Source: Deltaproteobacteria bacterium
Lineage (GTDB): Bacteria; Desulfobacterota; RBG-13-43-22
Assembly (NCBI GenBank): GCA_016219225.1
Contig: JACRBX010000152.1
Span: forward strand, 1-57,127
Direction of reading: 5' to 3'
Length of the DNA: 57,127 nt
Shown: one piece after another, positions 1 through 57,127 of the stretch
Numbering within the stretch: the first letter of the stretch is position 1
How the letters are laid out: the number at the start of each line of letters is the position of its first letter
Program-made: the position numbers and the translations under genes
Notes under the pieces: model-generated
What the model saw: only the letters and a program-made list of their open reading frames with translations
What the model was told of the DNA's origin: nothing
Databases searched by the model: none

Positions 1-1342
1 AACCGCCTCCATGAATCCCGGCATGCTGGGCCCAACCGCAAGTAGATGAACAGGTAAAATCGGAAATGAAACGATATAACCGGTGCTGTTTTTCCGAAGA
101 GATCTCAGGATTTCGTTTTATATACTTTTCCAAATAGGGACCTATCTCCGGATTCAACCATTCTTCCTCAGGGGGAAGGGTTGAGGGAAGCCCTCCGGCT
201 GTGGCCACCAAAATATCATATTCGTGATAAACATTAATGCCCGCCAGGTATCTCCCGGTATTGGAATACAGGAATTTAGGCCGAAAGATTCCCGATGCCG
301 TTCGATCGGCCCTGGCCGCTGCTGCTATTCCGGAAGCGTAGACAAGTTCGGCAATAATCATCAATTCGGTCAACTCATCCTGGATGTGAGGGGCCTTCCC
401 GACCCCGTTATATTCTGCCACCAGGGCCGTGGCCCCCATGATGATATCGGTCAGGGCCGGTTTGCAGCCGCAATAGGAATGTCGATGAAAACCGGCAAAG
501 GTCAGGGCCATCAATCCGGCAAATTCCGTCTCGCCGCACAGGAAAACCCTCTCCCAGGGAACAAAAACATCGTCAAAAACCAGAAAGGATTCGGCTACCC
601 CATAATCGTTATAGGGAGCTTGAAGGTTTATCCGGGGTCGTGAACTGGTAATGCGGGAGATCAACTTCACCCCATCGGTATCGGCCGGGATGGCAAAAGA
701 TACGGCCCACTCCCCTTCCACTTCCGTCAGGGCCCGGGTGGGGATGACCAAATGCTCATCCACATAAGGTCCCATGGTGATATGATTTTTTGCGCCCCGG
801 ACCACGATCCCTTTCTTGTCCTTCTTGATGATGCGTAAATATTGATCGGGGTCCTTTTGTTGATGGGGTCTGGCTTTACGATCGCCTTTGGAATCCGTTT
901 GCGAGGTGCTCCCGACCAAATCATTGGCCTGGTAATATTTTAGAAACTCCAGAAAATGAGCATGATAGTCCGTCCCTTTGGCATCATCGATCTCTTTTGT
1001 AACAACTCCGATGGCATTTAAGGTGTCGGTAGCCATACATCTCTGGATACACCCCCCCACCTTGTGACAGAGTTTGCGCTTCATCTCCTGTTGTTTATAG
1101 AGATCTTCGATGCTCAAATTCAAAGAGGTAAATCGGCTGATGGGTTCACCGATAAGATGGGAATGGGTCACCATAAGATCCTTGTATTCCGGATCCTGGG
1201 CCAAATCAAAGGTCAATCTGAGCACATTGATGGGTTTCTCTAAAAGGGGATCGTCCCTCATCATCTGTTTCCCGTGAGCATAAATGTTTGGCTTCATTTT
1301 TTTCAGTCGTTCTACATATTCACCAGATGTTTTTAAGGCCAT
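1..1342 (-). CDS. 4-hydroxybutyryl-CoA dehydratase / HpaB-family flavoprotein (C-terminus off window)
   Basis: The minus-strand frame is open from the left edge to an ATG at 1342 that follows a GGAG ribosome site, giving about 447 residues without a stop. The protein belongs to the flavin-dependent 4-hydroxyphenylacetate 3-hydroxylase / 4-hydroxybutyryl-CoA dehydratase superfamily. The [4Fe-4S] ligands known from AbfD (C99, C103, H292, C299) have matches at about C98, C102, H286 and C293: a C-x3-C in GGCIQRC and an H-x6-C in FHRHSYCGC. This favours the oxygen-independent CoA-ester dehydratase/isomerase branch over the aerobic hydroxylases. It is the last visible gene of the run with the SDR and enoyl-CoA hydratase, so it probably dehydrates or isomerises a hydroxyacyl- or enoyl-CoA. 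The true substrate is unknown. Confidence 0.85.
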   Translation of the reverse strand, partial: MALKTSGEYVERLKKMKPNIYAHGKQMMRDDPLLEKPINVLRLTFDLAQDPEYKDLMVTHSHLIGEPISRFTSLNLSIEDLYKQQEMKRKLCHKVGGCIQRCMATDTLNAIGVVTKEIDDAKGTDYHAHFLEFLKYYQANDLVGSTSQTDSKGDRKARPHQQKDPDQYLRIIKKDKKGIVVRGAKNHITMGPYVDEHLVIPTRALTEVEGEWAVSFAIPADTDGVKLISRITSSRPRINLQAPYNDYGVAESFLVFDDVFVPWERVFLCGETEFAGLMALTFAGFHRHSYCGCKPALTDIIMGATALVAEYNGVGKAPHIQDELTELMIIAELVYASGIAAAARADRTASGIFRPKFLYSNTGRYLAGINVYHEYDILVATAGGLPSTLPPEEEWLNPEIGPYLEKYIKRNPEISSEKQHRLYRFISDFTCSSTCGWAQHAGIHGGG

Positions 1343-1426
1343 TTTTTTCTCCTGCGTTATGATTATATCTTTCAATCAGCACATTATTAATTTGTTCGGC
1401 TATTTTAAGATTTACACCGCCCCTTA

Positions 1427-2194
1427 TCATCCAAGGATATGCCCTCCATCCACCACGATTACGGTTCCGGTCATAAAACTGGAGGCCTCGGAGGCCAACA
1501 GAAGGGTCACCCCCCGGAGTTCTTTCGCATCGGCGATGCGTCTCATGGGAATTTTTTTGATAACTTTTTGCCCCATGGGAGACTCAAAAAATTCGCGGTT
1601 CAGGTCGGTCAGGAAGTACCCGGGACAAATAGCGTTGACCTGGATATTATAACGGGCCCACTCCAGGGCCAGGGTCTTGGTAAACAAAATCAGCCCGGCC
1701 TTAGCGGCCCCATAGGAACTGTTATGGGTAAGCGGGATCAGCCCCATAATTGAGGCGATATTGATGATCTTCCCGCAATTATTTTTCATCATATGGCGCC
1801 CAACGGCTTTGGAGCAAAAAACATGGCCCCTCAGGTTCACATCCATCACCGGATCCCACTTCTCCGGGGTCATGTCGATCACCGGAGACTCTTTCGAAAT
1901 ACCGGAGTTATTAATCAATATGTCAATGCGTCCGAAGGTAGCGATTGTATCGTTAACGGCCTGGTCAATGTCTTCTATCCGGGTCAGATCCATAGGACAA
2001 ACCAGAACTTCCCGTCCCATCTTTCTAATCAGGTCGGCCGTATGACTGAGGGTTTCCCTGTTCCGGGAGGCCAGGGCGACATCAGCACCGGCCTCGGCCA
2101 GGGTCAAGGCCATCTCCCTTCCCAATCCCTGACCGGCCCCTGAAATAAAGGCCTTTTTACCTTGAAGCGAAAATAAATCCATTTGAACGCTCAT
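1427..2194 (-). CDS. SDR-family 3-hydroxyacyl-CoA dehydrogenase / FabG-like reductase
   Basis: A classical short-chain dehydrogenase of 255 residues. The Rossmann glycine motif is G19-x3-G23-x-G25, the NNSG motif is at about 95-98, and the catalytic set is N120, S148, Y161 and K165 (YGAAK). It ends with the usual family tail (VVDGGHILG). Family knowledge supports NAD(P)-dependent oxidation of a hydroxyacyl group. Placed between an enoyl-CoA hydratase and a dehydratase-family enzyme, it probably oxidises a 3-hydroxyacyl-CoA. An AGGA lies directly before the chosen ATG; an in-frame ATG four codons later is an alternative start. Confidence 0.88.
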   Translation of the reverse strand: MSVQMDLFSLQGKKAFISGAGQGLGREMALTLAEAGADVALASRNRETLSHTADLIRKMGREVLVCPMDLTRIEDIDQAVNDTIATFGRIDILINNSGISKESPVIDMTPEKWDPVMDVNLRGHVFCSKAVGRHMMKNNCGKIINIASIMGLIPLTHNSSYGAAKAGLILFTKTLALEWARYNIQVNAICPGYFLTDLNREFFESPMGQKVIKKIPMRRIADAKELRGVTLLLASEASSFMTGTVIVVDGGHILG

Positions 2195-2229
2195 TCCTTT
2201 TGCCTGTTTGGCTTATGTGCTCTCATGGT

Positions 2230-3012
2230 TCAACGTCCGCAATAGACCGGAGACCTTTTCTCCATAAAGGCCGAGGCCCCTTCCACAAAATCCTCGGTTT
2301 TAGCCACTTCATGATTAAATCTCTGGCAGGCGATCCAGAATTCATGCATATACCGCCCCAGAGTGCGGTTGACCGTCTCTTTGGTGATTCGCAAAGAGGC
2401 CGGAGCGGATTTTATGATATGAAGGGCCATCTCCCGGGCCGCTTCCTGGACCTTCTCTGGATGGACAACCTTATTAATAAGCCCGATCTCCAAGGCCCGC
2501 TGTGCGCTGATAGGCTCAGTGGTCAAAAGCATCTCCTGTGTGGCCTTGAATCCCACCATCACCGGACCGAATACAGCAAATATGGGAGGCCAGGCCCCGA
2601 TGCGGGCCTCGGGCTGGGCAAACCGCGCCTTTTCCGAAGCTACAGCCATATCCGTCAACAGGACCAGCTCACAACCGCCTCCATAGGCCAGGCCGTTCAC
2701 CGCGGCAATAATGGGTTTTTGAAGCAACCAAATTCGATGCACCAGCCCGTAGATACAATTAAGAAAAAGATCTTCGGCCATTTTGGGATCTTGTACCCGG
2801 GTAAGCTCGGCGATATCATCCCCGGCACAAAAGGCCTTTCCCTTTCCGGTTAAGACGATGACCGAAACATCTTCCATTCCGTCGGCCTCTTGCAAGGCCC
2901 TTTGTAGTTCCTTCCAAAGTGGAATATTCAAGGCATTGAGTTTTTCAGGACGATTGAGGGTAATCCAGGCGATCCGATCCTCGGTGCAGGTGAGCAGATA
3001 TTTATATTCCAT
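2230..3012 (-). CDS. enoyl-CoA hydratase/isomerase (crotonase family)
   Basis: A 260-residue crotonase fold protein with the oxyanion-hole region AFCAGDD and the signature GGGCELVLLTD. Both glutamates used by hydratases are present, in GGGCEL and in FAQPEARIG, so hydration of a 2-enoyl-CoA is plausible rather than a pure isomerase role. The start is supported by GGGAGGAA upstream. It follows livM by 67 bp and precedes the SDR by 35 bp, so the transporter and catabolic genes are probably co-transcribed. Confidence 0.9.
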   Translation of the reverse strand: MEYKYLLTCTEDRIAWITLNRPEKLNALNIPLWKELQRALQEADGMEDVSVIVLTGKGKAFCAGDDIAELTRVQDPKMAEDLFLNCIYGLVHRIWLLQKPIIAAVNGLAYGGGCELVLLTDMAVASEKARFAQPEARIGAWPPIFAVFGPVMVGFKATQEMLLTTEPISAQRALEIGLINKVVHPEKVQEAAREMALHIIKSAPASLRITKETVNRTLGRYMHEFWIACQRFNHEVAKTEDFVEGASAFMEKRSPVYCGR

Positions 3013-3079
3013 TTAAAAAATTCCTCCCGGACAACTTGTCTTCCATCATATCTTACGGGTTAACCGGATCATCGATTCG

Positions 3080-4072
3080 TTAATTTCTTTTTCTGAGAGT
3101 CTCGTAAAGTTTTCCCGTTCCCCCGGCAATTCCTTCTTTAAAAAACATGACCACGACGATAAAAACTATTCCCAATACCAGCAACCAGGCGCCGGATTTG
3201 GAAAGAAAATTAAATTTATTCAAAGCATCGGCAATAAAAATAAAAACCCCTGCGCCGACTAATGCCCCGGAAAGGGTAAAGGCCCCGCCCAGAAGGGCCA
3301 TGATAACGATTTCTCCGGATGTGGACCAATAGGCCAGGTGTTCCCCCACATATTCCTGATGGAGAGAAAAAAGGGCTCCGCCCAATCCACAGATCATTCC
3401 CCCCAGGATAAAGGCTATCCATTTATAGACTTCCGGATTATAGCCAAGGGCCGTAGCCCTTAATTCATTTTCCCGCATACTCAGGAGGGTCTTCCCGAAA
3501 GGGGCCTCGGTCAAACGCTGCACAAAAATATAAATGATTAAAAATATAATGAGGACAAAGATAAAGAAATTAAAGGTCGGCTTTAAATTAACGGCAAAAA
3601 GGCCTAAATGTAAGGACGCGCGTTGGATACCCCATATTCCATCCGATCCGCCGGTAACACTCCTCCAATGCCAGATGGTAAACCAGACCAGTTGATTAAA
3701 GGCCAAGGTGAGTAAGGCAAAAATCAGGCCCCCTCTTTTAATGCATAAATAGCCCATGATCAGGGCCAAAAGGCCGCTGACGATTAAACTGGAAAACAGG
3801 GCCAATATAATGGGGGCATGAAAGCGGGCCAAAAGAATTCCTGTGGTGTAGGCCCCGGCGGCAAAGAGACTTCCCGTAGCGAAATTTAAAAGACCGGTGT
3901 AACCCAGCAACAGGATAAAAGTCACCGTAGGGATGGCCATAATCAGAATTTCCGAGGCCATCATCTTGGATGGAAGTATAAAGTAAAGAAAAATCATGGC
4001 CACTGCAATAATGAGGATAGGATGATCTTTACTTGCAATAATAGACCGGGAAAGGCCGGAATTCTTTTTCAT
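3080..4072 (-). CDS. livM: branched-chain-type ABC transporter permease LivM
   Basis: An inner-membrane permease of 330 residues with eight or more hydrophobic segments and the LivM core (LLGYTGLLNFATGSLFAAGAY). The start overlaps the end of livH by 4 bp (ATGA), a sign of translational coupling. With LivH it should form the membrane channel of a HAAT-family importer. In Desulfobacterota such systems often import aromatic or other organic acids rather than amino acids, and the catabolic neighbours point that way, but the substrate is inferred. Confidence 0.93.
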   Translation of the reverse strand: MKKNSGLSRSIIASKDHPILIIAVAMIFLYFILPSKMMASEILIMAIPTVTFILLLGYTGLLNFATGSLFAAGAYTTGILLARFHAPIILALFSSLIVSGLLALIMGYLCIKRGGLIFALLTLAFNQLVWFTIWHWRSVTGGSDGIWGIQRASLHLGLFAVNLKPTFNFFIFVLIIFLIIYIFVQRLTEAPFGKTLLSMRENELRATALGYNPEVYKWIAFILGGMICGLGGALFSLHQEYVGEHLAYWSTSGEIVIMALLGGAFTLSGALVGAGVFIFIADALNKFNFLSKSGAWLLVLGIVFIVVVMFFKEGIAGGTGKLYETLRKRN

Positions 4073-4956
4073 CGGGTCCCCCTTTTTTTCAGCAACCCCT
4101 CAGGCCGAACCAATAGAATAAGGCCCATGGTGGCAAACATAACGAAGTCTGAGGCGGGGGCCCAAAAAATCCCGGCCAGACCTCGTATGCAACCCAGAAT
4201 TATTCCCCCCAAGAGGGCTCCTCGAATACTGCCCATGCCTCCAATCACCACGACAATAAAACAGATCAGAAGGATTTCCGCGCCGGAGGTGTGTTGCAAC
4301 CCCCCTATGAGTGGGGCGTGGAGACCGCCGCCCAAACCGGCCAAGGCGGCGCCCAAAGCAAAGGTCCAGGTGTAGACTGTACGGGTGTTGATGCCAAGGG
4401 CATTGGCCGTTTCCGGATCTTCCGCGCTGGCCCGGATGATGGCACCCAAAGAACTGCGTTCTATGAAGAACCATAATCCGAAAATGATGATCAAACCTAA
4501 AATCATGGTAAACAAGCGATACACCGGGTACTGAAAAAAACCCAGATTGATTTCTCCCGAAAAATAAGGAGGGACGGCCAGCGGAAGCGGGGTTGTCCCG
4601 AAAACCAACCCCACCCCCTGCTGAATGACCAAAAGGAGCCCAAAGGTAATCAAAATTTGATAAACTACCTGCTGTCCATACATCCGGTGCAACAGAAATT
4701 TCTCTACCACCAATCCGATGAGTCCCATCACCGGGAAGGTCAAGGAAAGCCCTATCCAAAATTTTCCCGGAATGTCCAACCATTGAATGAAAACCCACAG
4801 CAGATAAGACCCCAACATGTACAACGAGCCATGGGCAAAATTGATAATCCCCAACATTCCGAAAATAAGGGAAAGACCGGTGGACAAAAGGGCGATCAAG
4901 ACCCCGAATTGCAGCCCGTTAAATATCTGAGATAATAGTGCGTTCATAGTTATCAT
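4069..4956 (-). CDS. livH: branched-chain-type ABC transporter permease LivH
   Basis: A hydrophobic permease of 295 residues with the LivH opening QIFNGLQFGVLIALLSTGLS and the motif GIINFAHGSLYMLGSY. The ATG at 4956 follows GGTGG by seven bases; a second in-frame ATG three codons later is less well placed. It is coupled to livM by a 4-bp overlap and separated from the binding-protein gene by 140 bp containing an inverted repeat, as is common where the binding protein is made in excess. Confidence 0.93.
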   Translation of the reverse strand: MITMNALLSQIFNGLQFGVLIALLSTGLSLIFGMLGIINFAHGSLYMLGSYLLWVFIQWLDIPGKFWIGLSLTFPVMGLIGLVVEKFLLHRMYGQQVVYQILITFGLLLVIQQGVGLVFGTTPLPLAVPPYFSGEINLGFFQYPVYRLFTMILGLIIIFGLWFFIERSSLGAIIRASAEDPETANALGINTRTVYTWTFALGAALAGLGGGLHAPLIGGLQHTSGAEILLICFIVVVIGGMGSIRGALLGGIILGCIRGLAGIFWAPASDFVMFATMGLILLVRPEGLLKKRGTR

Positions 4957-4978
4957 GGAATTTCCACCTTTTTTTGGT

Positions 4979-5068
4979 GAGGGAGCCCCTTCCCGACCCA
5001 GGACGATCCGGAACGATACCGTCTCCGTGATGTTTATTAAGCAGGTATCCCGTTAAGGGCTCCCCCTC
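4979..5068 (-). promoter_or_regulatory. imperfect inverted repeat between binding protein and permease genes
   Basis: The arm GAGGGAGCCCCT at 4979-4990 can pair with AAGGGCTCCCCCTC at 5055-5068, giving about 11 pairs with small bulges in the minus-strand transcript. There is no U-run, so it is more likely a stabiliser of the upstream binding-protein mRNA 3' end or a partial barrier than a full terminator. This role is inferred. Confidence 0.4.
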
Positions 5069-5096
5069 CCGATTCACCGCACAGATATTTTAACAA

Positions 5097-6332
5097 TCAG
5101 TAGATGTCCTCTTTGGTTCGATCAAAGCTAAATCCGGTTTCCCCCTGTTTAGGGTAAACCTTGCTCCCCCCTATCACCTCAACGAAATCATCCTCATACT
5201 TCTTTTCCTTAGTCGCTTTCCCTCGGAGTAACAAAAAATCATGGGCGATTTGATGCTGCCAGCCGACCATTGTTTCTTTACCGGTGGGACCGGCGAACTC
5301 CCCTATTTTTTCCAGGGCCGGGATAAGGACCTTGATATCGGCACTCCCGGTTTGCTTAATGACCCTTTCCATGAGTTGGCATTCCAGATAGACGGCAGCC
5401 GCATAGTCCCCGGGGAAAACGCCCCACTTCTTTTTAAAACCTTCTGAAAATTTCCTGGACCATTCATTATTCATGGCATGATTCCAGTGATCGCCCAGAT
5501 ACATACTTTCCAGCGCCTCCGAGCCCACGCCGCGAAGCATATTGAAAGTTCCGGTGGTAGAAAATATTTTCATGGTTTTTTTTAATCCGAATTCATGGGC
5601 CTGCCTCAAACCGATTCCAAAAAGTTTGCCGTAGAGACAAATCAAGTAGGCATCCGCCCCCGACCCTTTGGCCTCGGTCATATACACGCTGGCATCGGTG
5701 GCATTCACGGGGATGAATTGGGTTTTGAGAATTTTTACGCCTCTTTTTTCTAAAATGGGTTTCATATTATCTACGATGTCATACCCCCAGGCATAATCCA
5801 GGGAAATAATAATGACCTTTTTGACACTGGGGTATTTGTCCAAAAAAGCACTCAGGGAGGCCCTGGCGATCGTATAATTGGGACTGGCCCATCTGAAGGT
5901 ATTTCGGTTGCCGTTTTCACCGGTAAGCCGGGTATCCCAGCCATCGGTCCAGAAGATCACCTTCCGATTCTTGCCCACAATATCGCACATGGCTAACTGG
6001 ACGGCACTACTGCAGGCGGAAAAAATGACCATGGGTTTTGCCTCGGCGATAACCTCCTGGAGTCTCCGGACTCCAACCGCGGGTTTGAGTTCGGTATCCC
6101 GGGTGATATACTTGACCTTGTAGGGTCCGACTTTATACCCCCGTTCTTCAAGAAACAGCCTGATGGCTCGATTGGCCTCTTCGGCCGTGGCAGCATAAGG
6201 ACCACTGAAATCATCCACAGAGGCCCAAACGATTTCGGTTTCTGCTGCTTGAGATGCTCCTCCCGGAAGACCTAAAACCATTAAAATCAGGAACGCAGAT
6301 AAAACAACCCATTTACCGTGATACCCTTTCAT
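5097..6332 (-). CDS. ABC transporter periplasmic substrate-binding protein (LivK / HAAT family)
   Basis: A 411-residue type I periplasmic binding protein. It starts with a signal peptide (MKGYHGKWVVLSAFLILMV) with likely cleavage after ASQA, before AETEIVWAS. The family pattern is visible: FSGPYAATAEEANRAIRL, then RDTELKPAVGVRRLQEVIAE and later VFSACSSAVQLAMCDIV. The start has AAAGGAGA upstream. It lies inside the livG-F-K-H-M operon and sets the specificity of the importer. The ligand cannot be read from sequence, but the catabolic context suggests an organic acid. Confidence 0.9.
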   Translation of the reverse strand: MKGYHGKWVVLSAFLILMVLGLPGGASQAAETEIVWASVDDFSGPYAATAEEANRAIRLFLEERGYKVGPYKVKYITRDTELKPAVGVRRLQEVIAEAKPMVIFSACSSAVQLAMCDIVGKNRKVIFWTDGWDTRLTGENGNRNTFRWASPNYTIARASLSAFLDKYPSVKKVIIISLDYAWGYDIVDNMKPILEKRGVKILKTQFIPVNATDASVYMTEAKGSGADAYLICLYGKLFGIGLRQAHEFGLKKTMKIFSTTGTFNMLRGVGSEALESMYLGDHWNHAMNNEWSRKFSEGFKKKWGVFPGDYAAAVYLECQLMERVIKQTGSADIKVLIPALEKIGEFAGPTGKETMVGWQHQIAHDFLLLRGKATKEKKYEDDFVEVIGGSKVYPKQGETGFSFDRTKEDIY

Positions 6333-6346
6333 CGTCTTTCTCCTTT

Positions 6347-7039
6347 CTAAATTTTAAAATATTTATTCTGCAGTTCTTCATCTTCCATGATCTCCTGTGA
6401 AGTGGCTTCACGGGTAACCAGGCCGCTGGCCATAATATAATGACGGGTTCCTACCTGGGAGGCCATTTTCAAGTTAGCATCCACCAATAATATGGTCAGT
6501 CCGGTTCTGTTCAATTCTTGTAATGTTTCCATAATCGCCTGGACCATTAGCGGGGCAATCCCCTCGGATGGCTCATCTAAGAGGAGCATTTCCGGCCTGC
6601 TGATCAGCACCCGGGCGATAGCCAGCATTTGTTGTTCCCCGCCGCTCAACTCATTACCCATGTGATCCATTCTCCTTTTGAGAGAGGGGAAATATTCAAA
6701 AACCCAATCCAGATTTTTTTCGTTTCTGTTGGACGAAGGCAATCGAAGATTTTCTTCGACGGTGAGGGTACTAAAAATATGACGACCTTGGGGAACATAT
6801 CCAATACCTTGTCGATAGATCTGGTATGATGGAAGGTTGGCTATCCTTTTCTCATTAAATAAAACGGAACCGGATCGAATCGAAACCATCCCCATTATAC
6901 TCTTCAGAGTAGTCGTCTTACCCATTCCGTTTCGGCCTAATAGGGTGACCAATTCACCCTTTTTGACTTCAAGATTCACCCCGTTGAGAATATGGCTCTT
7001 CCCGTAATAGGCGTGTATCTGATTCAATTTCAACATCAC
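6347..7039 (-). CDS. livF: ABC transporter ATP-binding protein LivF
   Basis: A 230-residue ATPase with Walker A GRNGMGKT, the LivF-type Q-loop region GYVPQGRHIFSTLTVEENL, signature LSGGEQQ and Walker B MLLLDEPSEG. The start overlaps livG by 4 bp. It powers uptake at the cytoplasmic face together with LivG. Length and motifs are normal for the family. Confidence 0.94.
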   Translation of the reverse strand: MMLKLNQIHAYYGKSHILNGVNLEVKKGELVTLLGRNGMGKTTTLKSIMGMVSIRSGSVLFNEKRIANLPSYQIYRQGIGYVPQGRHIFSTLTVEENLRLPSSNRNEKNLDWVFEYFPSLKRRMDHMGNELSGGEQQMLAIARVLISRPEMLLLDEPSEGIAPLMVQAIMETLQELNRTGLTILLVDANLKMASQVGTRHYIMASGLVTREATSQEIMEDEELQNKYFKI

Positions 7040-7776
7040 ATCACCCCCAAATAGGCCTTGGCAACCTTGGGGTCATTTTTGATGACCCCTGGCGGACCCT
7101 GAGCAATGACCTGACCGTAATCCAATACCGTTATAGTATCCGAGATGGATAAAACCATTTCCATCCGATGCTCAATCAACATAACCGTATGGGCTGGAAT
7201 TAATTTCTTAATCGTCTCCCCCATGGAAGGAATTTCGTCATAGACCAACCCGCTGGTCGGTTCATCCAGGAGCAATAAAACACTGTCTCCGGCTATGGCC
7301 ATCCCGATATCCAATAGCCGTTGCTCTCCGTGTGACAGTTCAAAGGCCTTATATTCTGCCTTTCCGGATAATCCGATGGTCGATAAAATTTCATGAGACT
7401 TTTCAATGGACTCTCTTAAATCAGAAGATTTTTTAAATAAACTGAATCGTTCTTTCATCGTACCCTGGATTGCCAGTCGAACATTTTCCAGGGCCGTGAG
7501 TTCCGGGAAAAGGTTGATAACCTGAAAGGACCGTCGTAATCCCAAGTGGGCCATTTTATGGGGTGGGAGGTTGGTGATGTCCATTCCTTTAAACTCCACC
7601 CGACCTTCTGAAGGCTTCAAAAAACCGGAGATGACATTAAATAAAGTCGTTTTCCCAGCACCGTTCGGGCCTACCACGGAATGCAAACTGCCCTCCCGCA
7701 CCTCGATATCGATCTTATTCAAGACCAGCAATGCCCCAAACGTTTTAGTTACCCCGGCAGTCTTCAATAAATTCAT
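7036..7776 (-). CDS. livG: ABC transporter ATP-binding protein LivG
   Basis: A 246-residue ATPase with Walker A GPNGAGKTT, the LivG-type RRSFQVINLFPELTALENV region, signature LSHGEQR, Walker B LLLLDEPTSG and H-loop LIEHRMEMV. First gene of the transporter block. The 135 bp between it and the TetR gene carry a dispersed repeat, so it may be read from the TetR promoter or from an unrecognised internal one. Confidence 0.94.
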   Translation of the reverse strand: MNLLKTAGVTKTFGALLVLNKIDIEVREGSLHSVVGPNGAGKTTLFNVISGFLKPSEGRVEFKGMDITNLPPHKMAHLGLRRSFQVINLFPELTALENVRLAIQGTMKERFSLFKKSSDLRESIEKSHEILSTIGLSGKAEYKAFELSHGEQRLLDIGMAIAGDSVLLLLDEPTSGLVYDEIPSMGETIKKLIPAHTVMLIEHRMEMVLSISDTITVLDYGQVIAQGPPGVIKNDPKVAKAYLGVM

Positions 7777-7807
7777 TTGGCGGTCCTCATTTTTTTGTCC
7801 ATATCAA

Positions 7808-7912
7808 GCCCTCATTCCCCTTGGGAAGCCACTCGGATAAAAAAGATTTAAAGAATTTTTTCGAACCTTGAACCCTGAACCCTGAACCTTGAACCGTATT
7901 TTCGTACTAAAC
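7808..7912 (+). repeat. composite dispersed repeat, locus 1 (degenerate B, heptamer array, A)
   Basis: A degenerate hairpin module B at about 7808-7853 is followed by five 7-bp units of the GAACCTT/GAACCCT type (7863-7896) and by module A, TATTTTCGTACTAAAC, at 7897-7912. Module A abuts the stop codon of the TetR gene. Same architecture as the loci near 11.6, 17.9, 26.9, 29.5, 40.4 and 45.3 kb. Confidence 0.75.
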
Positions 7913-8508
7913 TATTGACAGACTCCATGGGCAAATAGATTCCAGAATACCTTGGAAATTTTATCGCTTTTCATCTCTCCCCCTTCAGAATACCAATAAA
8001 TGAGCCAGTTCATCATTCCCAAGAGACCCAACGTTACTATCTTAATATTTTTTTTGCAGGCGGGGCTTTCCTTCATATACTCCTCAACTGCCTTGCGGAA
8101 AATCATTTCATACCGATCTCTGAGTTTGATGATGTCTTTTTGTTTTTCATCGCCCAACGATCTAAGTTCCTTCAGCAGGGTGGAGTGTTCATGAACATTA
8201 TCGGCAATGGTGATGATGTGGGCCTCGATCATCTTCATTAACTTGCTCTCCGGGAGATTGGCAGATTTTGAAATAGGTTCAACCACCTCCAAACTTTGAG
8301 TCATGGCGCTTTTACAAATAAGATACAAAAGATCTTCTTTGCTTTGGATGTAATGATAAAGACTACTCTCCCTGATCCCTATGGTTTTGCAGATCTGCCT
8401 GATCGAAGTAGCCGCATAGCCATGCTTATTAAAAAGGGTGGCTGCAATCCGATAAACTTCCCTCTCTTTTTCCCGGGTCAGGGATTGGATAATCGATTTA
8501 TTTCGCAT
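7912..8508 (-). CDS. TetR/AcrR-family transcriptional regulator
   Basis: A 198-residue regulator. The N-terminal helix-turn-helix is clear (FNKHGYAATSIRQICKTIG, then RESSLYHYIQSKEDLLY); the C-terminal ligand-binding half is family-typical but not diagnostic. I chose the ATG at 8508 because GGGGAG lies seven bases upstream; a GTG at 8535 would add nine residues but has no ribosome site. It is transcribed away from an acyl-CoA ligase and toward the liv operon. By analogy with similarly placed TetR repressors (FadR/PsrA/LiuQ-like logic) it probably responds to an acyl-CoA intermediate and controls both directions. Confidence 0.9.
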   Translation of the reverse strand: MRNKSIIQSLTREKEREVYRIAATLFNKHGYAATSIRQICKTIGIRESSLYHYIQSKEDLLYLICKSAMTQSLEVVEPISKSANLPESKLMKMIEAHIITIADNVHEHSTLLKELRSLGDEKQKDIIKLRDRYEMIFRKAVEEYMKESPACKKNIKIVTLGLLGMMNWLIYWYSEGGEMKSDKISKVFWNLFAHGVCQ

Positions 8509-8551
8509 GTGAATCTCCCCAAAATATTTTGGCACCTAATAATATTTTTTC

Positions 8552-8633
8552 TTGACTTGGTTTTCTCATCATGTTACTTAACGACCTAACGAGTGTTCGA
8601 TAGTCTAATAAAAGAAAAAAAAATTAATGTCAA
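8552..8633. promoter_or_regulatory. divergent promoter region with candidate TetR operator
   Basis: On the minus strand TTGACA (8628-8633), a 17-bp spacer and TATTAG (8605-8610) form a good promoter for the TetR gene. On the plus strand TTGACT (8552-8557), 17 bp and a weak extended -10 (TG-T-TACTTA, to 8580) could drive the ligase. Between the two -10 elements lies an imperfect 18-bp dyad at 8582-8599 (CGACCTAACGAGTGTTCG; 10 of 18 positions symmetric), where a repressor would cover both start points. The promoter is seen; the operator is inference. Confidence 0.55.
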
Positions 8634-8681
8634 GAAAAAAATTATAGTATATAAAAAATTTTTCTAAATGGAGGGACCCCT

Positions 8682-10193
8682 ATGAACCTGGCCAATATCC
8701 TGGAACTTCAAGCCGTCAAAAGACCTGAAAAAACCGCCGTCCTGTTCGGTGTGAAAGGATACACCTATGCCCATTTGAATGAAGAAGCGAATCGGATGGC
8801 AAACGCCTTGATATCGTTGGGCGTTCAAAAAGGGGATCGGGTGGCCATGTGGCTGCCCAACTGCCCGGAATTTATCACCACCTTTTTCGGCATTATTAAG
8901 ACCGGGGCGGTCGTTGTCCCCTTAAACATCCTTTTCAAGGCCAGGGAGATTGAATATCTCCTCTCCAATTCTGGAAGCAAAGTTTTGGTAACCACGACCT
9001 CGTGCTTGGATATTCTCCAAGAGATTAAAGACCATCTTCCGGATCTGGAAACCGTGGTTGCTTTAGGGATGGACAAGGACGAGGATCACATTCTCTCTTT
9101 TCAAAATATTATTCTGAAGGCTTCTCCAGAATTCTTCAGCGTCGATGTCGGTCCGGACCATACGGCCACCATTTTGTACACCTCCGGCACCACCGGTTTC
9201 CCTAAGGGGGCCATGCTTACCCATCGTAACCTCTTTATGAATTCCGAGTTTTATGCCGAAGGGCTGGGGGCCAATGAAAATTGGGTAGGCTTATGTGTCC
9301 TTCCTCTGTCACATCTACTATCCCTGGCGGCCGGCCAGTTCGTTCTTCTGGGGCGAGGAGGAACTCTGCATATCATGGAACGATTCATAGCCGAAGAAGC
9401 CGCCAAGCTTATCGCCAAAAATAAAATAACCTATACCTTTGCCGTGCCGACGGTTTACGCCATGCTCCTGGCCCTTCCCGATGAGCCGCAATATGATTTA
9501 CATTCCTTGGAAATTTGTATCACCACAGGGATGCTGACTCCTCTTGATCTTAGAAAAAAATTTGAGGAAAAGTTTGATTGCAAAACCATCCAGGCCTACG
9601 GACAGGTGGAAAGTTCCCCGGTCATCACCATGGATCGGATAGACCGGCCCAGGAAATTTAAAAGTGTTGGATTTCCGTTGCCTTATGTTGAGGTGAAGAC
9701 CGTCGATGAAGAGGATCGCCCTCTTCCCCCCAATTCCCATGGCGAGATTTGCGCCCGGGGGCATTGTGTCATGAAGGGATACTGGAGGAATCCGGCGGGC
9801 ACGAAAGCCGCTTTAAAAGACGGTTGGCTGCATACCGGAGATATCGGGATGGTGGATGAAGAAGGTTACCTTTATATTTTTGACCGTAAAAAGGACATGA
9901 TCATCTGCGGCGGTTATAATATTTATCCCATAGAAATCGAAAATTTGCTCTATGAACATCCCAAAATTCTGGAAGCCTCGGTAGTAGGCATTCCCGATGA
10001 AAGAATGGGTGAGATTCCCAAGGCCTATGTAGCGCTTAAACCGGACCAAACGGCTACGGAACAAGAGATTATGGATTTTGTAAAGGAAAGGTTGGCTGCC
10101 TATAAAAAGTTGAGGGCAGTGGAGTTTTTGAGTGCCTTGCCCAAGGGACCTACTGGAAAAATATTGCGCCGGGCCCTGCGGGAAAAAAAATAA
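8682..10193 (+). CDS. AMP-forming acyl-CoA synthetase (FadD-like)
   Basis: A 503-residue ANL-superfamily ligase that converts a carboxylic acid, ATP and CoA to acyl-CoA. Core motifs are in order: ATP loop YTSGTTGFPKGA at about 165, YGQVESSP, GWLHTGDIG, hinge DRKKDMIICGGYNIYP and the catalytic lysine near the end in PKGPTGKILRR. GGAGGG precedes the start. It diverges from the TetR gene and is followed by a zinc alcohol dehydrogenase 19 bp downstream. It probably activates the acid taken up by the adjacent ABC system. Chain length and substrate are not decidable here. Confidence 0.92.
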   Translation: MNLANILELQAVKRPEKTAVLFGVKGYTYAHLNEEANRMANALISLGVQKGDRVAMWLPNCPEFITTFFGIIKTGAVVVPLNILFKAREIEYLLSNSGSKVLVTTTSCLDILQEIKDHLPDLETVVALGMDKDEDHILSFQNIILKASPEFFSVDVGPDHTATILYTSGTTGFPKGAMLTHRNLFMNSEFYAEGLGANENWVGLCVLPLSHLLSLAAGQFVLLGRGGTLHIMERFIAEEAAKLIAKNKITYTFAVPTVYAMLLALPDEPQYDLHSLEICITTGMLTPLDLRKKFEEKFDCKTIQAYGQVESSPVITMDRIDRPRKFKSVGFPLPYVEVKTVDEEDRPLPPNSHGEICARGHCVMKGYWRNPAGTKAALKDGWLHTGDIGMVDEEGYLYIFDRKKDMIICGGYNIYPIEIENLLYEHPKILEASVVGIPDERMGEIPKAYVALKPDQTATEQEIMDFVKERLAAYKKLRAVEFLSALPKGPTGKILRRALREKK

Positions 10194-10212
10194 ATTCCAG
10201 AAAGAAATACTC

Positions 10213-11265
10213 ATGAAAGCCGCTCGTTTTTACCAGGTTGGACAGCCCTTGGTGCTGGAAGAGGTTCCCATGCTCCATCCCGAACCCCGGGAGGTTTTAA
10301 TCAGGGTCTGCGCCTGCGGTATCTGCGGTTCCGATATTCATGTCGTTTATGAAGGAAGCACGCGAATCCCCTTTCCACCGACCACCCTTGGCCATGAGTT
10401 CAGCGGAGAAATCGTCGAGATCGGGGTTGGGGTGGAAGGCTGGAAGGTCGGGGATCGCGTGGCGGTATCCTGCATTGTTTCCTGTGGCCATTGTCTGAAC
10501 TGTCTGTCCGGCAGGGAGCAGATTTGTCTGGAAAGGAAACTCCTTGGAATCCATCTGGACGGCGGGCTGGCGGAATATGTAAAAAGTCCCTTTACTAATC
10601 TAATCAGATTGCCGGGAGGGATCCCCTTCGATCAGGGTGCCCTATTGACCGATGCCGTAGCAACCCCCTATCATGCTCTGATTCGAAGGGGGAGGTTGAC
10701 TCCCGGGGAAACAGTAGCCATATTCGGCTGCGGGGGTCTCGGTATTCATGCAGTGCAATTGGCCAAAATTTCGGGAGCGGGCCTGATTATTGCCGTGGAT
10801 GTTTCCGATGTTGCCCTGAAGCGGGCCATTGCCCAGGGAGCGGATTGGACCTGCCGCTCCGATCAGGAAGACCCGGTGAAAGCCATAAAAGAAGTCACTC
10901 ACGGACTCGGAGTGGATCTTTCCCTGGAACTTGTCGGACTTAAGCAAACCATTGCCCAGGCGGTTGCTTCCTTACGGGTGGGTGGCCGGGCCGTGGTAGC
11001 CGGATTAGGCCGGGAAGAAATTTCCTCCCTGTCCCTATCGGAATTCGTTCGAGGAGAAATCGAACTCATCGGCTCTTATGCCTTTTCTGTGGCCGAAATC
11101 CAAGATCTGGTTCAAATGGCAGATGAAGGCCTCCTTGATCTTTCCCGGTCCATTTCTCTTAGAATCGACTTAGACGATGTCAATCGAGGGTTGGAGATTT
11201 TACATAAAAAAATTAGCGATCCCCTTCGAGTGGTGGTAATTCCTTCTTTTAAAGAAATTGCCTGA
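10213..11265 (+). CDS. zinc-dependent alcohol dehydrogenase (MDR family)
   Basis: A 350-residue medium-chain dehydrogenase. Catalytic zinc ligands are C38 (in GICGSD) and H61 (GHEFSG); the structural zinc lobe is C91, C94, C97 and C105. The nucleotide-binding glycines are in FGCGGLGIHAVQLAK. I take the ATG at 10213, 19 bp after the ligase stop; an upstream in-frame ATG at 10132 lies inside the ligase gene and would add a non-homologous leader. Family members oxidise sorbitol, threonine or, in anaerobic aromatic pathways, a hydroxycyclohexene-carboxyl-CoA. Given the CoA-ester context a hydroxyacyl-CoA substrate is possible but unproven. Confidence 0.9.
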   Translation: MKAARFYQVGQPLVLEEVPMLHPEPREVLIRVCACGICGSDIHVVYEGSTRIPFPPTTLGHEFSGEIVEIGVGVEGWKVGDRVAVSCIVSCGHCLNCLSGREQICLERKLLGIHLDGGLAEYVKSPFTNLIRLPGGIPFDQGALLTDAVATPYHALIRRGRLTPGETVAIFGCGGLGIHAVQLAKISGAGLIIAVDVSDVALKRAIAQGADWTCRSDQEDPVKAIKEVTHGLGVDLSLELVGLKQTIAQAVASLRVGGRAVVAGLGREEISSLSLSEFVRGEIELIGSYAFSVAEIQDLVQMADEGLLDLSRSISLRIDLDDVNRGLEILHKKISDPLRVVVIPSFKEIA

Positions 11266-11367
11266 TCATGCCTTTTTCTCTTTCCACCGGATAAGTTAGA
11301 CCAAAAATCTGGCACTGGGCAATATGTCAGGATCTATTGGGACCTCTTCGTTCCTTGTTTTAAATTT

Positions 11368-11556
11368 CTAAATAAATTCGCAAACCTTAATGGCCTGGCT
11401 TGGACATTCGGTCTCACAAAGCTGGCAGATCATGCAATCATCCGGATTTTTGGGTTTGGCCTTCTCATTTTCTATGACCAGGACCTCCATAGGACAGGCC
11501 TCGGCACAGGTTCCGCACCCGGTGCATAAGATTTCATCGACTTCGATCTGAACCAT
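11368..11556 (-). CDS. 2[4Fe-4S] ferredoxin
   Basis: A 62-residue clostridial-type ferredoxin with two complete cluster motifs, C11-x2-C-x2-C-x3-C21 and C41-x2-C-x2-C-x3-C51, each ending in CP. It is the last gene of the operon that includes the OYE-family reductase and probably carries electrons to or from that flavoprotein. No extra domains. Confidence 0.9.
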   Translation of the reverse strand: MVQIEVDEILCTGCGTCAEACPMEVLVIENEKAKPKNPDDCMICQLCETECPSQAIKVCEFI

Positions 11557-11571
11557 TTAAACCCCTTATCA

Positions 11572-11702
11572 ATTTTGGATTTTGGATTTCGGATTTCGGA
11601 ATTAAACCCTCATGCCCGTCTGAAGCGGGCACCATGAACAATAAAAATGGGTTTTTCCGAACCTTGAACCCTGAACCTTGAACCGTATTTTCGCACTAAA
11701 CC
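11572..11702 (+). repeat. composite dispersed repeat, locus 2 (array, B, array, A)
   Basis: A first period-7 array of the GGATTTT/GGATTTC type (11572-11604) leads into AAACC and module B: CATGCCCG, loop, GCGGGCACCATGAACA, then AAAAATGGGTTTTT (to 11656). A second array of GAACCTT/GAACCCT units follows (11658-11685), then module A, TATTTTCGCACTAAACC (11686-11702). Module A overlaps the end of the neighbouring flavoprotein gene and provides its final valine codon and TAG stop. Confidence 0.85.
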
Positions 11703-13744
11703 TGCCGGGCCGCATAGTTTGCCGTGTGTATGGCCCGTTCGATCTTTTCCGGGCCGGTACAATCCCCGATTTCATAGAGATCGACCCCTGTTCTCAGGAG
11801 CTTTTGATAAAGATCCTTGTTCGGATTTCTCGACAGAGCCAGGATCACCGTATCCACCGGGAAGCTTTCTTCCTTTCCTTCCGGATCGGTATACTTAACC
11901 AGGCCATTGGTCAGATCCGACACTTTCACACCGGTCAGGCATTTAACCCCGCCCTCGGCCAAAAACTCGTTCAACACCATATAACGGAATATCTGCGAGT
12001 ACGGCGGCCACCCGACCATGGGCCCTTCTTCCAGCAAATAGACCTCTTTCACTTTTTCCGGGTCCGTCACGGCCAGGGCCCTTTCGGCAGGGGCTTTATG
12101 ATATTTGGTATACCCTTCCGGTTTGGCCTTTCCTTCCCGGCTCAAGGATACAGCCACCTCGGCCCCGTATTGTCCTCCAATAACGGCCACCTTTTTCCCG
12201 ACCGCCCTTTTTCCGGATAAAAATTGGTCCAATGTAATGACCCTGTCTTCTTTTACGCCGGGAATTTCAGGAATAATCTCCTTTGAACCGGTGGCCAGGA
12301 CAACGATATCCGGCTTTTGGGCTTTAATGAGATCCTCCGTAACTTCCGTGTTCAATTCGATCTGAATATTGAGTCGTTTAATCTCTCTGGTCAGCCAGCG
12401 AACGATATTCATCAGTTCCCTCGTATAAAGTCTGGGGTAGCTGGAAGCCAGGGGGACATAACCACCGAGTTTACTCCCTTTTTCATAGATAGTGACCTTG
12501 TTCCCCCGAAGGGTGGCCACCCTGGCGAACTCCATTCCGGCCGGTCCGCCGCCTACGACCAAAATATTTTTGGGTTCTCTGGTGGGCAGCATATAATCTT
12601 CCTGCCAAACCGCCGACCGGTTGTACCCGAAGTTGACCGCACAGCGACTCGGTCTGTTGGTAAAATCATCCTCCAGGCAAGTATTGCAGGCGATGCACTG
12701 CCGGATATCATCATATTTCCCGGCTATCGTCTTCTTGGCAAAATAGGCATCGCTTAAAGATCCACGCCCTATGCCGACGATATCGCAGACCCCGTCTTCA
12801 ATCAATTTGGCAGCCAGGCGGCCGTCATTGATCCGGCTGACACCGATCACCGGCACCTTAACGACTTTTTTGACTGCCGCCGCCAGATGGACCCAGGTCC
12901 CCCGGGGTTCGTACATTTCCGGAATAATACAGGTAAAATGCTCAAAAATCCCACAGGTCACATCAAAAGCATCACAACCGGCCTCTTCCATGGCCGGGGC
13001 GATGTATTTACAAAAGTCATCGACCGTGTAGCCCCCTTCCATAAATTCATCCGCCGCTACCCGACAAATGATCGGAATAGTACCGCCGGTGGCCTCTTTC
13101 ATCCTGGTCAGGGTCTGGCGCATGAATTCAAGGCGGCGGTCCCAACTGCCCCCCCACTTATCCGTTCGGTGGTTGGTGTAGGGGGAAAGGAATTGTTGAA
13201 CCAATGTTCCATGGGAACAATGGAAATTGAAAAGGTCCCACCCGGAGGCCTTGGCCATGGTCATGGTGTTGACCAGTTCCCCCATGACCTCCTGGATCTC
13301 TTCTTCGGACATGCCTCTGGGCTTCATGGTCGGCTGAAAGGGAGAAGGCGGCGTGGTGTCCGATGGGGCCAGGCAGACCCTTTTTTCAGGCGGTGTATCC
13401 TTGGGCATCTGATTGGGGTCGGCCATTCGCCCGATATGGGTCACCTGGACCATAGCCTTGGCCCCCCCGCCATGAATGGCCTCAACCAGTTCGTAAAGTG
13501 CGACAATCTGGTTGATATCAAACAAGCCCAGCATGCGGGGAAAGAGTTTACTGTTCCAATTCGGGATAGCCCCTTCTGTACAGTATATCCCCCAGCCGCC
13601 TTTCGATCTCTGGTAGGCGACCTGGATGAGGCTTTCCGAGGCGACACAGTCCTCCCGGGCAATATTGGAAATCATCGGTGTTGCATACAATCTGTTCTTG
13701 ACTTCAACCTTCCCAATCATAATCGGATCATAAATATTTGCCAT
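11696..13744 (-). CDS. old yellow enzyme-family NADH:flavin oxidoreductase, 2,4-dienoyl-CoA reductase-like
   Basis: A 682-residue three-part flavoprotein. The N-terminal TIM barrel binds FMN and has the FLSPYTNHRTDKWGGS signature near residue 200. An iron-sulfur motif lies near 350 (CIACNTC, then a cysteine 12 residues on), and a C-terminal FAD/NAD(P) domain starts at about 390 (VVGGGPAGMEFARV). The cysteine spacing C-x2-C-x2-C follows the trimethylamine dehydrogenase/BaiCD pattern, not the C-x2-C-x3-C of E. coli FadH. With ferredoxin, thiolase and ligase neighbours, it likely reduces or oxidises an unsaturated acyl-CoA or cyclic enone. The exact substrate is open. Confidence 0.9.
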   Translation of the reverse strand: MANIYDPIMIGKVEVKNRLYATPMISNIAREDCVASESLIQVAYQRSKGGWGIYCTEGAIPNWNSKLFPRMLGLFDINQIVALYELVEAIHGGGAKAMVQVTHIGRMADPNQMPKDTPPEKRVCLAPSDTTPPSPFQPTMKPRGMSEEEIQEVMGELVNTMTMAKASGWDLFNFHCSHGTLVQQFLSPYTNHRTDKWGGSWDRRLEFMRQTLTRMKEATGGTIPIICRVAADEFMEGGYTVDDFCKYIAPAMEEAGCDAFDVTCGIFEHFTCIIPEMYEPRGTWVHLAAAVKKVVKVPVIGVSRINDGRLAAKLIEDGVCDIVGIGRGSLSDAYFAKKTIAGKYDDIRQCIACNTCLEDDFTNRPSRCAVNFGYNRSAVWQEDYMLPTREPKNILVVGGGPAGMEFARVATLRGNKVTIYEKGSKLGGYVPLASSYPRLYTRELMNIVRWLTREIKRLNIQIELNTEVTEDLIKAQKPDIVVLATGSKEIIPEIPGVKEDRVITLDQFLSGKRAVGKKVAVIGGQYGAEVAVSLSREGKAKPEGYTKYHKAPAERALAVTDPEKVKEVYLLEEGPMVGWPPYSQIFRYMVLNEFLAEGGVKCLTGVKVSDLTNGLVKYTDPEGKEESFPVDTVILALSRNPNKDLYQKLLRTGVDLYEIGDCTGPEKIERAIHTANYAARQV

Positions 13745-13910
13745 AACCCCCTCCTTTATTTTTAAAAAGCATCAAAACCGTTACTCCCGCCTGATTCACT
13801 TAAGATCCTGCCATCCATCTCCTTCCATCCCAAACGCGTTCGGCGCAAGTCCCTTCTTAATTTACACCCTCCTTTCGACAGAATCCAATTGTTTCAGTAT
13901 ACATAGAGGT

Positions 13911-13950
13911 CAGCATGAAAATGGTTTTCTCCGAAATCAGAAATCAGATG
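13911..13950 (+). repeat. degenerate composite-repeat tail with two-unit heptamer array
   Basis: The sequence CAGCATGAAAATGGTTTTCT (13911-13930) matches the tail of module B, followed by CCGAAATCAGAAATCAG, two units of period 7, and a weak CTTATTT. It lies 5 bp from the end of the PaaK-like gene. Confidence 0.5.
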
Positions 13951-13954
13951 ATCC

Positions 13955-15307
13955 TTATTTACCTTTGTAAGTTTTTTCGAAGAACTTGGTCTTGTGGGTG
14001 GACCTCTCCAGGCTCATGGGCTGCAGCCACTCAATCTGCGGGGTGAATCGTAATTTGCCCTGCATCTTTCCTTTTATTGCTTCCTCCAGGCCCAAAAGCG
14101 CTTCTTTATTCAAATTTTCGCCATATTCGATCTTAAGTTTCAGGGGGGGGACGACACGGGGGGGAGGCTCATCCAAAACAATCCTGAACTCACCCGTTAC
14201 TTTGGGGATAAAACCGGCAATGACCCCATCGATGGCCGCCGGATAGACAATGACGCCTTTTATTTTCAACATATCATCGGCCCGGCCAACGATCCGGTAT
14301 CGGAAGCCGGTGGCCCCGCAGGGACAGGGATCGGTGAATACCTGGCAGATATCTCCCATGACTTCCCGGAACCACAGGAAGCCCTCTCCCTCCAAAGTCG
14401 TCTGGGTCGGCATGCCTTTGGCGCCGTTTTCAAAAGGGATCGGTTCATAGGTATCCGGATCGGTTAATTCAAACAGGATCTTGTCATCCGCCACATGGTG
14501 CATCCCCTGATACTCCGGGCAATCACAGGAAAGGCCCAGGCCTCCGCCGGAGTCATACAATTTGGCGCCGTAGGCGGTCTCCAATTTTTTTCGAATCTCC
14601 GGAATACCGGCACCGGGCTCCCCACCGCAAAAAAGGCTCTTGAATCCCAACTTTTCCACCCCATAGCCCAGAATATCCGGGGCCTTTTCAATTAAATGCT
14701 CGGCCAATGAAGGGGTACAGGCCAGGACATTGGCCTTAAAGAGCTTGGCGTATCGGAGCGTTCTCTCCGTTCCCCCTTCGGCCCCGACCGGAAAAATGCA
14801 GGCCCCGCTTTTCTCAAAAAACTGGAGATAAGGCACACCGGCCAGAAACATACTGAGTCCGAAGGCATGGATCAGCCGGTCCCCTGGACCGACACCCATG
14901 CGCCACAACATTCTGGCCAGGGCCTCTGACAGCCATTCAATGTCATTGGCCGTCATCGGGTAAGGCGTAGGCTCCCCGGAGGTACCTGAGGTCGCCGCCA
15001 TGAGGACCAGATTTTCTATGGGCACCCCGATAACCTGATCAACCACCTTGACCATGTCCATTTCGCAGGCCTCGCTCAACTGCCGGCGTTGGGCCTTGTC
15101 AAAAACCGGAATCCGCCGGCTGAAATCATCCAGGGTTTTTATATCTTCCGGTTTGACCCCGGCTTTGACCATCCTTCCCCGCCAAAATGGTTTGTGATCA
15201 TAGAGGCGTTTTACCAGGGTCTTGACCTTGGCCAGTTGGATTTCTCTCATCTGCTCCGTATTGAGTATGGATTCCATCTGCATGTCGCGATATTTCTGCT
15301 TTGTCAT
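13955..15307 (-). CDS. phenylacetate-CoA ligase-like AMP-binding enzyme (PaaK family)
   Basis: A 450-residue member of the PaaK branch of adenylate-forming ligases, shorter than FadD-type enzymes. Visible motifs are the ATP loop ATSGTSGEPTPYP at about residue 109, GVGPGDRLIHAFGLSMF, the dimetal region DSGGGLGLSCDCPEYQ and the hinge RIVGRADDMLKIKGV. It forms CoA thioesters of aryl- or other carboxylates in the cytoplasm. It sits between the thiolase and the OYE-family gene, so it probably activates the substrate or an intermediate of this operon. Confidence 0.88.
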   Translation of the reverse strand: MTKQKYRDMQMESILNTEQMREIQLAKVKTLVKRLYDHKPFWRGRMVKAGVKPEDIKTLDDFSRRIPVFDKAQRRQLSEACEMDMVKVVDQVIGVPIENLVLMAATSGTSGEPTPYPMTANDIEWLSEALARMLWRMGVGPGDRLIHAFGLSMFLAGVPYLQFFEKSGACIFPVGAEGGTERTLRYAKLFKANVLACTPSLAEHLIEKAPDILGYGVEKLGFKSLFCGGEPGAGIPEIRKKLETAYGAKLYDSGGGLGLSCDCPEYQGMHHVADDKILFELTDPDTYEPIPFENGAKGMPTQTTLEGEGFLWFREVMGDICQVFTDPCPCGATGFRYRIVGRADDMLKIKGVIVYPAAIDGVIAGFIPKVTGEFRIVLDEPPPRVVPPLKLKIEYGENLNKEALLGLEEAIKGKMQGKLRFTPQIEWLQPMSLERSTHKTKFFEKTYKGK

Positions 15308-15358
15308 TGTTCCTGCCCCCGGTTTTATTCAATAATTTTAGACATGAAAAATTTTTCT

Positions 15359-15461
15359 TTGACAGGATTAACAGGATTTACAATTACTTTGCTCAAAATC
15401 CAGGTAATCCTGTAAATCCTGTCAACAAAAAAAAGTATTTGAATTTCAAAAAGCTAAAGCT
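15359..15461. repeat. intergenic inverted repeat of the GACAGGATTAACAGGATTTAC type
   Basis: The 23-nt arm at 15359-15381 (TTGACAGGATTAACAGG then ATTTAC) is inverted at 15403-15425 with few mismatches, around a 21-nt spacer. A tail follows (AAAAAAGTATTTGAATTTC, AAAAAGCTAAA) to 15461. The right arm and tail recur at 28,211-28,266. It lies inside the catabolic operon, between the PaaK and thiolase genes, so it would be transcribed as a hairpin. Confidence 0.75.
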
Positions 15462-15465
15462 GTCA

Positions 15466-16635
15466 CTATTTTTTCAATATATTTATAAAGCAACTGGCCG
15501 TATCGGTGTGGATGAAACCGCCGCCGTTATGCTGCAAGGCCACTTTGGCCCCCTTGACCTGTCTCGGTCCGGCCTGGCCTCTGAGCTGCCTCACCAATTC
15601 GATGATCTGGGATATGCCCGTGGCCCCGATGATATGGCCTTTGGACAGCAGACCCCCGCTGGTATTCACCGGGATCTTTCCTCCCAGATCCGAATGACCT
15701 TCTTCTATGAAGTGCCCCCCTTCCCCTTTGGGACAAAATCCCAGGTCTTCATAATGAAGGATTTCGGCTGAGCTGAAACAATCATGGACCTCGGCCAGAT
15801 CCATATCTTCCGGACCCAGGCCGGCCGTTTCATAGGCCGCCTGGGCCCCCCGGACATCCGAATCAAAAGAGACCGAGATCAATCTGCCTTCATCCAGATA
15901 CGATCCGGAAACCTGCACCGAGGCCGCGACCAGAATCGGGGTTGAGGTGTACTTCTTGGCCGTTTTTTTGGAGGCCAGAATAACCGCAGCGGCACCATCC
16001 CCACGGGGACAACATTGGGGAAGGGTCAGGGGATCACAAATGATGCGATCGTTTAATACTTCTTCCAGGGTAACCGCTTTGGTGAGTTGCGCTTCGGGGT
16101 TCATGGCCCCGAATTTGCGATTTTTAACAGCCACCAGAGCGATCTGTTCCCTGGTGGTGCCGAACTGACTCATGTGTCTTCGGGCAATCATGGCAAACAG
16201 TCCCGGAGCGGAATAGCCCATGTCCCCTTCCCGTTCGGCATGCTGCCTCCCCGTAAATATATTGAGCATCATACTGGAATCGGCCACGGTCATCTGCTCG
16301 ACCCCAAAGGCAATGGCGATATCACAATATCCGGTAGCGACCTTGTACCAGGCCTCCCGGAAGGCATTCGTACCGGTAGCACAGCCATTCTCGACCCGGC
16401 TTATAGGTATCCTGGTAATGCCTAATTCCCGCAGCACGTCATGGCCTATCAATAAACCCTGTCCCCACTCCCATTGCATGGCGTTTCCGACATAAGCCAG
16501 TTGGATGTCTTTGGGTTTTATATTGGCGTCCCTGATGGCCTTTAAACAGGCCTCCTCTCCCAATTCCCGGAGCGACAAATGGGGGTATTTACCGAATTTT
16601 GTTCCCCCGATACCGATGATGGCTACCTCTCTCAC
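15466..16635 (-). CDS. thiolase-family protein (SCP2-type acetyl-CoA acetyltransferase)
   Basis: A 389-residue thiolase of the SCP2/lipid-transfer branch. The nucleophilic cysteine is in ENGCATGTNAF near residue 84; catalytic histidines are in AEVHDCFSSAE and GGLLSKGHIIGATG. The C-terminal CGG box of classical thiolases is replaced by QHNGGG, as is usual in this branch. It overlaps the DUF35 gene by 4 bp. Paired thiolase/DUF35 proteins such as BbsB/BbsA form one enzyme for CoA-dependent cleavage of 3-oxoacyl-CoAs in anaerobic degradation, and the same role is inferred here. Confidence 0.88.
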   Translation of the reverse strand: MREVAIIGIGGTKFGKYPHLSLRELGEEACLKAIRDANIKPKDIQLAYVGNAMQWEWGQGLLIGHDVLRELGITRIPISRVENGCATGTNAFREAWYKVATGYCDIAIAFGVEQMTVADSSMMLNIFTGRQHAEREGDMGYSAPGLFAMIARRHMSQFGTTREQIALVAVKNRKFGAMNPEAQLTKAVTLEEVLNDRIICDPLTLPQCCPRGDGAAAVILASKKTAKKYTSTPILVAASVQVSGSYLDEGRLISVSFDSDVRGAQAAYETAGLGPEDMDLAEVHDCFSSAEILHYEDLGFCPKGEGGHFIEEGHSDLGGKIPVNTSGGLLSKGHIIGATGISQIIELVRQLRGQAGPRQVKGAKVALQHNGGGFIHTDTASCFINILKK

Positions 16636-17054
16636 GATTGTTCTCCCTCTTTTTTTACGGGCCGGAATTTATACCCGGCGATGCTGTTTCCGTCCGAATC
16701 CTTTTTGATCTCTTCAATGACCATCTCCATGGGCATATCCACTTTCAGGTCTTCGTATTGACAACCGGTAATCAAGGTATAAAGCTTGATCTGTTCGGGT
16801 AGGTCGATAAATCCCATGATGAAGGGCTTCGTAAGGTCGGTGGGCCCCATGACCGACAGAGCATAGGTATACAAAATCCCTTTTTTACTCAAAGGGACTT
16901 CCTCCAGTTTCCCATCAAAACATCGGGGACAGACTGTTTTGGGCGGAAAAAAAACCTTATTGCAGTCGATACATCGTGTGGCCATTAAAGACCATTCATC
17001 ACCTTGTTTTTTAAACCATCGTTCTTCGATAAATTTTTCATTATTTATGGTCAT
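16632..17054 (-). CDS. DUF35 OB-fold zinc-ribbon acyl-CoA-associated protein
   Basis: A 140-residue protein with an N-terminal rubredoxin-like zinc ribbon (CIDCNKVFFPPKTVCPRC, about residues 28-45) followed by an OB fold (LYTYALSVMGPTDLTKPFI). Such proteins are obligate partners of SCP2-type thiolases, and the 4-bp overlap with the thiolase gene agrees. It is the first gene of the minus-strand operon, about 31 nt after the predicted start from the sigma-54 promoter at 17,097-17,112. Confidence 0.88.
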   Translation of the reverse strand: MTINNEKFIEERWFKKQGDEWSLMATRCIDCNKVFFPPKTVCPRCFDGKLEEVPLSKKGILYTYALSVMGPTDLTKPFIMGFIDLPEQIKLYTLITGCQYEDLKVDMPMEMVIEEIKKDSDGNSIAGYKFRPVKKEGEQS

Positions 17055-17096
17055 TTTATCTCCGGAATATTTTGTAAAATAGTTGATGATTGGGAT

Positions 17097-17112
17097 TGCA
17101 TGGAATATGCCA
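17097..17112 (-). promoter_or_regulatory. sigma-54 (RpoN) promoter for the DUF35-thiolase operon
   Basis: Read on the minus strand the site is TGGCATATTCCATGCA. It has the invariant GG and GC ten bases apart and matches most of the consensus TGGCAC-N5-TTGCA. It lies 43 bp from the DUF35 start codon and faces the sigma-54 activator gene. Regulation by that activator is inferred. Confidence 0.75.
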
Positions 17113-17598
17113 AGCCTTCATTCATGTAACCATTTAAAATCGTTATTTTATTTTTCATTAAAACAAGGTCTGAATTTAAATGACTTTATAAGGTCACACT
17201 GAATGCCTTTATTGCGTCATTTTATGCAAATAAGGAAAAACGAGGTCTTCTTAAGAAGAAAATGGTAATCGGTTTTGGATCAGGAAGGAAATGATTCGCT
17301 CTCCTCTTAAGCCCGCCGAACGCCGACGATAAACCATTTGAAATGTAACTAATTAAAATAATACGATTAATATTGTAAAAGTCCTGCCATTCTTTTTTTA
17401 ACAACCCTGTCATTTATTCTTCTCCGGTATATTTTAAATAAATAAGACCGATATTTTTAGACTTCATTGCGTCATTTCCTATTGACAATGAATAAAAAAT
17501 TAAGTTTAATAATTATTACTGAATTCATGGAAACTTGTCATTCCCGTGCAGGCAGAGATTTTAACGTAGTTATTTTTTTACATTTACAGTCTTACGAA
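17113..17598. promoter_or_regulatory. gene-free region with candidate activator sites (two ATTGCGTCATTT repeats)
   Basis: About 490 AT-rich bases without a convincing gene. The 12-mer ATTGCGTCATTT occurs exactly twice in direct orientation, at 17211-17222 and 17466-17477, about 100 and 360 bp upstream of the sigma-54 promoter. Those distances suit enhancer-type activator sites. Short frames here show no family features. Confidence 0.4.
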
Positions 17599-17759
17599 TT
17601 AGTACTACAGCGTATTTTTTTGCTAATGCGCCCCTTAACCGTCATTCCGGCATGCTTTAAGCCGGAATCCAGGGATTTTGATTTCCCATTTTTCCGAAAA
17701 ACCTGGATTCCCGATAAAGAAATTCGGGAATGACGGGAAAAGTGTCGCTGTAGTATTAG
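17599..17759. repeat. MITE-like nested inverted repeat (161 bp)
   Basis: Outer arms at 17599-17612 (TTAGTACTACAGCG) and 17746-17759 are inverted with 12 of 14 matches. Inner arms start with GTCATTCC at 17641 and end with GGAATGAC at 17734. Two smaller hairpins (CCGG...CCGG and GGATTCCCG...CGGGAA) lie inside. No coding capacity, so this looks like a small non-autonomous or REP-like element. Confidence 0.65.
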
Positions 17760-17889
17760 AAGTATTCGAGACCATTGATTAACTCGCAATTTTTTTGTAA
17801 AATAAAATATGGCGGTAATTTCTGAAGCTTGGTTTTAGCCGAAAACGGGGAAGCCTCTAAAAATAGGCCATTTCGAATCATATCCCTAT

Positions 17890-17964
17890 GGGGCACCATG
17901 AATCATGAAAATGGGTTTTCCTGGATCTTGAACCCTGAACCTTGAACCGTTTTTTCGACTGAGG
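17890..17964 (+). repeat. composite dispersed repeat, locus 3 (B tail, heptamer array, weak A)
   Basis: GGGGCACCATGAATCATGAA and AATGGGTTTT (17890-17919) form the end of module B. An array of ATCTTG/AACCCTG/AACCTTG units follows (17925-17949), then a diverged module A (TTTTTTCGACTGAGG, 17950-17964). It ends nine bases before the start of the sigma-54 activator gene and supplies the GAGGAC near its start. Confidence 0.7.
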
Positions 17965-17972
17965 ACAAAGTC

Positions 17973-20900
17973 ATGGAAAGAAATCCGATTCATCTCCCTG
18001 CCGACCAATGGAATTTTCTATCCGTACTTCAGGCTTTTAAAGAACCGACACCACTTCCGATCATCCAGTCCCTGGCCGGCCTTTCGGACAGCCATTTGGG
18101 CGATTGCCTGAAAAGTACCGCCAAATTGAATCTGATCGATCAGTCGGAAGGCAACCGGATCACCCTCCAAAAAAAAATTCCCGAATCCATTCAAAAAAGA
18201 TTAGGCCTGATCAATAATAAAAAAAAGTTCAATGCCCTTCTGGACCGAATCGATGCATTGAAGCTGAAAAATGAAATTGGCCCGAACATTTTATCTTATT
18301 TAATGATGGGGGCCGGCCGTAATAGACAGGCGGGATTTCTCAAAATCAAAACAGCCCACAAGGCCGTTGATGAAGGCCTCATAGACGACGGATATCATTT
18401 ATTGGCGGAAGGTCTGCCCCTCTTAACCCCCTGCTTGCAGCACGACCGATATGCCGTTAACGGTCTCCTCATTCCTTCGGTCCTTCTTTTTTCAGACCTT
18501 TGTTTCTATCTCGGAAAAGGGTTTGATGAGGCCTACCAGTACCTGGAAAAGGCTCTGGAGGTTTCAAAATATTTGGGAGACCGGCGTTCGCAAGCCATGA
18601 TCGAACTGCACATCGGTCGACTCTTTTACTTCGGCAACCGCAGGCTTGAAGCCATGGAACACTTTGCCTCGGGACAGGAAATCGTTGAATCGCTGGCCGA
18701 TGAGGATATTTGGACCCAGTCCTATGAGTTCATCGGACTTTATTATTTCATGAGAGGGTTGCATAAAGAAGCCGTCGAATACTTGGACAAAGCCATTCGA
18801 ACTTATGAGAATAATGCCGGCGTGCGCTTGATCGTTCCGGTGGCGCTGTTTCTTTTCGGCTACTCTACGGCCTATCTGGGTGAATTTCACCGGGCCATTG
18901 GCATATTGGATTATTTCTGGCGCCGGGCCGTTTCCGAGAAGAACATCGGTCCGGCCTGTTTATACCGCGCCGTCCTGGGGACCGTGTTATTAATGATGGG
19001 TAAGAAGCAGGAGGCCTTTTGGCACTTTGAAGGCACCCTGCGGGATGCCATCAATAGTCAAAATGCCTTGGCCCAATATATGACCTATGGCGCCCTGGCC
19101 TACTACAATTATCTGAACAAAGATTATAAAGAAGCCCGGGAAATTCTGGCCCATACCTTCAGCGAAGGGGCCCGTTCCGGTATCAGGCAGCAGTTTGCGT
19201 CTCCATATATTCTTGAATTAATATACGAATTCGGAATCCTGGGGTTTGATCCCATTCCGGGGTACAGTTTCAGGGAACAATCCGAAAAAATAATGCGGGA
19301 ACCCAGTGTGCATCTTCGCGGCGTGGCCTTGCGTCTGAAGGCTCAGGAAGCTTCTTTATACGGCGAAAATATCGAAATCATCGAATCCACCCTTAATGAC
19401 AGTTTACATTATTTACAGCTTTCTGGTGACCCCATTCAATTGGCAAAAACAAAAACGGAAATGGCCAAATTGAGACTGAAAGAAGGTAATGAGCGGGAAG
19501 CCCGAAAATTGTCCCAGGAAGCCCGTAAGGGTCTATCCGGGATTTCCGATGATCTCTTTCCAAGCGGCATGCGGTTTCTTTTAGAAGAAACGAACTCCCA
19601 AAGGAAAACCCAGGATATCTATCTGGAGTCATTGTTATCTCAGATCGACATGATCATCAAGTCCCCCATCTCGCCTGTGTTTGATGAGACCCTGGATTCC
19701 CTGGTGTCTCACCTCACCCGGATTCTCGGGGCGGAACGGTGCGGTCTATTTTGGTTGAGCAAGGGAAAATCAAAAGACGCCGATTTGCGGGCCTCCCGGA
19801 ATTTACATAAAAATGAGATCACTTCTCCTAATTTCAATTCCGGCCTGAAGCTGATTATGAAAACCTTTCGAACGGGACAGCCGCAAAAAGAAAAATCCGA
19901 ATATCCCAATTTCAATCTCACCAGCCGGATTGCCTGCCATATGTTGTGCCTGCCGTTGAAGATCGAGGCAAAGGTGCAAGGGGTCCTTTATTTCGACAAT
20001 TCTTATCTGGTCGACTGTTTCGACAGTCTCAATGAAAAACTGCTGACCCTGCTTTCGGATAAATTGAGCCTCTGGGTCGAGCAGGTAGAGAACGTCTCCA
20101 AACTGATGGAACAAAAGATCAGGGTGACGAAGGAAGAATCGGTTCAGCGGGAATTATCGGGAGGAACGGAATTTATTATAAGAAAAAGCCAGGTGATGGC
20201 CAAAACCATGGAAAAGGTCGACCGGGTTGCCCGAACGGACAGTCCGGTATTGGTCGAGGGGGAAACCGGCGTCGGGAAAGAGCTGATCGCCAGACGGATT
20301 CACGACAGGAGTTCCCGCGCCACTAAACCTCTCGTCATATTGGACATGACCACCATTCCCGAAAATCTCATTGAAAGTGAACTTTTCGGTTATGAAAAAG
20401 GGGCCTTTACCGGTGCCAATACCCGGAAAATCGGCCGGGTGGAGCAGGCCCATGAAGGGACGTTATTCATCGACGAAATCGGTGAAGTGCCGAAATCATT
20501 ACAGGTTAAACTGCTCCGGGTTTTACAGGAAAGAACCTTCACCCGGATTGGGGGCGTTTGTCAACTGGAGTCGGATTTTCGGCTGGTGGCGGCAACCAAC
20601 CGGAACCTGAGGGAAGAGGTTGCCGCAGGCCGTTTTCGGGAAGACCTTTATTACCGGCTTAATACCATCAATATCAGTTTGCCATCCTTGCGGGAATGTC
20701 CGGAAGACATTATTTTATTAGCCCATGCCTTCCTGTCCCGTTTCGCCAAAAGATATAATCGATCCAGCCTTAAACTTTCACGCGGCGACGAAGAAAAGCT
20801 GCTCCACTACAACTGGCCGGGTAATGTCCGTGAATTGAAGAATATCATCGAGGGGACGGCTATTCTGTCGAACGGAGACCATCTGGAATTAACCCTCCCC

Positions 20901-21104
20901 ACTTCCTCAAAATCACCGGCCATAAGTTTATTCAGTTCCCAACCGACCCTCGATGATCTTCAGCGTCGTTATATCAGCCATGTCCTGGATCAGACCGGCG
21001 GCCGGATTGCCGGCCCGCAGGGGGCGGCAAAAATCCTGGGAATGAGGAGAACCAGCCTCAACACCCGCATGAAGAAACTCGGCATCAATCGAATGAAGGG
21101 ATAA
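17973..21104 (+). CDS. sigma-54-dependent activator with TPR and GAF sensor regions
   Basis: A 1043-residue regulator. Residues 1-80 resemble a winged helix; about 120-520 are TPR-like helical repeats as in MalT/STAND regulators; about 550-715 form a GAF domain; the AAA+ module spans about 735-965 with Walker A GETGVGKE (near 765), the sigma-54 loop GAFTGA (810-815) and Walker [12 protein letters not shown] Fis-type helix-turn-helix ends the protein ([18 protein letters not shown]). No receiver domain, so the signal is likely a small molecule or partner protein. The divergent DUF35-thiolase operon has a sigma-54 promoter and is its probable target. Activators are usually 450-650 residues, so this one is unusually long. 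Confidence 0.9.
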
Positions 21105-21106
21105 AG

Positions 21107-21263
21107 GTCGGTATCCGTTTCCCGTGACCGTTTTCCGTTGACTCTCTCACCGGGCGCCGGTCATGCTTTTAATCACCGGAGAATACGAAAGGGCAATGGG
21201 CAACAGGTTAAAGGATTTTCCTGTTTTTCTTCACCTATAGCCTATTGCCTATAACCTCACGCC
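21107..21263. repeat. period-7 arrays forming an inverted repeat (type II)
   Basis: Units such as TATCCGT, TTCCCGT, GACCGTT and TTCCGTT (about 21113-21140) precede GGGCAAT-GGGCAAC-AGGTTAA (21191-21211) and, after a spacer, CCTATAG-CCTATTG-CCTATAA (about 21234-21254). The last two groups are roughly complementary, so they can fold. Close relatives lie at 29,388-29,491 and 46,358-46,445. It fills the gap between the convergent activator and purC genes. Confidence 0.65.
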
Positions 21264-21267
21264 TTAT

Positions 21268-22152
21268 TCAACCCGTCAATATTCGTAAAGCCTCTTCATA
21301 CTTGGCCCGGGTCTTTTCGATAATCTCCTGCGGCAATTCGGGGGCCGGTGGTTTTTTGTCCCAATGAAGGGATTCGAGATAGTCCCTTAAGAACTGTTTA
21401 TCGAAACTGGCTTGGGGGCCGCCGGGCTTATACTGATCCTGGGGCCAAAACCGCGAAGAGTCCGGGGTCAAAACCTCATCGATCAAAATGCATTTCCCTT
21501 CCAACATACCGAATTCAAATTTGGTATCGGCTATGATAATCCCCTTTTTTTCTCCCAACAGCCTGGCCTTTTCATAAATAGCCAGACTGGTCCGGGCCAG
21601 GTAATCGGACAATTCATCCCCCAGAAGTTTTCGGACTTCTTCCATGGGGACATTTTCGTCATGGGTACCGAGTTCCGCTTTGGTGGATGGGGTGAAAATC
21701 GGCGTATTCAGGCGGTCCGATTCCTTTAACCCTGCGGGGAGGGTAATACCGCAGATCCCTCCAGTGGTCTGATAGTCCTTCCACCCGGAACCGGAGAGAT
21801 ACCCCCGAACAATGCATTCTACCGGGAGGGGTTTGGTTTTTTTGACTAACATGCTCCGGTCTTTTAATTCGGCTTCATAGGGCCGGCACTCTTTGGGAAA
21901 GTCCTTTACCTCAGTAGAAATCAGATGATGGGGGGTAATCGATTCCAGGACCTTGAACCAGAATTTGGATATCTGAGTCAAAATAACCCCCTTCCCCGGT
22001 ATAGGGTTGGGCATAACGACGTCAAAGGCCGAAATCCGGTCCGTGGCTACGATCAGGAGGTGCTCTCCCAGGTCATAAATATCCCGGACCTTTCCCCGGT
22101 TTATCAGTTTCAATCCTTCAAAGTCGGTTTCCAACAATCCACTCTTCGCCAT
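21268..22152 (-). CDS. purC: SAICAR synthetase (phosphoribosylaminoimidazole-succinocarboxamide synthase)
   Basis: A 294-residue purine biosynthesis enzyme that joins CAIR with aspartate using ATP. Family motifs include [20 protein letters not shown] near the N-terminus, [28 protein letters not shown] and [16 protein letters not shown] stands just before the ATG. Only 21 bp separate it from the upstream vapC, so in this locus purC is probably co-transcribed with a toxin-antitoxin pair. Confidence 0.96.
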
Positions 22153-22173
22153 GAATCCTCCTGCTTTCCTTAA

Positions 22174-22578
22174 TTACATCCACAGTACATCGACAATATT
22201 TTTAACCCCTTCAAACTCCGGGTCTCCTGTAAGGATAGGGCTGTTCATCTCTCCGGCCAATCCGATACAAAAAGCATCGGCATAGGATACCGGATAATTG
22301 GCCTTGATCTCCGAGGCCCTTTCCGCCCTCTTATCATTGACGGATATTATGTTGATGGGAAAGACCCCTTTTCTTAGATCTTCTCGAACCCCCCGTGCAA
22401 TGGGTTCGCCGACGTATTTAACTAACTTATAGTAGATTTCTCCTTCATTGATTTTACTCAGATATAACCGGATTTCTCCTTTTTCGGCCTTTTCGAGATA
22501 GCTAATGATGGTCTTTTTCTCCTTGGGTCTCTTTTTATCGAAAAGGCATAACAGGGCATAGCTGTCAAGGACAAACAT
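22174..22578 (-). CDS. vapC: VapC-type PIN-domain ribonuclease toxin
   Basis: A 134-residue PIN protein. The acidic active-site residues are D5 (VLDSYALLC), a mid-protein glutamate (INEGEIYY), D in YADAFC and D in TGDPEF. PIN toxins of this type cut tRNA or rRNA. The start overlaps vapB by 14 bp, a typical toxin-antitoxin arrangement. Target unknown. Confidence 0.9.
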   Translation of the reverse strand: MFVLDSYALLCLFDKKRPKEKKTIISYLEKAEKGEIRLYLSKINEGEIYYKLVKYVGEPIARGVREDLRKGVFPINIISVNDKRAERASEIKANYPVSYADAFCIGLAGEMNSPILTGDPEFEGVKNIVDVLWM

Positions 22579-22807
22579 CCTCTTTCCTTCTCTCTTTTTT
22601 CTTATCTTTGAGAAAGTTATCGATCAGCCCCTCCCCTACCCCGATATAATCCTGCCATTTTTCAGCCTGAAAACGCTTAATGGGTTTTAAGATAATAACT
22701 TTGCCTTTCACTTCGATCTCGAATTCATCACCCTTTTGAATATGGATGGCCTGGCGGATCGGCTTGGGAATAACAATTTGTCCTTTTCCACTTACCAAAG
22801 TCTTCAT
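22565..22807 (-). CDS. vapB: VapB-type AbrB/MazE-fold antitoxin
   Basis: An 80-residue protein whose first half is a SpoVT-AbrB swapped-hairpin domain (VSGKGQIVIPKPIRQAI, then GDEFEIEVKGKVIILKP). The charged C-terminal half would bind and inhibit the PIN toxin. It is expected to repress its own promoter at 22,840-22,868. Confidence 0.9.
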   Translation of the reverse strand: MKTLVSGKGQIVIPKPIRQAIHIQKGDEFEIEVKGKVIILKPIKRFQAEKWQDYIGVGEGLIDNFLKDKKKERRKEDVCP

Positions 22808-22839
22808 AGTCTTACCCGATAAAATAAGTTTGATTAATT

Positions 22840-22868
22840 ATTTTACTGTCTTACTTTATCCTTGTCAA
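22840..22868 (-). promoter_or_regulatory. vegetative promoter of vapBC(-purC)
   Basis: Minus-strand TTGACA (22863-22868), a 17-bp spacer and TAAAAT (22840-22845), 33 bp upstream of the vapB start. Near-consensus sigma-70 promoter. Confidence 0.75.
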
Positions 22869-22921
22869 TTAGAAATATTTCCAATCAAATCCACCCAATA
22901 ATATGGGGATCAATGAAACCA

Positions 22922-23611
22922 TCAGACTACTTCCTCTTGATAAAAATTCCTGACTATCCCCTGGGCATCTTCCAAGCCTTTGATCCAGCCCTGTACCCGT
23001 TCCCTGCCATAGGCCTTTTCCCAGGCAGCGACGATGACTTCAACCGGGATATCGGCATAAGTTCCAGAAAATTCGGTATATTCCATAAAAAGATGGTTCT
23101 CGGAATTATAGGGCTGAAAGACCGAATCCTCCAGACCATTGAATTCCAGAGGGGCCACCTTATGGCGTTCGCACAATTCCTTATTAAAGGCCGGCGTGGC
23201 CTTGACCCATTTTCCATTTAAAAAAAAGTCCGTATAGCCATGATAAACGAATAGATCGGACCCCATAAACTCCAGCATTTGTTTAGTGGCCAAGTGATTT
23301 CGGACCGTGGCAAAACCGACCCGGGAGGGAATTCCCAAAGAGCGGCCCAGGGCGCAGAGCAAGGAGGCCTTGCAGACACAATACCCCCGGCCGCTTTTAA
23401 GGACATTGCTGGCCCGGTAGTGTTCGGGGAGATAAAAGGGACAATAAGGATCATAACGGATATCATCGCGAACGGCATAATAGATCCTTACCGCTTTTTC
23501 GAGAAGGTTTTGGCTTTCTCCTGACGCTTCCCGGGCATAAGCTATGATATCAGGGTGATCGCTATCGATAATCGAGGTCGGTTTTAAATAAACTTGCTCT
23601 ACAAATTCCAT
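22922..23611 (-). CDS. transglutaminase-like superfamily protein
   Basis: A 229-residue protein with a papain-fold transglutaminase core. The probable nucleophile is in GRGYCVCKASLLCALGRSLG, the histidine in YHGYTDFFLNGKWV and an aspartate/asparagine position in ATPAFN. In bacteria such domains act as peptidases or amidases rather than crosslinkers. No signal peptide, so cytoplasmic. No functional partner can be named. Confidence 0.8.
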   Translation of the reverse strand: MEFVEQVYLKPTSIIDSDHPDIIAYAREASGESQNLLEKAVRIYYAVRDDIRYDPYCPFYLPEHYRASNVLKSGRGYCVCKASLLCALGRSLGIPSRVGFATVRNHLATKQMLEFMGSDLFVYHGYTDFFLNGKWVKATPAFNKELCERHKVAPLEFNGLEDSVFQPYNSENHLFMEYTEFSGTYADIPVEVIVAAWEKAYGRERVQGWIKGLEDAQGIVRNFYQEEVV

Positions 23612-23754
23612 GGATTCATTTTACCCTCAGGGAGTACCTTTCGCTCTATTTTTCTTCTTGATTCAGTCAGTTCTATTTAACCTTTTCCCCTCCAAAAAGC
23701 AACTTCTTATCCAATCAGTCTGTTATCTCCCCTTTTCTCTTTCTATTTTTCTCC

Positions 23755-23783
23755 TTGACCCACCTTTCAGCTTTCCTTATATT
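23755..23783 (+). promoter_or_regulatory. sigma-70-type promoter upstream of acyl-CoA ligase
   Basis: TTGACC (23755-23760), 17 bp, TATATT (23778-23783), about 40 bp upstream of the ligase start codon. The preceding 150 bp are pyrimidine-rich and hold no gene. Confidence 0.65.
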
Positions 23784-23824
23784 CTTTTCACCCGTTGATA
23801 ATTCATCGATTGATGAGGAGAGCC

Positions 23825-25525
23825 ATGGAATCCTTATATTACAAACATTGGCCAAAGGGCGTCCCCCGGTCCTTCACCTTGCCGAGGACCACGCTCACCT
23901 ACAACCTCGAGGTCTCGGCTACCCGCTACCCGGAGAAAACGGCCATCTCCTATTATGGATCAGGCCTTTCCTACGCCAGACTCAAATCGGAAGCGGACGC
24001 CCTGGCCGGGTATCTGCAGCAGCAGTTTGGGGTGAAGAAGGGAGACCGGGTCCTATTGTACATGCAGAACAGCCCCCAGTTCATCATAGCCTACTATGCC
24101 GTGCTCCGTGCCGACGCCGTCCTGGTTCCAGCCAATCCCATGAATCTCACCGAGGAAATGAAGCACTATATTGAAGATTCCGGGAGTTCGGTGGCGATCT
24201 GCGGGGTCGAGCTTTTCCCCCGCCTGGAGCCGTTGATGGGTCAGGGGAGACTCGAGCAGGTAGTCGTGGCCGATTACGGCGAATATGTCACTGAAGCCAC
24301 CGATGTCCCGATACCGGATTTTATCCACCCTTCCGCCGTTCCCGAGATGGACCTTCAGGGGGTCACAAGTTGGAAAGAGGTGTTGGCTGCCGACTGCAAG
24401 CCCGGCCCCCATCTGGCAGGCCCCGATGATCTGGCGGCCATTTGCTATACCTCCGGCACGACCGGAAAACCAAAGGGCTGTATGCACACCCACAACACAC
24501 TCATGGCCACAACCTCAATAACCGGCATTTGGCATAACACCTCGTGCGAGGAAGTCTTCCTTGGCGTGGTGCCTTTCTTTCACGTCACCGGTATGCAGGT
24601 CCTCATGAACATGCCGATTTCTATCGGCGCCGAGATCGTTGTCATGACAAGGTGGGATCGCGAACTGGCGCTGATCTTGATGGAACGATACCAGGTGACC
24701 AACTGGATCAATATCCCGACCATGGTCATCGACCTCTTCGCCAGCCCTAATTTCAAAGGCGATAGCCTGAAAAGCCTGCGACTCATCGGCGGCGGCGGTG
24801 CGGCCATGCCCGAGGCGGTAGCCAAGAGGCTCTTTGACCTCACCGGGCTCTCCTATATCGAGGGGTACGGGCTCACCGAGACAGCGGCCCCGACCCACAG
24901 CAACCACGACTCCAGACCGAAGCGTCAGTGTCTCGGCATACCGATCTGCAACACCGAATCTCTGATCGTCAATCCCGATACTTTAGAGCCCCTTGGTCCC
25001 AACCAGACCGGCGAAATCGTCTCGCGGGGCCCGCAGGTGTTCAAAGGCTACTGGAACAACCCCCAGGCCACCCGGGAATGTTTTGCCGGGATAGGCGGCA
25101 AAACGTTCTTCCTCACCGGTGATCTGGGATACTATGACGACGAGGGATACTTTTTCATCGTCGACCGGTTGAAGCGTATGATCAATGCCTCCGGTTTCAA
25201 GGTCTGGCCGGCCGAGGTGGAATCCATGATGTTCGCTCATCCCGATATCCAGGAGGCTTGCGTTATCTGTTCCGAGGATGCCCACCGCGGCGAGACCGTC
25301 AAAGCGATCGTCGTCCTTAAAGAGACAGCCAAGGGGAAAACCACCGCCCAGGACATCATCCTCTGGTGTAAAGAAAGGATGGCGGCCTACAAATATCCAC
25401 GCCTTGTTGAATTCGCTGAGGCGCTGCCCAAGTCCGGGTCCGGGAAGGTCCAATGGCGGTTGCTCCAGGAGCAGGAGAAGGCCAGTACTCCGATATCCAA
25501 GCAGTGCCAACAAGGGCGCTGCTGA
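23825..25525 (+). CDS. AMP-dependent acyl-CoA synthetase (medium/long-chain type)
   Basis: A 566-residue ANL ligase with ATP loop YTSGTTGKPKGCMHTH, GYGLTETAAPTHS, GKTFFLTGDLGYYDDEG, hinge DRLKRMINASGFKVWP and a C-terminal GSGKV lysine. I set the start at 23825, after GATGAGGAGAGCC; an ATG at 23795 lacks a ribosome site. The coding sequence looks GC-richer than its neighbours, with many GCC, CTC and GTC codons, which may mean separate acquisition. It stands alone with its own promoter. Confidence 0.9.
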   Translation: MESLYYKHWPKGVPRSFTLPRTTLTYNLEVSATRYPEKTAISYYGSGLSYARLKSEADALAGYLQQQFGVKKGDRVLLYMQNSPQFIIAYYAVLRADAVLVPANPMNLTEEMKHYIEDSGSSVAICGVELFPRLEPLMGQGRLEQVVVADYGEYVTEATDVPIPDFIHPSAVPEMDLQGVTSWKEVLAADCKPGPHLAGPDDLAAICYTSGTTGKPKGCMHTHNTLMATTSITGIWHNTSCEEVFLGVVPFFHVTGMQVLMNMPISIGAEIVVMTRWDRELALILMERYQVTNWINIPTMVIDLFASPNFKGDSLKSLRLIGGGGAAMPEAVAKRLFDLTGLSYIEGYGLTETAAPTHSNHDSRPKRQCLGIPICNTESLIVNPDTLEPLGPNQTGEIVSRGPQVFKGYWNNPQATRECFAGIGGKTFFLTGDLGYYDDEGYFFIVDRLKRMINASGFKVWPAEVESMMFAHPDIQEACVICSEDAHRGETVKAIVVLKETAKGKTTAQDIILWCKERMAAYKYPRLVEFAEALPKSGSGKVQWRLLQEQEKASTPISKQCQQGRC

Positions 25526-25612
25526 AATATCCTGACTGCCAGTCGAGCCGGAACATCTTCAGATCGCCCCGTTGGCGTTTGGGAAGGGTGATGATTTTAA
25601 AAATTCCTTTGG

Positions 25613-26332
25613 TCAGGACCCAATCGACTGGATCAAACCCCGGGCAACAATCTCTGGTTTGGTAAACAAGGTCTCATGACCGCCTTCGATCTCAATGAGA
25701 TTGAATGGGCCCAGACTTTGAGCCATCCCCAGATAAGCGCCCGGGGGCAGGGAAACGTCCTCTTTGCAAAACAAGACGGTTTTGGGAATCGTGAGTTGGT
25801 TGAATGCGGCAGTGTCCACCTTGGTGGTAAAAAGGGCCAGCGGCTGAGGTGAGAGCATTCGAATCAAGCCATCCTGGACTTCCACGGGTTCACCGGCCAT
25901 GAGCACATGTCGTACAAAGTCCTCATTCACCGGGACACTCCGGTCAGGTGAGGCCTCAGCCATTTGCGTCATACCCTGGGCTACTTCCGGGGGGACAAGA
26001 TCGAACTGGGCCATTCCATCGGGCAGGATAAAGGCATTTAAAAAAATAAGGCGTTCAATTTTTTCCTTCACTTTGGGGGCGGCTGCCTGAAGAAGAAAGC
26101 CGGCGCTGGAATGACCGACCAGAACCACCGGGCCCGATTGGCGTTCCAGGACGTCCTGAACGGCCCGGACATAGGATTCAAAAGTAATCCGGGATTTATC
26201 CTCTCCGGGGTTTTGTCCCGGCAGGGTCGGTGCTTCTGCCCTATGGCCGGCCGCTTCTAATGAGCGAATAACGCCGTCCCAGCACCAGCCTCCATGCCAT
26301 GCGCCGTGAATCAAAACGAAATGCTTTCCCAT
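25613..26332 (-). CDS. alpha/beta hydrolase (methylesterase/hydroxynitrile lyase-like)
   Basis: A 239-residue hydrolase. The oxyanion region HGAWHGGWCW at residues 9-18 is typical of the plant-like esterase/hydroxynitrile lyase group. The nucleophile is the serine in VGHSSAG and the catalytic histidine is in EGGHETLF near the C-terminus. The ATG at 26332 is preceded by AAAGGAGG; the longer frame to 26392 has no such site. Substrate unknown. Confidence 0.88.
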   Translation of the reverse strand: MGKHFVLIHGAWHGGWCWDGVIRSLEAAGHRAEAPTLPGQNPGEDKSRITFESYVRAVQDVLERQSGPVVLVGHSSAGFLLQAAAPKVKEKIERLIFLNAFILPDGMAQFDLVPPEVAQGMTQMAEASPDRSVPVNEDFVRHVLMAGEPVEVQDGLIRMLSPQPLALFTTKVDTAAFNQLTIPKTVLFCKEDVSLPPGAYLGMAQSLGPFNLIEIEGGHETLFTKPEIVARGLIQSIGS

Positions 26333-26402
26333 ACCCTTTCCTCCTTTTGATAGTTTTTGTTTATTCCGGTAATCCGGTTCTATAAACCCCAATCCTTAAA
26401 GG

Positions 26403-26450
26403 ATTGATCCTTATTCTGAATTCTGGCTCCTGGATTCTAAACATTACAAT
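26403..26450 (+). repeat. lone period-7 array
   Basis: ATTCTGA-ATTCTGG-CTCCTGG-ATTCTAA (about 26413-26440) keeps a 7-bp period between the hydrolase and cupin genes. Confidence 0.5.
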
Positions 26451-26461
26451 AAGTAATGGAT

Positions 26462-26803
26462 CTAATCCCGTCCGAAATCATCTTCGACACGCTCGATATC
26501 TTCTTCCCCGAAATACTCCCCGGACTGGACCTCGATGAAGGTCACGTCCCCTGACCCGACATTTTCGATCCGGTGCAGGACCCCTTTGGGAATATCGATG
26601 GAATCCCCTTGTGTTAAAGGGAATTGCTCCTCCCCCTTAGTTACCAGGGCATGACCGGAGAGCAGATACCAGTGTTCTTTTCGATACTGATGTCTTTGAA
26701 GACTCAGTCGTTTTCCGGGATAAACAACAATTCGTTTGACTTTATGGTCCGATTCATCGGCCAGGACTTGATAAAATCCCCAGGGGCGGTGATCTTCTTC
26801 CAT
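26462..26803 (-). CDS. mannose-6-phosphate isomerase-type cupin
   Basis: A 113-residue single cupin that matches the C-terminal domain of type II phosphomannose isomerase/mannose-1-phosphate guanylyltransferase proteins (PWGFYQVLADESDHKVKR). Metal-binding motifs are HQYRKEHWYLLSGH and IPKGVLHRIEN. It lacks the nucleotidyltransferase part, so it may be a stand-alone sugar-phosphate isomerase or a sugar-binding cupin. Confidence 0.85.
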   Translation of the reverse strand: MEEDHRPWGFYQVLADESDHKVKRIVVYPGKRLSLQRHQYRKEHWYLLSGHALVTKGEEQFPLTQGDSIDIPKGVLHRIENVGSGDVTFIEVQSGEYFGEEDIERVEDDFGRD

Positions 26804-26863
26804 GGTAGTTTTCTCCTTTTCTTTTTTTATAACAAAATCAGAGGGCCAGAAAAAGTATTTTCT

Positions 26864-27052
26864 TATTTTCGTATTAAACCGCCATGCCCCGCCTTTTGGG
26901 GCATGGCACCACGAAGTATGACAATAGAACTCGGTAAGCGCTGAGCCCTATTTTCGAACTAAACCCTCATGCCTGCCTGAAGCAGGCACCGACGAATCAT
27001 GGAAATGGTTTACTCCGAACTCTAAACTCCGAACTTATTTTCGTACTAAGCC
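26864..27052 (+). repeat. composite dispersed repeat, locus 4 (A-B-cassette-A-B-cassette-A)
   Basis: Three copies of module A, at 26864-26880, 26949-26965 and 27036-27052, are spaced 85 and 87 bp apart. Each interval starts with a module B hairpin (CATGCCCC...GGGGCATG at 26883-26905; TGCCTG...CAGGCA at 26970-26988) and the tail CACCACGAAGTATG or CACCGACGAATCATG. The first cassette has no clear heptamers; the second is ACTCCGA-ACTCTAA-ACTCCGA. The stretch 26804-27076 has no gene. Confidence 0.85.
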
Positions 27053-27076
27053 CTCCCTCGCGCCTCGTCCTCATCC

Positions 27077-28084
27077 CTATCGCCTGTTTTCCTGAAAAGC
27101 CGCAAGGGCCTCCGCAACAACCCGTTCCGGATTGGTACTATATTTAGGGGAAAAGTGAAAGGGGATTAAACGCTTCACTCCGGCCTTTGCGGCCAATGTC
27201 CCTGCCTGCCTGGCGGTAAGATGGTATTTTTCCTGAGCCCTTTTCCCGTCTTCCTCCAAAAAGGCCGTTTCTATAAAAAGAGTGTCGGCCTCGTTTACCA
27301 ACTGTTCTATGGCCTTTTGGGTTGCGTCGTTTAAAACGGTATCGACGATATAAGCGATCTTTTGGCCCGGGGCAATTTTGATCAATCTTTCCCTCAAGAC
27401 CCCTAATGGAAATCGATGGGCCTGCCCACTCCCCTTTTCATAGCCCTGGATCGTAAAATCATCCTCTTCCCCTTTCCAGACGGCCTCTTTTAAGACCCGG
27501 AGCCAGGGACCTTTCGACAATCCCATCTTATCAAGCTCCGTTTTAATAATATTGAGATGCGATTTTTCCTCAAGGGCGAACCCCAGGCAAGGGATCTTAT
27601 GATCCAAAAAAGCGGCCCGGACCATGAGCGACATCTCCTCATAAAGACAACCGTTAAAGGGTCTGGTCTCCCGGTCGGTTTCGATTTTAAACCCCGAGGA
27701 AGAGCTCAACCGCGCCGAAATAATATGATCCGGATGGACCTCCCCGACTATCAATTCCAGGGGACTGGAATAGGTTTCCACTAAATTCCAGGTATAGGCG
27801 GCGATCTTATTTTTTAAATGATCCAGAAAATTCGGAGGGCCGAACAAATGGATCACCTTGTCCCGTCCCAGACAAACCCTCAGGAGGTGGTCAAAGCCGA
27901 TAAAATGGTCCATGTGAGTATGGGAAATAAAAACATGGGATACTTTTAAAAGCTTACGTGGAGACAAAGACCGGATCTCTCCCAGATCAAACAGGAGGGC
28001 TCTTTTGTCGAACTTAAAATCGATGTAAAGGGCCGGATCTCCCAGGGGACCGTTCACCAGATGGGGATGGAATAAGGGGGTCAT
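27077..28084 (-). CDS. RNase Z-like metallo-beta-lactamase-fold hydrolase
   Basis: A 335-residue MBL protein with the zinc motif SHTHMDHFIGFDH near residue 54 and later ligands in AYIVDT and LIPFHFSPKY. The overall layout (ETAFLEEDGKRAQEKYHLTA, then AGVKRLIPFHFSP) is that of tRNase Z-type nucleases, which trim tRNA 3' ends. It is close to the usual 300-residue length. It could also act on another phosphodiester. Confidence 0.82.
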   Translation of the reverse strand: MTPLFHPHLVNGPLGDPALYIDFKFDKRALLFDLGEIRSLSPRKLLKVSHVFISHTHMDHFIGFDHLLRVCLGRDKVIHLFGPPNFLDHLKNKIAAYTWNLVETYSSPLELIVGEVHPDHIISARLSSSSGFKIETDRETRPFNGCLYEEMSLMVRAAFLDHKIPCLGFALEEKSHLNIIKTELDKMGLSKGPWLRVLKEAVWKGEEDDFTIQGYEKGSGQAHRFPLGVLRERLIKIAPGQKIAYIVDTVLNDATQKAIEQLVNEADTLFIETAFLEEDGKRAQEKYHLTARQAGTLAAKAGVKRLIPFHFSPKYSTNPERVVAEALAAFQENRR

Positions 28085-28210
28085 GGAAATAACTATAAAT
28101 CATCTCTTCCTTTTTTTCCATACGGAGTTTGGCCGGGGAGAAGGATTAAAAGAGATGCCTTTTGCTTATCTTCTTGGTTGCATTAACGAAGCTAAATAAG
28201 TTATAGTTCA

Positions 28211-28266
28211 GGTTAATCTTGTAAATCCTGTCTCAAAAAAGTATTTAAAATTTCGAAAAGCTAAAC
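28211..28266 (+). repeat. second copy of the intergenic right arm and tail seen at 15.4 kb
   Basis: GGTTAATCTTGTAAATCCTG, TCTCAAAAAAGTATTTAAAA, then TTTCGAAAAGCTAAA. This matches 15403-15461 with few changes, but the left arm is missing. A partial inverted copy of the tail is at about 30,487-30,505. Confidence 0.65.
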
Positions 28267-28291
28267 AGATCCATTGGATTAGGATAATAAT

Positions 28292-29380
28292 ATGAGCCGA
28301 CCCTATTTTAGAAGGAAAGGCGACACGGCAAATCCGGTTTCGAATTACGTCTTCATCGCCTTCCTGATCGGAGTCCTTTACCTTTTTTATCTGATCATCC
28401 GCCCTTTCCTTTCAGACATCTTTATTGCCATCGTCATGGCCATGGTTTTATATCCCTTCTATTCGATGCTTCAAAGGGTTTTCAGGGGAAAGAAAATCTT
28501 ATCGGCCTTATTGACGATCTTTTTGTTAATCCTGGTCTTTCTTATTCCTTTTTCTTTATTATCCGGGCTGATCACCAGTCAATCCCTAGACTTTTATCAA
28601 AAGATCTCCGACGGACTCAAGGACGGGTCCCTGAAAAAAATAATCGATTTAAAGTTGCTCTCTTTCAACCTTCTTTTCGAGCGATGGCAGATAGATTTTC
28701 AGTCACTCCGTGTGGAAGAATATGTAGGGAAATTTCTCAAGACCTTTTCGGAATTTATTTATACCGAAATGACCGCCCTGGCCAAAGGCGTGGTCGGCAT
28801 ATTATTTGATCTGATTATCGTGCTGTTTATCACTTTTTTCCTGTTGATCGACGGAGAAAAATTTCTGCGCGAAATAAAGGTATTCAGTCCCCTGGAGGTC
28901 ACCCATCATGAAAGGATTGTCCTTCAGTTACAACGAACCTTAAAGGCGACCTTAAAGGGCTCTATTATTGTCGCCTTGACCCAGGGGTTATTGGGGGGCA
29001 TCGGGTTTTGGATTTTCGGCATCCCCTCATCCGCTTTTTGGGGGGTCTGTATGGTTTTCAGTTCCGTCATCCCTTTGGTGGGGACCAGTATCCTTTGGGT
29101 TCCGGCAGCCATTTATCTGGCTTTTACCTCTTCCCTCTGGATGGCCATAGGTCTGGCGCTCTGGGGCACCCTTATTATTTCCGGAGCCGATAATGTCCTT
29201 CGCCCCCTGCTTCTTAAAGGAGAGGCCAATCTACATCCCCTGCTCACCTTTCTGAGCGTTCTGGGCGGACTCATTTATTTCGGCTTTCTGGGTTTTATTT
29301 TGGGACCTATCGTCCTTTCCTTTTTAATGACTATGTTTGAAATCTATAAAAAAGAATTTTTGATAGAGCCGCCGGACTGA
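28292..29380 (+). CDS. AI-2E family transporter (PerM/YdiK-like permease)
   Basis: A 362-residue multi-pass membrane protein of the PF01594 family. It has an N-terminal pair of membrane helices, a central amphipathic stretch and a C-terminal helix block with SSVIPLVGTSILWVPAAIYL and LGGLIYFGFLGFILGP. Family members export small molecules or act as Na+/H+ antiporters; the name AI-2E is historical. No operon partner. Confidence 0.88.
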   Translation: MSRPYFRRKGDTANPVSNYVFIAFLIGVLYLFYLIIRPFLSDIFIAIVMAMVLYPFYSMLQRVFRGKKILSALLTIFLLILVFLIPFSLLSGLITSQSLDFYQKISDGLKDGSLKKIIDLKLLSFNLLFERWQIDFQSLRVEEYVGKFLKTFSEFIYTEMTALAKGVVGILFDLIIVLFITFFLLIDGEKFLREIKVFSPLEVTHHERIVLQLQRTLKATLKGSIIVALTQGLLGGIGFWIFGIPSSAFWGVCMVFSSVIPLVGTSILWVPAAIYLAFTSSLWMAIGLALWGTLIISGADNVLRPLLLKGEANLHPLLTFLSVLGGLIYFGFLGFILGPIVLSFLMTMFEIYKKEFLIEPPD

Positions 29381-29387
29381 AGGGGGT

Positions 29388-29491
29388 TATAGGCAATGGG
29401 CCAGGCTTCCGGCTCGGCGGAGGGCTAAAAGGTTAACACTTTTCCCACTCCTTGTTGGCCTCTCGCCGTTCGCCTCTTGCCCGTATTTTTC
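29388..29491. repeat. period-7 inverted array (type II)
   Basis: GTTATAG-GCAATGG-GCCAGGC at the left and CCTCTCG-CCGTTCG-CCTCTTG-CCCGTAT at the right keep a 7-bp period and are loosely complementary. Relatives are at 21.2 and 46.4 kb. Confidence 0.55.
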
Positions 29492-29496
29492 ATATA

Positions 29497-29628
29497 CTTG
29501 GAACTTGCCTCTTGCAACTTGAAACACTATTTTCGAACTAAACCATTATGCCCGTTTGCGCGGACGCCTCGAAAGATGAAAATGGGTTTTTAAAATTCCA
29601 AAATCCGAAATCCGAATTCCGAATTTGA
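29497..29628 (+). repeat. composite dispersed repeat, locus 5 (array-A-B-array)
   Basis: GGAACTT-GCCTCTT-GCAACTT-GAAACAC (29500-29527) is followed by module A, TATTTTCGAACTAAACC (29528-29544), then module B (ATTATGCCCG...GCGGACGCCTCGAAAG, ATGAAAATGGGTTTTT, to 29591). A second array reads AAATTCC-AAAATCC-GAAATCC-GAATTCC-GAATTTG (29594-29628). The last unit is 17 bp before the proC start. Confidence 0.85.
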
Positions 29629-29644
29629 AAGGGAGATCCTACGC

Positions 29645-30472
29645 ATGAAACAAAAAATTCCTCTGGGTTTTATTGGCGGCGGCAATATGGCCGAAGCCTT
29701 GATTAAAGGCCTTTTGGGCAGCAAAACCATAACGCCGGACGATTGTTCGGTCTGCGATCTGATCGAAGAACGGCTGGCCTATTTACAAAAAGCCTATAAA
29801 GTTAAAACGGTCAAAGAGTCCCCTAAAGTTATTGCCTCATCCCGGGCGATTATCCTGGCGGTTAAACCCCAAAACGTGACCCAGGCCTTATCCACCCTTT
29901 CCTCTATCTGGTCCCCGGAAAAAATCCTTATCTCCATTTGCGCCGGGGTGCCTACCGCCTTTCTGGGTCAGTTTTTTCCAAAGACCCCGAAAATCATCCG
30001 GGTCATGCCCAATACCCCGGCCCTGGTCCTGTCGGGTATCAGTGCCTTATGTAAAAATTCAGTGGCCGTGGAAAAGGACCTGGTCCTGGCAGAATCCATC
30101 TTTAAAGCCATAGGAGAAACCGTTCGGGTAGAAGAGGCCCAATTGGATGCCGTCACTGGCCTGTCCGGCAGCGGACCGGCCTATGTCTTCACTATCCTGG
30201 AGGGGCTGACTGAGGGCGGGGTAAAAATGGGCCTGGCACGGCCGGTCGCCTTAAAATTGGCAGTCCAGACGGTCTGGGGTTCGACTCAAATGGCCCGTCA
30301 GATGGATTGGCCCCTCAGCCAGTTGAAGGAAATGGTCACCTCTCCCGGAGGGACCACCATACATGGTCTCCATGTCCTGGAAAAGGCCGGATTCCACGGC
30401 ATTTTGATGGATGCCGTAGAGGCCGCCACCCGGAGATCCAAGGAACTCGGTGAAATGCTCCTTAAAAAATGA
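29645..30472 (+). CDS. proC: pyrroline-5-carboxylate reductase
   Basis: A 275-residue enzyme for the last step of proline synthesis. The N-terminal Rossmann motif is GFIGGGNMAEALIKGLL and the C-terminal dimer domain has the P5CR signature LSGSGPAYVF and MVTSPGGTTIHGL. GGGAG precedes the start. No operon partner nearby. Confidence 0.95.
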   Translation: MKQKIPLGFIGGGNMAEALIKGLLGSKTITPDDCSVCDLIEERLAYLQKAYKVKTVKESPKVIASSRAIILAVKPQNVTQALSTLSSIWSPEKILISICAGVPTAFLGQFFPKTPKIIRVMPNTPALVLSGISALCKNSVAVEKDLVLAESIFKAIGETVRVEEAQLDAVTGLSGSGPAYVFTILEGLTEGGVKMGLARPVALKLAVQTVWGSTQMARQMDWPLSQLKEMVTSPGGTTIHGLHVLEKAGFHGILMDAVEAATRRSKELGEMLLKK

Positions 30473-31028
30473 AAAAGAAGGGTATTAGTTTAGCTTTTTG
30501 AAAAACAGCTTTCCCCGCAGAGCCGGAAAGATTGCAATGGTCGATCGGTCCGCTCGACTTTGTCGAGCTTTTGCAGAGGCTCCCGGCCGGGAGCCGATCT
30601 GCCGATCTTAATAAGAGACTCCCTATGGTTCTCTCTGCATTCTTCGCGTCTTTGCGGGGAACAAAAACTCTCCTTTCAAAAACCTAAAGTGTTCCGAATG
30701 CTTGAAAACGTGGAAGGAGGACAGTTAACAATTTTTCGTCATTTTTTAACCAATTTTTGTCATAAAATTTCTTCAACCAGATCCCCTCTTGGTTTGACCA
30801 TTCTTAACTATCCAATATTTCTAATTAATTTTTTATTTGGACCATCCTTTCATTTTGGTATCTCTTTTGCATTTATATAAAGTCAAACGAATTATTAAAA
30901 AAAATTTAATGAATTTAACAAAGCTAAATGAACAAGGAGGTGGGACAATCGGAGAGAACTTTAACAGGGGAAATTAAGCCGTTAACCATTAACTGTTTTA
31001 ATTAAATTATTATTAAAGGAGAAAAATC
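30473..31028 (+). promoter_or_regulatory. gene-free pilA upstream region with sigma-54 promoter at 30856-30871
   Basis: This 556-bp stretch holds no convincing gene. At 30856-30871 TGGTATCTCTTTTGCA has GG and GC exactly ten bases apart and matches most of the RpoN consensus. It is 158 bp upstream of the pilin ATG, predicting a 5' untranslated region of roughly 145 nt. pilA genes are commonly sigma-54/PilR controlled, which supports the call. The first 200 bp contain degenerate repeat material, and AAAGGAG lies before the ATG. Confidence 0.6.
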
Positions 31029-31400
31029 ATGTTAAAAAAATTCCATAAAAAGAGAAATCAAAAAGGTTTTACCCTGGTAGAACTCCTGATCGTCATCGCC
31101 ATCATCGGTATTCTGGCAGCCATTGCCATTCCTCAGTTCAGTTCTTACCGGGTAAGGGGTTATAATACAGCCGCCAAGTCGGATGTTAAAAATGCCTATA
31201 CTGCCGCCCAGGCCTATTTCTCGGACAGTCCGGCGGGGACAGTAGATACTTCAATTCTTACCGGTTACGGGTACAAAGCCACAACCAACGTAACCCTGTC
31301 AGTCGGCACCGGAACCATGGCCGGCTTATCCATGACCGCTGCCCATAGCAACGGAGATACCACTTATACCGTGGATAACCAGGGAGCAATAACACCGTAG
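31029..31400 (+). CDS. pilA: type IV pilin, short Geobacter-like PilA
   Basis: A 123-residue prepilin with leader [13 protein letters not shown], prepilin peptidase site G-FTLVE and a long hydrophobic helix. The mature protein is about 110 residues. Aromatic residues sit at mature positions 1, 24, 27, 32, 44, 50 and 51, which include the F1, F24, Y27, Y32 and F51 positions of Geobacter sulfurreducens PilA. The C-terminal part is threonine/glycine rich ([16 protein letters not shown]) and has no disulfide pair. Function: main pilus subunit. Conductivity is a hypothesis only. Confidence 0.93.
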
Positions 31401-31429
31401 CAGAGTCCTGCCCTACAAATCCTCCAACC

Positions 31430-31473
31430 CATCCCTGGACAGGACCTGGGGTTCTGTCCAGGGATGATTTTTT
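31430..31473 (+). terminator. intrinsic terminator after pilA
   Basis: A perfect 13-bp stem (CATCCCTGGACAG at 31430-31442, CTGTCCAGGGATG at 31454-31466) with an 11-nt loop is followed by A and six T (31468-31473). Confidence 0.93.
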
Positions 31474-31500
31474 ACGGATGTTCTGAAAGAGGGTTCCCAT

Positions 31501-33228
31501 TTGTTCAATCAAAGTAAATTGGAGTACCCTGAATATGAGTTTATCTTTGATTGGATAAAGATACTCCCCGCTTTTTTCTTAATACTCATAACTTCTTTTA
31601 CTGCCTATTATCCTGCCCTTCATAATGGATTGGTCTGGGACGATACTTTTATCATTAATTACTATCTTCACCATTTACAATCTTTTGCCAACCTCTTTGA
31701 TCCTTTTTTCCAGATCTATTCAAGGCCAGTCACCAGCCTGTCCCTGCTTTTGGATTATTCCTTCTGGTATAAGGATCCGGCAGGGTATCACCTTTCCAAT
31801 CTGATCATTCATGGCGCCACAGGGATGCTTTTTTTTATTATTCTATCCATCCTGAGAATACCTTACCTGCTCTCCCTGAGCGGTGCCCTTTTATTTTTGA
31901 CCCATCCCATCCATCTGGAAAATGTGGCCTGGATTGCCGGCCGAACCGATATGCTGGCCACCTTTTTCATCCTCCTTTTCTTCCTTTCTTTTTATCTTTG
32001 GGCGGAAAAGATGGATCATTCCCTTTTCATCCCCATGATCCTTTTCGGTTGGTTTGCCATCCTTTCCAAAGAAATCGGACTCCTCTGCCCGTTTTTGGTT
32101 TTACCTTATTTATGGCTTTTTAAAAAATATCCCCTGATCGGCAAGGGCCTTCTCCTGTGCCTTAGCCTCCTGGTCCCCCCCCTGATCATAAAGGCCTGGG
32201 CCTTGAATTCCTATTCACTGAGCGCCAAGATTTCAGGAGTCCTTTGGGATTTTGTCATTCATTTGTTCAGCGCCCTGGGATTCTATGTCATCAAAACCGT
32301 TTATCCTTTTCCAATCCAACCCGTTATTCCGGAAGTCCCTGTTTCCTGGTCCTTTTTTTTAACAGGATTTTTTTCTTCTTCTTTTATTATTTATTATTTC
32401 ATTAGGGGAACCAACCCCTGGGGCAGGTTCGGGGGGACCCTTTTCTTCTTATCCATCCTCATGGCCCTGCCCCCGGTATTTACCAACCTTTCAGCCACCC
32501 CTTTAGCCGAACGATATTTATATCTACCTTCCTTGCTCTTCATCGGACTCCTTATCGGCTTTTTTAGTCACTCTGTTTATCCCTATTTAAAAGGCCGCCG
32601 GCGGAACTGGATCTATCTCTTCTTTTTCGCCCTGATCTTCTTTAACGGCTGGGTATGTTTTGTCTGGTCTCCCACCTGGAAAAACAATCTGGTTTTCTGG
32701 CATCAGGTCAAAAAACAAACCGGCTATTGGATGGTCGACCATCAGTTAGGAGTGGAATATTTAAGAAAAGGGGATCTCGACCGGGCTGAAAGGCATTTGG
32801 TCCTGGGTTATATGAACGGGGGCAATCAATATCCCATTCATCAGGCCACCTATTTTGAAAACCGGGGGGTAATTTTTTCCAGAAGAGGCCGTCTGGATTT
32901 AGCCGAACCCTATCTCAAAAAATCCGTCCTCCATTCCGCAAATCCTTCCAATCTGAACAACCTGGCCATATTCTATCTGATGCGGTACGCCAGGGATCCC
33001 CAAAAGGATAAGGCCTGGCTTGATCTGGCCTATCAAAATTTAAAAAGGGCATACAAGGCCCGACCCTATGATCTTGACATCCTGCTGAATCTGGGGATGG
33101 TCTATACCAAATATGGAGACCCCCGGCAGGGTCTCCGGTTTTTCAACCGGGTTTCTGCCCTGGACCCAAGGTCTCCGCAAGGGGCAAAGGCCATGGCCTG
33201 GTCCTTGTCCTTGGAAAACATGAGATGA
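31501..33228 (+). CDS. TMTC/PMT-like multi-pass glycosyltransferase with C-terminal TPRs
   Basis: A 575-residue protein with about ten membrane helices. Motifs typical of the DUF1736/TMTC and GT-C group are the acidic loop GLVWDDTFIINYY near the N-terminus, the SRPVTSLSLLLDY stretch, and HPIHLENVAWIAGRTDMLA. The last 180 residues are TPR-like (FENRGVIFSRRGRLDLAEPY). The apparent start is TTG at 31501 with AGAGGG upstream. It lies just after the pilin terminator. GT-C enzymes use lipid-linked sugars on the periplasmic side, so protein or pilin glycosylation is possible. Confidence 0.8.
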   Translation: MFNQSKLEYPEYEFIFDWIKILPAFFLILITSFTAYYPALHNGLVWDDTFIINYYLHHLQSFANLFDPFFQIYSRPVTSLSLLLDYSFWYKDPAGYHLSNLIIHGATGMLFFIILSILRIPYLLSLSGALLFLTHPIHLENVAWIAGRTDMLATFFILLFFLSFYLWAEKMDHSLFIPMILFGWFAILSKEIGLLCPFLVLPYLWLFKKYPLIGKGLLLCLSLLVPPLIIKAWALNSYSLSAKISGVLWDFVIHLFSALGFYVIKTVYPFPIQPVIPEVPVSWSFFLTGFFSSSFIIYYFIRGTNPWGRFGGTLFFLSILMALPPVFTNLSATPLAERYLYLPSLLFIGLLIGFFSHSVYPYLKGRRRNWIYLFFFALIFFNGWVCFVWSPTWKNNLVFWHQVKKQTGYWMVDHQLGVEYLRKGDLDRAERHLVLGYMNGGNQYPIHQATYFENRGVIFSRRGRLDLAEPYLKKSVLHSANPSNLNNLAIFYLMRYARDPQKDKAWLDLAYQNLKRAYKARPYDLDILLNLGMVYTKYGDPRQGLRFFNRVSALDPRSPQGAKAMAWSLSLENMR

Positions 33229-35231
33229 TTCTATCCCCTTTTAAATTTTATTTAAAAAATTTACCCTTTTTTTTCCTTTTTTTATTTTACGGATTCATGA
33301 CATACCCCAGTATTTACTGGGGAGACAGCGGCGAATTTTCCTATATGGCCACCTTCCTGGGCATCCCGCATCCAACCGGATATCCTTTGTATATTCAACT
33401 GCTCAGACTTTTTTCCTTTCTCCCCGTCGGATCACCGTATTTCCTCCATAACCTTTTTTCAGCCTTTTTGGCGGTCCTGGCTATAGCCATCCTTTTCAAG
33501 ATTTGCCTTCAAATTACAGGTCATCAGGCATCTTCCTGGATCGCCACCTTTTATTTCGCCCTGTCTCCTAATTTTTTAGCCAGGGCGGGATTAGCCGAAG
33601 TGTATACCTTGCAGGCTTTCATCTGCCTCCTGGTGACCCTGCTCGGGCTATCCCTGATTCGGGATTGGGATATAAGAAAACTGTGGATGATCTCTTTCAT
33701 CCTGGGTTTGGGAATAAGCCACCACCTGACTACTATCATGTATCTTCCGGCATTTCTTTTGTTGCTGGTTTTTTCTCCTAAGGGAACCAGGAATTTGAAG
33801 CTTTTTATGGGCATCGGCTTGTTCGCCTTCATAGGGATCCTGCCTTATTTATTTATTGCTCTCCGCGGCCATCTTCCGTCGGCTTTCTCCTATCCCAATC
33901 TATTTGGAATCACCATGTCATCGCCGACAGACTGGTTCTGGTTAATCAGTGGAAAAATATTTCGTGTTGAAATGACTTCTTTCAGTCTGGACCATCTCAT
34001 AAAAGATTTTGGATTCTTTTTTTATCTACTTTTTCAGGATTATTATTGGCTGGGCGGGGTCTTTGGACTATTGGGATTGGTGAAAGGAGTCAAAAAACAA
34101 GCCAGACCCACTTTGTTTATAGGGATTCTCTTTTTGACCCAGACCCTGTTTTTCATCCAATATAAGATCCCGGACATTCATGAATTCTACATCATGTCCT
34201 TTGGTCTTTGGGCCCCCTGGTTCGCTATGGGATTAAACGAATCCGGCCAGTATTTCAAAGAATTCATCTCCGTCAACAAAAGATTATCTCCCTTTTTTTC
34301 TCGAAGCCTTTACCTGCTTATCGTCATACCGCTTTTGGGGTTGCTCTATTTTCATAAGCCCGTTCCTTTGAACGAAGGGCCGTTGGCGTATGTCCAAAGG
34401 GTTCTTTCTTACCCGCAAGAAAATTTTTCTCTTTTTACCACCTATACCGGAAGAGATATTTTCCGTTTGTATCAATCCCTGACCGGCGCCAGGCCGGATG
34501 TGACCATCATCGATTATGGATTAAATCTCTTAAAGGAACGCTCCCGGTTGATGGACTTACATAAAAACAAGGATTCGATTTTTTTCCAAAGGCTTCACCT
34601 AAACGATACCACCCTCATGGAAGAACTCTTGATCTCGGAACTCAAGAAAAAACCGGTCTTTTTCAGCAGGTATGAGTGGTTTCTCGGAGACAAATTTTTC
34701 CAGAAGAAAATATTTGAATCTTTCTATTCCGTCACACTGAAACCGCCTACGTCCCCCATTGGAAAACTACCCGATTCGGCGATAAAATCCGATTTGTCTT
34801 TCGGCTCTTCCCTTAAATTGTTAGGCTTTAACATCGAACCCGCTCCCCTGGTTGAGGGTGAACGCTTTAGTCTGAGTTTATATTGGCAAAAAATTGGGCA
34901 AGTGCCTCATCCGGTCACCGCCCTGGTCTTACTCAAAATCAAAACGAAAGAAAACGTCCTTACCCCCCTGGATCATTTTTTTGTTGAACTGACCCTGGGA
35001 TACGGATGGGATTCCCCGGAAAGCTGGGAGGCGAAGGGCATTATGGCAGAAACCTATCATCTAAACGTTCCAACGTTGTATCCCGGCGAATATACTATTT
35101 CGTTGGCCCTTTTTAATAAAAAAATATTCAATGAAATCCCTTTTGAGAAGATACCTAAATCTTTCAGTCTTATAGGAGAAACCCAAATTGTCAGCAACCC
35201 CAAACTCTCTCACTATTGGGACAAAAATTAA
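33225..35231 (+). CDS. DUF2723-family multi-pass membrane protein (GT-C-like)
   Basis: A 668-residue membrane protein that overlaps the preceding gene by 4 bp. The DUF2723 opening is clear: YWGDSGEFSYMATFLG then IPHPTGYPLYIQLLRLF, with the acidic residue expected of GT-C catalysis. About ten helices are followed by a soluble C-terminal part of some 250 residues. Likely a glycosyltransferase working with its neighbour. Donor and acceptor unknown. Confidence 0.82.
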   Translation: MILSPFKFYLKNLPFFFLFLFYGFMTYPSIYWGDSGEFSYMATFLGIPHPTGYPLYIQLLRLFSFLPVGSPYFLHNLFSAFLAVLAIAILFKICLQITGHQASSWIATFYFALSPNFLARAGLAEVYTLQAFICLLVTLLGLSLIRDWDIRKLWMISFILGLGISHHLTTIMYLPAFLLLLVFSPKGTRNLKLFMGIGLFAFIGILPYLFIALRGHLPSAFSYPNLFGITMSSPTDWFWLISGKIFRVEMTSFSLDHLIKDFGFFFYLLFQDYYWLGGVFGLLGLVKGVKKQARPTLFIGILFLTQTLFFIQYKIPDIHEFYIMSFGLWAPWFAMGLNESGQYFKEFISVNKRLSPFFSRSLYLLIVIPLLGLLYFHKPVPLNEGPLAYVQRVLSYPQENFSLFTTYTGRDIFRLYQSLTGARPDVTIIDYGLNLLKERSRLMDLHKNKDSIFFQRLHLNDTTLMEELLISELKKKPVFFSRYEWFLGDKFFQKKIFESFYSVTLKPPTSPIGKLPDSAIKSDLSFGSSLKLLGFNIEPAPLVEGERFSLSLYWQKIGQVPHPVTALVLLKIKTKENVLTPLDHFFVELTLGYGWDSPESWEAKGIMAETYHLNVPTLYPGEYTISLALFNKKIFNEIPFEKIPKSFSLIGETQIVSNPKLSHYWDKN

Positions 35232-35814
35232 AAACCTCTTAACAAATGGCTTTTTAGTCATCATGACCGGGATTTTAATGGTCTTCGGAATTACCTACTG
35301 GCAGGCTTCGACCAACTTCTCGGAAGGCGAGCGCTATCTGAAAGAAAAAGAGTATGCAAAGGCCGTTCTGGCCTTTGAACAGACCCTATTAAATTATTAT
35401 CCGGGGTCCTCCTACCAGGAACGGGCGGTTAAATCTTTATTTCTTATCGGAGGGTCGGCTTCGGGGCAGCAAAATGTTCCACTGGCCTTGCAAGCCTATC
35501 AGTCCGTCATTTTTGCCAAGACAAGTCTCCTGGTTTACCGGAACCTGTCTCAGGAAGATGCTCAAAGAGCCTTAGAAAAAATAAAAAAAATCAATCCCAA
35601 ATGGACTGGTTCGACGATCCCGGAAATTTTTCCCACCCGGTTTTGGTCCTTGATTTTGGGAGTGGCCCTTCTATTTTGGATTATATCCATTTTTATCTTA
35701 ATAAGAATTGGATTTGACCAGACAGGAAAAATCCGGATTCCTTATGCCTTTTACCCCCTGGGCTCATTTGTGGTGGGGGTATTTGTTTGGGTTTTGGCCC
35801 TGCTCAAGTTGTAG
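35188..35814 (+). CDS. TPR-like membrane-anchored hypothetical protein
   Basis: A 208-residue protein with an N-terminal membrane helix (GFLVIMTGILMVFGITYW), a short TPR-like region (EGERYLKEKEYAKAVLAFEQ) and two C-terminal helices. The start is probably TTG at 35188, nine bases after AGGAG, so the gene overlaps the end of the DUF2723 gene by 44 bp. It completes the three-gene plus-strand run. Confidence 0.75.
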   Translation: MSATPNSLTIGTKIKNLLTNGFLVIMTGILMVFGITYWQASTNFSEGERYLKEKEYAKAVLAFEQTLLNYYPGSSYQERAVKSLFLIGGSASGQQNVPLALQAYQSVIFAKTSLLVYRNLSQEDAQRALEKIKKINPKWTGSTIPEIFPTRFWSLILGVALLFWIISIFILIRIGFDQTGKIRIPYAFYPLGSFVVGVFVWVLALLKL

Positions 35815-35910
35815 GTACTTCGTAAGTCAGCACCGACAAGAGTTTATCGATCCGCCCCTTTGCTTTTGTGGCCTTAACAAGGCAGGACGAAGAATAAAAA
35901 CGGTTAAGCC

Positions 35911-37848
35911 TTATCCAGGCTCCAAAAAACGCAGGTGCCCGATACTGAATTTCCCGTCCCCTTTCAAGGGAACGATTTTTATTCTATCGACTCCCCCGGA
36001 AATAAAGGCTTCAGGAGGAACAGAAATCCGATGAATGGCTAAACCGCCCTTCCGAACAGGAGGCGCAGGAACCATTTGGCGGGCTAATTCCTTTCCTTCT
36101 TGAAAAAAAATGAGCAGATAATCATCGTTATTATCCAAACTGATTTCCAAACCTTCGGCTTCATAGGGCCTTTCCAGGTCAACCAGAAGACCTCTATGGG
36201 AAATCATAATATTCCCGGCCTGATTCCAAGGGGTCCCCGCTCTTTTGGGCAACTGGATTTCCGAAAGGGGAACTTGAAGGCGAAAGGGGAACCGGTAATA
36301 GTTTAAATCCACCAGATGATTATATTGCCCGGTGTTGAACATCCAGATCTCTTTAAGCCTTCTCCAATTGAAAAGGTCCCCGCGAGTCAACCAATAGAGC
36401 TTCACATAAAAATCGGCCAGGTTCCGGTCTTTAATCTGGTTCTTCCCTGTTTTAACGGTTTCTAAATAACCGTCGGGTATCATCCTTTCAAAATGTCCGA
36501 TACGCCAGAAGGGATTGTCAATAGGGGGCAAATGGGCTAGCAGAGGATCGGACAGGGCCATGGCATCAATGATATGCACTCCGGGTCCGGCATAAAATCC
36601 TAACAACCCGGCATAGCCGCCGCCCATGGTCCCCCATAAAATCACTGAATGTCCCTTGCCCCGAATTTCCTTTCCCTTGTCGGCTATAAAGTGATGGGGT
36701 TTATCCTTAAACCGCTTTTCATTAAAAAGACCGGTATGGGGAAAATAAAAAGCTCTTTCATCGGCAATGCCACGTTCGTCTATCAACCCCACCCGTTTCA
36801 TTCCATAATGGGTGCCGCTGTAGACCGGGGAATAGGGCGAACTCAGCCCGATCAAGACAACCAGAATCACCATGGAGGCCTCTTTCCAGGAAAAAGACCT
36901 GAAGGAGAACCGGCCCAAAAGGATCACCGCCGACAATAAGGGAGCGGTCAGAAACCGGCCGCTCATAAAATCCCCTCCGATGGAAACCAAATAGGCCAGG
37001 TATAGGGCGATCCCGATAACAAGGGGAAGATGGCTTCGATCATCCGTAAAAATATAAATAACCATAGCCCCGAATATGGTTATTAAGGTCAAGGGGTCCA
37101 GGGAAAATGAATTCAAAAGATAATACAATCCCTGTCTGGCCAGTTCATATTGAGGAAGGCCTGTATTCAACTTGGCATAAGCCGTGTTGGGAAAAGGAAA
37201 TCCGTAATAGAAAAGGGAAAAAACCTCCCAGAAAAAAAAAGGGAGAAGCCCTAGTAAAATCATCGGCCAGGCAAGACTCTTCTTCACTTTCAAAAAGAAA
37301 TGGATAAGGGACGGCAGGAAAATCAGAAAAAGATCCAGCCGGTTTATCATTCCAAAAGATGCCGTCAAGGTAACCCAGAAAAGGTTTTTAGGTTTGGCTG
37401 GAGAAGAAAGACCGATCAGAAAAAAAAGAACTAATAATAGATGGCTCAAGGGGTTCTCTAACCCCGAGGTCGAATAATCGACATAGGCCTTTGACAGGAT
37501 CAAAACGATCAGGCCCAGGAAAGCCTGAAAAGGGGTTTTGGCTAACCAGAAAACAAACAGGAGAAGGGTTGCCAGGGAAATCAGAACAGAAAAAAAGATA
37601 CTGGTATAATAGACTTCCCGGGTAAAAAGATTCAAAGAAGCCATCGAGAACATCCATAAGGGGTGGGTATAGGCCTGGACCCGTTCCCCAATGTTCCAGG
37701 TAATCCCGTATCCATTTACAAAATTATCCACTGTTCTAAATGTAATATAAGCATCGTCGGAGATCCAGGCATTCCTGAGGACAACGCTAACAAAAGACAG
37801 GATAAAAAAAGTCAAAAATAATTTTTCAGTATTTTTCAAGGAAAGCAT
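35911..37848 (-). CDS. GT-C membrane glycosyltransferase with AftB-like N-terminal signature
   Basis: A 645-residue protein with about ten membrane helices and a soluble C-terminal domain of some 270 residues. The first periplasmic loop has ISDDAYITFRTVDNFVNGYG, then TWNIGERVQAYTHPLW. This pattern is shared with bacterial arabinofuranosyltransferase-like proteins such as mycobacterial AftB. The aspartate pair is the presumed catalytic site. Transfer of a furanose or similar sugar from a polyprenyl donor is inferred from family resemblance only. Confidence 0.75.
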   Translation of the reverse strand: MLSLKNTEKLFLTFFILSFVSVVLRNAWISDDAYITFRTVDNFVNGYGITWNIGERVQAYTHPLWMFSMASLNLFTREVYYTSIFFSVLISLATLLLFVFWLAKTPFQAFLGLIVLILSKAYVDYSTSGLENPLSHLLLVLFFLIGLSSPAKPKNLFWVTLTASFGMINRLDLFLIFLPSLIHFFLKVKKSLAWPMILLGLLPFFFWEVFSLFYYGFPFPNTAYAKLNTGLPQYELARQGLYYLLNSFSLDPLTLITIFGAMVIYIFTDDRSHLPLVIGIALYLAYLVSIGGDFMSGRFLTAPLLSAVILLGRFSFRSFSWKEASMVILVVLIGLSSPYSPVYSGTHYGMKRVGLIDERGIADERAFYFPHTGLFNEKRFKDKPHHFIADKGKEIRGKGHSVILWGTMGGGYAGLLGFYAGPGVHIIDAMALSDPLLAHLPPIDNPFWRIGHFERMIPDGYLETVKTGKNQIKDRNLADFYVKLYWLTRGDLFNWRRLKEIWMFNTGQYNHLVDLNYYRFPFRLQVPLSEIQLPKRAGTPWNQAGNIMISHRGLLVDLERPYEAEGLEISLDNNDDYLLIFFQEGKELARQMVPAPPVRKGGLAIHRISVPPEAFISGGVDRIKIVPLKGDGKFSIGHLRFLEPG

Positions 37849-37867
37849 TGATAGGTTTCCGAAATGT

Positions 37868-39622
37868 TCACCGGGACATCAATTTTTCCAGGTGTTCTTT
37901 GGCTTTAAAATTTTTGGGATTCAAAACGACCGCCTTTTCAAGGTAAAATGCGGCCTTTTCTTTTTCCCCCTTTAAGGCATGGATCAGTCCCAAATTCATA
38001 TACCCCTGGTCTACCGCCGGTGATAGCTGGATTACTTTTAGAAAACTCTTTTTACTGCTTGAAAGGTCATTTAACATCGCATAGGCCTTGCCCATCTGAT
38101 TATAGGCCGGGGCAAAATTGGGGGCCAGGGCAACGGCCCTTTTATATTCTTCAATGGCTTTTTGATATTCCCCTTTCTTAAAAAAAACATTCCCGCCCAA
38201 ATTATAATGGAACCGTGTGGCCTGTTGCCAGCGGTCCAGGGCGGCGACTTCGTCTCTTAAAGAAAAGACCGAAAGAATAAACAGCAGGACAGTCGGTACG
38301 GCTATTAAAAAAAACGGTTTACCTTGTTTCCGTTTCAATCGGTCGTATAGAGATAAAATGGTGTAGGCGGCGAAAAGGCAAAGAAAGGGTACGGCCGGCA
38401 ACCGGTAACGGGAAGCATTAAAAAAGATGACGACGGTCAGGAGATAAACCGCAATCATCAGAAAAGGCAGATAGGTCTGCTTGAGGTTTTTCCGGCTCAA
38501 AAACATCCCAACGACCCCCAAGGCGGCGATCAATCCGAAAGGAACCAGAGGCCAGGCCCGGATGGTTTGATAATAGGCATAGTTGGTATCCAAATCGTGG
38601 ACCTCATAATTCAGCCAGAACAATACAAATTTTTTTGCCAGTAACTTAAAGGCCGAATAGGGATGGGACCGGATATGATCCAAAGTCCGGAAGACCCAGA
38701 ACCGGGAACTTTCCGATGGGCTGAGGTTGCGATGGGTCAGGCCCCTGGCAGTGCTACGAAACAGGGTATGGGCAAAATCCGGTTCGCCGCCGGTTTCTTC
38801 AATGAATCCCTGATCGGGTAAGTCGGCCCTCTCCATTCCTGTGGCCCCCGGGCCGTTTCCATGGAAAAAGACTTTGCCCATATCGGCGGTAACTAAAACA
38901 GGATCATGAAATTGGATATAATTTCTCAAAGTGACGGGCAGGATCAGCAAGGAAACCCCCAAGGTAAACAGGAGGGCATAACGGATTTTTTTCCCGCCAG
39001 GGGAGGTCCAAAAAATCCAGAAAATAACCCCGGGCCAGATAAGCAAGGCGTTGGCCTTGGTGATGACCGACAGGCCGAGAATCAGGCCCGGCCAAAGCCA
39101 AATCAATGCGGAATGGGTGTTTAAACTTCTTTCCCCTGTCCACAGCACGGTCAATAGAAAGAGGGAATTCAATAGAAGGACAAAAGAATCGGGTTCCAGG
39201 GTCAGTTCGAAAAGCGTCAGATTTCCATAGAGCATCAAAATGACGGCGGCTGTCAGACCTACGGCCCGGTTAAAAATCTTTTCTCCGATCAGAAAAATCA
39301 GGATGCCATTGAAGCTCCCGGCCAGAAGCTGGAAAACGGTCATGGCCTCCCAGTTGGAACCATAGATCTTTTGGAGGAAAACCATCCCATAAAGATAAAG
39401 GGGGCTCAAATCCAGGAGCCGTTCCCCGATATCCATCCCTTTATTCAATTGGTCGGCGAAAAAAGGATATTTGAAAAAAACAACCGGGTCGGAGACGGTA
39501 AAAAAAATGAAGAGCTTGAGGGCAATAGCCGCGGAGAAGAGGAGCAAAAGGTCGATATATCTGTTTCCGGACAAGAAGGATTTTCCTTCCTGTTTTGACC
39601 GGTCATCCCCCCAACACCTCAT
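37868..39622 (-). CDS. PMT_2-like membrane glycosyltransferase with C-terminal TPRs
   Basis: A 584-residue protein with about nine membrane helices. ArnT/PMT-like features are the first loop and LTLFELTLEPDSFVLLLN. The C-terminal 130 residues form three TPRs (GNVFFKKGEYQKAIEEYKRA, then YNQMGKAYAMLNDLSSSKKS). It ends the minus-strand trio gmhB, this gene and the AftB-like gene, with gaps of 3 and 19 bp, so the three are probably one operon. Confidence 0.8.
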   Translation of the reverse strand: MRCWGDDRSKQEGKSFLSGNRYIDLLLLFSAAIALKLFIFFTVSDPVVFFKYPFFADQLNKGMDIGERLLDLSPLYLYGMVFLQKIYGSNWEAMTVFQLLAGSFNGILIFLIGEKIFNRAVGLTAAVILMLYGNLTLFELTLEPDSFVLLLNSLFLLTVLWTGERSLNTHSALIWLWPGLILGLSVITKANALLIWPGVIFWIFWTSPGGKKIRYALLFTLGVSLLILPVTLRNYIQFHDPVLVTADMGKVFFHGNGPGATGMERADLPDQGFIEETGGEPDFAHTLFRSTARGLTHRNLSPSESSRFWVFRTLDHIRSHPYSAFKLLAKKFVLFWLNYEVHDLDTNYAYYQTIRAWPLVPFGLIAALGVVGMFLSRKNLKQTYLPFLMIAVYLLTVVIFFNASRYRLPAVPFLCLFAAYTILSLYDRLKRKQGKPFFLIAVPTVLLFILSVFSLRDEVAALDRWQQATRFHYNLGGNVFFKKGEYQKAIEEYKRAVALAPNFAPAYNQMGKAYAMLNDLSSSKKSFLKVIQLSPAVDQGYMNLGLIHALKGEKEKAAFYLEKAVVLNPKNFKAKEHLEKLMSR

Positions 39623-39625
39623 GGG

Positions 39626-40195
39626 TTATGGATTCTCCTTTTTGAGGTAGGCCAGTAAGAGTGGTGTCGCCGTGGCCAGAGATTCACACACCCAATCCGG
39701 TCTGATCCTGGTTTTTCCGGTCAGGATTTTTTTTAAAGATTCCTCCCCTTGTCCGGTCTGAACCAGGAGGGTGCGGCACCCGGCCCGGTTTCCGGCCTGC
39801 ATGTCCTTCAGGGTGTCTCCGATAAAAACACTGTTCTTTAGATCGATATCCAACTCCCGGGCGGCTCTTTTTAACAAACCTATCCTGGGCTTTCGGCACG
39901 AGCAGTGAGCATCCGGATGATGGGGACAATAATAAATTTTTAAAATATTACCACCGGCCCTTTTAACGCCTTTGAGCATACGATCATGAATGCCCGACAA
40001 CTCGGCCTCGGTAACCATTCCCCGTCCGATGATCGATTGGTTGGTAATCACCACCACCGGCACACCGGCTTGATGTATTTCCTTCAAGGCCTTGCGGACA
40101 CCTTTAATAAACCGGAATTCCTCCCAGGATTTGACATAATCCTCCTGATCTTCGTTTATGACCCCATCCCGGTCCAAAAAAATTGCGCTACGCAA
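39626..40195 (-). CDS. gmhB: D-glycero-D-manno-heptose 1,7-bisphosphate 7-phosphatase
   Basis: A 189-residue HAD-family phosphatase. The nucleophile motif is FLDRDGVIN, motif II is VVVITNQSIIGRG, the zinc loop is CPHHPDAHCSCRKP, and motif IV is FIGDTLKDMQAG. GmhB makes heptose-1-phosphate for ADP-heptose (LPS core) or GDP-heptose synthesis. It heads the operon with two membrane glycosyltransferases, in line with a surface glycan role. Confidence 0.93.
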   Translation of the reverse strand: MRSAIFLDRDGVINEDQEDYVKSWEEFRFIKGVRKALKEIHQAGVPVVVITNQSIIGRGMVTEAELSGIHDRMLKGVKRAGGNILKIYYCPHHPDAHCSCRKPRIGLLKRAARELDIDLKNSVFIGDTLKDMQAGNRAGCRTLLVQTGQGEESLKKILTGKTRIRPDWVCESLATATPLLLAYLKKENP

Positions 40196-40350
40196 GAATT
40201 CCTCCCCGACCCATGAAAAAATTTTATAGTTCTCTCAATTCTGACAATCTCGTAAAAAGTCCATTCTGCCATCACCGAACGAATAAAAGAGATTATTTTA
40301 CTATATCCTTGAAAGGGAATCCAGACTATAGTAAAAAATAATCTATTCTG

Positions 40351-40609
40351 ATGCACCACGAAGCATGAAAATAGATCAGTCAAAGGCTTATTTAGGCACG
40401 GGTCAGGCATAAAGCCTGACAAACGGATTACACGGTTAAACCATTTCATTTCTCAAGAAAAGGGAGATCCCTTTTCTTGAGACCCGCTTCCACCGAAGGC
40501 GGATGTTGGTCATCCCTCAATCCAGACTTAACGGGATCGAGGGATACCCCATAGCTTTAACCGTGTAATCCGTGAAATCCGTGCCAAAAATCTATTTTCG
40601 AACTAACCC
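40351..40609 (+). repeat. composite dispersed repeat, locus 6, with a large inverted repeat as cassette
   Basis: ATGCACCACGAAGCATGAAA (40351-40370) matches the tail of module B and TATTTTCGAACTAACCC (40593-40609) is module A. Between them, instead of heptamers, an inverted repeat has perfect 18-bp arms: ACGGATTACACGGTTAAA at 40423-40440 and its complement at 40556-40573. Outer GGCACG arms lie at 40395 and 40580-40585. The left arm is split by a hairpin (GTCAGGC-ATAAA-GCCTGAC). Inside lies a perfect 14-bp stem (40451-40464 with 40469-40482). The 428-bp gap 40196-40623 holds no gene. Confidence 0.8.
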
Positions 40610-40623
40610 CTCACAGGAGAATC

Positions 40624-41280
40624 ATGATGGATTTTTTTGATTTGATAAAGGAAAGAAAAAGCTGCCGGGTCTTTTCGCCTGATCCGGTTCCCAGGGAATT
40701 AATCCAGGAGATCCTGTTTTGGGCCGGGAAGGCCCCTTCGGCCATTAATGTTCAGCCATGGGAATTTGTAGTGGTGACCGGGAAGGAAAAACAACGCCTG
40801 GTGGAAAGGCTTTTAAAAACCCATAAGGAACGCAATGTCTCTTGTGGACCGGGCACCTCGCGTCCCCTTCCGGAGCCCTGGATCGGGAGGCAACGGGAAC
40901 TTTTCGCCGGCATGAAATCTCCGGCCCTGGAAAGTCATCTTGATCTGACCACCTTTATCCCCGAGGGGAGTTGCCGCTTCTACGATGCCCCCGTGGCCAT
41001 CCTGGTCTGTCTGGACCATCTGTTTCCTTCCTCCCGCCAGCTCTGCCTGGGGATGGCTCTGGGGTATCTCCTGCTGGCCGCTCAATCAAAAGGACTGGCC
41101 ACCTGCCCTATTGGATTGATCCTGGCTTATGAAGAAGAAATCAAGGAGCACTTAAATATTCCCGAGGAAAAAGAGGTGGTTCTGGGACTGGCCCTGGGCT
41201 ATCCGGATCTTTCGGCGGCCATCAACCGGTTTAAATCCAACCGGGAAGATATCCATTCCATGACCCGCTGGATCAGTTGA
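40624..41280 (+). CDS. nitroreductase-family FMN oxidoreductase
   Basis: A 218-residue protein with the FMN-binding start (ERKSCRVFSPDPVPRELIQE), APSAINVQPWEFVVV and the C-terminal LGLALGYPD. These enzymes reduce nitro, quinone or related groups with NAD(P)H and act as dimers. GGAG is upstream of two adjacent ATG codons. It stands alone just after repeat locus 6. Substrate unknown. Confidence 0.88.
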   Translation: MMDFFDLIKERKSCRVFSPDPVPRELIQEILFWAGKAPSAINVQPWEFVVVTGKEKQRLVERLLKTHKERNVSCGPGTSRPLPEPWIGRQRELFAGMKSPALESHLDLTTFIPEGSCRFYDAPVAILVCLDHLFPSSRQLCLGMALGYLLLAAQSKGLATCPIGLILAYEEEIKEHLNIPEEKEVVLGLALGYPDLSAAINRFKSNREDIHSMTRWIS

Positions 41281-41362
41281 TTTCCATCAGGAAATCCCAG
41301 GTTTCCGGATGGAGCGCCTATCCGTCAGCATAACCCGGGTTTTTCAATGGTCTTTCCTGATG

Positions 41363-41393
41363 GCTGAAAGCTGAACGCTGATTGCTCTCATCC
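41363..41393 (+). repeat. lone period-7 array
   Basis: GGCTGAA-AGCTGAA-CGCTGAT-TGCTCTC follows a 7-bp period between the convergent nitroreductase and lipoprotein genes. Confidence 0.55.
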
Positions 41394-41397
41394 AGAG

Positions 41398-41829
41398 CTA
41401 CCTGATGAGGAGCCTGTCTAAAAACCGCTTCCCATAGGCATTCAACTTATCGGCCTCTTTAATTTCCAGCCATTGATTATCCGCGGTCAATCCCTTAAGC
41501 TGTATCCGGAGGGAAAGGCGTGTGCTCAGGGGGTCGGAACATTTTATTTCCAACCGCACCCTTTCTTCCGTTTTCAGGAAAGAGTCTTCCGGCAAGGGAG
41601 TGGTGAGGACGGGGCCGATTGATAAAAGCCCTTGATGTTGATCCACCCCTTCGAAGGGAAGGTGCTGCCTTTTACACTCTTTAATAAGCCGATCTTTAAC
41701 TTCCTCACAGGGGATATCGTGGATCATCACATTAACACCGGCCGGGACGGCCTTCATATGAACTTCCTTACAGGCCGTTGCGCTGACAATAAAAAAAGAA
41801 AATAAAATAAAAAGGATTGCCGGTCTCAT
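41398..41829 (-). CDS. hypothetical exported (probable lipo-) protein
   Basis: A 143-residue protein that I do not recognise. The N-terminus MRPAILFILFSFFIVSATAC resembles a lipoprotein signal with the cysteine at position 20, though the -3 residue is alanine rather than leucine. It overlaps the metalloprotease gene stop by one base, so the two are probably co-transcribed. Confidence 0.7.
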   Translation of the reverse strand: MRPAILFILFSFFIVSATACKEVHMKAVPAGVNVMIHDIPCEEVKDRLIKECKRQHLPFEGVDQHQGLLSIGPVLTTPLPEDSFLKTEERVRLEIKCSDPLSTRLSLRIQLKGLTADNQWLEIKEADKLNAYGKRFLDRLLIR

Positions 41830-42482
41830 TAATAGTCAACCCTGACGAAAGTTTGCGTCCCCTTCGGTTGATAACGGCTGCCCTTCAATTTCCCCTGTAA
41901 AGAAAGATAGGGTGTGATATCCCAGCCATAAGGACGGGAATAGAGAAGATTCATAAAATTTCGAACCGGCGTGGTGATGTTGGAATTTCCCCCATCAAAG
42001 TCCATCAGTCCCCCGTCGGCGGTATGGCCGAAAAAACCCAGGGCATGACCCATTTCATGGGAAACGGTATTGTCCAAGCCCCCTTTACAGGAGGTTTGGT
42101 TGGTATGGATCTGCACAATGGCCTGCGAAATCTTTCCGGAATTAAAAAAATAGGTCGTCGTTACACCGCAGGAACTTCCCGAACTGGTCAAACTGAAGGA
42201 AACGCCGTCTGAAGGCGGGGAACCCATAAAAGAAAAATTAACCGGACCGGCCCAGCGGCTGATGGCCGCTTCGGCCCCGGGGATACCGCCGGTGAAGACC
42301 TTTATGGTATTGGATTCCCACCGGATGGTATGCCCATCTAACTGATTGGCATTGTAGTTATAAAGGTATTGAAAATCAGTGGAAGAACCGCCTCCGCCCG
42401 AATTGGAACTTCCCAGGTCACAGGCCCAAAGGCCCAAGGCCAGGATTAACAGACATCCAATCTTTAATATACTCTTTTTCAT
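41829..42482 (-). CDS. matrixin-like zinc metalloprotease lipoprotein
   Basis: A 217-residue protein. I place the start at 42482 because it gives a proper lipoprotein signal (MKKSILKIGCLLILALGLWAC, processed at C21, followed by a glycine/serine-rich linker). Longer frames to 42587 run into tRNA-His. The metzincin motif HEMGHALGFFGH is complete (HExxHxxGxxH) and a Met-turn (GGLMD) follows. It would cut proteins at the cell surface or in the periplasm. The ribosome site is weak. Confidence 0.82.
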   Translation of the reverse strand: MKKSILKIGCLLILALGLWACDLGSSNSGGGGSSTDFQYLYNYNANQLDGHTIRWESNTIKVFTGGIPGAEAAISRWAGPVNFSFMGSPPSDGVSFSLTSSGSSCGVTTTYFFNSGKISQAIVQIHTNQTSCKGGLDNTVSHEMGHALGFFGHTADGGLMDFDGGNSNITTPVRNFMNLLYSRPYGWDITPYLSLQGKLKGSRYQPKGTQTFVRVDY

Positions 42483-42542
42483 CCACTCGATGAAAACAGA
42501 TTCTGCCAAACTCCTTTTTAAAATCATTCCTTTAAAAAAAAA

Positions 42543-42620
42543 TGGGGTGGGTGAAGGGACTTGAACCCTCGGCCCCCAGGGCCACAACCTGGTGCTCTAA
42601 CCAACTGAGCTACACCCACC
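42543..42620 (-). tRNA. tRNA-His (anticodon GTG)
   Basis: The minus strand folds into a full cloverleaf. Anticodon stem CCAGG/CCTGG encloses TTGTGGC. The acceptor stem GTGGGTG pairs fully, and the His identity pair G-1 (42620) with C73 (42546) is present. CCA is encoded at 42543-42545. Confidence 0.97.
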
Positions 42621-42638
42621 ATAATATTTTAATTTTTT

Positions 42639-42667
42639 ATTATAACCGGATGGCAAAAATCATGCAA
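42639..42667 (-). promoter_or_regulatory. promoter of tRNA-His
   Basis: Minus-strand TTGCAT (42662-42667), 17-bp spacer and a perfect TATAAT (42639-42644), about 20 bp before the tRNA 5' end. Confidence 0.6.
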
Positions 42668-42714
42668 GTTTAAATTTTTATGATTTCACAGAAAACCGTC
42701 ATATTCCTTTATCC

Positions 42715-42744
42715 TTGACTTGAAAGGGGTATATCCCCTATAAG
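42715..42744 (+). promoter_or_regulatory. promoter of the acetyl-CoA carboxylase fusion gene with spacer dyad
   Basis: TTGACT (42715-42720), 18 bp, TATAAG (42739-42744). The spacer contains AGGGGTATATCCCCT, a short dyad exactly between -35 and -10, a likely place for a regulator. The regulator is not identifiable. Confidence 0.55.
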
Positions 42745-42795
42745 TTCTATATAAATCCTGTTATTCCTGTTAAAAAATATTATTAAGGTGTCTCC

Positions 42796-44604
42796 ATGAA
42801 AGAAGAAGATATTGTTGAACTATTCAAACGCCGAACCAGAAATCCCTTTCGCCCCAGATCTTCCCAAATCATCCAGACTCTTTTTACTAATTTTAAGCCT
42901 TTCTCGCCCACCGGGGATTCCCTGATCTGTGGCGAAGCCAAATATGGCGACAAGAGACTCCTGGTCATCGGCCAGGAAAAGCCGACCCTGGATAAATTAC
43001 GCAATCCCGAATATACCGGCAGACTCAACCTCGGCATGCTTTCTGCGGATGAACATTCCCAGATCCTGGGGATATTGAAACAAGCCCGGACCATGGATCC
43101 CAATGAACTGGTTATATTGTGTCTCATCGATACTTACGGGGCCGATATCTCCATGACCTCGGCCCGTCGTTTTCAGGCCTATTTTATCAGCCATCTGATT
43201 TATGAGTTTTTAACCATCCCGATCCGGACCATCTCCGTGGTTATCGGCGAAGGGGGAAGCGGAGGGGCCCTGGCCCTGCAGGTTACCGACCGCCGGGCCC
43301 AGTTCGAAGATGCCCTCTATGCCACGGCGCCTCCGGAATCGATGGCCTCCATTATCTTTCGGGACGCATCAAGGATCCGGGAGGCCCTTCTGATCTCCAA
43401 ACCGACCGCCCAGGACCTTAAACGATTAGGAGTCATTGACCAGGTCCTTCCTGTTCCTGAGGATATAAAAGATGTCAAGGGATTTTCGGCCTCCCTTGAA
43501 AATTATCTTCAAAAATCCATTCGCGATCTTTCCCGTACCAAGATCCGAAAACTCCTGGAACACCGGGAAAAGAGGGCCCTGGCCTATGGGTTACCCCGTC
43601 ACCACGGAAAACTCCATGAATTAAAACAACTCCTGGAAAAACCCTTTAAAAAGTTCTTTTATAAGGTGCCGCCGGATATCCAGGTGGTCACTTACAACAG
43701 CCAGACCCAAATCCCGGACGACTATGCCAGCAGCGAGCCCCTGGAAATCAACCAGGAGTATATTCGTTGCGGGCAGGAGCGAAGCCCAAAACCTTCCGGA
43801 GGCTGCGGCCGGTTAATCAAATTGGAAGATTATTTAAAAAATTTCCAGGTCTGCCCTTTTTGCGGCCGCCAGAATATCCTGGATGCCGGCGGCTGGATTG
43901 ATTGCATCACCGATCGGGACACTTTTTTTGAAATAAACCGAAATTTGACGGTGGGCAGTCTGCTGGACGACCAGTTGATTACCAACTATTACCGGGAGTT
44001 TTTAGATAAACAACGCTCCCATTTTAAAGAATCCCTGGTCACCGGGGAGGCCCAGATTTTCGGCCAGCCGGTCATTCTGGCTGTTTCAGAATTCTACTTC
44101 AGCGGCGGTTCTAGGGGGGTGGCCTATGGAGAAAAATTTATACGGGACGTAGATTTGGCTATTGAAAAAGAATGCCCTTTTGTCAGCCTCTGCTGTTCCG
44201 GCGGGGCACGGTTGTACGAAGGCATCCTGGCCTTGATGCAAATGGTCAAAACCATCGCTTGCGTAAACCGCTTAAACCGCCTTGGACTGCCGTTTATTTC
44301 CATTCTCGGGGATCCTTCAACCGGTGGCGCTATTGCCAGTTATGCCTCCCTGGGAGATGTTATCCTGGCTGAACCCAATGCCCTGGTTATCTTTACCGGA
44401 CCCCGGGTGATGAAATCCAGGGGGTTCGATGTGGATGAGGGATTGATACGTTCCAATTCCCTTCAACAATTATCCGGTCTTATTTATCAACATCTGGATT
44501 ATTTTTTTGACATCCGCGGGATTCACCAGGTATCGGAACGAAAAGACTTAAAACGGGAGCTGACAAAATATCTGGAATTTTGCCGGAAGAATCGCCCCAA
44601 ATAG
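42796..44604 (+). CDS. acetyl-CoA carboxylase carboxyltransferase, fused alpha-beta subunits
   Basis: A 602-residue fusion. Residues 1 to about 250 match the alpha subunit (AccA), with VVIGEGGSGGALAL and YATAPPESMASI. A four-cysteine zinc ribbon follows (YIRCG...GGCGRLI...QVCPFCGRQNI, about 325-355), then the beta subunit (AccD), with GSRGVAYGEKF, CCSGGARLYEG and GDPSTGGAIASYA. The enzyme moves carboxylate from biotin to acetyl-CoA, the first step of fatty acid synthesis. Fusions of the two halves are known, but here alpha precedes beta. AAGGTG lies before the ATG. Confidence 0.9.
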   Translation: MKEEDIVELFKRRTRNPFRPRSSQIIQTLFTNFKPFSPTGDSLICGEAKYGDKRLLVIGQEKPTLDKLRNPEYTGRLNLGMLSADEHSQILGILKQARTMDPNELVILCLIDTYGADISMTSARRFQAYFISHLIYEFLTIPIRTISVVIGEGGSGGALALQVTDRRAQFEDALYATAPPESMASIIFRDASRIREALLISKPTAQDLKRLGVIDQVLPVPEDIKDVKGFSASLENYLQKSIRDLSRTKIRKLLEHREKRALAYGLPRHHGKLHELKQLLEKPFKKFFYKVPPDIQVVTYNSQTQIPDDYASSEPLEINQEYIRCGQERSPKPSGGCGRLIKLEDYLKNFQVCPFCGRQNILDAGGWIDCITDRDTFFEINRNLTVGSLLDDQLITNYYREFLDKQRSHFKESLVTGEAQIFGQPVILAVSEFYFSGGSRGVAYGEKFIRDVDLAIEKECPFVSLCCSGGARLYEGILALMQMVKTIACVNRLNRLGLPFISILGDPSTGGAIASYASLGDVILAEPNALVIFTGPRVMKSRGFDVDEGLIRSNSLQQLSGLIYQHLDYFFDIRGIHQVSERKDLKRELTKYLEFCRKNRPK

Positions 44605-44610
44605 ACGGCC

Positions 44611-45243
44611 ATGACTTCAATCGATCCCAATGATAACGCTTTATTCCGTGACAAAGAAAAGATCCCTGAGCATTACTGGCAGGACCTGGGTTTGATGGAC
44701 CCTCAAGACGTCTGTCGCCGGGCTTTGGTCACCTTTCAACCCGGAACCGGCTACCAGGTCCCTTTCTGGAATCGGGTTTACTTATGCCATCCGGAGTCAA
44801 CCCGGATCTGGCAGGCGGACCGTCCTGATAAACCATTAGGTTTTCAGGAATACCTGGTGATCTTGATGTACTTATTGAAAGCCCAGGAAAGCCCCCTGGA
44901 GGGAAAGAAGGTCAGCGAACGGGAAATTCCCGGCGGAGAATTGTTTTTTCGCGGCCCCCATGCTTTGGTTAAAAAACCTCTGGGGAAAAAATTCGGGCAA
45001 GACCCTAAAGGGTTTCTACAGGCCGGTCTCGGATTGGGGGGGCGTGAAACCGGAAAGGGGGATGCCTCTTTCGAACTCCTGGTTCTGCCGCGCATCCCGG
45101 TTGAATATATCCTTTATGTTGAAGATGAGGAGTTCCCGGCCCAGGTCAACATTAATTTCGACAGCAGTATCGGTCGGCTTCTGCCTTTGGATGTGATCTG
45201 GGCCCTTGTCAATCTAACCGGCTGGTATTTGGTGCCGAGATAA
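44611..45243 (+). CDS. DUF3786 domain protein
   Basis: A 210-residue protein that I assign to DUF3786, a family seen in Desulfobacterota, Firmicutes and methanogens, often near corrinoid or CoA genes. Visible features are VLMYLLKAQ, a FRGPHALVKKPLGKKFG stretch and the conserved end INFDSSIGRLLPLDVIWAL. It follows the carboxyltransferase gene by 6 bp and is probably co-transcribed. Function unknown. Confidence 0.75.
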   Translation: MTSIDPNDNALFRDKEKIPEHYWQDLGLMDPQDVCRRALVTFQPGTGYQVPFWNRVYLCHPESTRIWQADRPDKPLGFQEYLVILMYLLKAQESPLEGKKVSEREIPGGELFFRGPHALVKKPLGKKFGQDPKGFLQAGLGLGGRETGKGDASFELLVLPRIPVEYILYVEDEEFPAQVNINFDSSIGRLLPLDVIWALVNLTGWYLVPR

Positions 45244-45250
45244 GCGCTGC

Positions 45251-45383
45251 TTTAGTACGAAAATAACGTTCAGGGATCGGGGGTCAGGGATCGGGGGTCG
45301 GCGAAAGACATTTTCATTCTTCGTAGTGCCCGACCCGGGCATGAGCGCTTAATACGAAAATGGCTCAAAGCTCAAAGCAAACC
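45251..45383 (-). repeat. composite dispersed repeat, locus 7 (A-B-array-A, minus orientation)
   Basis: Read on the minus strand: module A (ATTTTCGTATTAAGCG, 45346-45361), module B with hairpin TGCCCGGGTCGGGCA and the tail CTACGAAGAATGAAAATG (45309-45345), a GATCCCT/GACCCCC array (about 45270-45300), then module A again (TATTTTCGTACTAAA, 45251-45265). A further GCTCAAA-GCTCAAA array lies at 45364-45377. Strong support for a fixed module order. Confidence 0.85.
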
Positions 45384-45478
45384 AAAAACAATTAAATCGA
45401 CGCCTGGCGAAAGATATTTGAAATTATCTGCGGGTATCGGCGAAAATCTGCGGCCTAATTTAATAAATGGAGTAAATC

Positions 45479-46378
45479 ATGACGTTTTCCACCCCTTTTT
45501 TTATTGAACTTCCCCAACCAATCCCCGGATGGGAAAAGTTTATCCGGTCCTGGGTGATCCAGGGTGACCCGACCATAGTGGTGGACGTGGGGCCCAGGGC
45601 TTCGATCGATTTGTTGATCGGCCAATTAAACCAAAAAGGCATTACCAGGGTCGATTATGTCTGGCTGACCCATATCCATATCGATCATGCCGGCGGCCTG
45701 GCCCCTTTTTTGGATCATTTTCCGGCCGCCAAGGCCGTAGCCCCGGCCAAAGGATTGCCCCATTTGATCAACCCCGCCAAACTCTGGGAAGGCAGTCTTG
45801 CCACCTTGAAAGATAAGGCGGTGGCTTATGGCCCTATAGGTCCGGTAGCCCCGGAACGTCTTATCCCCAATGACGTCTTTTCATTGGAGGGCTTGAAGAT
45901 CCTGGAAACGCCAGGGCATGCCCCCTTTCATCTGAGCTTTTGTTACCATGATCTTTTGTTTGCCGGAGAAGCGGCCGGGATCTATCTGCCTTTTGGGGAA
46001 AAAAAATATCTTCGCCCCCCTACCCCGCCCCGGTTTTTCCTGGACCAGGCCGTAGCCAGTGTAGACCTCATGCTGGCCTTGAAAGACCTGCCCCTCTATT
46101 TCGCCCATGCCGGGAGCCACCCGAGCAGTCATGAAATGCTCAGGCTATATCGTGACCAGCTTTTTTTCTGGAAGGATCTTATCGCCGGGGTTCTCAAGTC
46201 CGATCCCAAGGACCCGGTAGAACGAGCCACAGAGGTCCTTCTGGAACAAGATCCCCTGTTGAACTGTTTTCAACAAATGGATCCCTTCTCCCAGGAAAGG
46301 GAACGCTTTTTTATGGCCAACAGTATCGCCGGGTTTGTGGGCTATTTAAAAAGTCAGGCGATGAGCAATGGGCAATAG
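45479..46378 (+). CDS. metallo-beta-lactamase-fold hydrolase
   Basis: A 299-residue MBL protein with zinc motif THIHIDHAGGL at about 61-71, a later histidine in ETPGHAPFHLSF and an aspartate/glutamate in FAGEAAGIYL. It belongs to the glyoxalase II-like branch by overall length and layout. GGAG precedes the ATG. Neighbours give no hint of substrate. Confidence 0.87.
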   Translation: MTFSTPFFIELPQPIPGWEKFIRSWVIQGDPTIVVDVGPRASIDLLIGQLNQKGITRVDYVWLTHIHIDHAGGLAPFLDHFPAAKAVAPAKGLPHLINPAKLWEGSLATLKDKAVAYGPIGPVAPERLIPNDVFSLEGLKILETPGHAPFHLSFCYHDLLFAGEAAGIYLPFGEKKYLRPPTPPRFFLDQAVASVDLMLALKDLPLYFAHAGSHPSSHEMLRLYRDQLFFWKDLIAGVLKSDPKDPVERATEVLLEQDPLLNCFQQMDPFSQERERFFMANSIAGFVGYLKSQAMSNGQ

Positions 46379-46475
46379 GTTAGAAAGCTCTCCTGATTTC
46401 TTTTACCTATAGCCTATAGCCTTTTGCCTCTTGCCTATCGCCTGTTTTTTTATTCTGAATTCTAAATTCTAAATT
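46358..46475. repeat. period-7 inverted array (type II) plus TTCTAAA array
   Basis: GAGCAAT-GGGCAAT-AGGTTAG (46363-46383), then CCTATAG-CCTATAG-CCTTTTG-CCTCTTG-CCTATCG (about 46404-46440), then TTCTGAA-TTCTAAA-TTCTAAA-TTCTTAT (about 46452-46480). The first group overlaps the last codons of the MBL gene. Close relative of 21,191-21,254. Confidence 0.7.
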
Positions 46476-46479
46476 CTTA

Positions 46480-46508
46480 TTGTGTTCTTACCCAAAATTA
46501 AGTATATT
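46480..46508 (+). promoter_or_regulatory. promoter of tRNA-Arg
   Basis: TTGTGT (46480-46485), 17 bp, TATATT (46503-46508), ten bases before the tRNA. The -35 region overlaps the end of a heptamer array. Confidence 0.5.
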
Positions 46509-46517
46509 TTCCTTCAT

Positions 46518-46594
46518 GCCCCCGTAGCTCAGTAGGATAGAGCGGCAGATTCCTAATCTGTAGGCCGTGAGTTCAAGTCTCGCCGGGGGCACCA
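46518..46594 (+). tRNA. tRNA-Arg (anticodon CCT)
   Basis: Complete cloverleaf: acceptor GCCCCCG with CGGGGGC, anticodon stem GCAGA/TCTGT around TTCCTAA, T-arm GTTCAAGTC, encoded CCA at 46592-46594. It marks the border between the core region and the AT-richer accessory region. Confidence 0.96.
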
Positions 46595-46920
46595 TAAAAT
46601 CAGGTACAACCATATATCCCCCCTGGGCTTCCACCGGTAACCGCAAGAGCAAAATTTTCAGATCCCCCGGGATCCTTTTCCGGCCTGACCCTCCAGTCAC
46701 TACAGTTAGGACACAATACCTGGGTCATTTTGTTCCCATTTGAATCCGGGGCTTATTCAGGCACCCCTTCGGCCTATTTTTTAATCGCTCATTCGGAGCT
46801 ATACAAAGATTTCAGTGGAGAGGATCGAAAGTCACCAGACTTTAAGGGTGACTCCCGCCATGGTAGCGGGGGTAATGGAAAAGCTTTGGGAGATTGAGGA
46901 TATCCTAATTTAAGGAATGA
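46595..46920. other. gene-poor stretch after tRNA-Arg with small hairpins
   Basis: No convincing gene in 326 bp. Two adjacent hairpins lie at about 46,829-46,870: GTCACC/GGTGAC and CCCGC-CATGGTA-GCGGG. A 40-codon minus frame (46607-46728) with a CPNC motif is too short and featureless to call. The region could be degraded gene material next to an integration-prone tRNA. Confidence 0.35.
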
Positions 46921-47463
46921 TTATGCGTTGCAGGTTTGGATACCGAATATAGGTTCATCCAGTCTGTTCATCCATTCTGACAGCTTAAATTCGACTTTTT
47001 TGACTTTCTTGGGGGCCTTTTTGGCGGCGATATCATGAAGAATAGATCGGGAATTTTGGGACAGGACTTTCCCCGTGCTTTCTGATGCATTCATAACATA
47101 GAGCATCCGCAAATTTTTATCATGGGGAGCCGCGATTATTTGTTTTCCGTTCTCCCACCTCGAATAAGTCTCCGGCTCCATGGACAGTGCGGCGGCCATA
47201 TCCTTGCTCTTCATCCCGATTTCTTTACGTAAAAACCTGACCTCCAGTCCGGTTAATAATTCCTTCCTGCAAACAATATTTTTTCCGATCAGTAGATGAA
47301 GCTCATTAAGGTGTGGTATTTCAACGTAAATTTCCCCACACTTTTCGCACTTATATTGAGAAATCCCGGCCAGCCAGATATGATCTAATCCGCTTTCCTT
47401 ATAATGATAAGGACGATTTTTAAGAGTTCCCAATATATTGTCGCATTTAGGGCATCTTTCCAT
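46921..47463 (-). CDS. MqsA/YgiT-type zinc-finger HTH antitoxin
   Basis: A 180-residue protein. Two CxxC pairs at the N-terminus (CPKC and CEKC) form the YgiT-type zinc finger, and an XRE-like helix-turn-helix follows (GMKSKDMAAALSMEPETYSR). I use the ATG at 47463 with GGAGG eight bases upstream; a TTG at 47478 is less likely. It follows its DUF4258 partner with a one-base gap, the order of mqsRA. Longer than E. coli MqsA (131 residues) through a C-terminal extension. It is expected to neutralise the partner and repress the operon. Confidence 0.85.
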   Translation of the reverse strand: MERCPKCDNILGTLKNRPYHYKESGLDHIWLAGISQYKCEKCGEIYVEIPHLNELHLLIGKNIVCRKELLTGLEVRFLRKEIGMKSKDMAAALSMEPETYSRWENGKQIIAAPHDKNLRMLYVMNASESTGKVLSQNSRSILHDIAAKKAPKKVKKVEFKLSEWMNRLDEPIFGIQTCNA

Positions 47464-47464
47464 T

Positions 47465-47758
47465 TTATATTCCTCCAAGGACGGTCACGATGATCAATTT
47501 TGTGTTCTTAATGACGATTGTAATAACACCACCCATATATCCTTCAAGGTCCTCGCCATGAATTTCACAATGGTACTTTTCGGTTCCTTCTTGGTTAAAC
47601 TTAATAATCTTGCCATTTTTCAGTATATGCCGGACATCGCCCATCGTATAATTTCTCTCGACCATTCTTGCTTTAACATGGCCGGAATAAATCAATAATC
47701 CGTGGTCCAAAATTTCCCGGATTTTAGACTCAAGCTCTTCAGCCGTTATATCGACCAT
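47465..47758 (-). CDS. DUF4258 protein, probable toxin (MqsR/RelE-like fold)
   Basis: A 97-residue protein with the DUF4258 pattern: HVKARMVERNYTMGDVRHIL, then YHCEIHGEDLEGYMGGVI and VITIVIKNTKLIIVTV. The family is related in fold to the RelE/MqsR/BrnT group of mRNA interferases and occurs next to YgiT-type antitoxins. No clear ribosome site before the ATG; a TATTTA lies only a few bases upstream, so the mRNA might be leaderless. Its toxin role is inferred from the pairing. Confidence 0.8.
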   Translation of the reverse strand: MVDITAEELESKIREILDHGLLIYSGHVKARMVERNYTMGDVRHILKNGKIIKFNQEGTEKYHCEIHGEDLEGYMGGVITIVIKNTKLIIVTVLGGI

Positions 47759-47783
47759 TTCATTTAAATAATCTTGTCTTCGG

Positions 47784-47816
47784 CTATTGTCAATAGAAAA
47801 GTTGACATTATGTCAA
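47784..47816 (-). promoter_or_regulatory. two palindromic operators and promoter of the DUF4258/MqsA-like pair
   Basis: CTATTGTCAATAG (47784-47796) and TTGACATTATGTCAA (47802-47816) are perfect odd-length palindromes sharing the core TTGNCAA. Minus-strand TTGACA at 47788-47793 with TATTTA 17 bp away (47765-47770) could be the promoter. An antitoxin dimer bound at the first palindrome would cover the -35. Confidence 0.6.
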
Positions 47817-47855
47817 GTTTTCTTTAATAGAATACTCAATAATGAATCTATTGTT

Positions 47856-47880
47856 GGTTCGAATCCCACCCTCTCCGCCA
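47856..47880 (+). other. tRNA-Ser 3'-end fragment, candidate attachment-site relic
   Basis: The 25 nt from GGTTCGAATCCCACC to CTCTCCGCCA equal the T-loop, 3' acceptor strand and CCA of a bacterial tRNA-Ser. No 5' part of a tRNA precedes it. Integrases often use this part of tRNA genes, so it is probably an att relic of an integrated element. The partner site is not in the window. Confidence 0.7.
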
Positions 47881-47986
47881 TTAAGTTATTGATTTTATAT
47901 TTATAAATTCCTTAATTTCTGTTAGATAATTGTTAGATAGATAATTTCCGGGAGGGAGTTTTTTAGGGCCATTCGTCACAGAGTTT

Positions 47987-48876
47987 TTAAAGTCGAAAGT
48001 TCAGTTTCTTCTGATAGGCAAGAAAAGTTATTATGTCGTGTTGATTGAAAAATGATTCAGCACGAAATTCATGCATTCCGCCGTTCACATCCGGGAGACC
48101 AAGGCCGAACTCTCCAACCGGGCCGCCCCTCCTCTTGTTCGTATTGCTATCAATCTCCTGCAAGACCATATCCGGTGAGACCAGGGCGAAATTTATCATA
48201 AATTTTCCTGATCTTATAAAATGGCGGCATCTGTTTTCCTGATCATCAGGCTTATTCATCCACCAAGGGGTGCTTACGACCAATGCCATCGGAAGATCAT
48301 GGCTGAATTGGACATACCTACGTCCCGTTGTGACCCACGATTTTTTGTTTCTGTTTTTTAACAGAACAATACTTTCCCATTCAGGTGTGGTATCGAGAGC
48401 TTCTTCCGTGAATTTTTTTCCTCCAAACATAAGGCCTGATGCGCCATAGTTTGCTTCGGCTTCCAGCATTTCCTGGAAATCAGGGTCCAAGGTCTGTGCC
48501 GTATCTCCAAGAAAATAGGGGCGATGCCATTCAAGAAGGTATGTACCGAGTCGTGGAAGGAAGCCCAGTCTTTTTTTGGGGGCGGGAGAGAAGAATCAAC
48601 AAGGATTTGAGCTTCGTCCGGGAGCCAGATGGCGTGAAGATCTATTTTCTTTGCAATATTAACGAGTTTTTGTCCGTTGACTTTTACCTTGTGCCAAAAG
48701 CGTCTAAGGAGGGTGACATCTTCAAGGTCATAGAAATTTCTATCGATATCAAGGTATTCCAAGACATCTTCTATCAAAAAAGGCGGTTTTCTCAGGCCGG
48801 CGTCTTTGAGAACCCTGTTGATGACTTTATCAATCTCCAGACGGGTGGCTTCATCAGGCAATTTTTTTTCTCTCAT
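47987..48876 (-). pseudogene. ImmA/IrrE-type metallopeptidase, frameshifted
   Basis: Two adjoining frames belong to one protein. The first gives MREKKLPDEATRLEIDKVIN through KDWASFHDSVHTFL. The second continues as EWHRPYFLGDTAQTLDPDF, EAEANYGASGLMFGGKKF and on to the stop at 47987. Adding one C near 48532 (CCATTCAAG to CCATTCCAAG) joins them into about 296 residues. The HDSVH stretch matches the HExxH zinc motif with D for E, and EAEAN matches the family's third ligand region. It follows the XRE gene with a 23-bp overlap, as in ImmR-ImmA pairs. A sequencing error cannot be excluded. Confidence 0.75.
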
Positions 48877-49531
48877 CTTTAAGGAATTTTACAAATTCAT
48901 CAAGTGTCACTTTCTCCTCATCCGTCAGATTGGAAAATGACTCTGATTTCGCGGCAAACCTTGACGCCTCTGCCTGAAACTCCGGCGGGATTTCTTTGAT
49001 CGCCCCGGCCAGCGCAGCAAGTTTGCGCTGAGATATTCCATAGAATTTGCTTAATTTATGTAAGATCAACGGAGTCGGACGATAATTGATGCTTCGTTCC
49101 ATAGAAAGGATATCTCTTTTGTCTATTTCCGTCTTTTGGGCGATCTGATCCGGTGACAGACCGAACCTGAGTCTCAATCCTTTCATGACTTCACGAAACA
49201 CGTACTGAATGGTCTGCCGCTGTTCGTCTTCCGATGTCACGTGGACTGTAAGGTGCTTATTCAGCGCTTTGGCTATACGGCTCAGCATTGATAATGAATG
49301 GCCGTTATAATCCGCGTCTTCCAGGCGGCTGATTACCGACTGCGTTGTGCCGACCAAATCGGCAAGTTCTTTTTGGGTCATACCGGTTTCCTGGCGCAGA
49401 TCATAGATCATCTGGGCGACCTCGGCATTGACCCTTTCGGCTTGTAGTGAAGCCTTTCTTCCTGCGTCGTCTCTTATGTAGCGCCGGTGCAGAATTTCAA
49501 CAGCATTCGTTGATTGGTTCTTTTTCCCCAT
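48854..49531 (-). CDS. XRE-family antitoxin/repressor with two HTH domains
   Basis: About 225 residues from the ATG at 49531, which has GAGGGGG upstream; a GTG at 49540 forms a GTGA overlap with the toxin frame and is an alternative. The first helix-turn-helix (MTQKELADLVGTTQSVISRL) with its leading helix is HigA-like. A second one (LSPDQIAQKTEIDKRDILSM) follows at about residue 130. The gene lies between a HigB-like toxin frame and an ImmA-like peptidase and is the only intact member. It probably binds the two dyads at 49,924-49,971. Confidence 0.87.
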   Translation of the reverse strand: MGKKNQSTNAVEILHRRYIRDDAGRKASLQAERVNAEVAQMIYDLRQETGMTQKELADLVGTTQSVISRLEDADYNGHSLSMLSRIAKALNKHLTVHVTSEDEQRQTIQYVFREVMKGLRLRFGLSPDQIAQKTEIDKRDILSMERSINYRPTPLILHKLSKFYGISQRKLAALAGAIKEIPPEFQAEASRFAAKSESFSNLTDEEKVTLDEFVKFLKDERKKIA

Positions 49532-49536
49532 GATTT

Positions 49537-49902
49537 TCACCCCCTCACTGTATGCTTCATGGGATTGCTTTCAAATTTCTCCTTTCGAAGGATGGCAAGA
49601 TCGATCTCTTTCGGCGGTACTTCATTGCCTTCCTTGGTTAATCAGCTTACTATAATACACTGATTTTTATAGAAAAAATATAACATCCGGTATTGGATTC
49701 TATTTAAGGCCGCTCGCAGCTCATATATTTTGTCTCTGAGATAATCTGCAAACGGCCGTCGTAATTCATGGCCGTTATCGGCTAACAGCTCAATGCGGAC
49801 TATACACTTATCTTGAGCCTTTGGCGGCAAACCATCCAGCCAATCGCTCAGCGGGCATCTCCCATCATCTTCTTGGTATAATAATACGTCAGTTTTTGGC
49901 AT
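49537..49902 (-). pseudogene. HigB/Gp49-type toxin interrupted by an in-frame TGA
   Basis: The frame from ATG 49902 reads MPKTDVLLYQEDDGRCPLSD, then IYELRAALNRIQYRMLYFFY and KNQCIIVS, typical of Gp49/HigB mRNA interferases. It stops at TGA 49642-49644. The same frame then continues with LTKEGNEVPPKEIDLAILRK, which matches the usual family end, to TGA 49537-49539. So the gene has one internal stop codon and loses about 34 residues, including the conserved C-terminal helix. The other upstream residues of the longer frame (to 50016) do not look like part of the protein. Confidence 0.75.
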
Positions 49903-49923
49903 ATTACACTCGATTTGATTTAT

Positions 49924-49971
49924 CAATATAGCAATATTGTGATGTCTTGTCAAGAAAAATATCGCAATATT
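49924..49971 (-). promoter_or_regulatory. HigBA-ImmA promoter with two AATAT-N4-ATATT operators
   Basis: Minus-strand TTGACA (49948-49953), 17 bp, TATATT (49925-49930). A dyad CAATAT-N4-ATATTG (49924-49939) covers the -10, and a second AATAT-N4-ATATT (49958-49971) lies upstream of the -35. The two centres are 33 bp apart, three helical turns. Confidence 0.8.
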
Positions 49972-50088
49972 ACGATTTATGGCTGAGGATATATAAAAAA
50001 TAGCCCGGAGAACCATTTTTCCACCTGCCTGGTGGAATTATTATTAGAGGAATTAAAGAAGAGAAAATACTGCCGATAAAAATAGTGC

Positions 50089-50116
50089 TTGACAAGATAT
50101 AAAGAAAGGTTAAAAT
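50089..50116 (+). promoter_or_regulatory. strong promoter upstream of NYN gene
   Basis: TTGACA (50089-50094), 16 bp, TAAAAT (50111-50116). Predicted start near 50,123, about 35 bp before an intrinsic terminator. It diverges from the HigB promoter. Confidence 0.7.
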
Positions 50117-50154
50117 TTAAATATCATCCCTTTGTGGTCTCGTGCCACATTGGC

Positions 50155-50184
50155 CCCGCGCTCCCGGTGGACGCGGGTTTTTTT
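50155..50184 (+). terminator. intrinsic terminator in the NYN leader
   Basis: CCCGCG (50155-50160) pairs with CGCGGG (50172-50177) around an 11-nt loop, followed by seven T (50178-50184). It lies between the promoter at 50,089 and the NYN start codon at 50,201, so it can end a transcript of about 60 nt. A small upstream hairpin (GTGG...CCAC, about 50,134-50,148) could be part of a switch. Confidence 0.8.
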
Positions 50185-50200
50185 ATGCCCACTTTAAAAT

Positions 50201-50836
50201 ATGGAAAAATCCTCCCCCAAAAATCGTATTTCTTTTTTTATCGATGGTTTTAATGTCTACCATGCTCTCGAAGACCGGAAATCCTTCCATAAATATAAAT
50301 GGCTTGACTATTCCTCTTTGGCTAAATGTTTTATTGTGTCTAAGGATAAGATAGCAGATATTTATTATTTTTCGGCTTATACGGATTGGGATCAAGGTAA
50401 GGTGGAGCGTCACCGTATCTTTATTAACGCCTTAAAAATGAAAGGAGTAAAAATTATATTAGGGAAATTCAAGCTGAGAGATAAACACTGCCGGGTTTGC
50501 TTTAAAAATTATAAAGCACATGAGGAGAAACAAACAGATGTAAATATTTCCATCCAATTGTTCCAAAATGCCCACAATGACACTTTTGACACGGCCATAT
50601 TAGTAACTGGGGATAGCGATATTATTCCCGCCGTCAAAGCCATAAAGAGGACCTTCCCAATGAAAAAGATCGGGCTTCTAATCCCTATAGGCCGCCGGGC
50701 AGAAGAACTAAAAGAAGAGTGTGACTTTCATATGAAAATGAAAGAGAAGCATCTTAGAGACAGCCAATTCCCCGATAAGATCATCATTGACCACGAAAAT
50801 AATCTTTCTTTAGATCGCCCTTTAACCTGGATCTGA
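50201..50836 (+). CDS. NYN-domain (PIN-like) ribonuclease, LabA/DUF88 type
   Basis: A 211-residue protein. Acidic active-site positions are D in FFIDGFNVYHAL (about residue 15), D in KQTDVNISIQLFQ and the paired aspartates in TAILVTGDSDIIPAVKAIK. A pair of CxxC-like cysteines (HCRVC) is in the middle. NYN proteins are metal-dependent RNases. An in-frame TAA two codons before the ATG fixes the start region, and no ribosome site is visible. Its position right after a terminator suggests controlled expression. Confidence 0.85.
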   Translation: MEKSSPKNRISFFIDGFNVYHALEDRKSFHKYKWLDYSSLAKCFIVSKDKIADIYYFSAYTDWDQGKVERHRIFINALKMKGVKIILGKFKLRDKHCRVCFKNYKAHEEKQTDVNISIQLFQNAHNDTFDTAILVTGDSDIIPAVKAIKRTFPMKKIGLLIPIGRRAEELKEECDFHMKMKEKHLRDSQFPDKIIIDHENNLSLDRPLTWI

Positions 50837-50902
50837 TTTTTTTACCCATTCGGCCGATTAAAATTGGCCACCAACCTGCCCATACCAAAAATTTAAAATT
50901 TA

Positions 50903-51036
50903 TTGACTTTTTATTAATTTAAGGGTAGGAAATCTGTAGTAAATTTACGAAGTTTTCTTGTTGGCAACCTTTTTACCAAGGAGTGTCGATGGAAGAATAA
51001 TAGACCCTATTTCTCAAGTGAGAGGTGGGGTTTTTT
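50903..51036 (+). terminator. short leader unit: weak promoter, three-codon ORF and intrinsic terminator
   Basis: TTGACT (50903-50908) with a weak TAGGAA 17 bp on is followed by an ideal ribosome site AAGGAG (50978-50983) and the micro-ORF ATG GAA GAA TAA (50989-51000). The terminator stem ACCCTATTTCTC (51004-51015) pairs over 12 bp, with G-T wobbles, with GAGAGGTGGGGT (51020-51031). Six T end it (51031-51036). The terminator is well supported; the promoter and micro-ORF are tentative. Confidence 0.6.
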
Positions 51037-51061
51037 ATTCAAAAGATTTGGAGAGGGGAAC

Positions 51062-51334
51062 TTGAAAAGCAAAATCATTGGGATTCCGATTTCATACCTT
51101 ACCCGCTCAAAAAACAGACTGGGTAAAGAGGCCGTTCCCTGTGTGGCATCCTGCCGGTGGCTGGAATTCCCACCAGTATCCTCTGGACACTTCAAGGACG
51201 GTGAATTAATCCTATTGAGAGTAATGACAAAAGATAAATCCAATAGGGACAAAATAATTTGCAGACTTGTCACTACCAGGGAAAACCTGCTGGACGTAAT
51301 AAATTCTATAATAAGGCCCTCCAAAGGCAGATAA
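51062..51334 (+). CDS. hypothetical protein
   Basis: A possible 90-residue protein that I do not recognise. It starts with TTG at 51062 after GGAGAGGGG. It is basic and has no membrane segment (IICRLVTTRENLLDVINSII near the end). Translation is uncertain. It sits just after the terminator at 51,036 in the accessory region. Confidence 0.4.
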   Translation: MKSKIIGIPISYLTRSKNRLGKEAVPCVASCRWLEFPPVSSGHFKDGELILLRVMTKDKSNRDKIICRLVTTRENLLDVINSIIRPSKGR

Positions 51335-51461
51335 CTTTACCAAAGAGATATAGGAGGGACAAATATAAGTGGACAACGTACCATTTTATTCTGAAATTCT
51401 GAAACTTTCTGATATTATCCAAGAAACTGTTTAATAATTTGTTGTCTCATAGGAGCTTGGA

Positions 51462-52487
51462 GTGGCTGTTCCAAACAACATATTCATAGACACGTGTATT
51501 TTTGAGCAAACAGGTTTTAACTTCGAATCAGCGAAGCTGAAACCATTCCGTGATGCATTAAATGGGATGAAGTTGACTTTTATTGATCCTGATCCCACTT
51601 TTCGTGAGCGAGCCCGCCATTTGCGAGAACGAGTTGAAGAAGCTGTTAAATCCTTGGAGAAAATAGAGAAGAGCCTTCCTATTATCACGAAACTTGAAAA
51701 GTGGCCGAAAGCGTCGAGCATTAGAGAGTGGGAAATCCGACGGTTGGTCAACAAGTCGTTGGAGGAATTTCTCAAACCAATGAAGCATGTCAAAGTAGGT
51801 TATGACGGGATAGATATGCATAGAGTCATGACTTGGTTTGACCATGGCCGGGCACCTTTTGGAAAGGGTAAGAAAAGCAAAGAGTTCCCTGATGCATTAG
51901 CTGTAGCTATACTTGATCGTTATGCGCAAACAAACAAGTGCGAGATTGCCGTAGTCTCGAGAGACGAAGATTTTGAGCGCGCATGTGCAGAAAGAACAAA
52001 CCTTTTATATTTCTCTTCTCTTGCTGCGTATCTTCAAGTTTACCAAGGGGAATCTGAACGAGTAAAGCTTGTACAAGCATGGTTTGAGGAAAAGCCAGAT
52101 TCCCTTGATGAATGGATTGCTGATGCATTTGTCAAAATCGACTTTGAAATTGAAGAGGGTTGGAAAGGTGATTTAAACGACCAACAAGTTGACGAAGTAA
52201 AAATAACTGATTTTTATGTGGTTGCTGTTGCTGACAAAGAGTGCACCGTTTCATTTGAAGCCGAAGTAAGCTTTACAGTGTATGCTGATTATGAAGACGA
52301 AAATGAGATGGACTACGCATATGATGGAGAGCCTGTAGGGTATCTTCGCAGAAAAAGGCATATTTTTTCCACTGATTACACATCAGGGCTTGCAAAAGTA
52401 AAACTCGATAATTCCGCCTCCAAGGTGGAAGCCGTTATTTATGTCGATCTTGATATAGTTTCAACTTCTGTATCAGTCGCCGAATAG
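51462..52487 (+). CDS. PIN-like DUF4935 domain protein
   Basis: A 341-residue protein with a GTG start after TTGGAG. The N-terminal half is a PIN-like nuclease domain: NNIFIDTCIFEQTGFNFES, then KSKEFPDALAVAILDRYA and IAVVSRDEDFERAC give the acidic residues. The C-terminal 120 residues form a beta-rich region (DFYVVAVADKECTVSFEAEV) not seen in simple VapC toxins. No antitoxin partner is recognisable next to it. A role in RNA cleavage, perhaps in phage defence, is inferred. Confidence 0.78.
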   Translation: MAVPNNIFIDTCIFEQTGFNFESAKLKPFRDALNGMKLTFIDPDPTFRERARHLRERVEEAVKSLEKIEKSLPIITKLEKWPKASSIREWEIRRLVNKSLEEFLKPMKHVKVGYDGIDMHRVMTWFDHGRAPFGKGKKSKEFPDALAVAILDRYAQTNKCEIAVVSRDEDFERACAERTNLLYFSSLAAYLQVYQGESERVKLVQAWFEEKPDSLDEWIADAFVKIDFEIEEGWKGDLNDQQVDEVKITDFYVVAVADKECTVSFEAEVSFTVYADYEDENEMDYAYDGEPVGYLRRKRHIFSTDYTSGLAKVKLDNSASKVEAVIYVDLDIVSTSVSVAE

Positions 52488-52579
52488 GTGATAAAGAAGA
52501 GGAGATAACAATCGCGTGAACTTGGACTCGGCGAGATCTCCGCCGCGCCAGCCCCGCTTCTTCCGTTATGGGATAAGAT

Positions 52580-52936
52580 ATGAACAAATCCGAATTCGAA
52601 AGCCTTGAGGCCAAAGGGCCTGAAACTGTTTTGTCTGAAACGGCAAGGGGGCTTCATGGTGATCCAGGCTCACGAACGAGAGACGGTGTTGAGGCATGGG
52701 TGCGGTCTAAACAGGTCACCACAGACGCCGCACACGTATCCGCGCGTGATGCACGAGAAAAAGAGACCCTTGCAATTGCCAAAGAAGCTAATCGGCTGGC
52801 ATCCGAAGCTAATTCAATCGCCCGCATAGAGGCTGCTGATGCGGCACGTTCGGCTCGATGGGCCAAATACGCAGCGATAATAGCGGCTATTAGTGCAATT
52901 GCTACAATAATCATTTCGGTACTGGCTAAAAAATGA
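52580..52936 (+). CDS. hypothetical coiled-coil protein with C-terminal membrane helix
   Basis: A 118-residue protein of unknown family. An alanine/glutamate-rich helix (REKETLAIAKEANRLASEAN) leads into one C-terminal membrane segment (YAAIIAAISAIATIIISVLA) that ends in AKK. It may be a tail-anchored protein. No clear ribosome site. Confidence 0.55.
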   Translation: MNKSEFESLEAKGPETVLSETARGLHGDPGSRTRDGVEAWVRSKQVTTDAAHVSARDAREKETLAIAKEANRLASEANSIARIEAADAARSARWAKYAAIIAAISAIATIIISVLAKK

Positions 52937-53069
52937 ATAATGAAATACCCATTAACGGCACTTAGAGGATCACCGGTACTGGCTCCCAGACTCCATTTTT
53001 TTAAGAATGACTGGGGGTTCCTTTTATATTTCTCGGGTTGATAGTTAGGTAGAAGAGAAAGGAGACATA

Positions 53070-54119
53070 ATGCAAGAGACGAAAGTCCAAGATGAGACTG
53101 AAAACGAGTTAATGCCTTTTCGATATGCTATATTGAGTTATGGTGCAGATTACCCGGTAGACAGCTTAGTTCATCGGCTTGAAAGGGAAGTTATATTTGT
53201 TCCCGAATTCCAAAGGAAGTACGTTTGGTCTCTCAAACAAGCCTCGCGTTTTATTGAATCCCTTTTGCTTGGACTCCCCGTTCCTGGGGTTTTTTTTGCA
53301 AAAGAAGCCGACACAGGAAAACTCCTAATCATAGACGGCCAACAAAGACTACGGACACTTCAATACTTTTACGATGGATTGTTTATGGGGAAGGAATTTG
53401 CTTTGAAAGATGTCCAAGTACGGTATGAAGGGCTTTCTTTTAAGAAACTTGGAATAGAAGACCAACTTCGCCTCAACGATTCGGTTATCCACGCAACAAT
53501 CATAAAGCAAGAGGAACCCTCAGATGACCAAAGCAGCGTTTACCATATTTTTGAACGTTTGAACACAGGTGGCACTTTATTGCAACCTCAGGAAATAAGG
53601 GCATGTATATTTCATGGCCCTTTTGCAGAGTTACTGAAAGAATTCAATGATTGTCCTGATTGGAGAACAATCTATGGCCCTCCCAGCAAGAGATTAAAGG
53701 ATCAAGAATTGATCCTGAGATTTTTGGCCCTTTTCTTTGATAAAAAAAAGTACAGCCGACCCATGAAAGAATTTCTAAACACGTTCATGGGCTCAAACAA
53801 AATGCTTCAAAAGGTTTCACGGAAATCTCTGACTGAAGCCTTTTTACCAACAGTTAGACTCATTGCTGCCACACTTTCGCAACGAGCATTCCGCCCCGAA
53901 CGTGCTCTTAACGCGGCGGTCCTTGACTCTGTTATGGTTGGAATAGCTCGACGCCTTCAACGCAGTAGCATTAAAGACGAAAAGAAAATTATTCCCGTCT
54001 ACGAAAGCTTGTTGGGTGCCAAGGAATATATGTCTGCGGTGCGAGCAGGAACATCAGATGAACCCAATGTCACATTACGAATCGATAAGGCAGTCAAGGC
54101 CTTTGCCGAATTGCGCTGA
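53070..54119 (+). CDS. DUF262-family (GmrS/ParB-like) protein
   Basis: A 349-residue protein with the DUF262 core: VPEFQRKYVWSLKQASRFIE near residue 49, then LLIIDGQQRLRTLQYFYDG near 88 and FERLNTGGTLLQPQEIR. In defence proteins such as GmrSD and BrxU this fold binds or hydrolyses NTP and acts as an effector-linked nuclease domain. The DUF1524 HNH partner domain is absent; instead a HEPN protein follows with a 1-bp overlap. AAGGAGA precedes the start. Confidence 0.87.
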   Translation: MQETKVQDETENELMPFRYAILSYGADYPVDSLVHRLEREVIFVPEFQRKYVWSLKQASRFIESLLLGLPVPGVFFAKEADTGKLLIIDGQQRLRTLQYFYDGLFMGKEFALKDVQVRYEGLSFKKLGIEDQLRLNDSVIHATIIKQEEPSDDQSSVYHIFERLNTGGTLLQPQEIRACIFHGPFAELLKEFNDCPDWRTIYGPPSKRLKDQELILRFLALFFDKKKYSRPMKEFLNTFMGSNKMLQKVSRKSLTEAFLPTVRLIAATLSQRAFRPERALNAAVLDSVMVGIARRLQRSSIKDEKKIIPVYESLLGAKEYMSAVRAGTSDEPNVTLRIDKAVKAFAELR

Positions 54120-54589
54120 TGATTCTCTCAGTTTCCAAAGAAAACCAACGTTTAAATCACATTTTTTCACTTGTGGGACAAATGAATTTAGACGAAGAAA
54201 TTCTTGCCCATTGGGCAAAATATGTTTGTGTCCTAACGTCTGGTTTTGTAGAAAACTCAATGCGAATGATTCTTCAGGATTACGTGAAGAGACATGCAAA
54301 TTCACCTGTCGTTAACTTTGTTGACAAGCGGATCGAAGGATTAACTAATTTGAACGACGACAAAATTGCACAATTGCTTGGATCATTTAACCCAAATTGG
54401 CGTGAAAAGTATCTCCAAACTCGGACATCAGAGCAAAAGGATGCTATCGACAGTGTCGTAGCCAACAGGCATCTGATCGCCCATGGCCGTTCAGTCGGGA
54501 TTACTTTGTCTCGAATGAAAAATTTTTATAATGAAATAGTTAGGGCGGTCAAAATTATAGACGAGGTTTGTGTGAATTATGAACAATAA
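54119..54589 (+). CDS. RiboL-PSP-HEPN-like protein
   Basis: A 156-residue helical protein. The motif VVANRHLIAHGRSVGITL contains R-x4-H, the RNase motif of HEPN domains, and the N-terminal half (AKYVCVLTSGFVENSMRMIL) agrees with the RiboL-PSP-HEPN family. Its ATG overlaps the stop of the DUF262 gene (TGATG), so the two are translated as a pair. A likely RNase effector of a two-gene defence or toxin system. Confidence 0.78.
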   Translation: MILSVSKENQRLNHIFSLVGQMNLDEEILAHWAKYVCVLTSGFVENSMRMILQDYVKRHANSPVVNFVDKRIEGLTNLNDDKIAQLLGSFNPNWREKYLQTRTSEQKDAIDSVVANRHLIAHGRSVGITLSRMKNFYNEIVRAVKIIDEVCVNYEQ

Positions 54590-54640
54590 TAATTAGTTGA
54601 CCAGAGATCATGAAATAAATATTGCATATGCATTAGAGTA

Positions 54641-54916
54641 ATGTTAGCCCAAAAAGCGGAAGAAATGACAAAAAATGTCGATGGGTATTATGGTGTGACC
54701 GTCATCCATGGAGAAAAAGTGGGGGCACGACAATTTCGGGCAAGAGCATACATTTTTCGGCGAGACACGCAAGAAAAGATTGGGAATGATATTTTTGTTG
54801 AAAAGGCCACAATGAACTCTGCGGACACTCAAGCATTTCAGGAAGCAAGAAATGCAATTCTTATGATGGGGGTCCCAGAGGCTTGGAGCGGACCGGAGGA
54901 TGGATTTCGTTCATAA
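54641..54916 (+). CDS. hypothetical small protein
   Basis: A 91-residue protein of unknown family, acidic at the C-terminus. An in-frame ATG at 54665 with GGAAGAA upstream gives an 83-residue alternative. No membrane segment or known motif. It lies 51 bp after the HEPN gene and might belong to the same transcript. Confidence 0.5.
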   Translation: MLAQKAEEMTKNVDGYYGVTVIHGEKVGARQFRARAYIFRRDTQEKIGNDIFVEKATMNSADTQAFQEARNAILMMGVPEAWSGPEDGFRS

Positions 54917-55038
54917 ATGGCTAAGAAGACAACCCTTTCACATAGACAAACAAGAAAGGGTGAGCCATATTTATCTGGCAAAACGCCCGTTAGTTCGCCG
55001 AATAAACAAGGATAGTGTTAGTTAGGAGTTGTCTTTTG

Positions 55039-55257
55039 ATGAGGTTTAACCAAATTGAGATCGGGGAACAAAATAAGAACAAGCAAATACTGATGCGAAA
55101 AACGCCCCAAAAGAGTACAACACATCCTTTCGCATTAATTTGGGTGATGCGCTGCAGTAGATGTAATCATGAGTATGGTTGCAATGGCTGTGACGCCCAT
55201 GAGCGACGATGCCCTCAATGCAATCCGGATGTTAATCCGGGAGAGCCAATATTATAA
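55039..55257 (+). CDS. small zinc-ribbon hypothetical protein
   Basis: A 72-residue protein from the ATG at 55039, which follows TAGGAG. The C-terminal half has three CxxC pairs (CSRC, CNGC, CPQC), so it probably binds zinc. Function unknown. It precedes the DUF4145 gene, which also begins with a zinc ribbon. Confidence 0.45.
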   Translation: MRFNQIEIGEQNKNKQILMRKTPQKSTTHPFALIWVMRCSRCNHEYGCNGCDAHERRCPQCNPDVNPGEPIL

Positions 55258-55345
55258 ATGACCGATTAAAAACTGGATGTTGCCAATCGCCGATGAATCC
55301 GAAATTTTGCTAATCCTCTTATTAACCTTACAAAGGGGGATCCCT

Positions 55346-55951
55346 GTGTCAAATGAAATAGTGATTGACTGCCCGCATTGCGCAGTAAGAGTCAAGGCGG
55401 AAGCCAAAACTTGGGTTGGAAGGGAGAACGGGGAAACCTACTTTCTCGTCCGATGCCCGTCTTGTCAGAATGCCCTGTTCGGTTCTGCCTTCGAGTGTCA
55501 AGACGAATATAATAATTGGGGTTGGACAACCGCGGAGCGGCTATGGCCATCGCCATCACTGGCCGATGTGGGTCCCGCAATTCCTGAAGCTGCACGCCGT
55601 GATATAAAGGACGCGCAGAAATGTCTCTTACATGGAATCTATTCGGCGGCAGCAGTTCTTTGCGGTCGTGCCTTGGAAAGACTGATTAAAGCAAAAGCTG
55701 GCAATCACATGATAGGTAAGGGGCTTGGGGAGTTGAAAGCGAAAGGGGTCATTGATCAGCGACTCTACGATTGGGCCGAGGCGTTGAGAAAGGAACGGAA
55801 TATAGGCGCCCATGCCTCCGAAGAGGATACCACCAAAGAGAATGCACAAGATATCATAGATTTTACCATCGCAATTTTTGATTATGTCTACACTCTTTCG
55901 GAAAAATATGAGAAATATGTCAACCGTAAGAACTCTCCAAATCTAAAGTAA
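55346..55951 (+). CDS. DUF4145 (HEPN-like) protein with N-terminal zinc ribbon
   Basis: A 201-residue protein from GTG 55346, preceded by AAAGGGGG. A zinc ribbon (CPHC and CPSC at the N-terminus) is followed by the DUF4145 helical domain: GIYSAAAVLCGRALERLIKA, then LYDWAEALRKERNIGAHASE, which holds R-N-x-G-A-H, close to the HEPN RNase motif. DUF4145 domains accompany restriction and defence genes. It converges with the Fic gene, overlapping it by 9 bp. Confidence 0.8.
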   Translation: MSNEIVIDCPHCAVRVKAEAKTWVGRENGETYFLVRCPSCQNALFGSAFECQDEYNNWGWTTAERLWPSPSLADVGPAIPEAARRDIKDAQKCLLHGIYSAAAVLCGRALERLIKAKAGNHMIGKGLGELKAKGVIDQRLYDWAEALRKERNIGAHASEEDTTKENAQDIIDFTIAIFDYVYTLSEKYEKYVNRKNSPNLK

Positions 55952-56767
55952 AACGGGTAACCATTCCAGCCAGGGGGTTACGTCCAGGCCGCCTTTCTGG
56001 GTTTTTTCCAGCAGGTCGTAATAGGCGTTTCGCTCCAGGCGAACTTGCGCCGACAGGCTATAAAAACGCTGCCGGCTATTTTCCGAACGCGCCAGCGCCA
56101 TATCGGCAATCGCCCGGGCAATCCGGCCGTTGCCGTCCTCAAAAGGATGGATCGTCACAAACCAGAGATGCGCCAGACCTGCCGTCAGTACCGGATCTAT
56201 AGATTGGGAACCATTAAACCATTTCAGGAAAGCGCGCATTTCCCTGGGAACACGATTAGCCTCAGGGGCTTGATAATGCACCTTCTCCCGGCCGATTGGG
56301 CCGGAAACCACCTGCATGGGGTCGGATTTATTGTCACGCCAGCCGCCGACCACGATTTTCGTCATACCACTGCGCCCGGTTGGGAACAGAGCGGAGTGCC
56401 AGGCAAATAGACGTTCTTCAGTCAACGGATTGGCGTAATGCCCGGTGGCATCGAGCATTATTTCAACAACGCCCTCGACGTGCCGGTCAACTGGTAAAAG
56501 TCCGCCGATATCGAGTCCCAGTCTACGTGCGATAGAAGAGCGCACCTGGTCCCTGTCCAACATTTCACCTTCGATTTCGCTGGATTTGAGAACATCCTCA
56601 GTCAAGGTTTGTAGAACGGCTTCGTTGCGAAACGAAAACCCCAACCCCTCCATGCGCCCGATGAGCCGTCCCTGACGATGACGTACACCGGCAAGCTGCC
56701 CTGCAATTCTCTCCGGACTCCAAGTCAGTTTTGGCCAATTCTTCCTATCGTGGATATAGTCCATCAT
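55943..56767 (-). CDS. Fic-domain protein (AMP-transferase, DUF4172-type)
   Basis: A 274-residue protein. The Fic catalytic motif HPFEDGNGRIARAI is complete (HxFxDGNGRxxR). The inhibitory helix motif S-x3-E-G (in LKSSEIEGEML) lies N-terminal, so this is a class II self-inhibited Fic protein. The N-terminus MMDYIHDRKNWPKLTW is the DUF4172 start, so I use ATG 56767 (GGAG upstream) rather than the longer frame to 56875. It would transfer AMP to a target protein. A winged-helix tail is not evident. Confidence 0.88.
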   Translation of the reverse strand: MMDYIHDRKNWPKLTWSPERIAGQLAGVRHRQGRLIGRMEGLGFSFRNEAVLQTLTEDVLKSSEIEGEMLDRDQVRSSIARRLGLDIGGLLPVDRHVEGVVEIMLDATGHYANPLTEERLFAWHSALFPTGRSGMTKIVVGGWRDNKSDPMQVVSGPIGREKVHYQAPEANRVPREMRAFLKWFNGSQSIDPVLTAGLAHLWFVTIHPFEDGNGRIARAIADMALARSENSRQRFYSLSAQVRLERNAYYDLLEKTQKGGLDVTPWLEWLPVLL

Positions 56768-56926
56768 TCTCCGCACTCCTGGCGGATTATTATGCTGCTT
56801 ATCCACCGCAAAATCAAGAACATTCTCCGCATTTATTGCGTCGAAAATAGCTGTTATTCGCCGCAAGGGAGGCAAGAGGCAGCATCCATGTCACAAAACT
56901 TTCAAAAAGGGGGGCTTGCCTTCTAG

Positions 56927-57054
56927 ACGGGTAGACGGGGGCCGTACCAGACCTACTGATTGAATTCTCAGTAAATCTTATCAAAACGGATAGAGAAAAA
57001 GGGCATTAAACGAACCTTTTTACCCCTGAAAAGGTGCCTCTAAGGAGAATACCG
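56927..57054 (+). promoter_or_regulatory. leader region of the right-edge gene with small hairpin
   Basis: No gene in this gap. ACCTTTT (57014-57020) pairs with AAAAGGT (57029-57035), and TAAGGAG lies just before the ATG at 57055. The 12-mer AACCTTTTTACC (57013-57024) also occurs at 50966-50977. Confidence 0.4.
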
Positions 57055-57127
57055 ATGCCACGAGCCAAACGATTTGGCGCAACTATCCACCCCGCTGAAA
57101 TCAGGATTAGGATTCGCCGGGAACAGG
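57055..57127 (+). CDS. unknown protein, truncated by the window edge
   Basis: ATG 57055 with TAAGGAG upstream opens a frame reading MPRAKRFGATIHPAEIRIRI and on to the edge (24 residues). It is basic, like the start of a nucleic-acid-binding protein, but too short to place. Confidence 0.5.
   Translation, partial: MPRAKRFGATIHPAEIRIRIRREQ

Follow-up and report, generated by a model that had tools for sequence, protein, structure and literature searches.

A small RNA gene of ~62 nt is predicted to lie directly in front of the gene for a predicted RNA-cutting enzyme, a NYN nuclease, and the same pairing, sometimes with the RNA repeated several times or turned around, recurs in many bacterial phyla, plasmids, and phages. 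The layout suggests a widespread toxin held in check by an RNA antitoxin that matches no family in Rfam, although neutralization by the RNA and a role in phage defense are inferred. The locus lies in a 57,127-nt stretch (contig JACRBX010000152.1, assembly GCA_016219225.1) of a Deltaproteobacteria bacterium; this whole stretch of DNA is referred to here as the window.

The small RNA gene and its promoter

The sequence in front of the NYN gene contains a -35 element, TTGACA (50089 to 50094, + strand), and a -10 element, TAAAAT (50111 to 50116), separated by a 16-nt spacer and matching the consensus at 11 of 12 positions. The RNA is predicted to span ~50123 to 50184, with its start inferred from the position of the -10 element. 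A GC-rich stem (50155 to 50177) followed by seven T residues (50178 to 50184) constitutes an intrinsic terminator, and only 16 nt separate the T-run from the NYN start codon at 50201, for which no Shine-Dalgarno sequence is visible. These features are as described in the original prediction, which noted a near-consensus promoter and a terminator in front of a NYN ribonuclease and proposed either a ~60-nt RNA that perhaps acts with the nuclease or control of the nuclease by read-through. However, that prediction missed a second hairpin (50129 to 50153), located just before the terminator stem and capped by a CNNGU-type pentaloop (50139 to 50143). The leader folds at -25.5 kcal/mol (z = -3.06 against shuffled sequences) and is present as a single copy in its genome. 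By local statistics alone, promoter-like sites in this AT-rich region are no more frequent than in shuffled sequence (10 found, 9.1 expected), and a simple terminator scan did not list the terminator stem, presumably because of its bulge. Thus, the case for the leader rests on its conservation.

The NYN protein and its surroundings

The gene at 50201 to 50836 (+ strand) encodes a protein of 211 residues that matches the Pfam NYN domain (53.9 bits) and the PADLOC profile PDLC04163 for the candidate defense family HEC-09 (188.2 bits, E = 3.2e-56). Residues D15, N18, E109, D113, D138, and D140, which include the acids typical of NYN/PIN-like active sites, are invariant or nearly so among homologues. 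The AlphaFold2 model has a pLDDT of 95.8, and the only convincing match among solved structures found with Foldseek is 2qip, a Vibrio NYN protein (E = 7.9e-10). 2QIP is also among the nearest structural matches of a CRISPR-associated NYN protein of the Bacteroides fragilis type III-B system, which has catalytic Asp residues and a demonstrated Mn-dependent cleavage of ssRNA (PMC11346440). That protein, however, is encoded in a CRISPR locus and is proposed to trim crRNA, and no paired small RNA was noted in the parts of that report consulted. Some plasmid-encoded HEC-09 NYN proteins (OW968256.1, OW970225.1, and others) are annotated as "6-hydroxy-3-succinoylpyridine 3-monooxygenase HspA", probably a misannotation.

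The NYN gene is accessory, being absent from the two same-genus genomes searched, and the stretch that follows tRNA-Arg(CCT) (46518 to 46594) looks like a toxin-antitoxin/defense island. Just downstream of the tRNA, a gene for a DUF4258 protein and one for an MqsA-family antitoxin (NCBIfam TIGR03830) form a probable toxin-antitoxin pair (46921 to 47758, - strand). A Gp49/DUF891 (HigB-like) toxin gene beside an HTH antitoxin-like gene (48854 to 50016, - strand), divergent from the NYN module, forms a probable type II pair. Farther along, a GmrSD_N/DUF262 protein (53070 to 54119, + strand) matches PADLOC NsnA (238 bits) and PD-T4-2_A (191 bits). A second, similar layout is found at 50901 to 51334 (+ strand), where TTGACT and a hairpin with a T-run (51002 to 51033) precede a 90-residue orphan ORF at 51062, for which only one weak homologue was found in 148 genomes.

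Conservation of the leader

Homologues of the NYN gene from Desulfobacterota, Elusimicrobia, KSB1, Eisenbacteria, Chloroflexi, Leptospira, enterobacterial plasmids, and (pro)phages carry a counterpart of the RNA, and HEC-09 homologues down to ~30% identity in several phyla retain it. The closest homologues (loci L018 and L019, 68-70% identity) and those at 54-58% identity (L020-L022, several phyla) carry almost the same leader at the same place: ATCATCCC, stem 1 with a CNNGU-type loop in most, GG(C/T)CCC, stem 2, GGG, and a T-run. TTGAC-type elements also recur at the same place in homologues. More distant NYN genes, from Chloroflexi, Leptospira, Klebsiella, Aeromonas, Pseudomonas, and Xanthomonas plasmids and from viral contigs, keep the layout with different stems. 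(A scan of viral contigs with the single window protein found nothing, whereas an alignment query gave 80 loci.) A distant FIDGSN-type NYN gene is preceded by two hairpins that share the loop sequence UCAUACGUGAC (L016, 1414 to 1475). Small plasmids carry NYN with no constant protein partner.

A terminator, defined as a stem at or below -10 kcal/mol plus a T-rich tail, lies within 130 nt upstream of the catalytic Asp codon in 144 of 158 distinct NYN genes, compared with 91 of 518 other ORFs in the same contigs (p = 5e-66). Because the controls are mechanical ORFs rather than curated genes and the NYN set is phylogenetically related, this p value is descriptive. A few homologues (L069, L033, L115, L112, L054, and L014) show no evident RNA in the region read. 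In one of these, a Thiothrix plasmid (L112, 1657 to 2669), the NYN gene instead overlaps an upstream ORF with HTH-like sequence; a protein partner may have replaced the RNA. In addition, one lineage of E. coli plasmids (L027-L030) has only a palindromic terminator and a longer, unaligned upstream region.

Covariation and searches with a covariance model

In a near-gapless MAFFT alignment of seven close leaders, 11 of 19 base pairs change on both sides, including 7 of the 10 pairs of hairpin 1, and 92% of cells pair, compared with 80% for shuffled alignments and at most 50% for slid structures. A covariance model built from these seven sequences (R1) finds, with E <= 0.01 in 91 loci, only leaders in front of NYN genes. 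In the model-fitted alignments of all matches to E = 1, 17 of 19 pairs are compensated, all 10 pairs of hairpin 1 have changes on both sides in one of them, and 0 of 500 shuffles reach the covariation score. The model-fitted alignments lean towards the model. MAFFT alignments of divergent leaders misplaced the stems and were not used for pair counts; a stricter automatic two-hairpin classifier failed even on the window and was discarded.

R1 matches the window at 50123 to 50184 with 86.2 bits (E = 1.8e-22), although the window is one of its seven seeds and, like its close relatives, matches by construction. In 345 same-phylum genomes, R1 gives three hits below 1e-5, the window's and two others (G310, the contig of L038, with the same leader as L018; and G159, L004), all directly upstream of HEC-09 NYN genes. 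Six weaker hits (E = 1e-3 to 1e-2) have no NYN gene nearby and look like chance matches or ordinary terminators. A pattern scan of viral contigs likewise gave mostly chance matches. Two phage contigs, L206 (6574 to 6629; 30.6 bits with R1, TATAAT upstream) and L201 (8122 to 8175), carry a leader-like two-hairpin RNA but no HEC-09 gene on the record, which could be a chance match from a large scan or a phage decoy RNA.

Neither the window leader nor the leaders of 20 homologous loci match an Rfam 15 family at the gathering score. Rfam does name other small RNAs after a neighboring DUF protein, such as the DUF3800-associated RNAs (e.g., RF02968), which belong to different RNA and protein families. 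One of these, a DUF3800-IX RNA, lies just downstream of the NYN gene in L067 (2564 to 2625), so two different small RNA genes occur in that one locus.

Divergent RNAs and tandem arrays

In L006, L007, L063, L067, L068, and L152, the RNA lies on the opposite strand and is transcribed away from NYN, with promoter-like elements visible in most. On a quick FastTree tree these loci fall together with L069, in which no RNA was found, and, beside them, L036, whose RNA has the same GAUAGCAUC hairpin but lies in tandem (support of the whole set, 73). L164, elsewhere in the tree, is a second case, giving seven divergent loci in two lineages. A terminator transcribed away from the gene cannot attenuate it, so the conserved function of the RNA is not attenuation.

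The window's own RNA is one unit, but arrays are present in other members of the family. In five viral contigs (L121, L124, L125, L126, and L131), one promoter is followed by three consecutive units of ~50 nt, each with two hairpins, and only the last has the terminator's T-run. Hairpin 2 is therefore kept where it does not terminate. On small E. coli plasmids (L114 and L229), the NYN gene is preceded by four hairpin repeats of 29-33 nt (TRF period 33) and then the terminator, while L227 and L228 have five repeats. The last unit (CCUACGGC..GCCGUAGG) differs from the others (CCUGUGGC..GCCGCAGG) by changes that keep the pairing. Ten of 5426 complete E. coli genomes carry this locus, on plasmids only.

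Relation to known RNA-controlled systems

The layout resembles that of type III toxin-antitoxin systems (ToxIN; also CptIN and TenpIN), in which a promoter, a small antitoxin RNA, and a hairpin terminator precede an endoribonuclease gene on plasmids and phages. The E. coli plasmid loci satisfy three of the four criteria used for ToxIN loci (PMC8860590) and the fourth, a toxin ORF, with an unrelated nuclease. However, the nuclease is NYN/PIN-like rather than of the ToxN fold, the window has a single unit, and the RNA is divergent in some loci. The RNA is one or two plain hairpins; two plain hairpins explain the covariation, and no pseudoknot was found, although none was searched for systematically.

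The nearest worked-out analogue is AbiF (Abi_2/AbiD/F) with the ncRNA RCd22 (abiF RNA motif RF03085). There, an ncRNA with a promoter and terminator lies directly upstream of the effector gene in a prophage, the effector is made by read-through, and the RNA neutralizes the toxin in cis and in trans by RNA-protein contact (PMC12373285). The protein in that system is Abi_2, which is linked to ancestral Cas13, and neither the Abi_2 domain nor the abiF motif was detected here. HEC-09 itself is only a protein model in PADLOC-DB 2.0.0, and no text describing an RNA component was found. Its anti-phage activity appears to be supported only by its status as a PADLOC candidate, although one paper correlated it with phage susceptibility in Pseudomonas. 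No description of an RNA-controlled NYN system was found among the open PMC papers searched, which leaves priority uncertain since preprints were not covered.

Possible functions of the RNA

Together, these observations are best explained, with reasonable though not complete confidence, by a type III-like module of two components. In this hypothesis, a promoter makes a ~62-nt RNA of two hairpins; most transcripts stop at the terminator hairpin, and occasional read-through makes the NYN mRNA, so that RNA is in excess. The RNA would bind the NYN ribonuclease in trans and keep it inactive, and loss of the RNA, through phage take-over of transcription or plasmid loss, would free the nuclease to cut RNA and arrest growth or abort infection. 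The promoter-RNA-terminator-NYN layout, its conservation and covariation, the separate transcription unit in divergent loci, the tandem arrays, and the conserved active-site acids are evident from sequence. In contrast, transcription of the RNA, its binding to and inhibition of NYN, the toxicity of free NYN, and an anti-phage or plasmid-addiction outcome are inferred, in the absence of expression, binding, or toxicity data.

Of the alternatives, a role for the RNA as a cofactor or guide that activates NYN or directs it to targets, as crRNA or retron RNA does, is unlikely but survives best. RNA and nuclease form an obligate-looking pair, and the conserved hairpin loops could be a protein-binding handle. 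However, there is no variable guide segment, since loops and flanks are conserved within subfamilies and only the stems vary, with compensation, and NYN proteins can cut RNA without a guide (PMC11346440). A purely cis-acting attenuator, in which NYN or a signal shifts the balance between termination and read-through and the RNA has no trans function, is slightly less likely still. Read-through control is probably also true for the tandem layout, which most homologues share, because the 16-nt gap leaves no room for a promoter between the terminator and NYN. It cannot, however, be the conserved function given the seven divergent loci, and the retention of hairpin 2 in array units that do not terminate and the variable repeat number among E. 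coli plasmids also argue against a purely cis-acting attenuator. Of the two readings in the original prediction, an RNA that acts with the nuclease is strongly supported. Least likely is that the RNA is mainly a substrate or processing target of NYN, since, although the NYN mRNA of tandem loci would contain the hairpins and the arrays look like processing precursors, divergent loci have no hairpins in the NYN mRNA; processing is also part of type III antitoxin biology, so this idea is not exclusive.

Implications

It is more likely than not that these loci represent a previously undescribed superfamily of RNA-antitoxin systems built on NYN/PIN-like RNases, spread over many bacterial phyla, small enterobacterial plasmids, and phages, in which one RNA scaffold occurs as a single unit, a tandem repeat array, or a divergent gene. 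The HEC-09 "single-gene" defense candidate would then really be an RNA-protein module. Relatives occur on hundreds of enterobacterial plasmids (354 plasmid records, 209 of them Klebsiella), and protein-only searches and clonings of HEC-09 would miss the RNA, giving toxic or inactive constructs. Such a system would add a new nuclease fold and a new RNA scaffold to RNA-antitoxin systems, would explain why a defense-candidate nuclease was catalogued without a partner, and would provide, in the E. coli plasmids, a compact locus of under 1 kb with visible repeats in which to test how RNA antitoxins evolve between single-unit, array, and divergent layouts.
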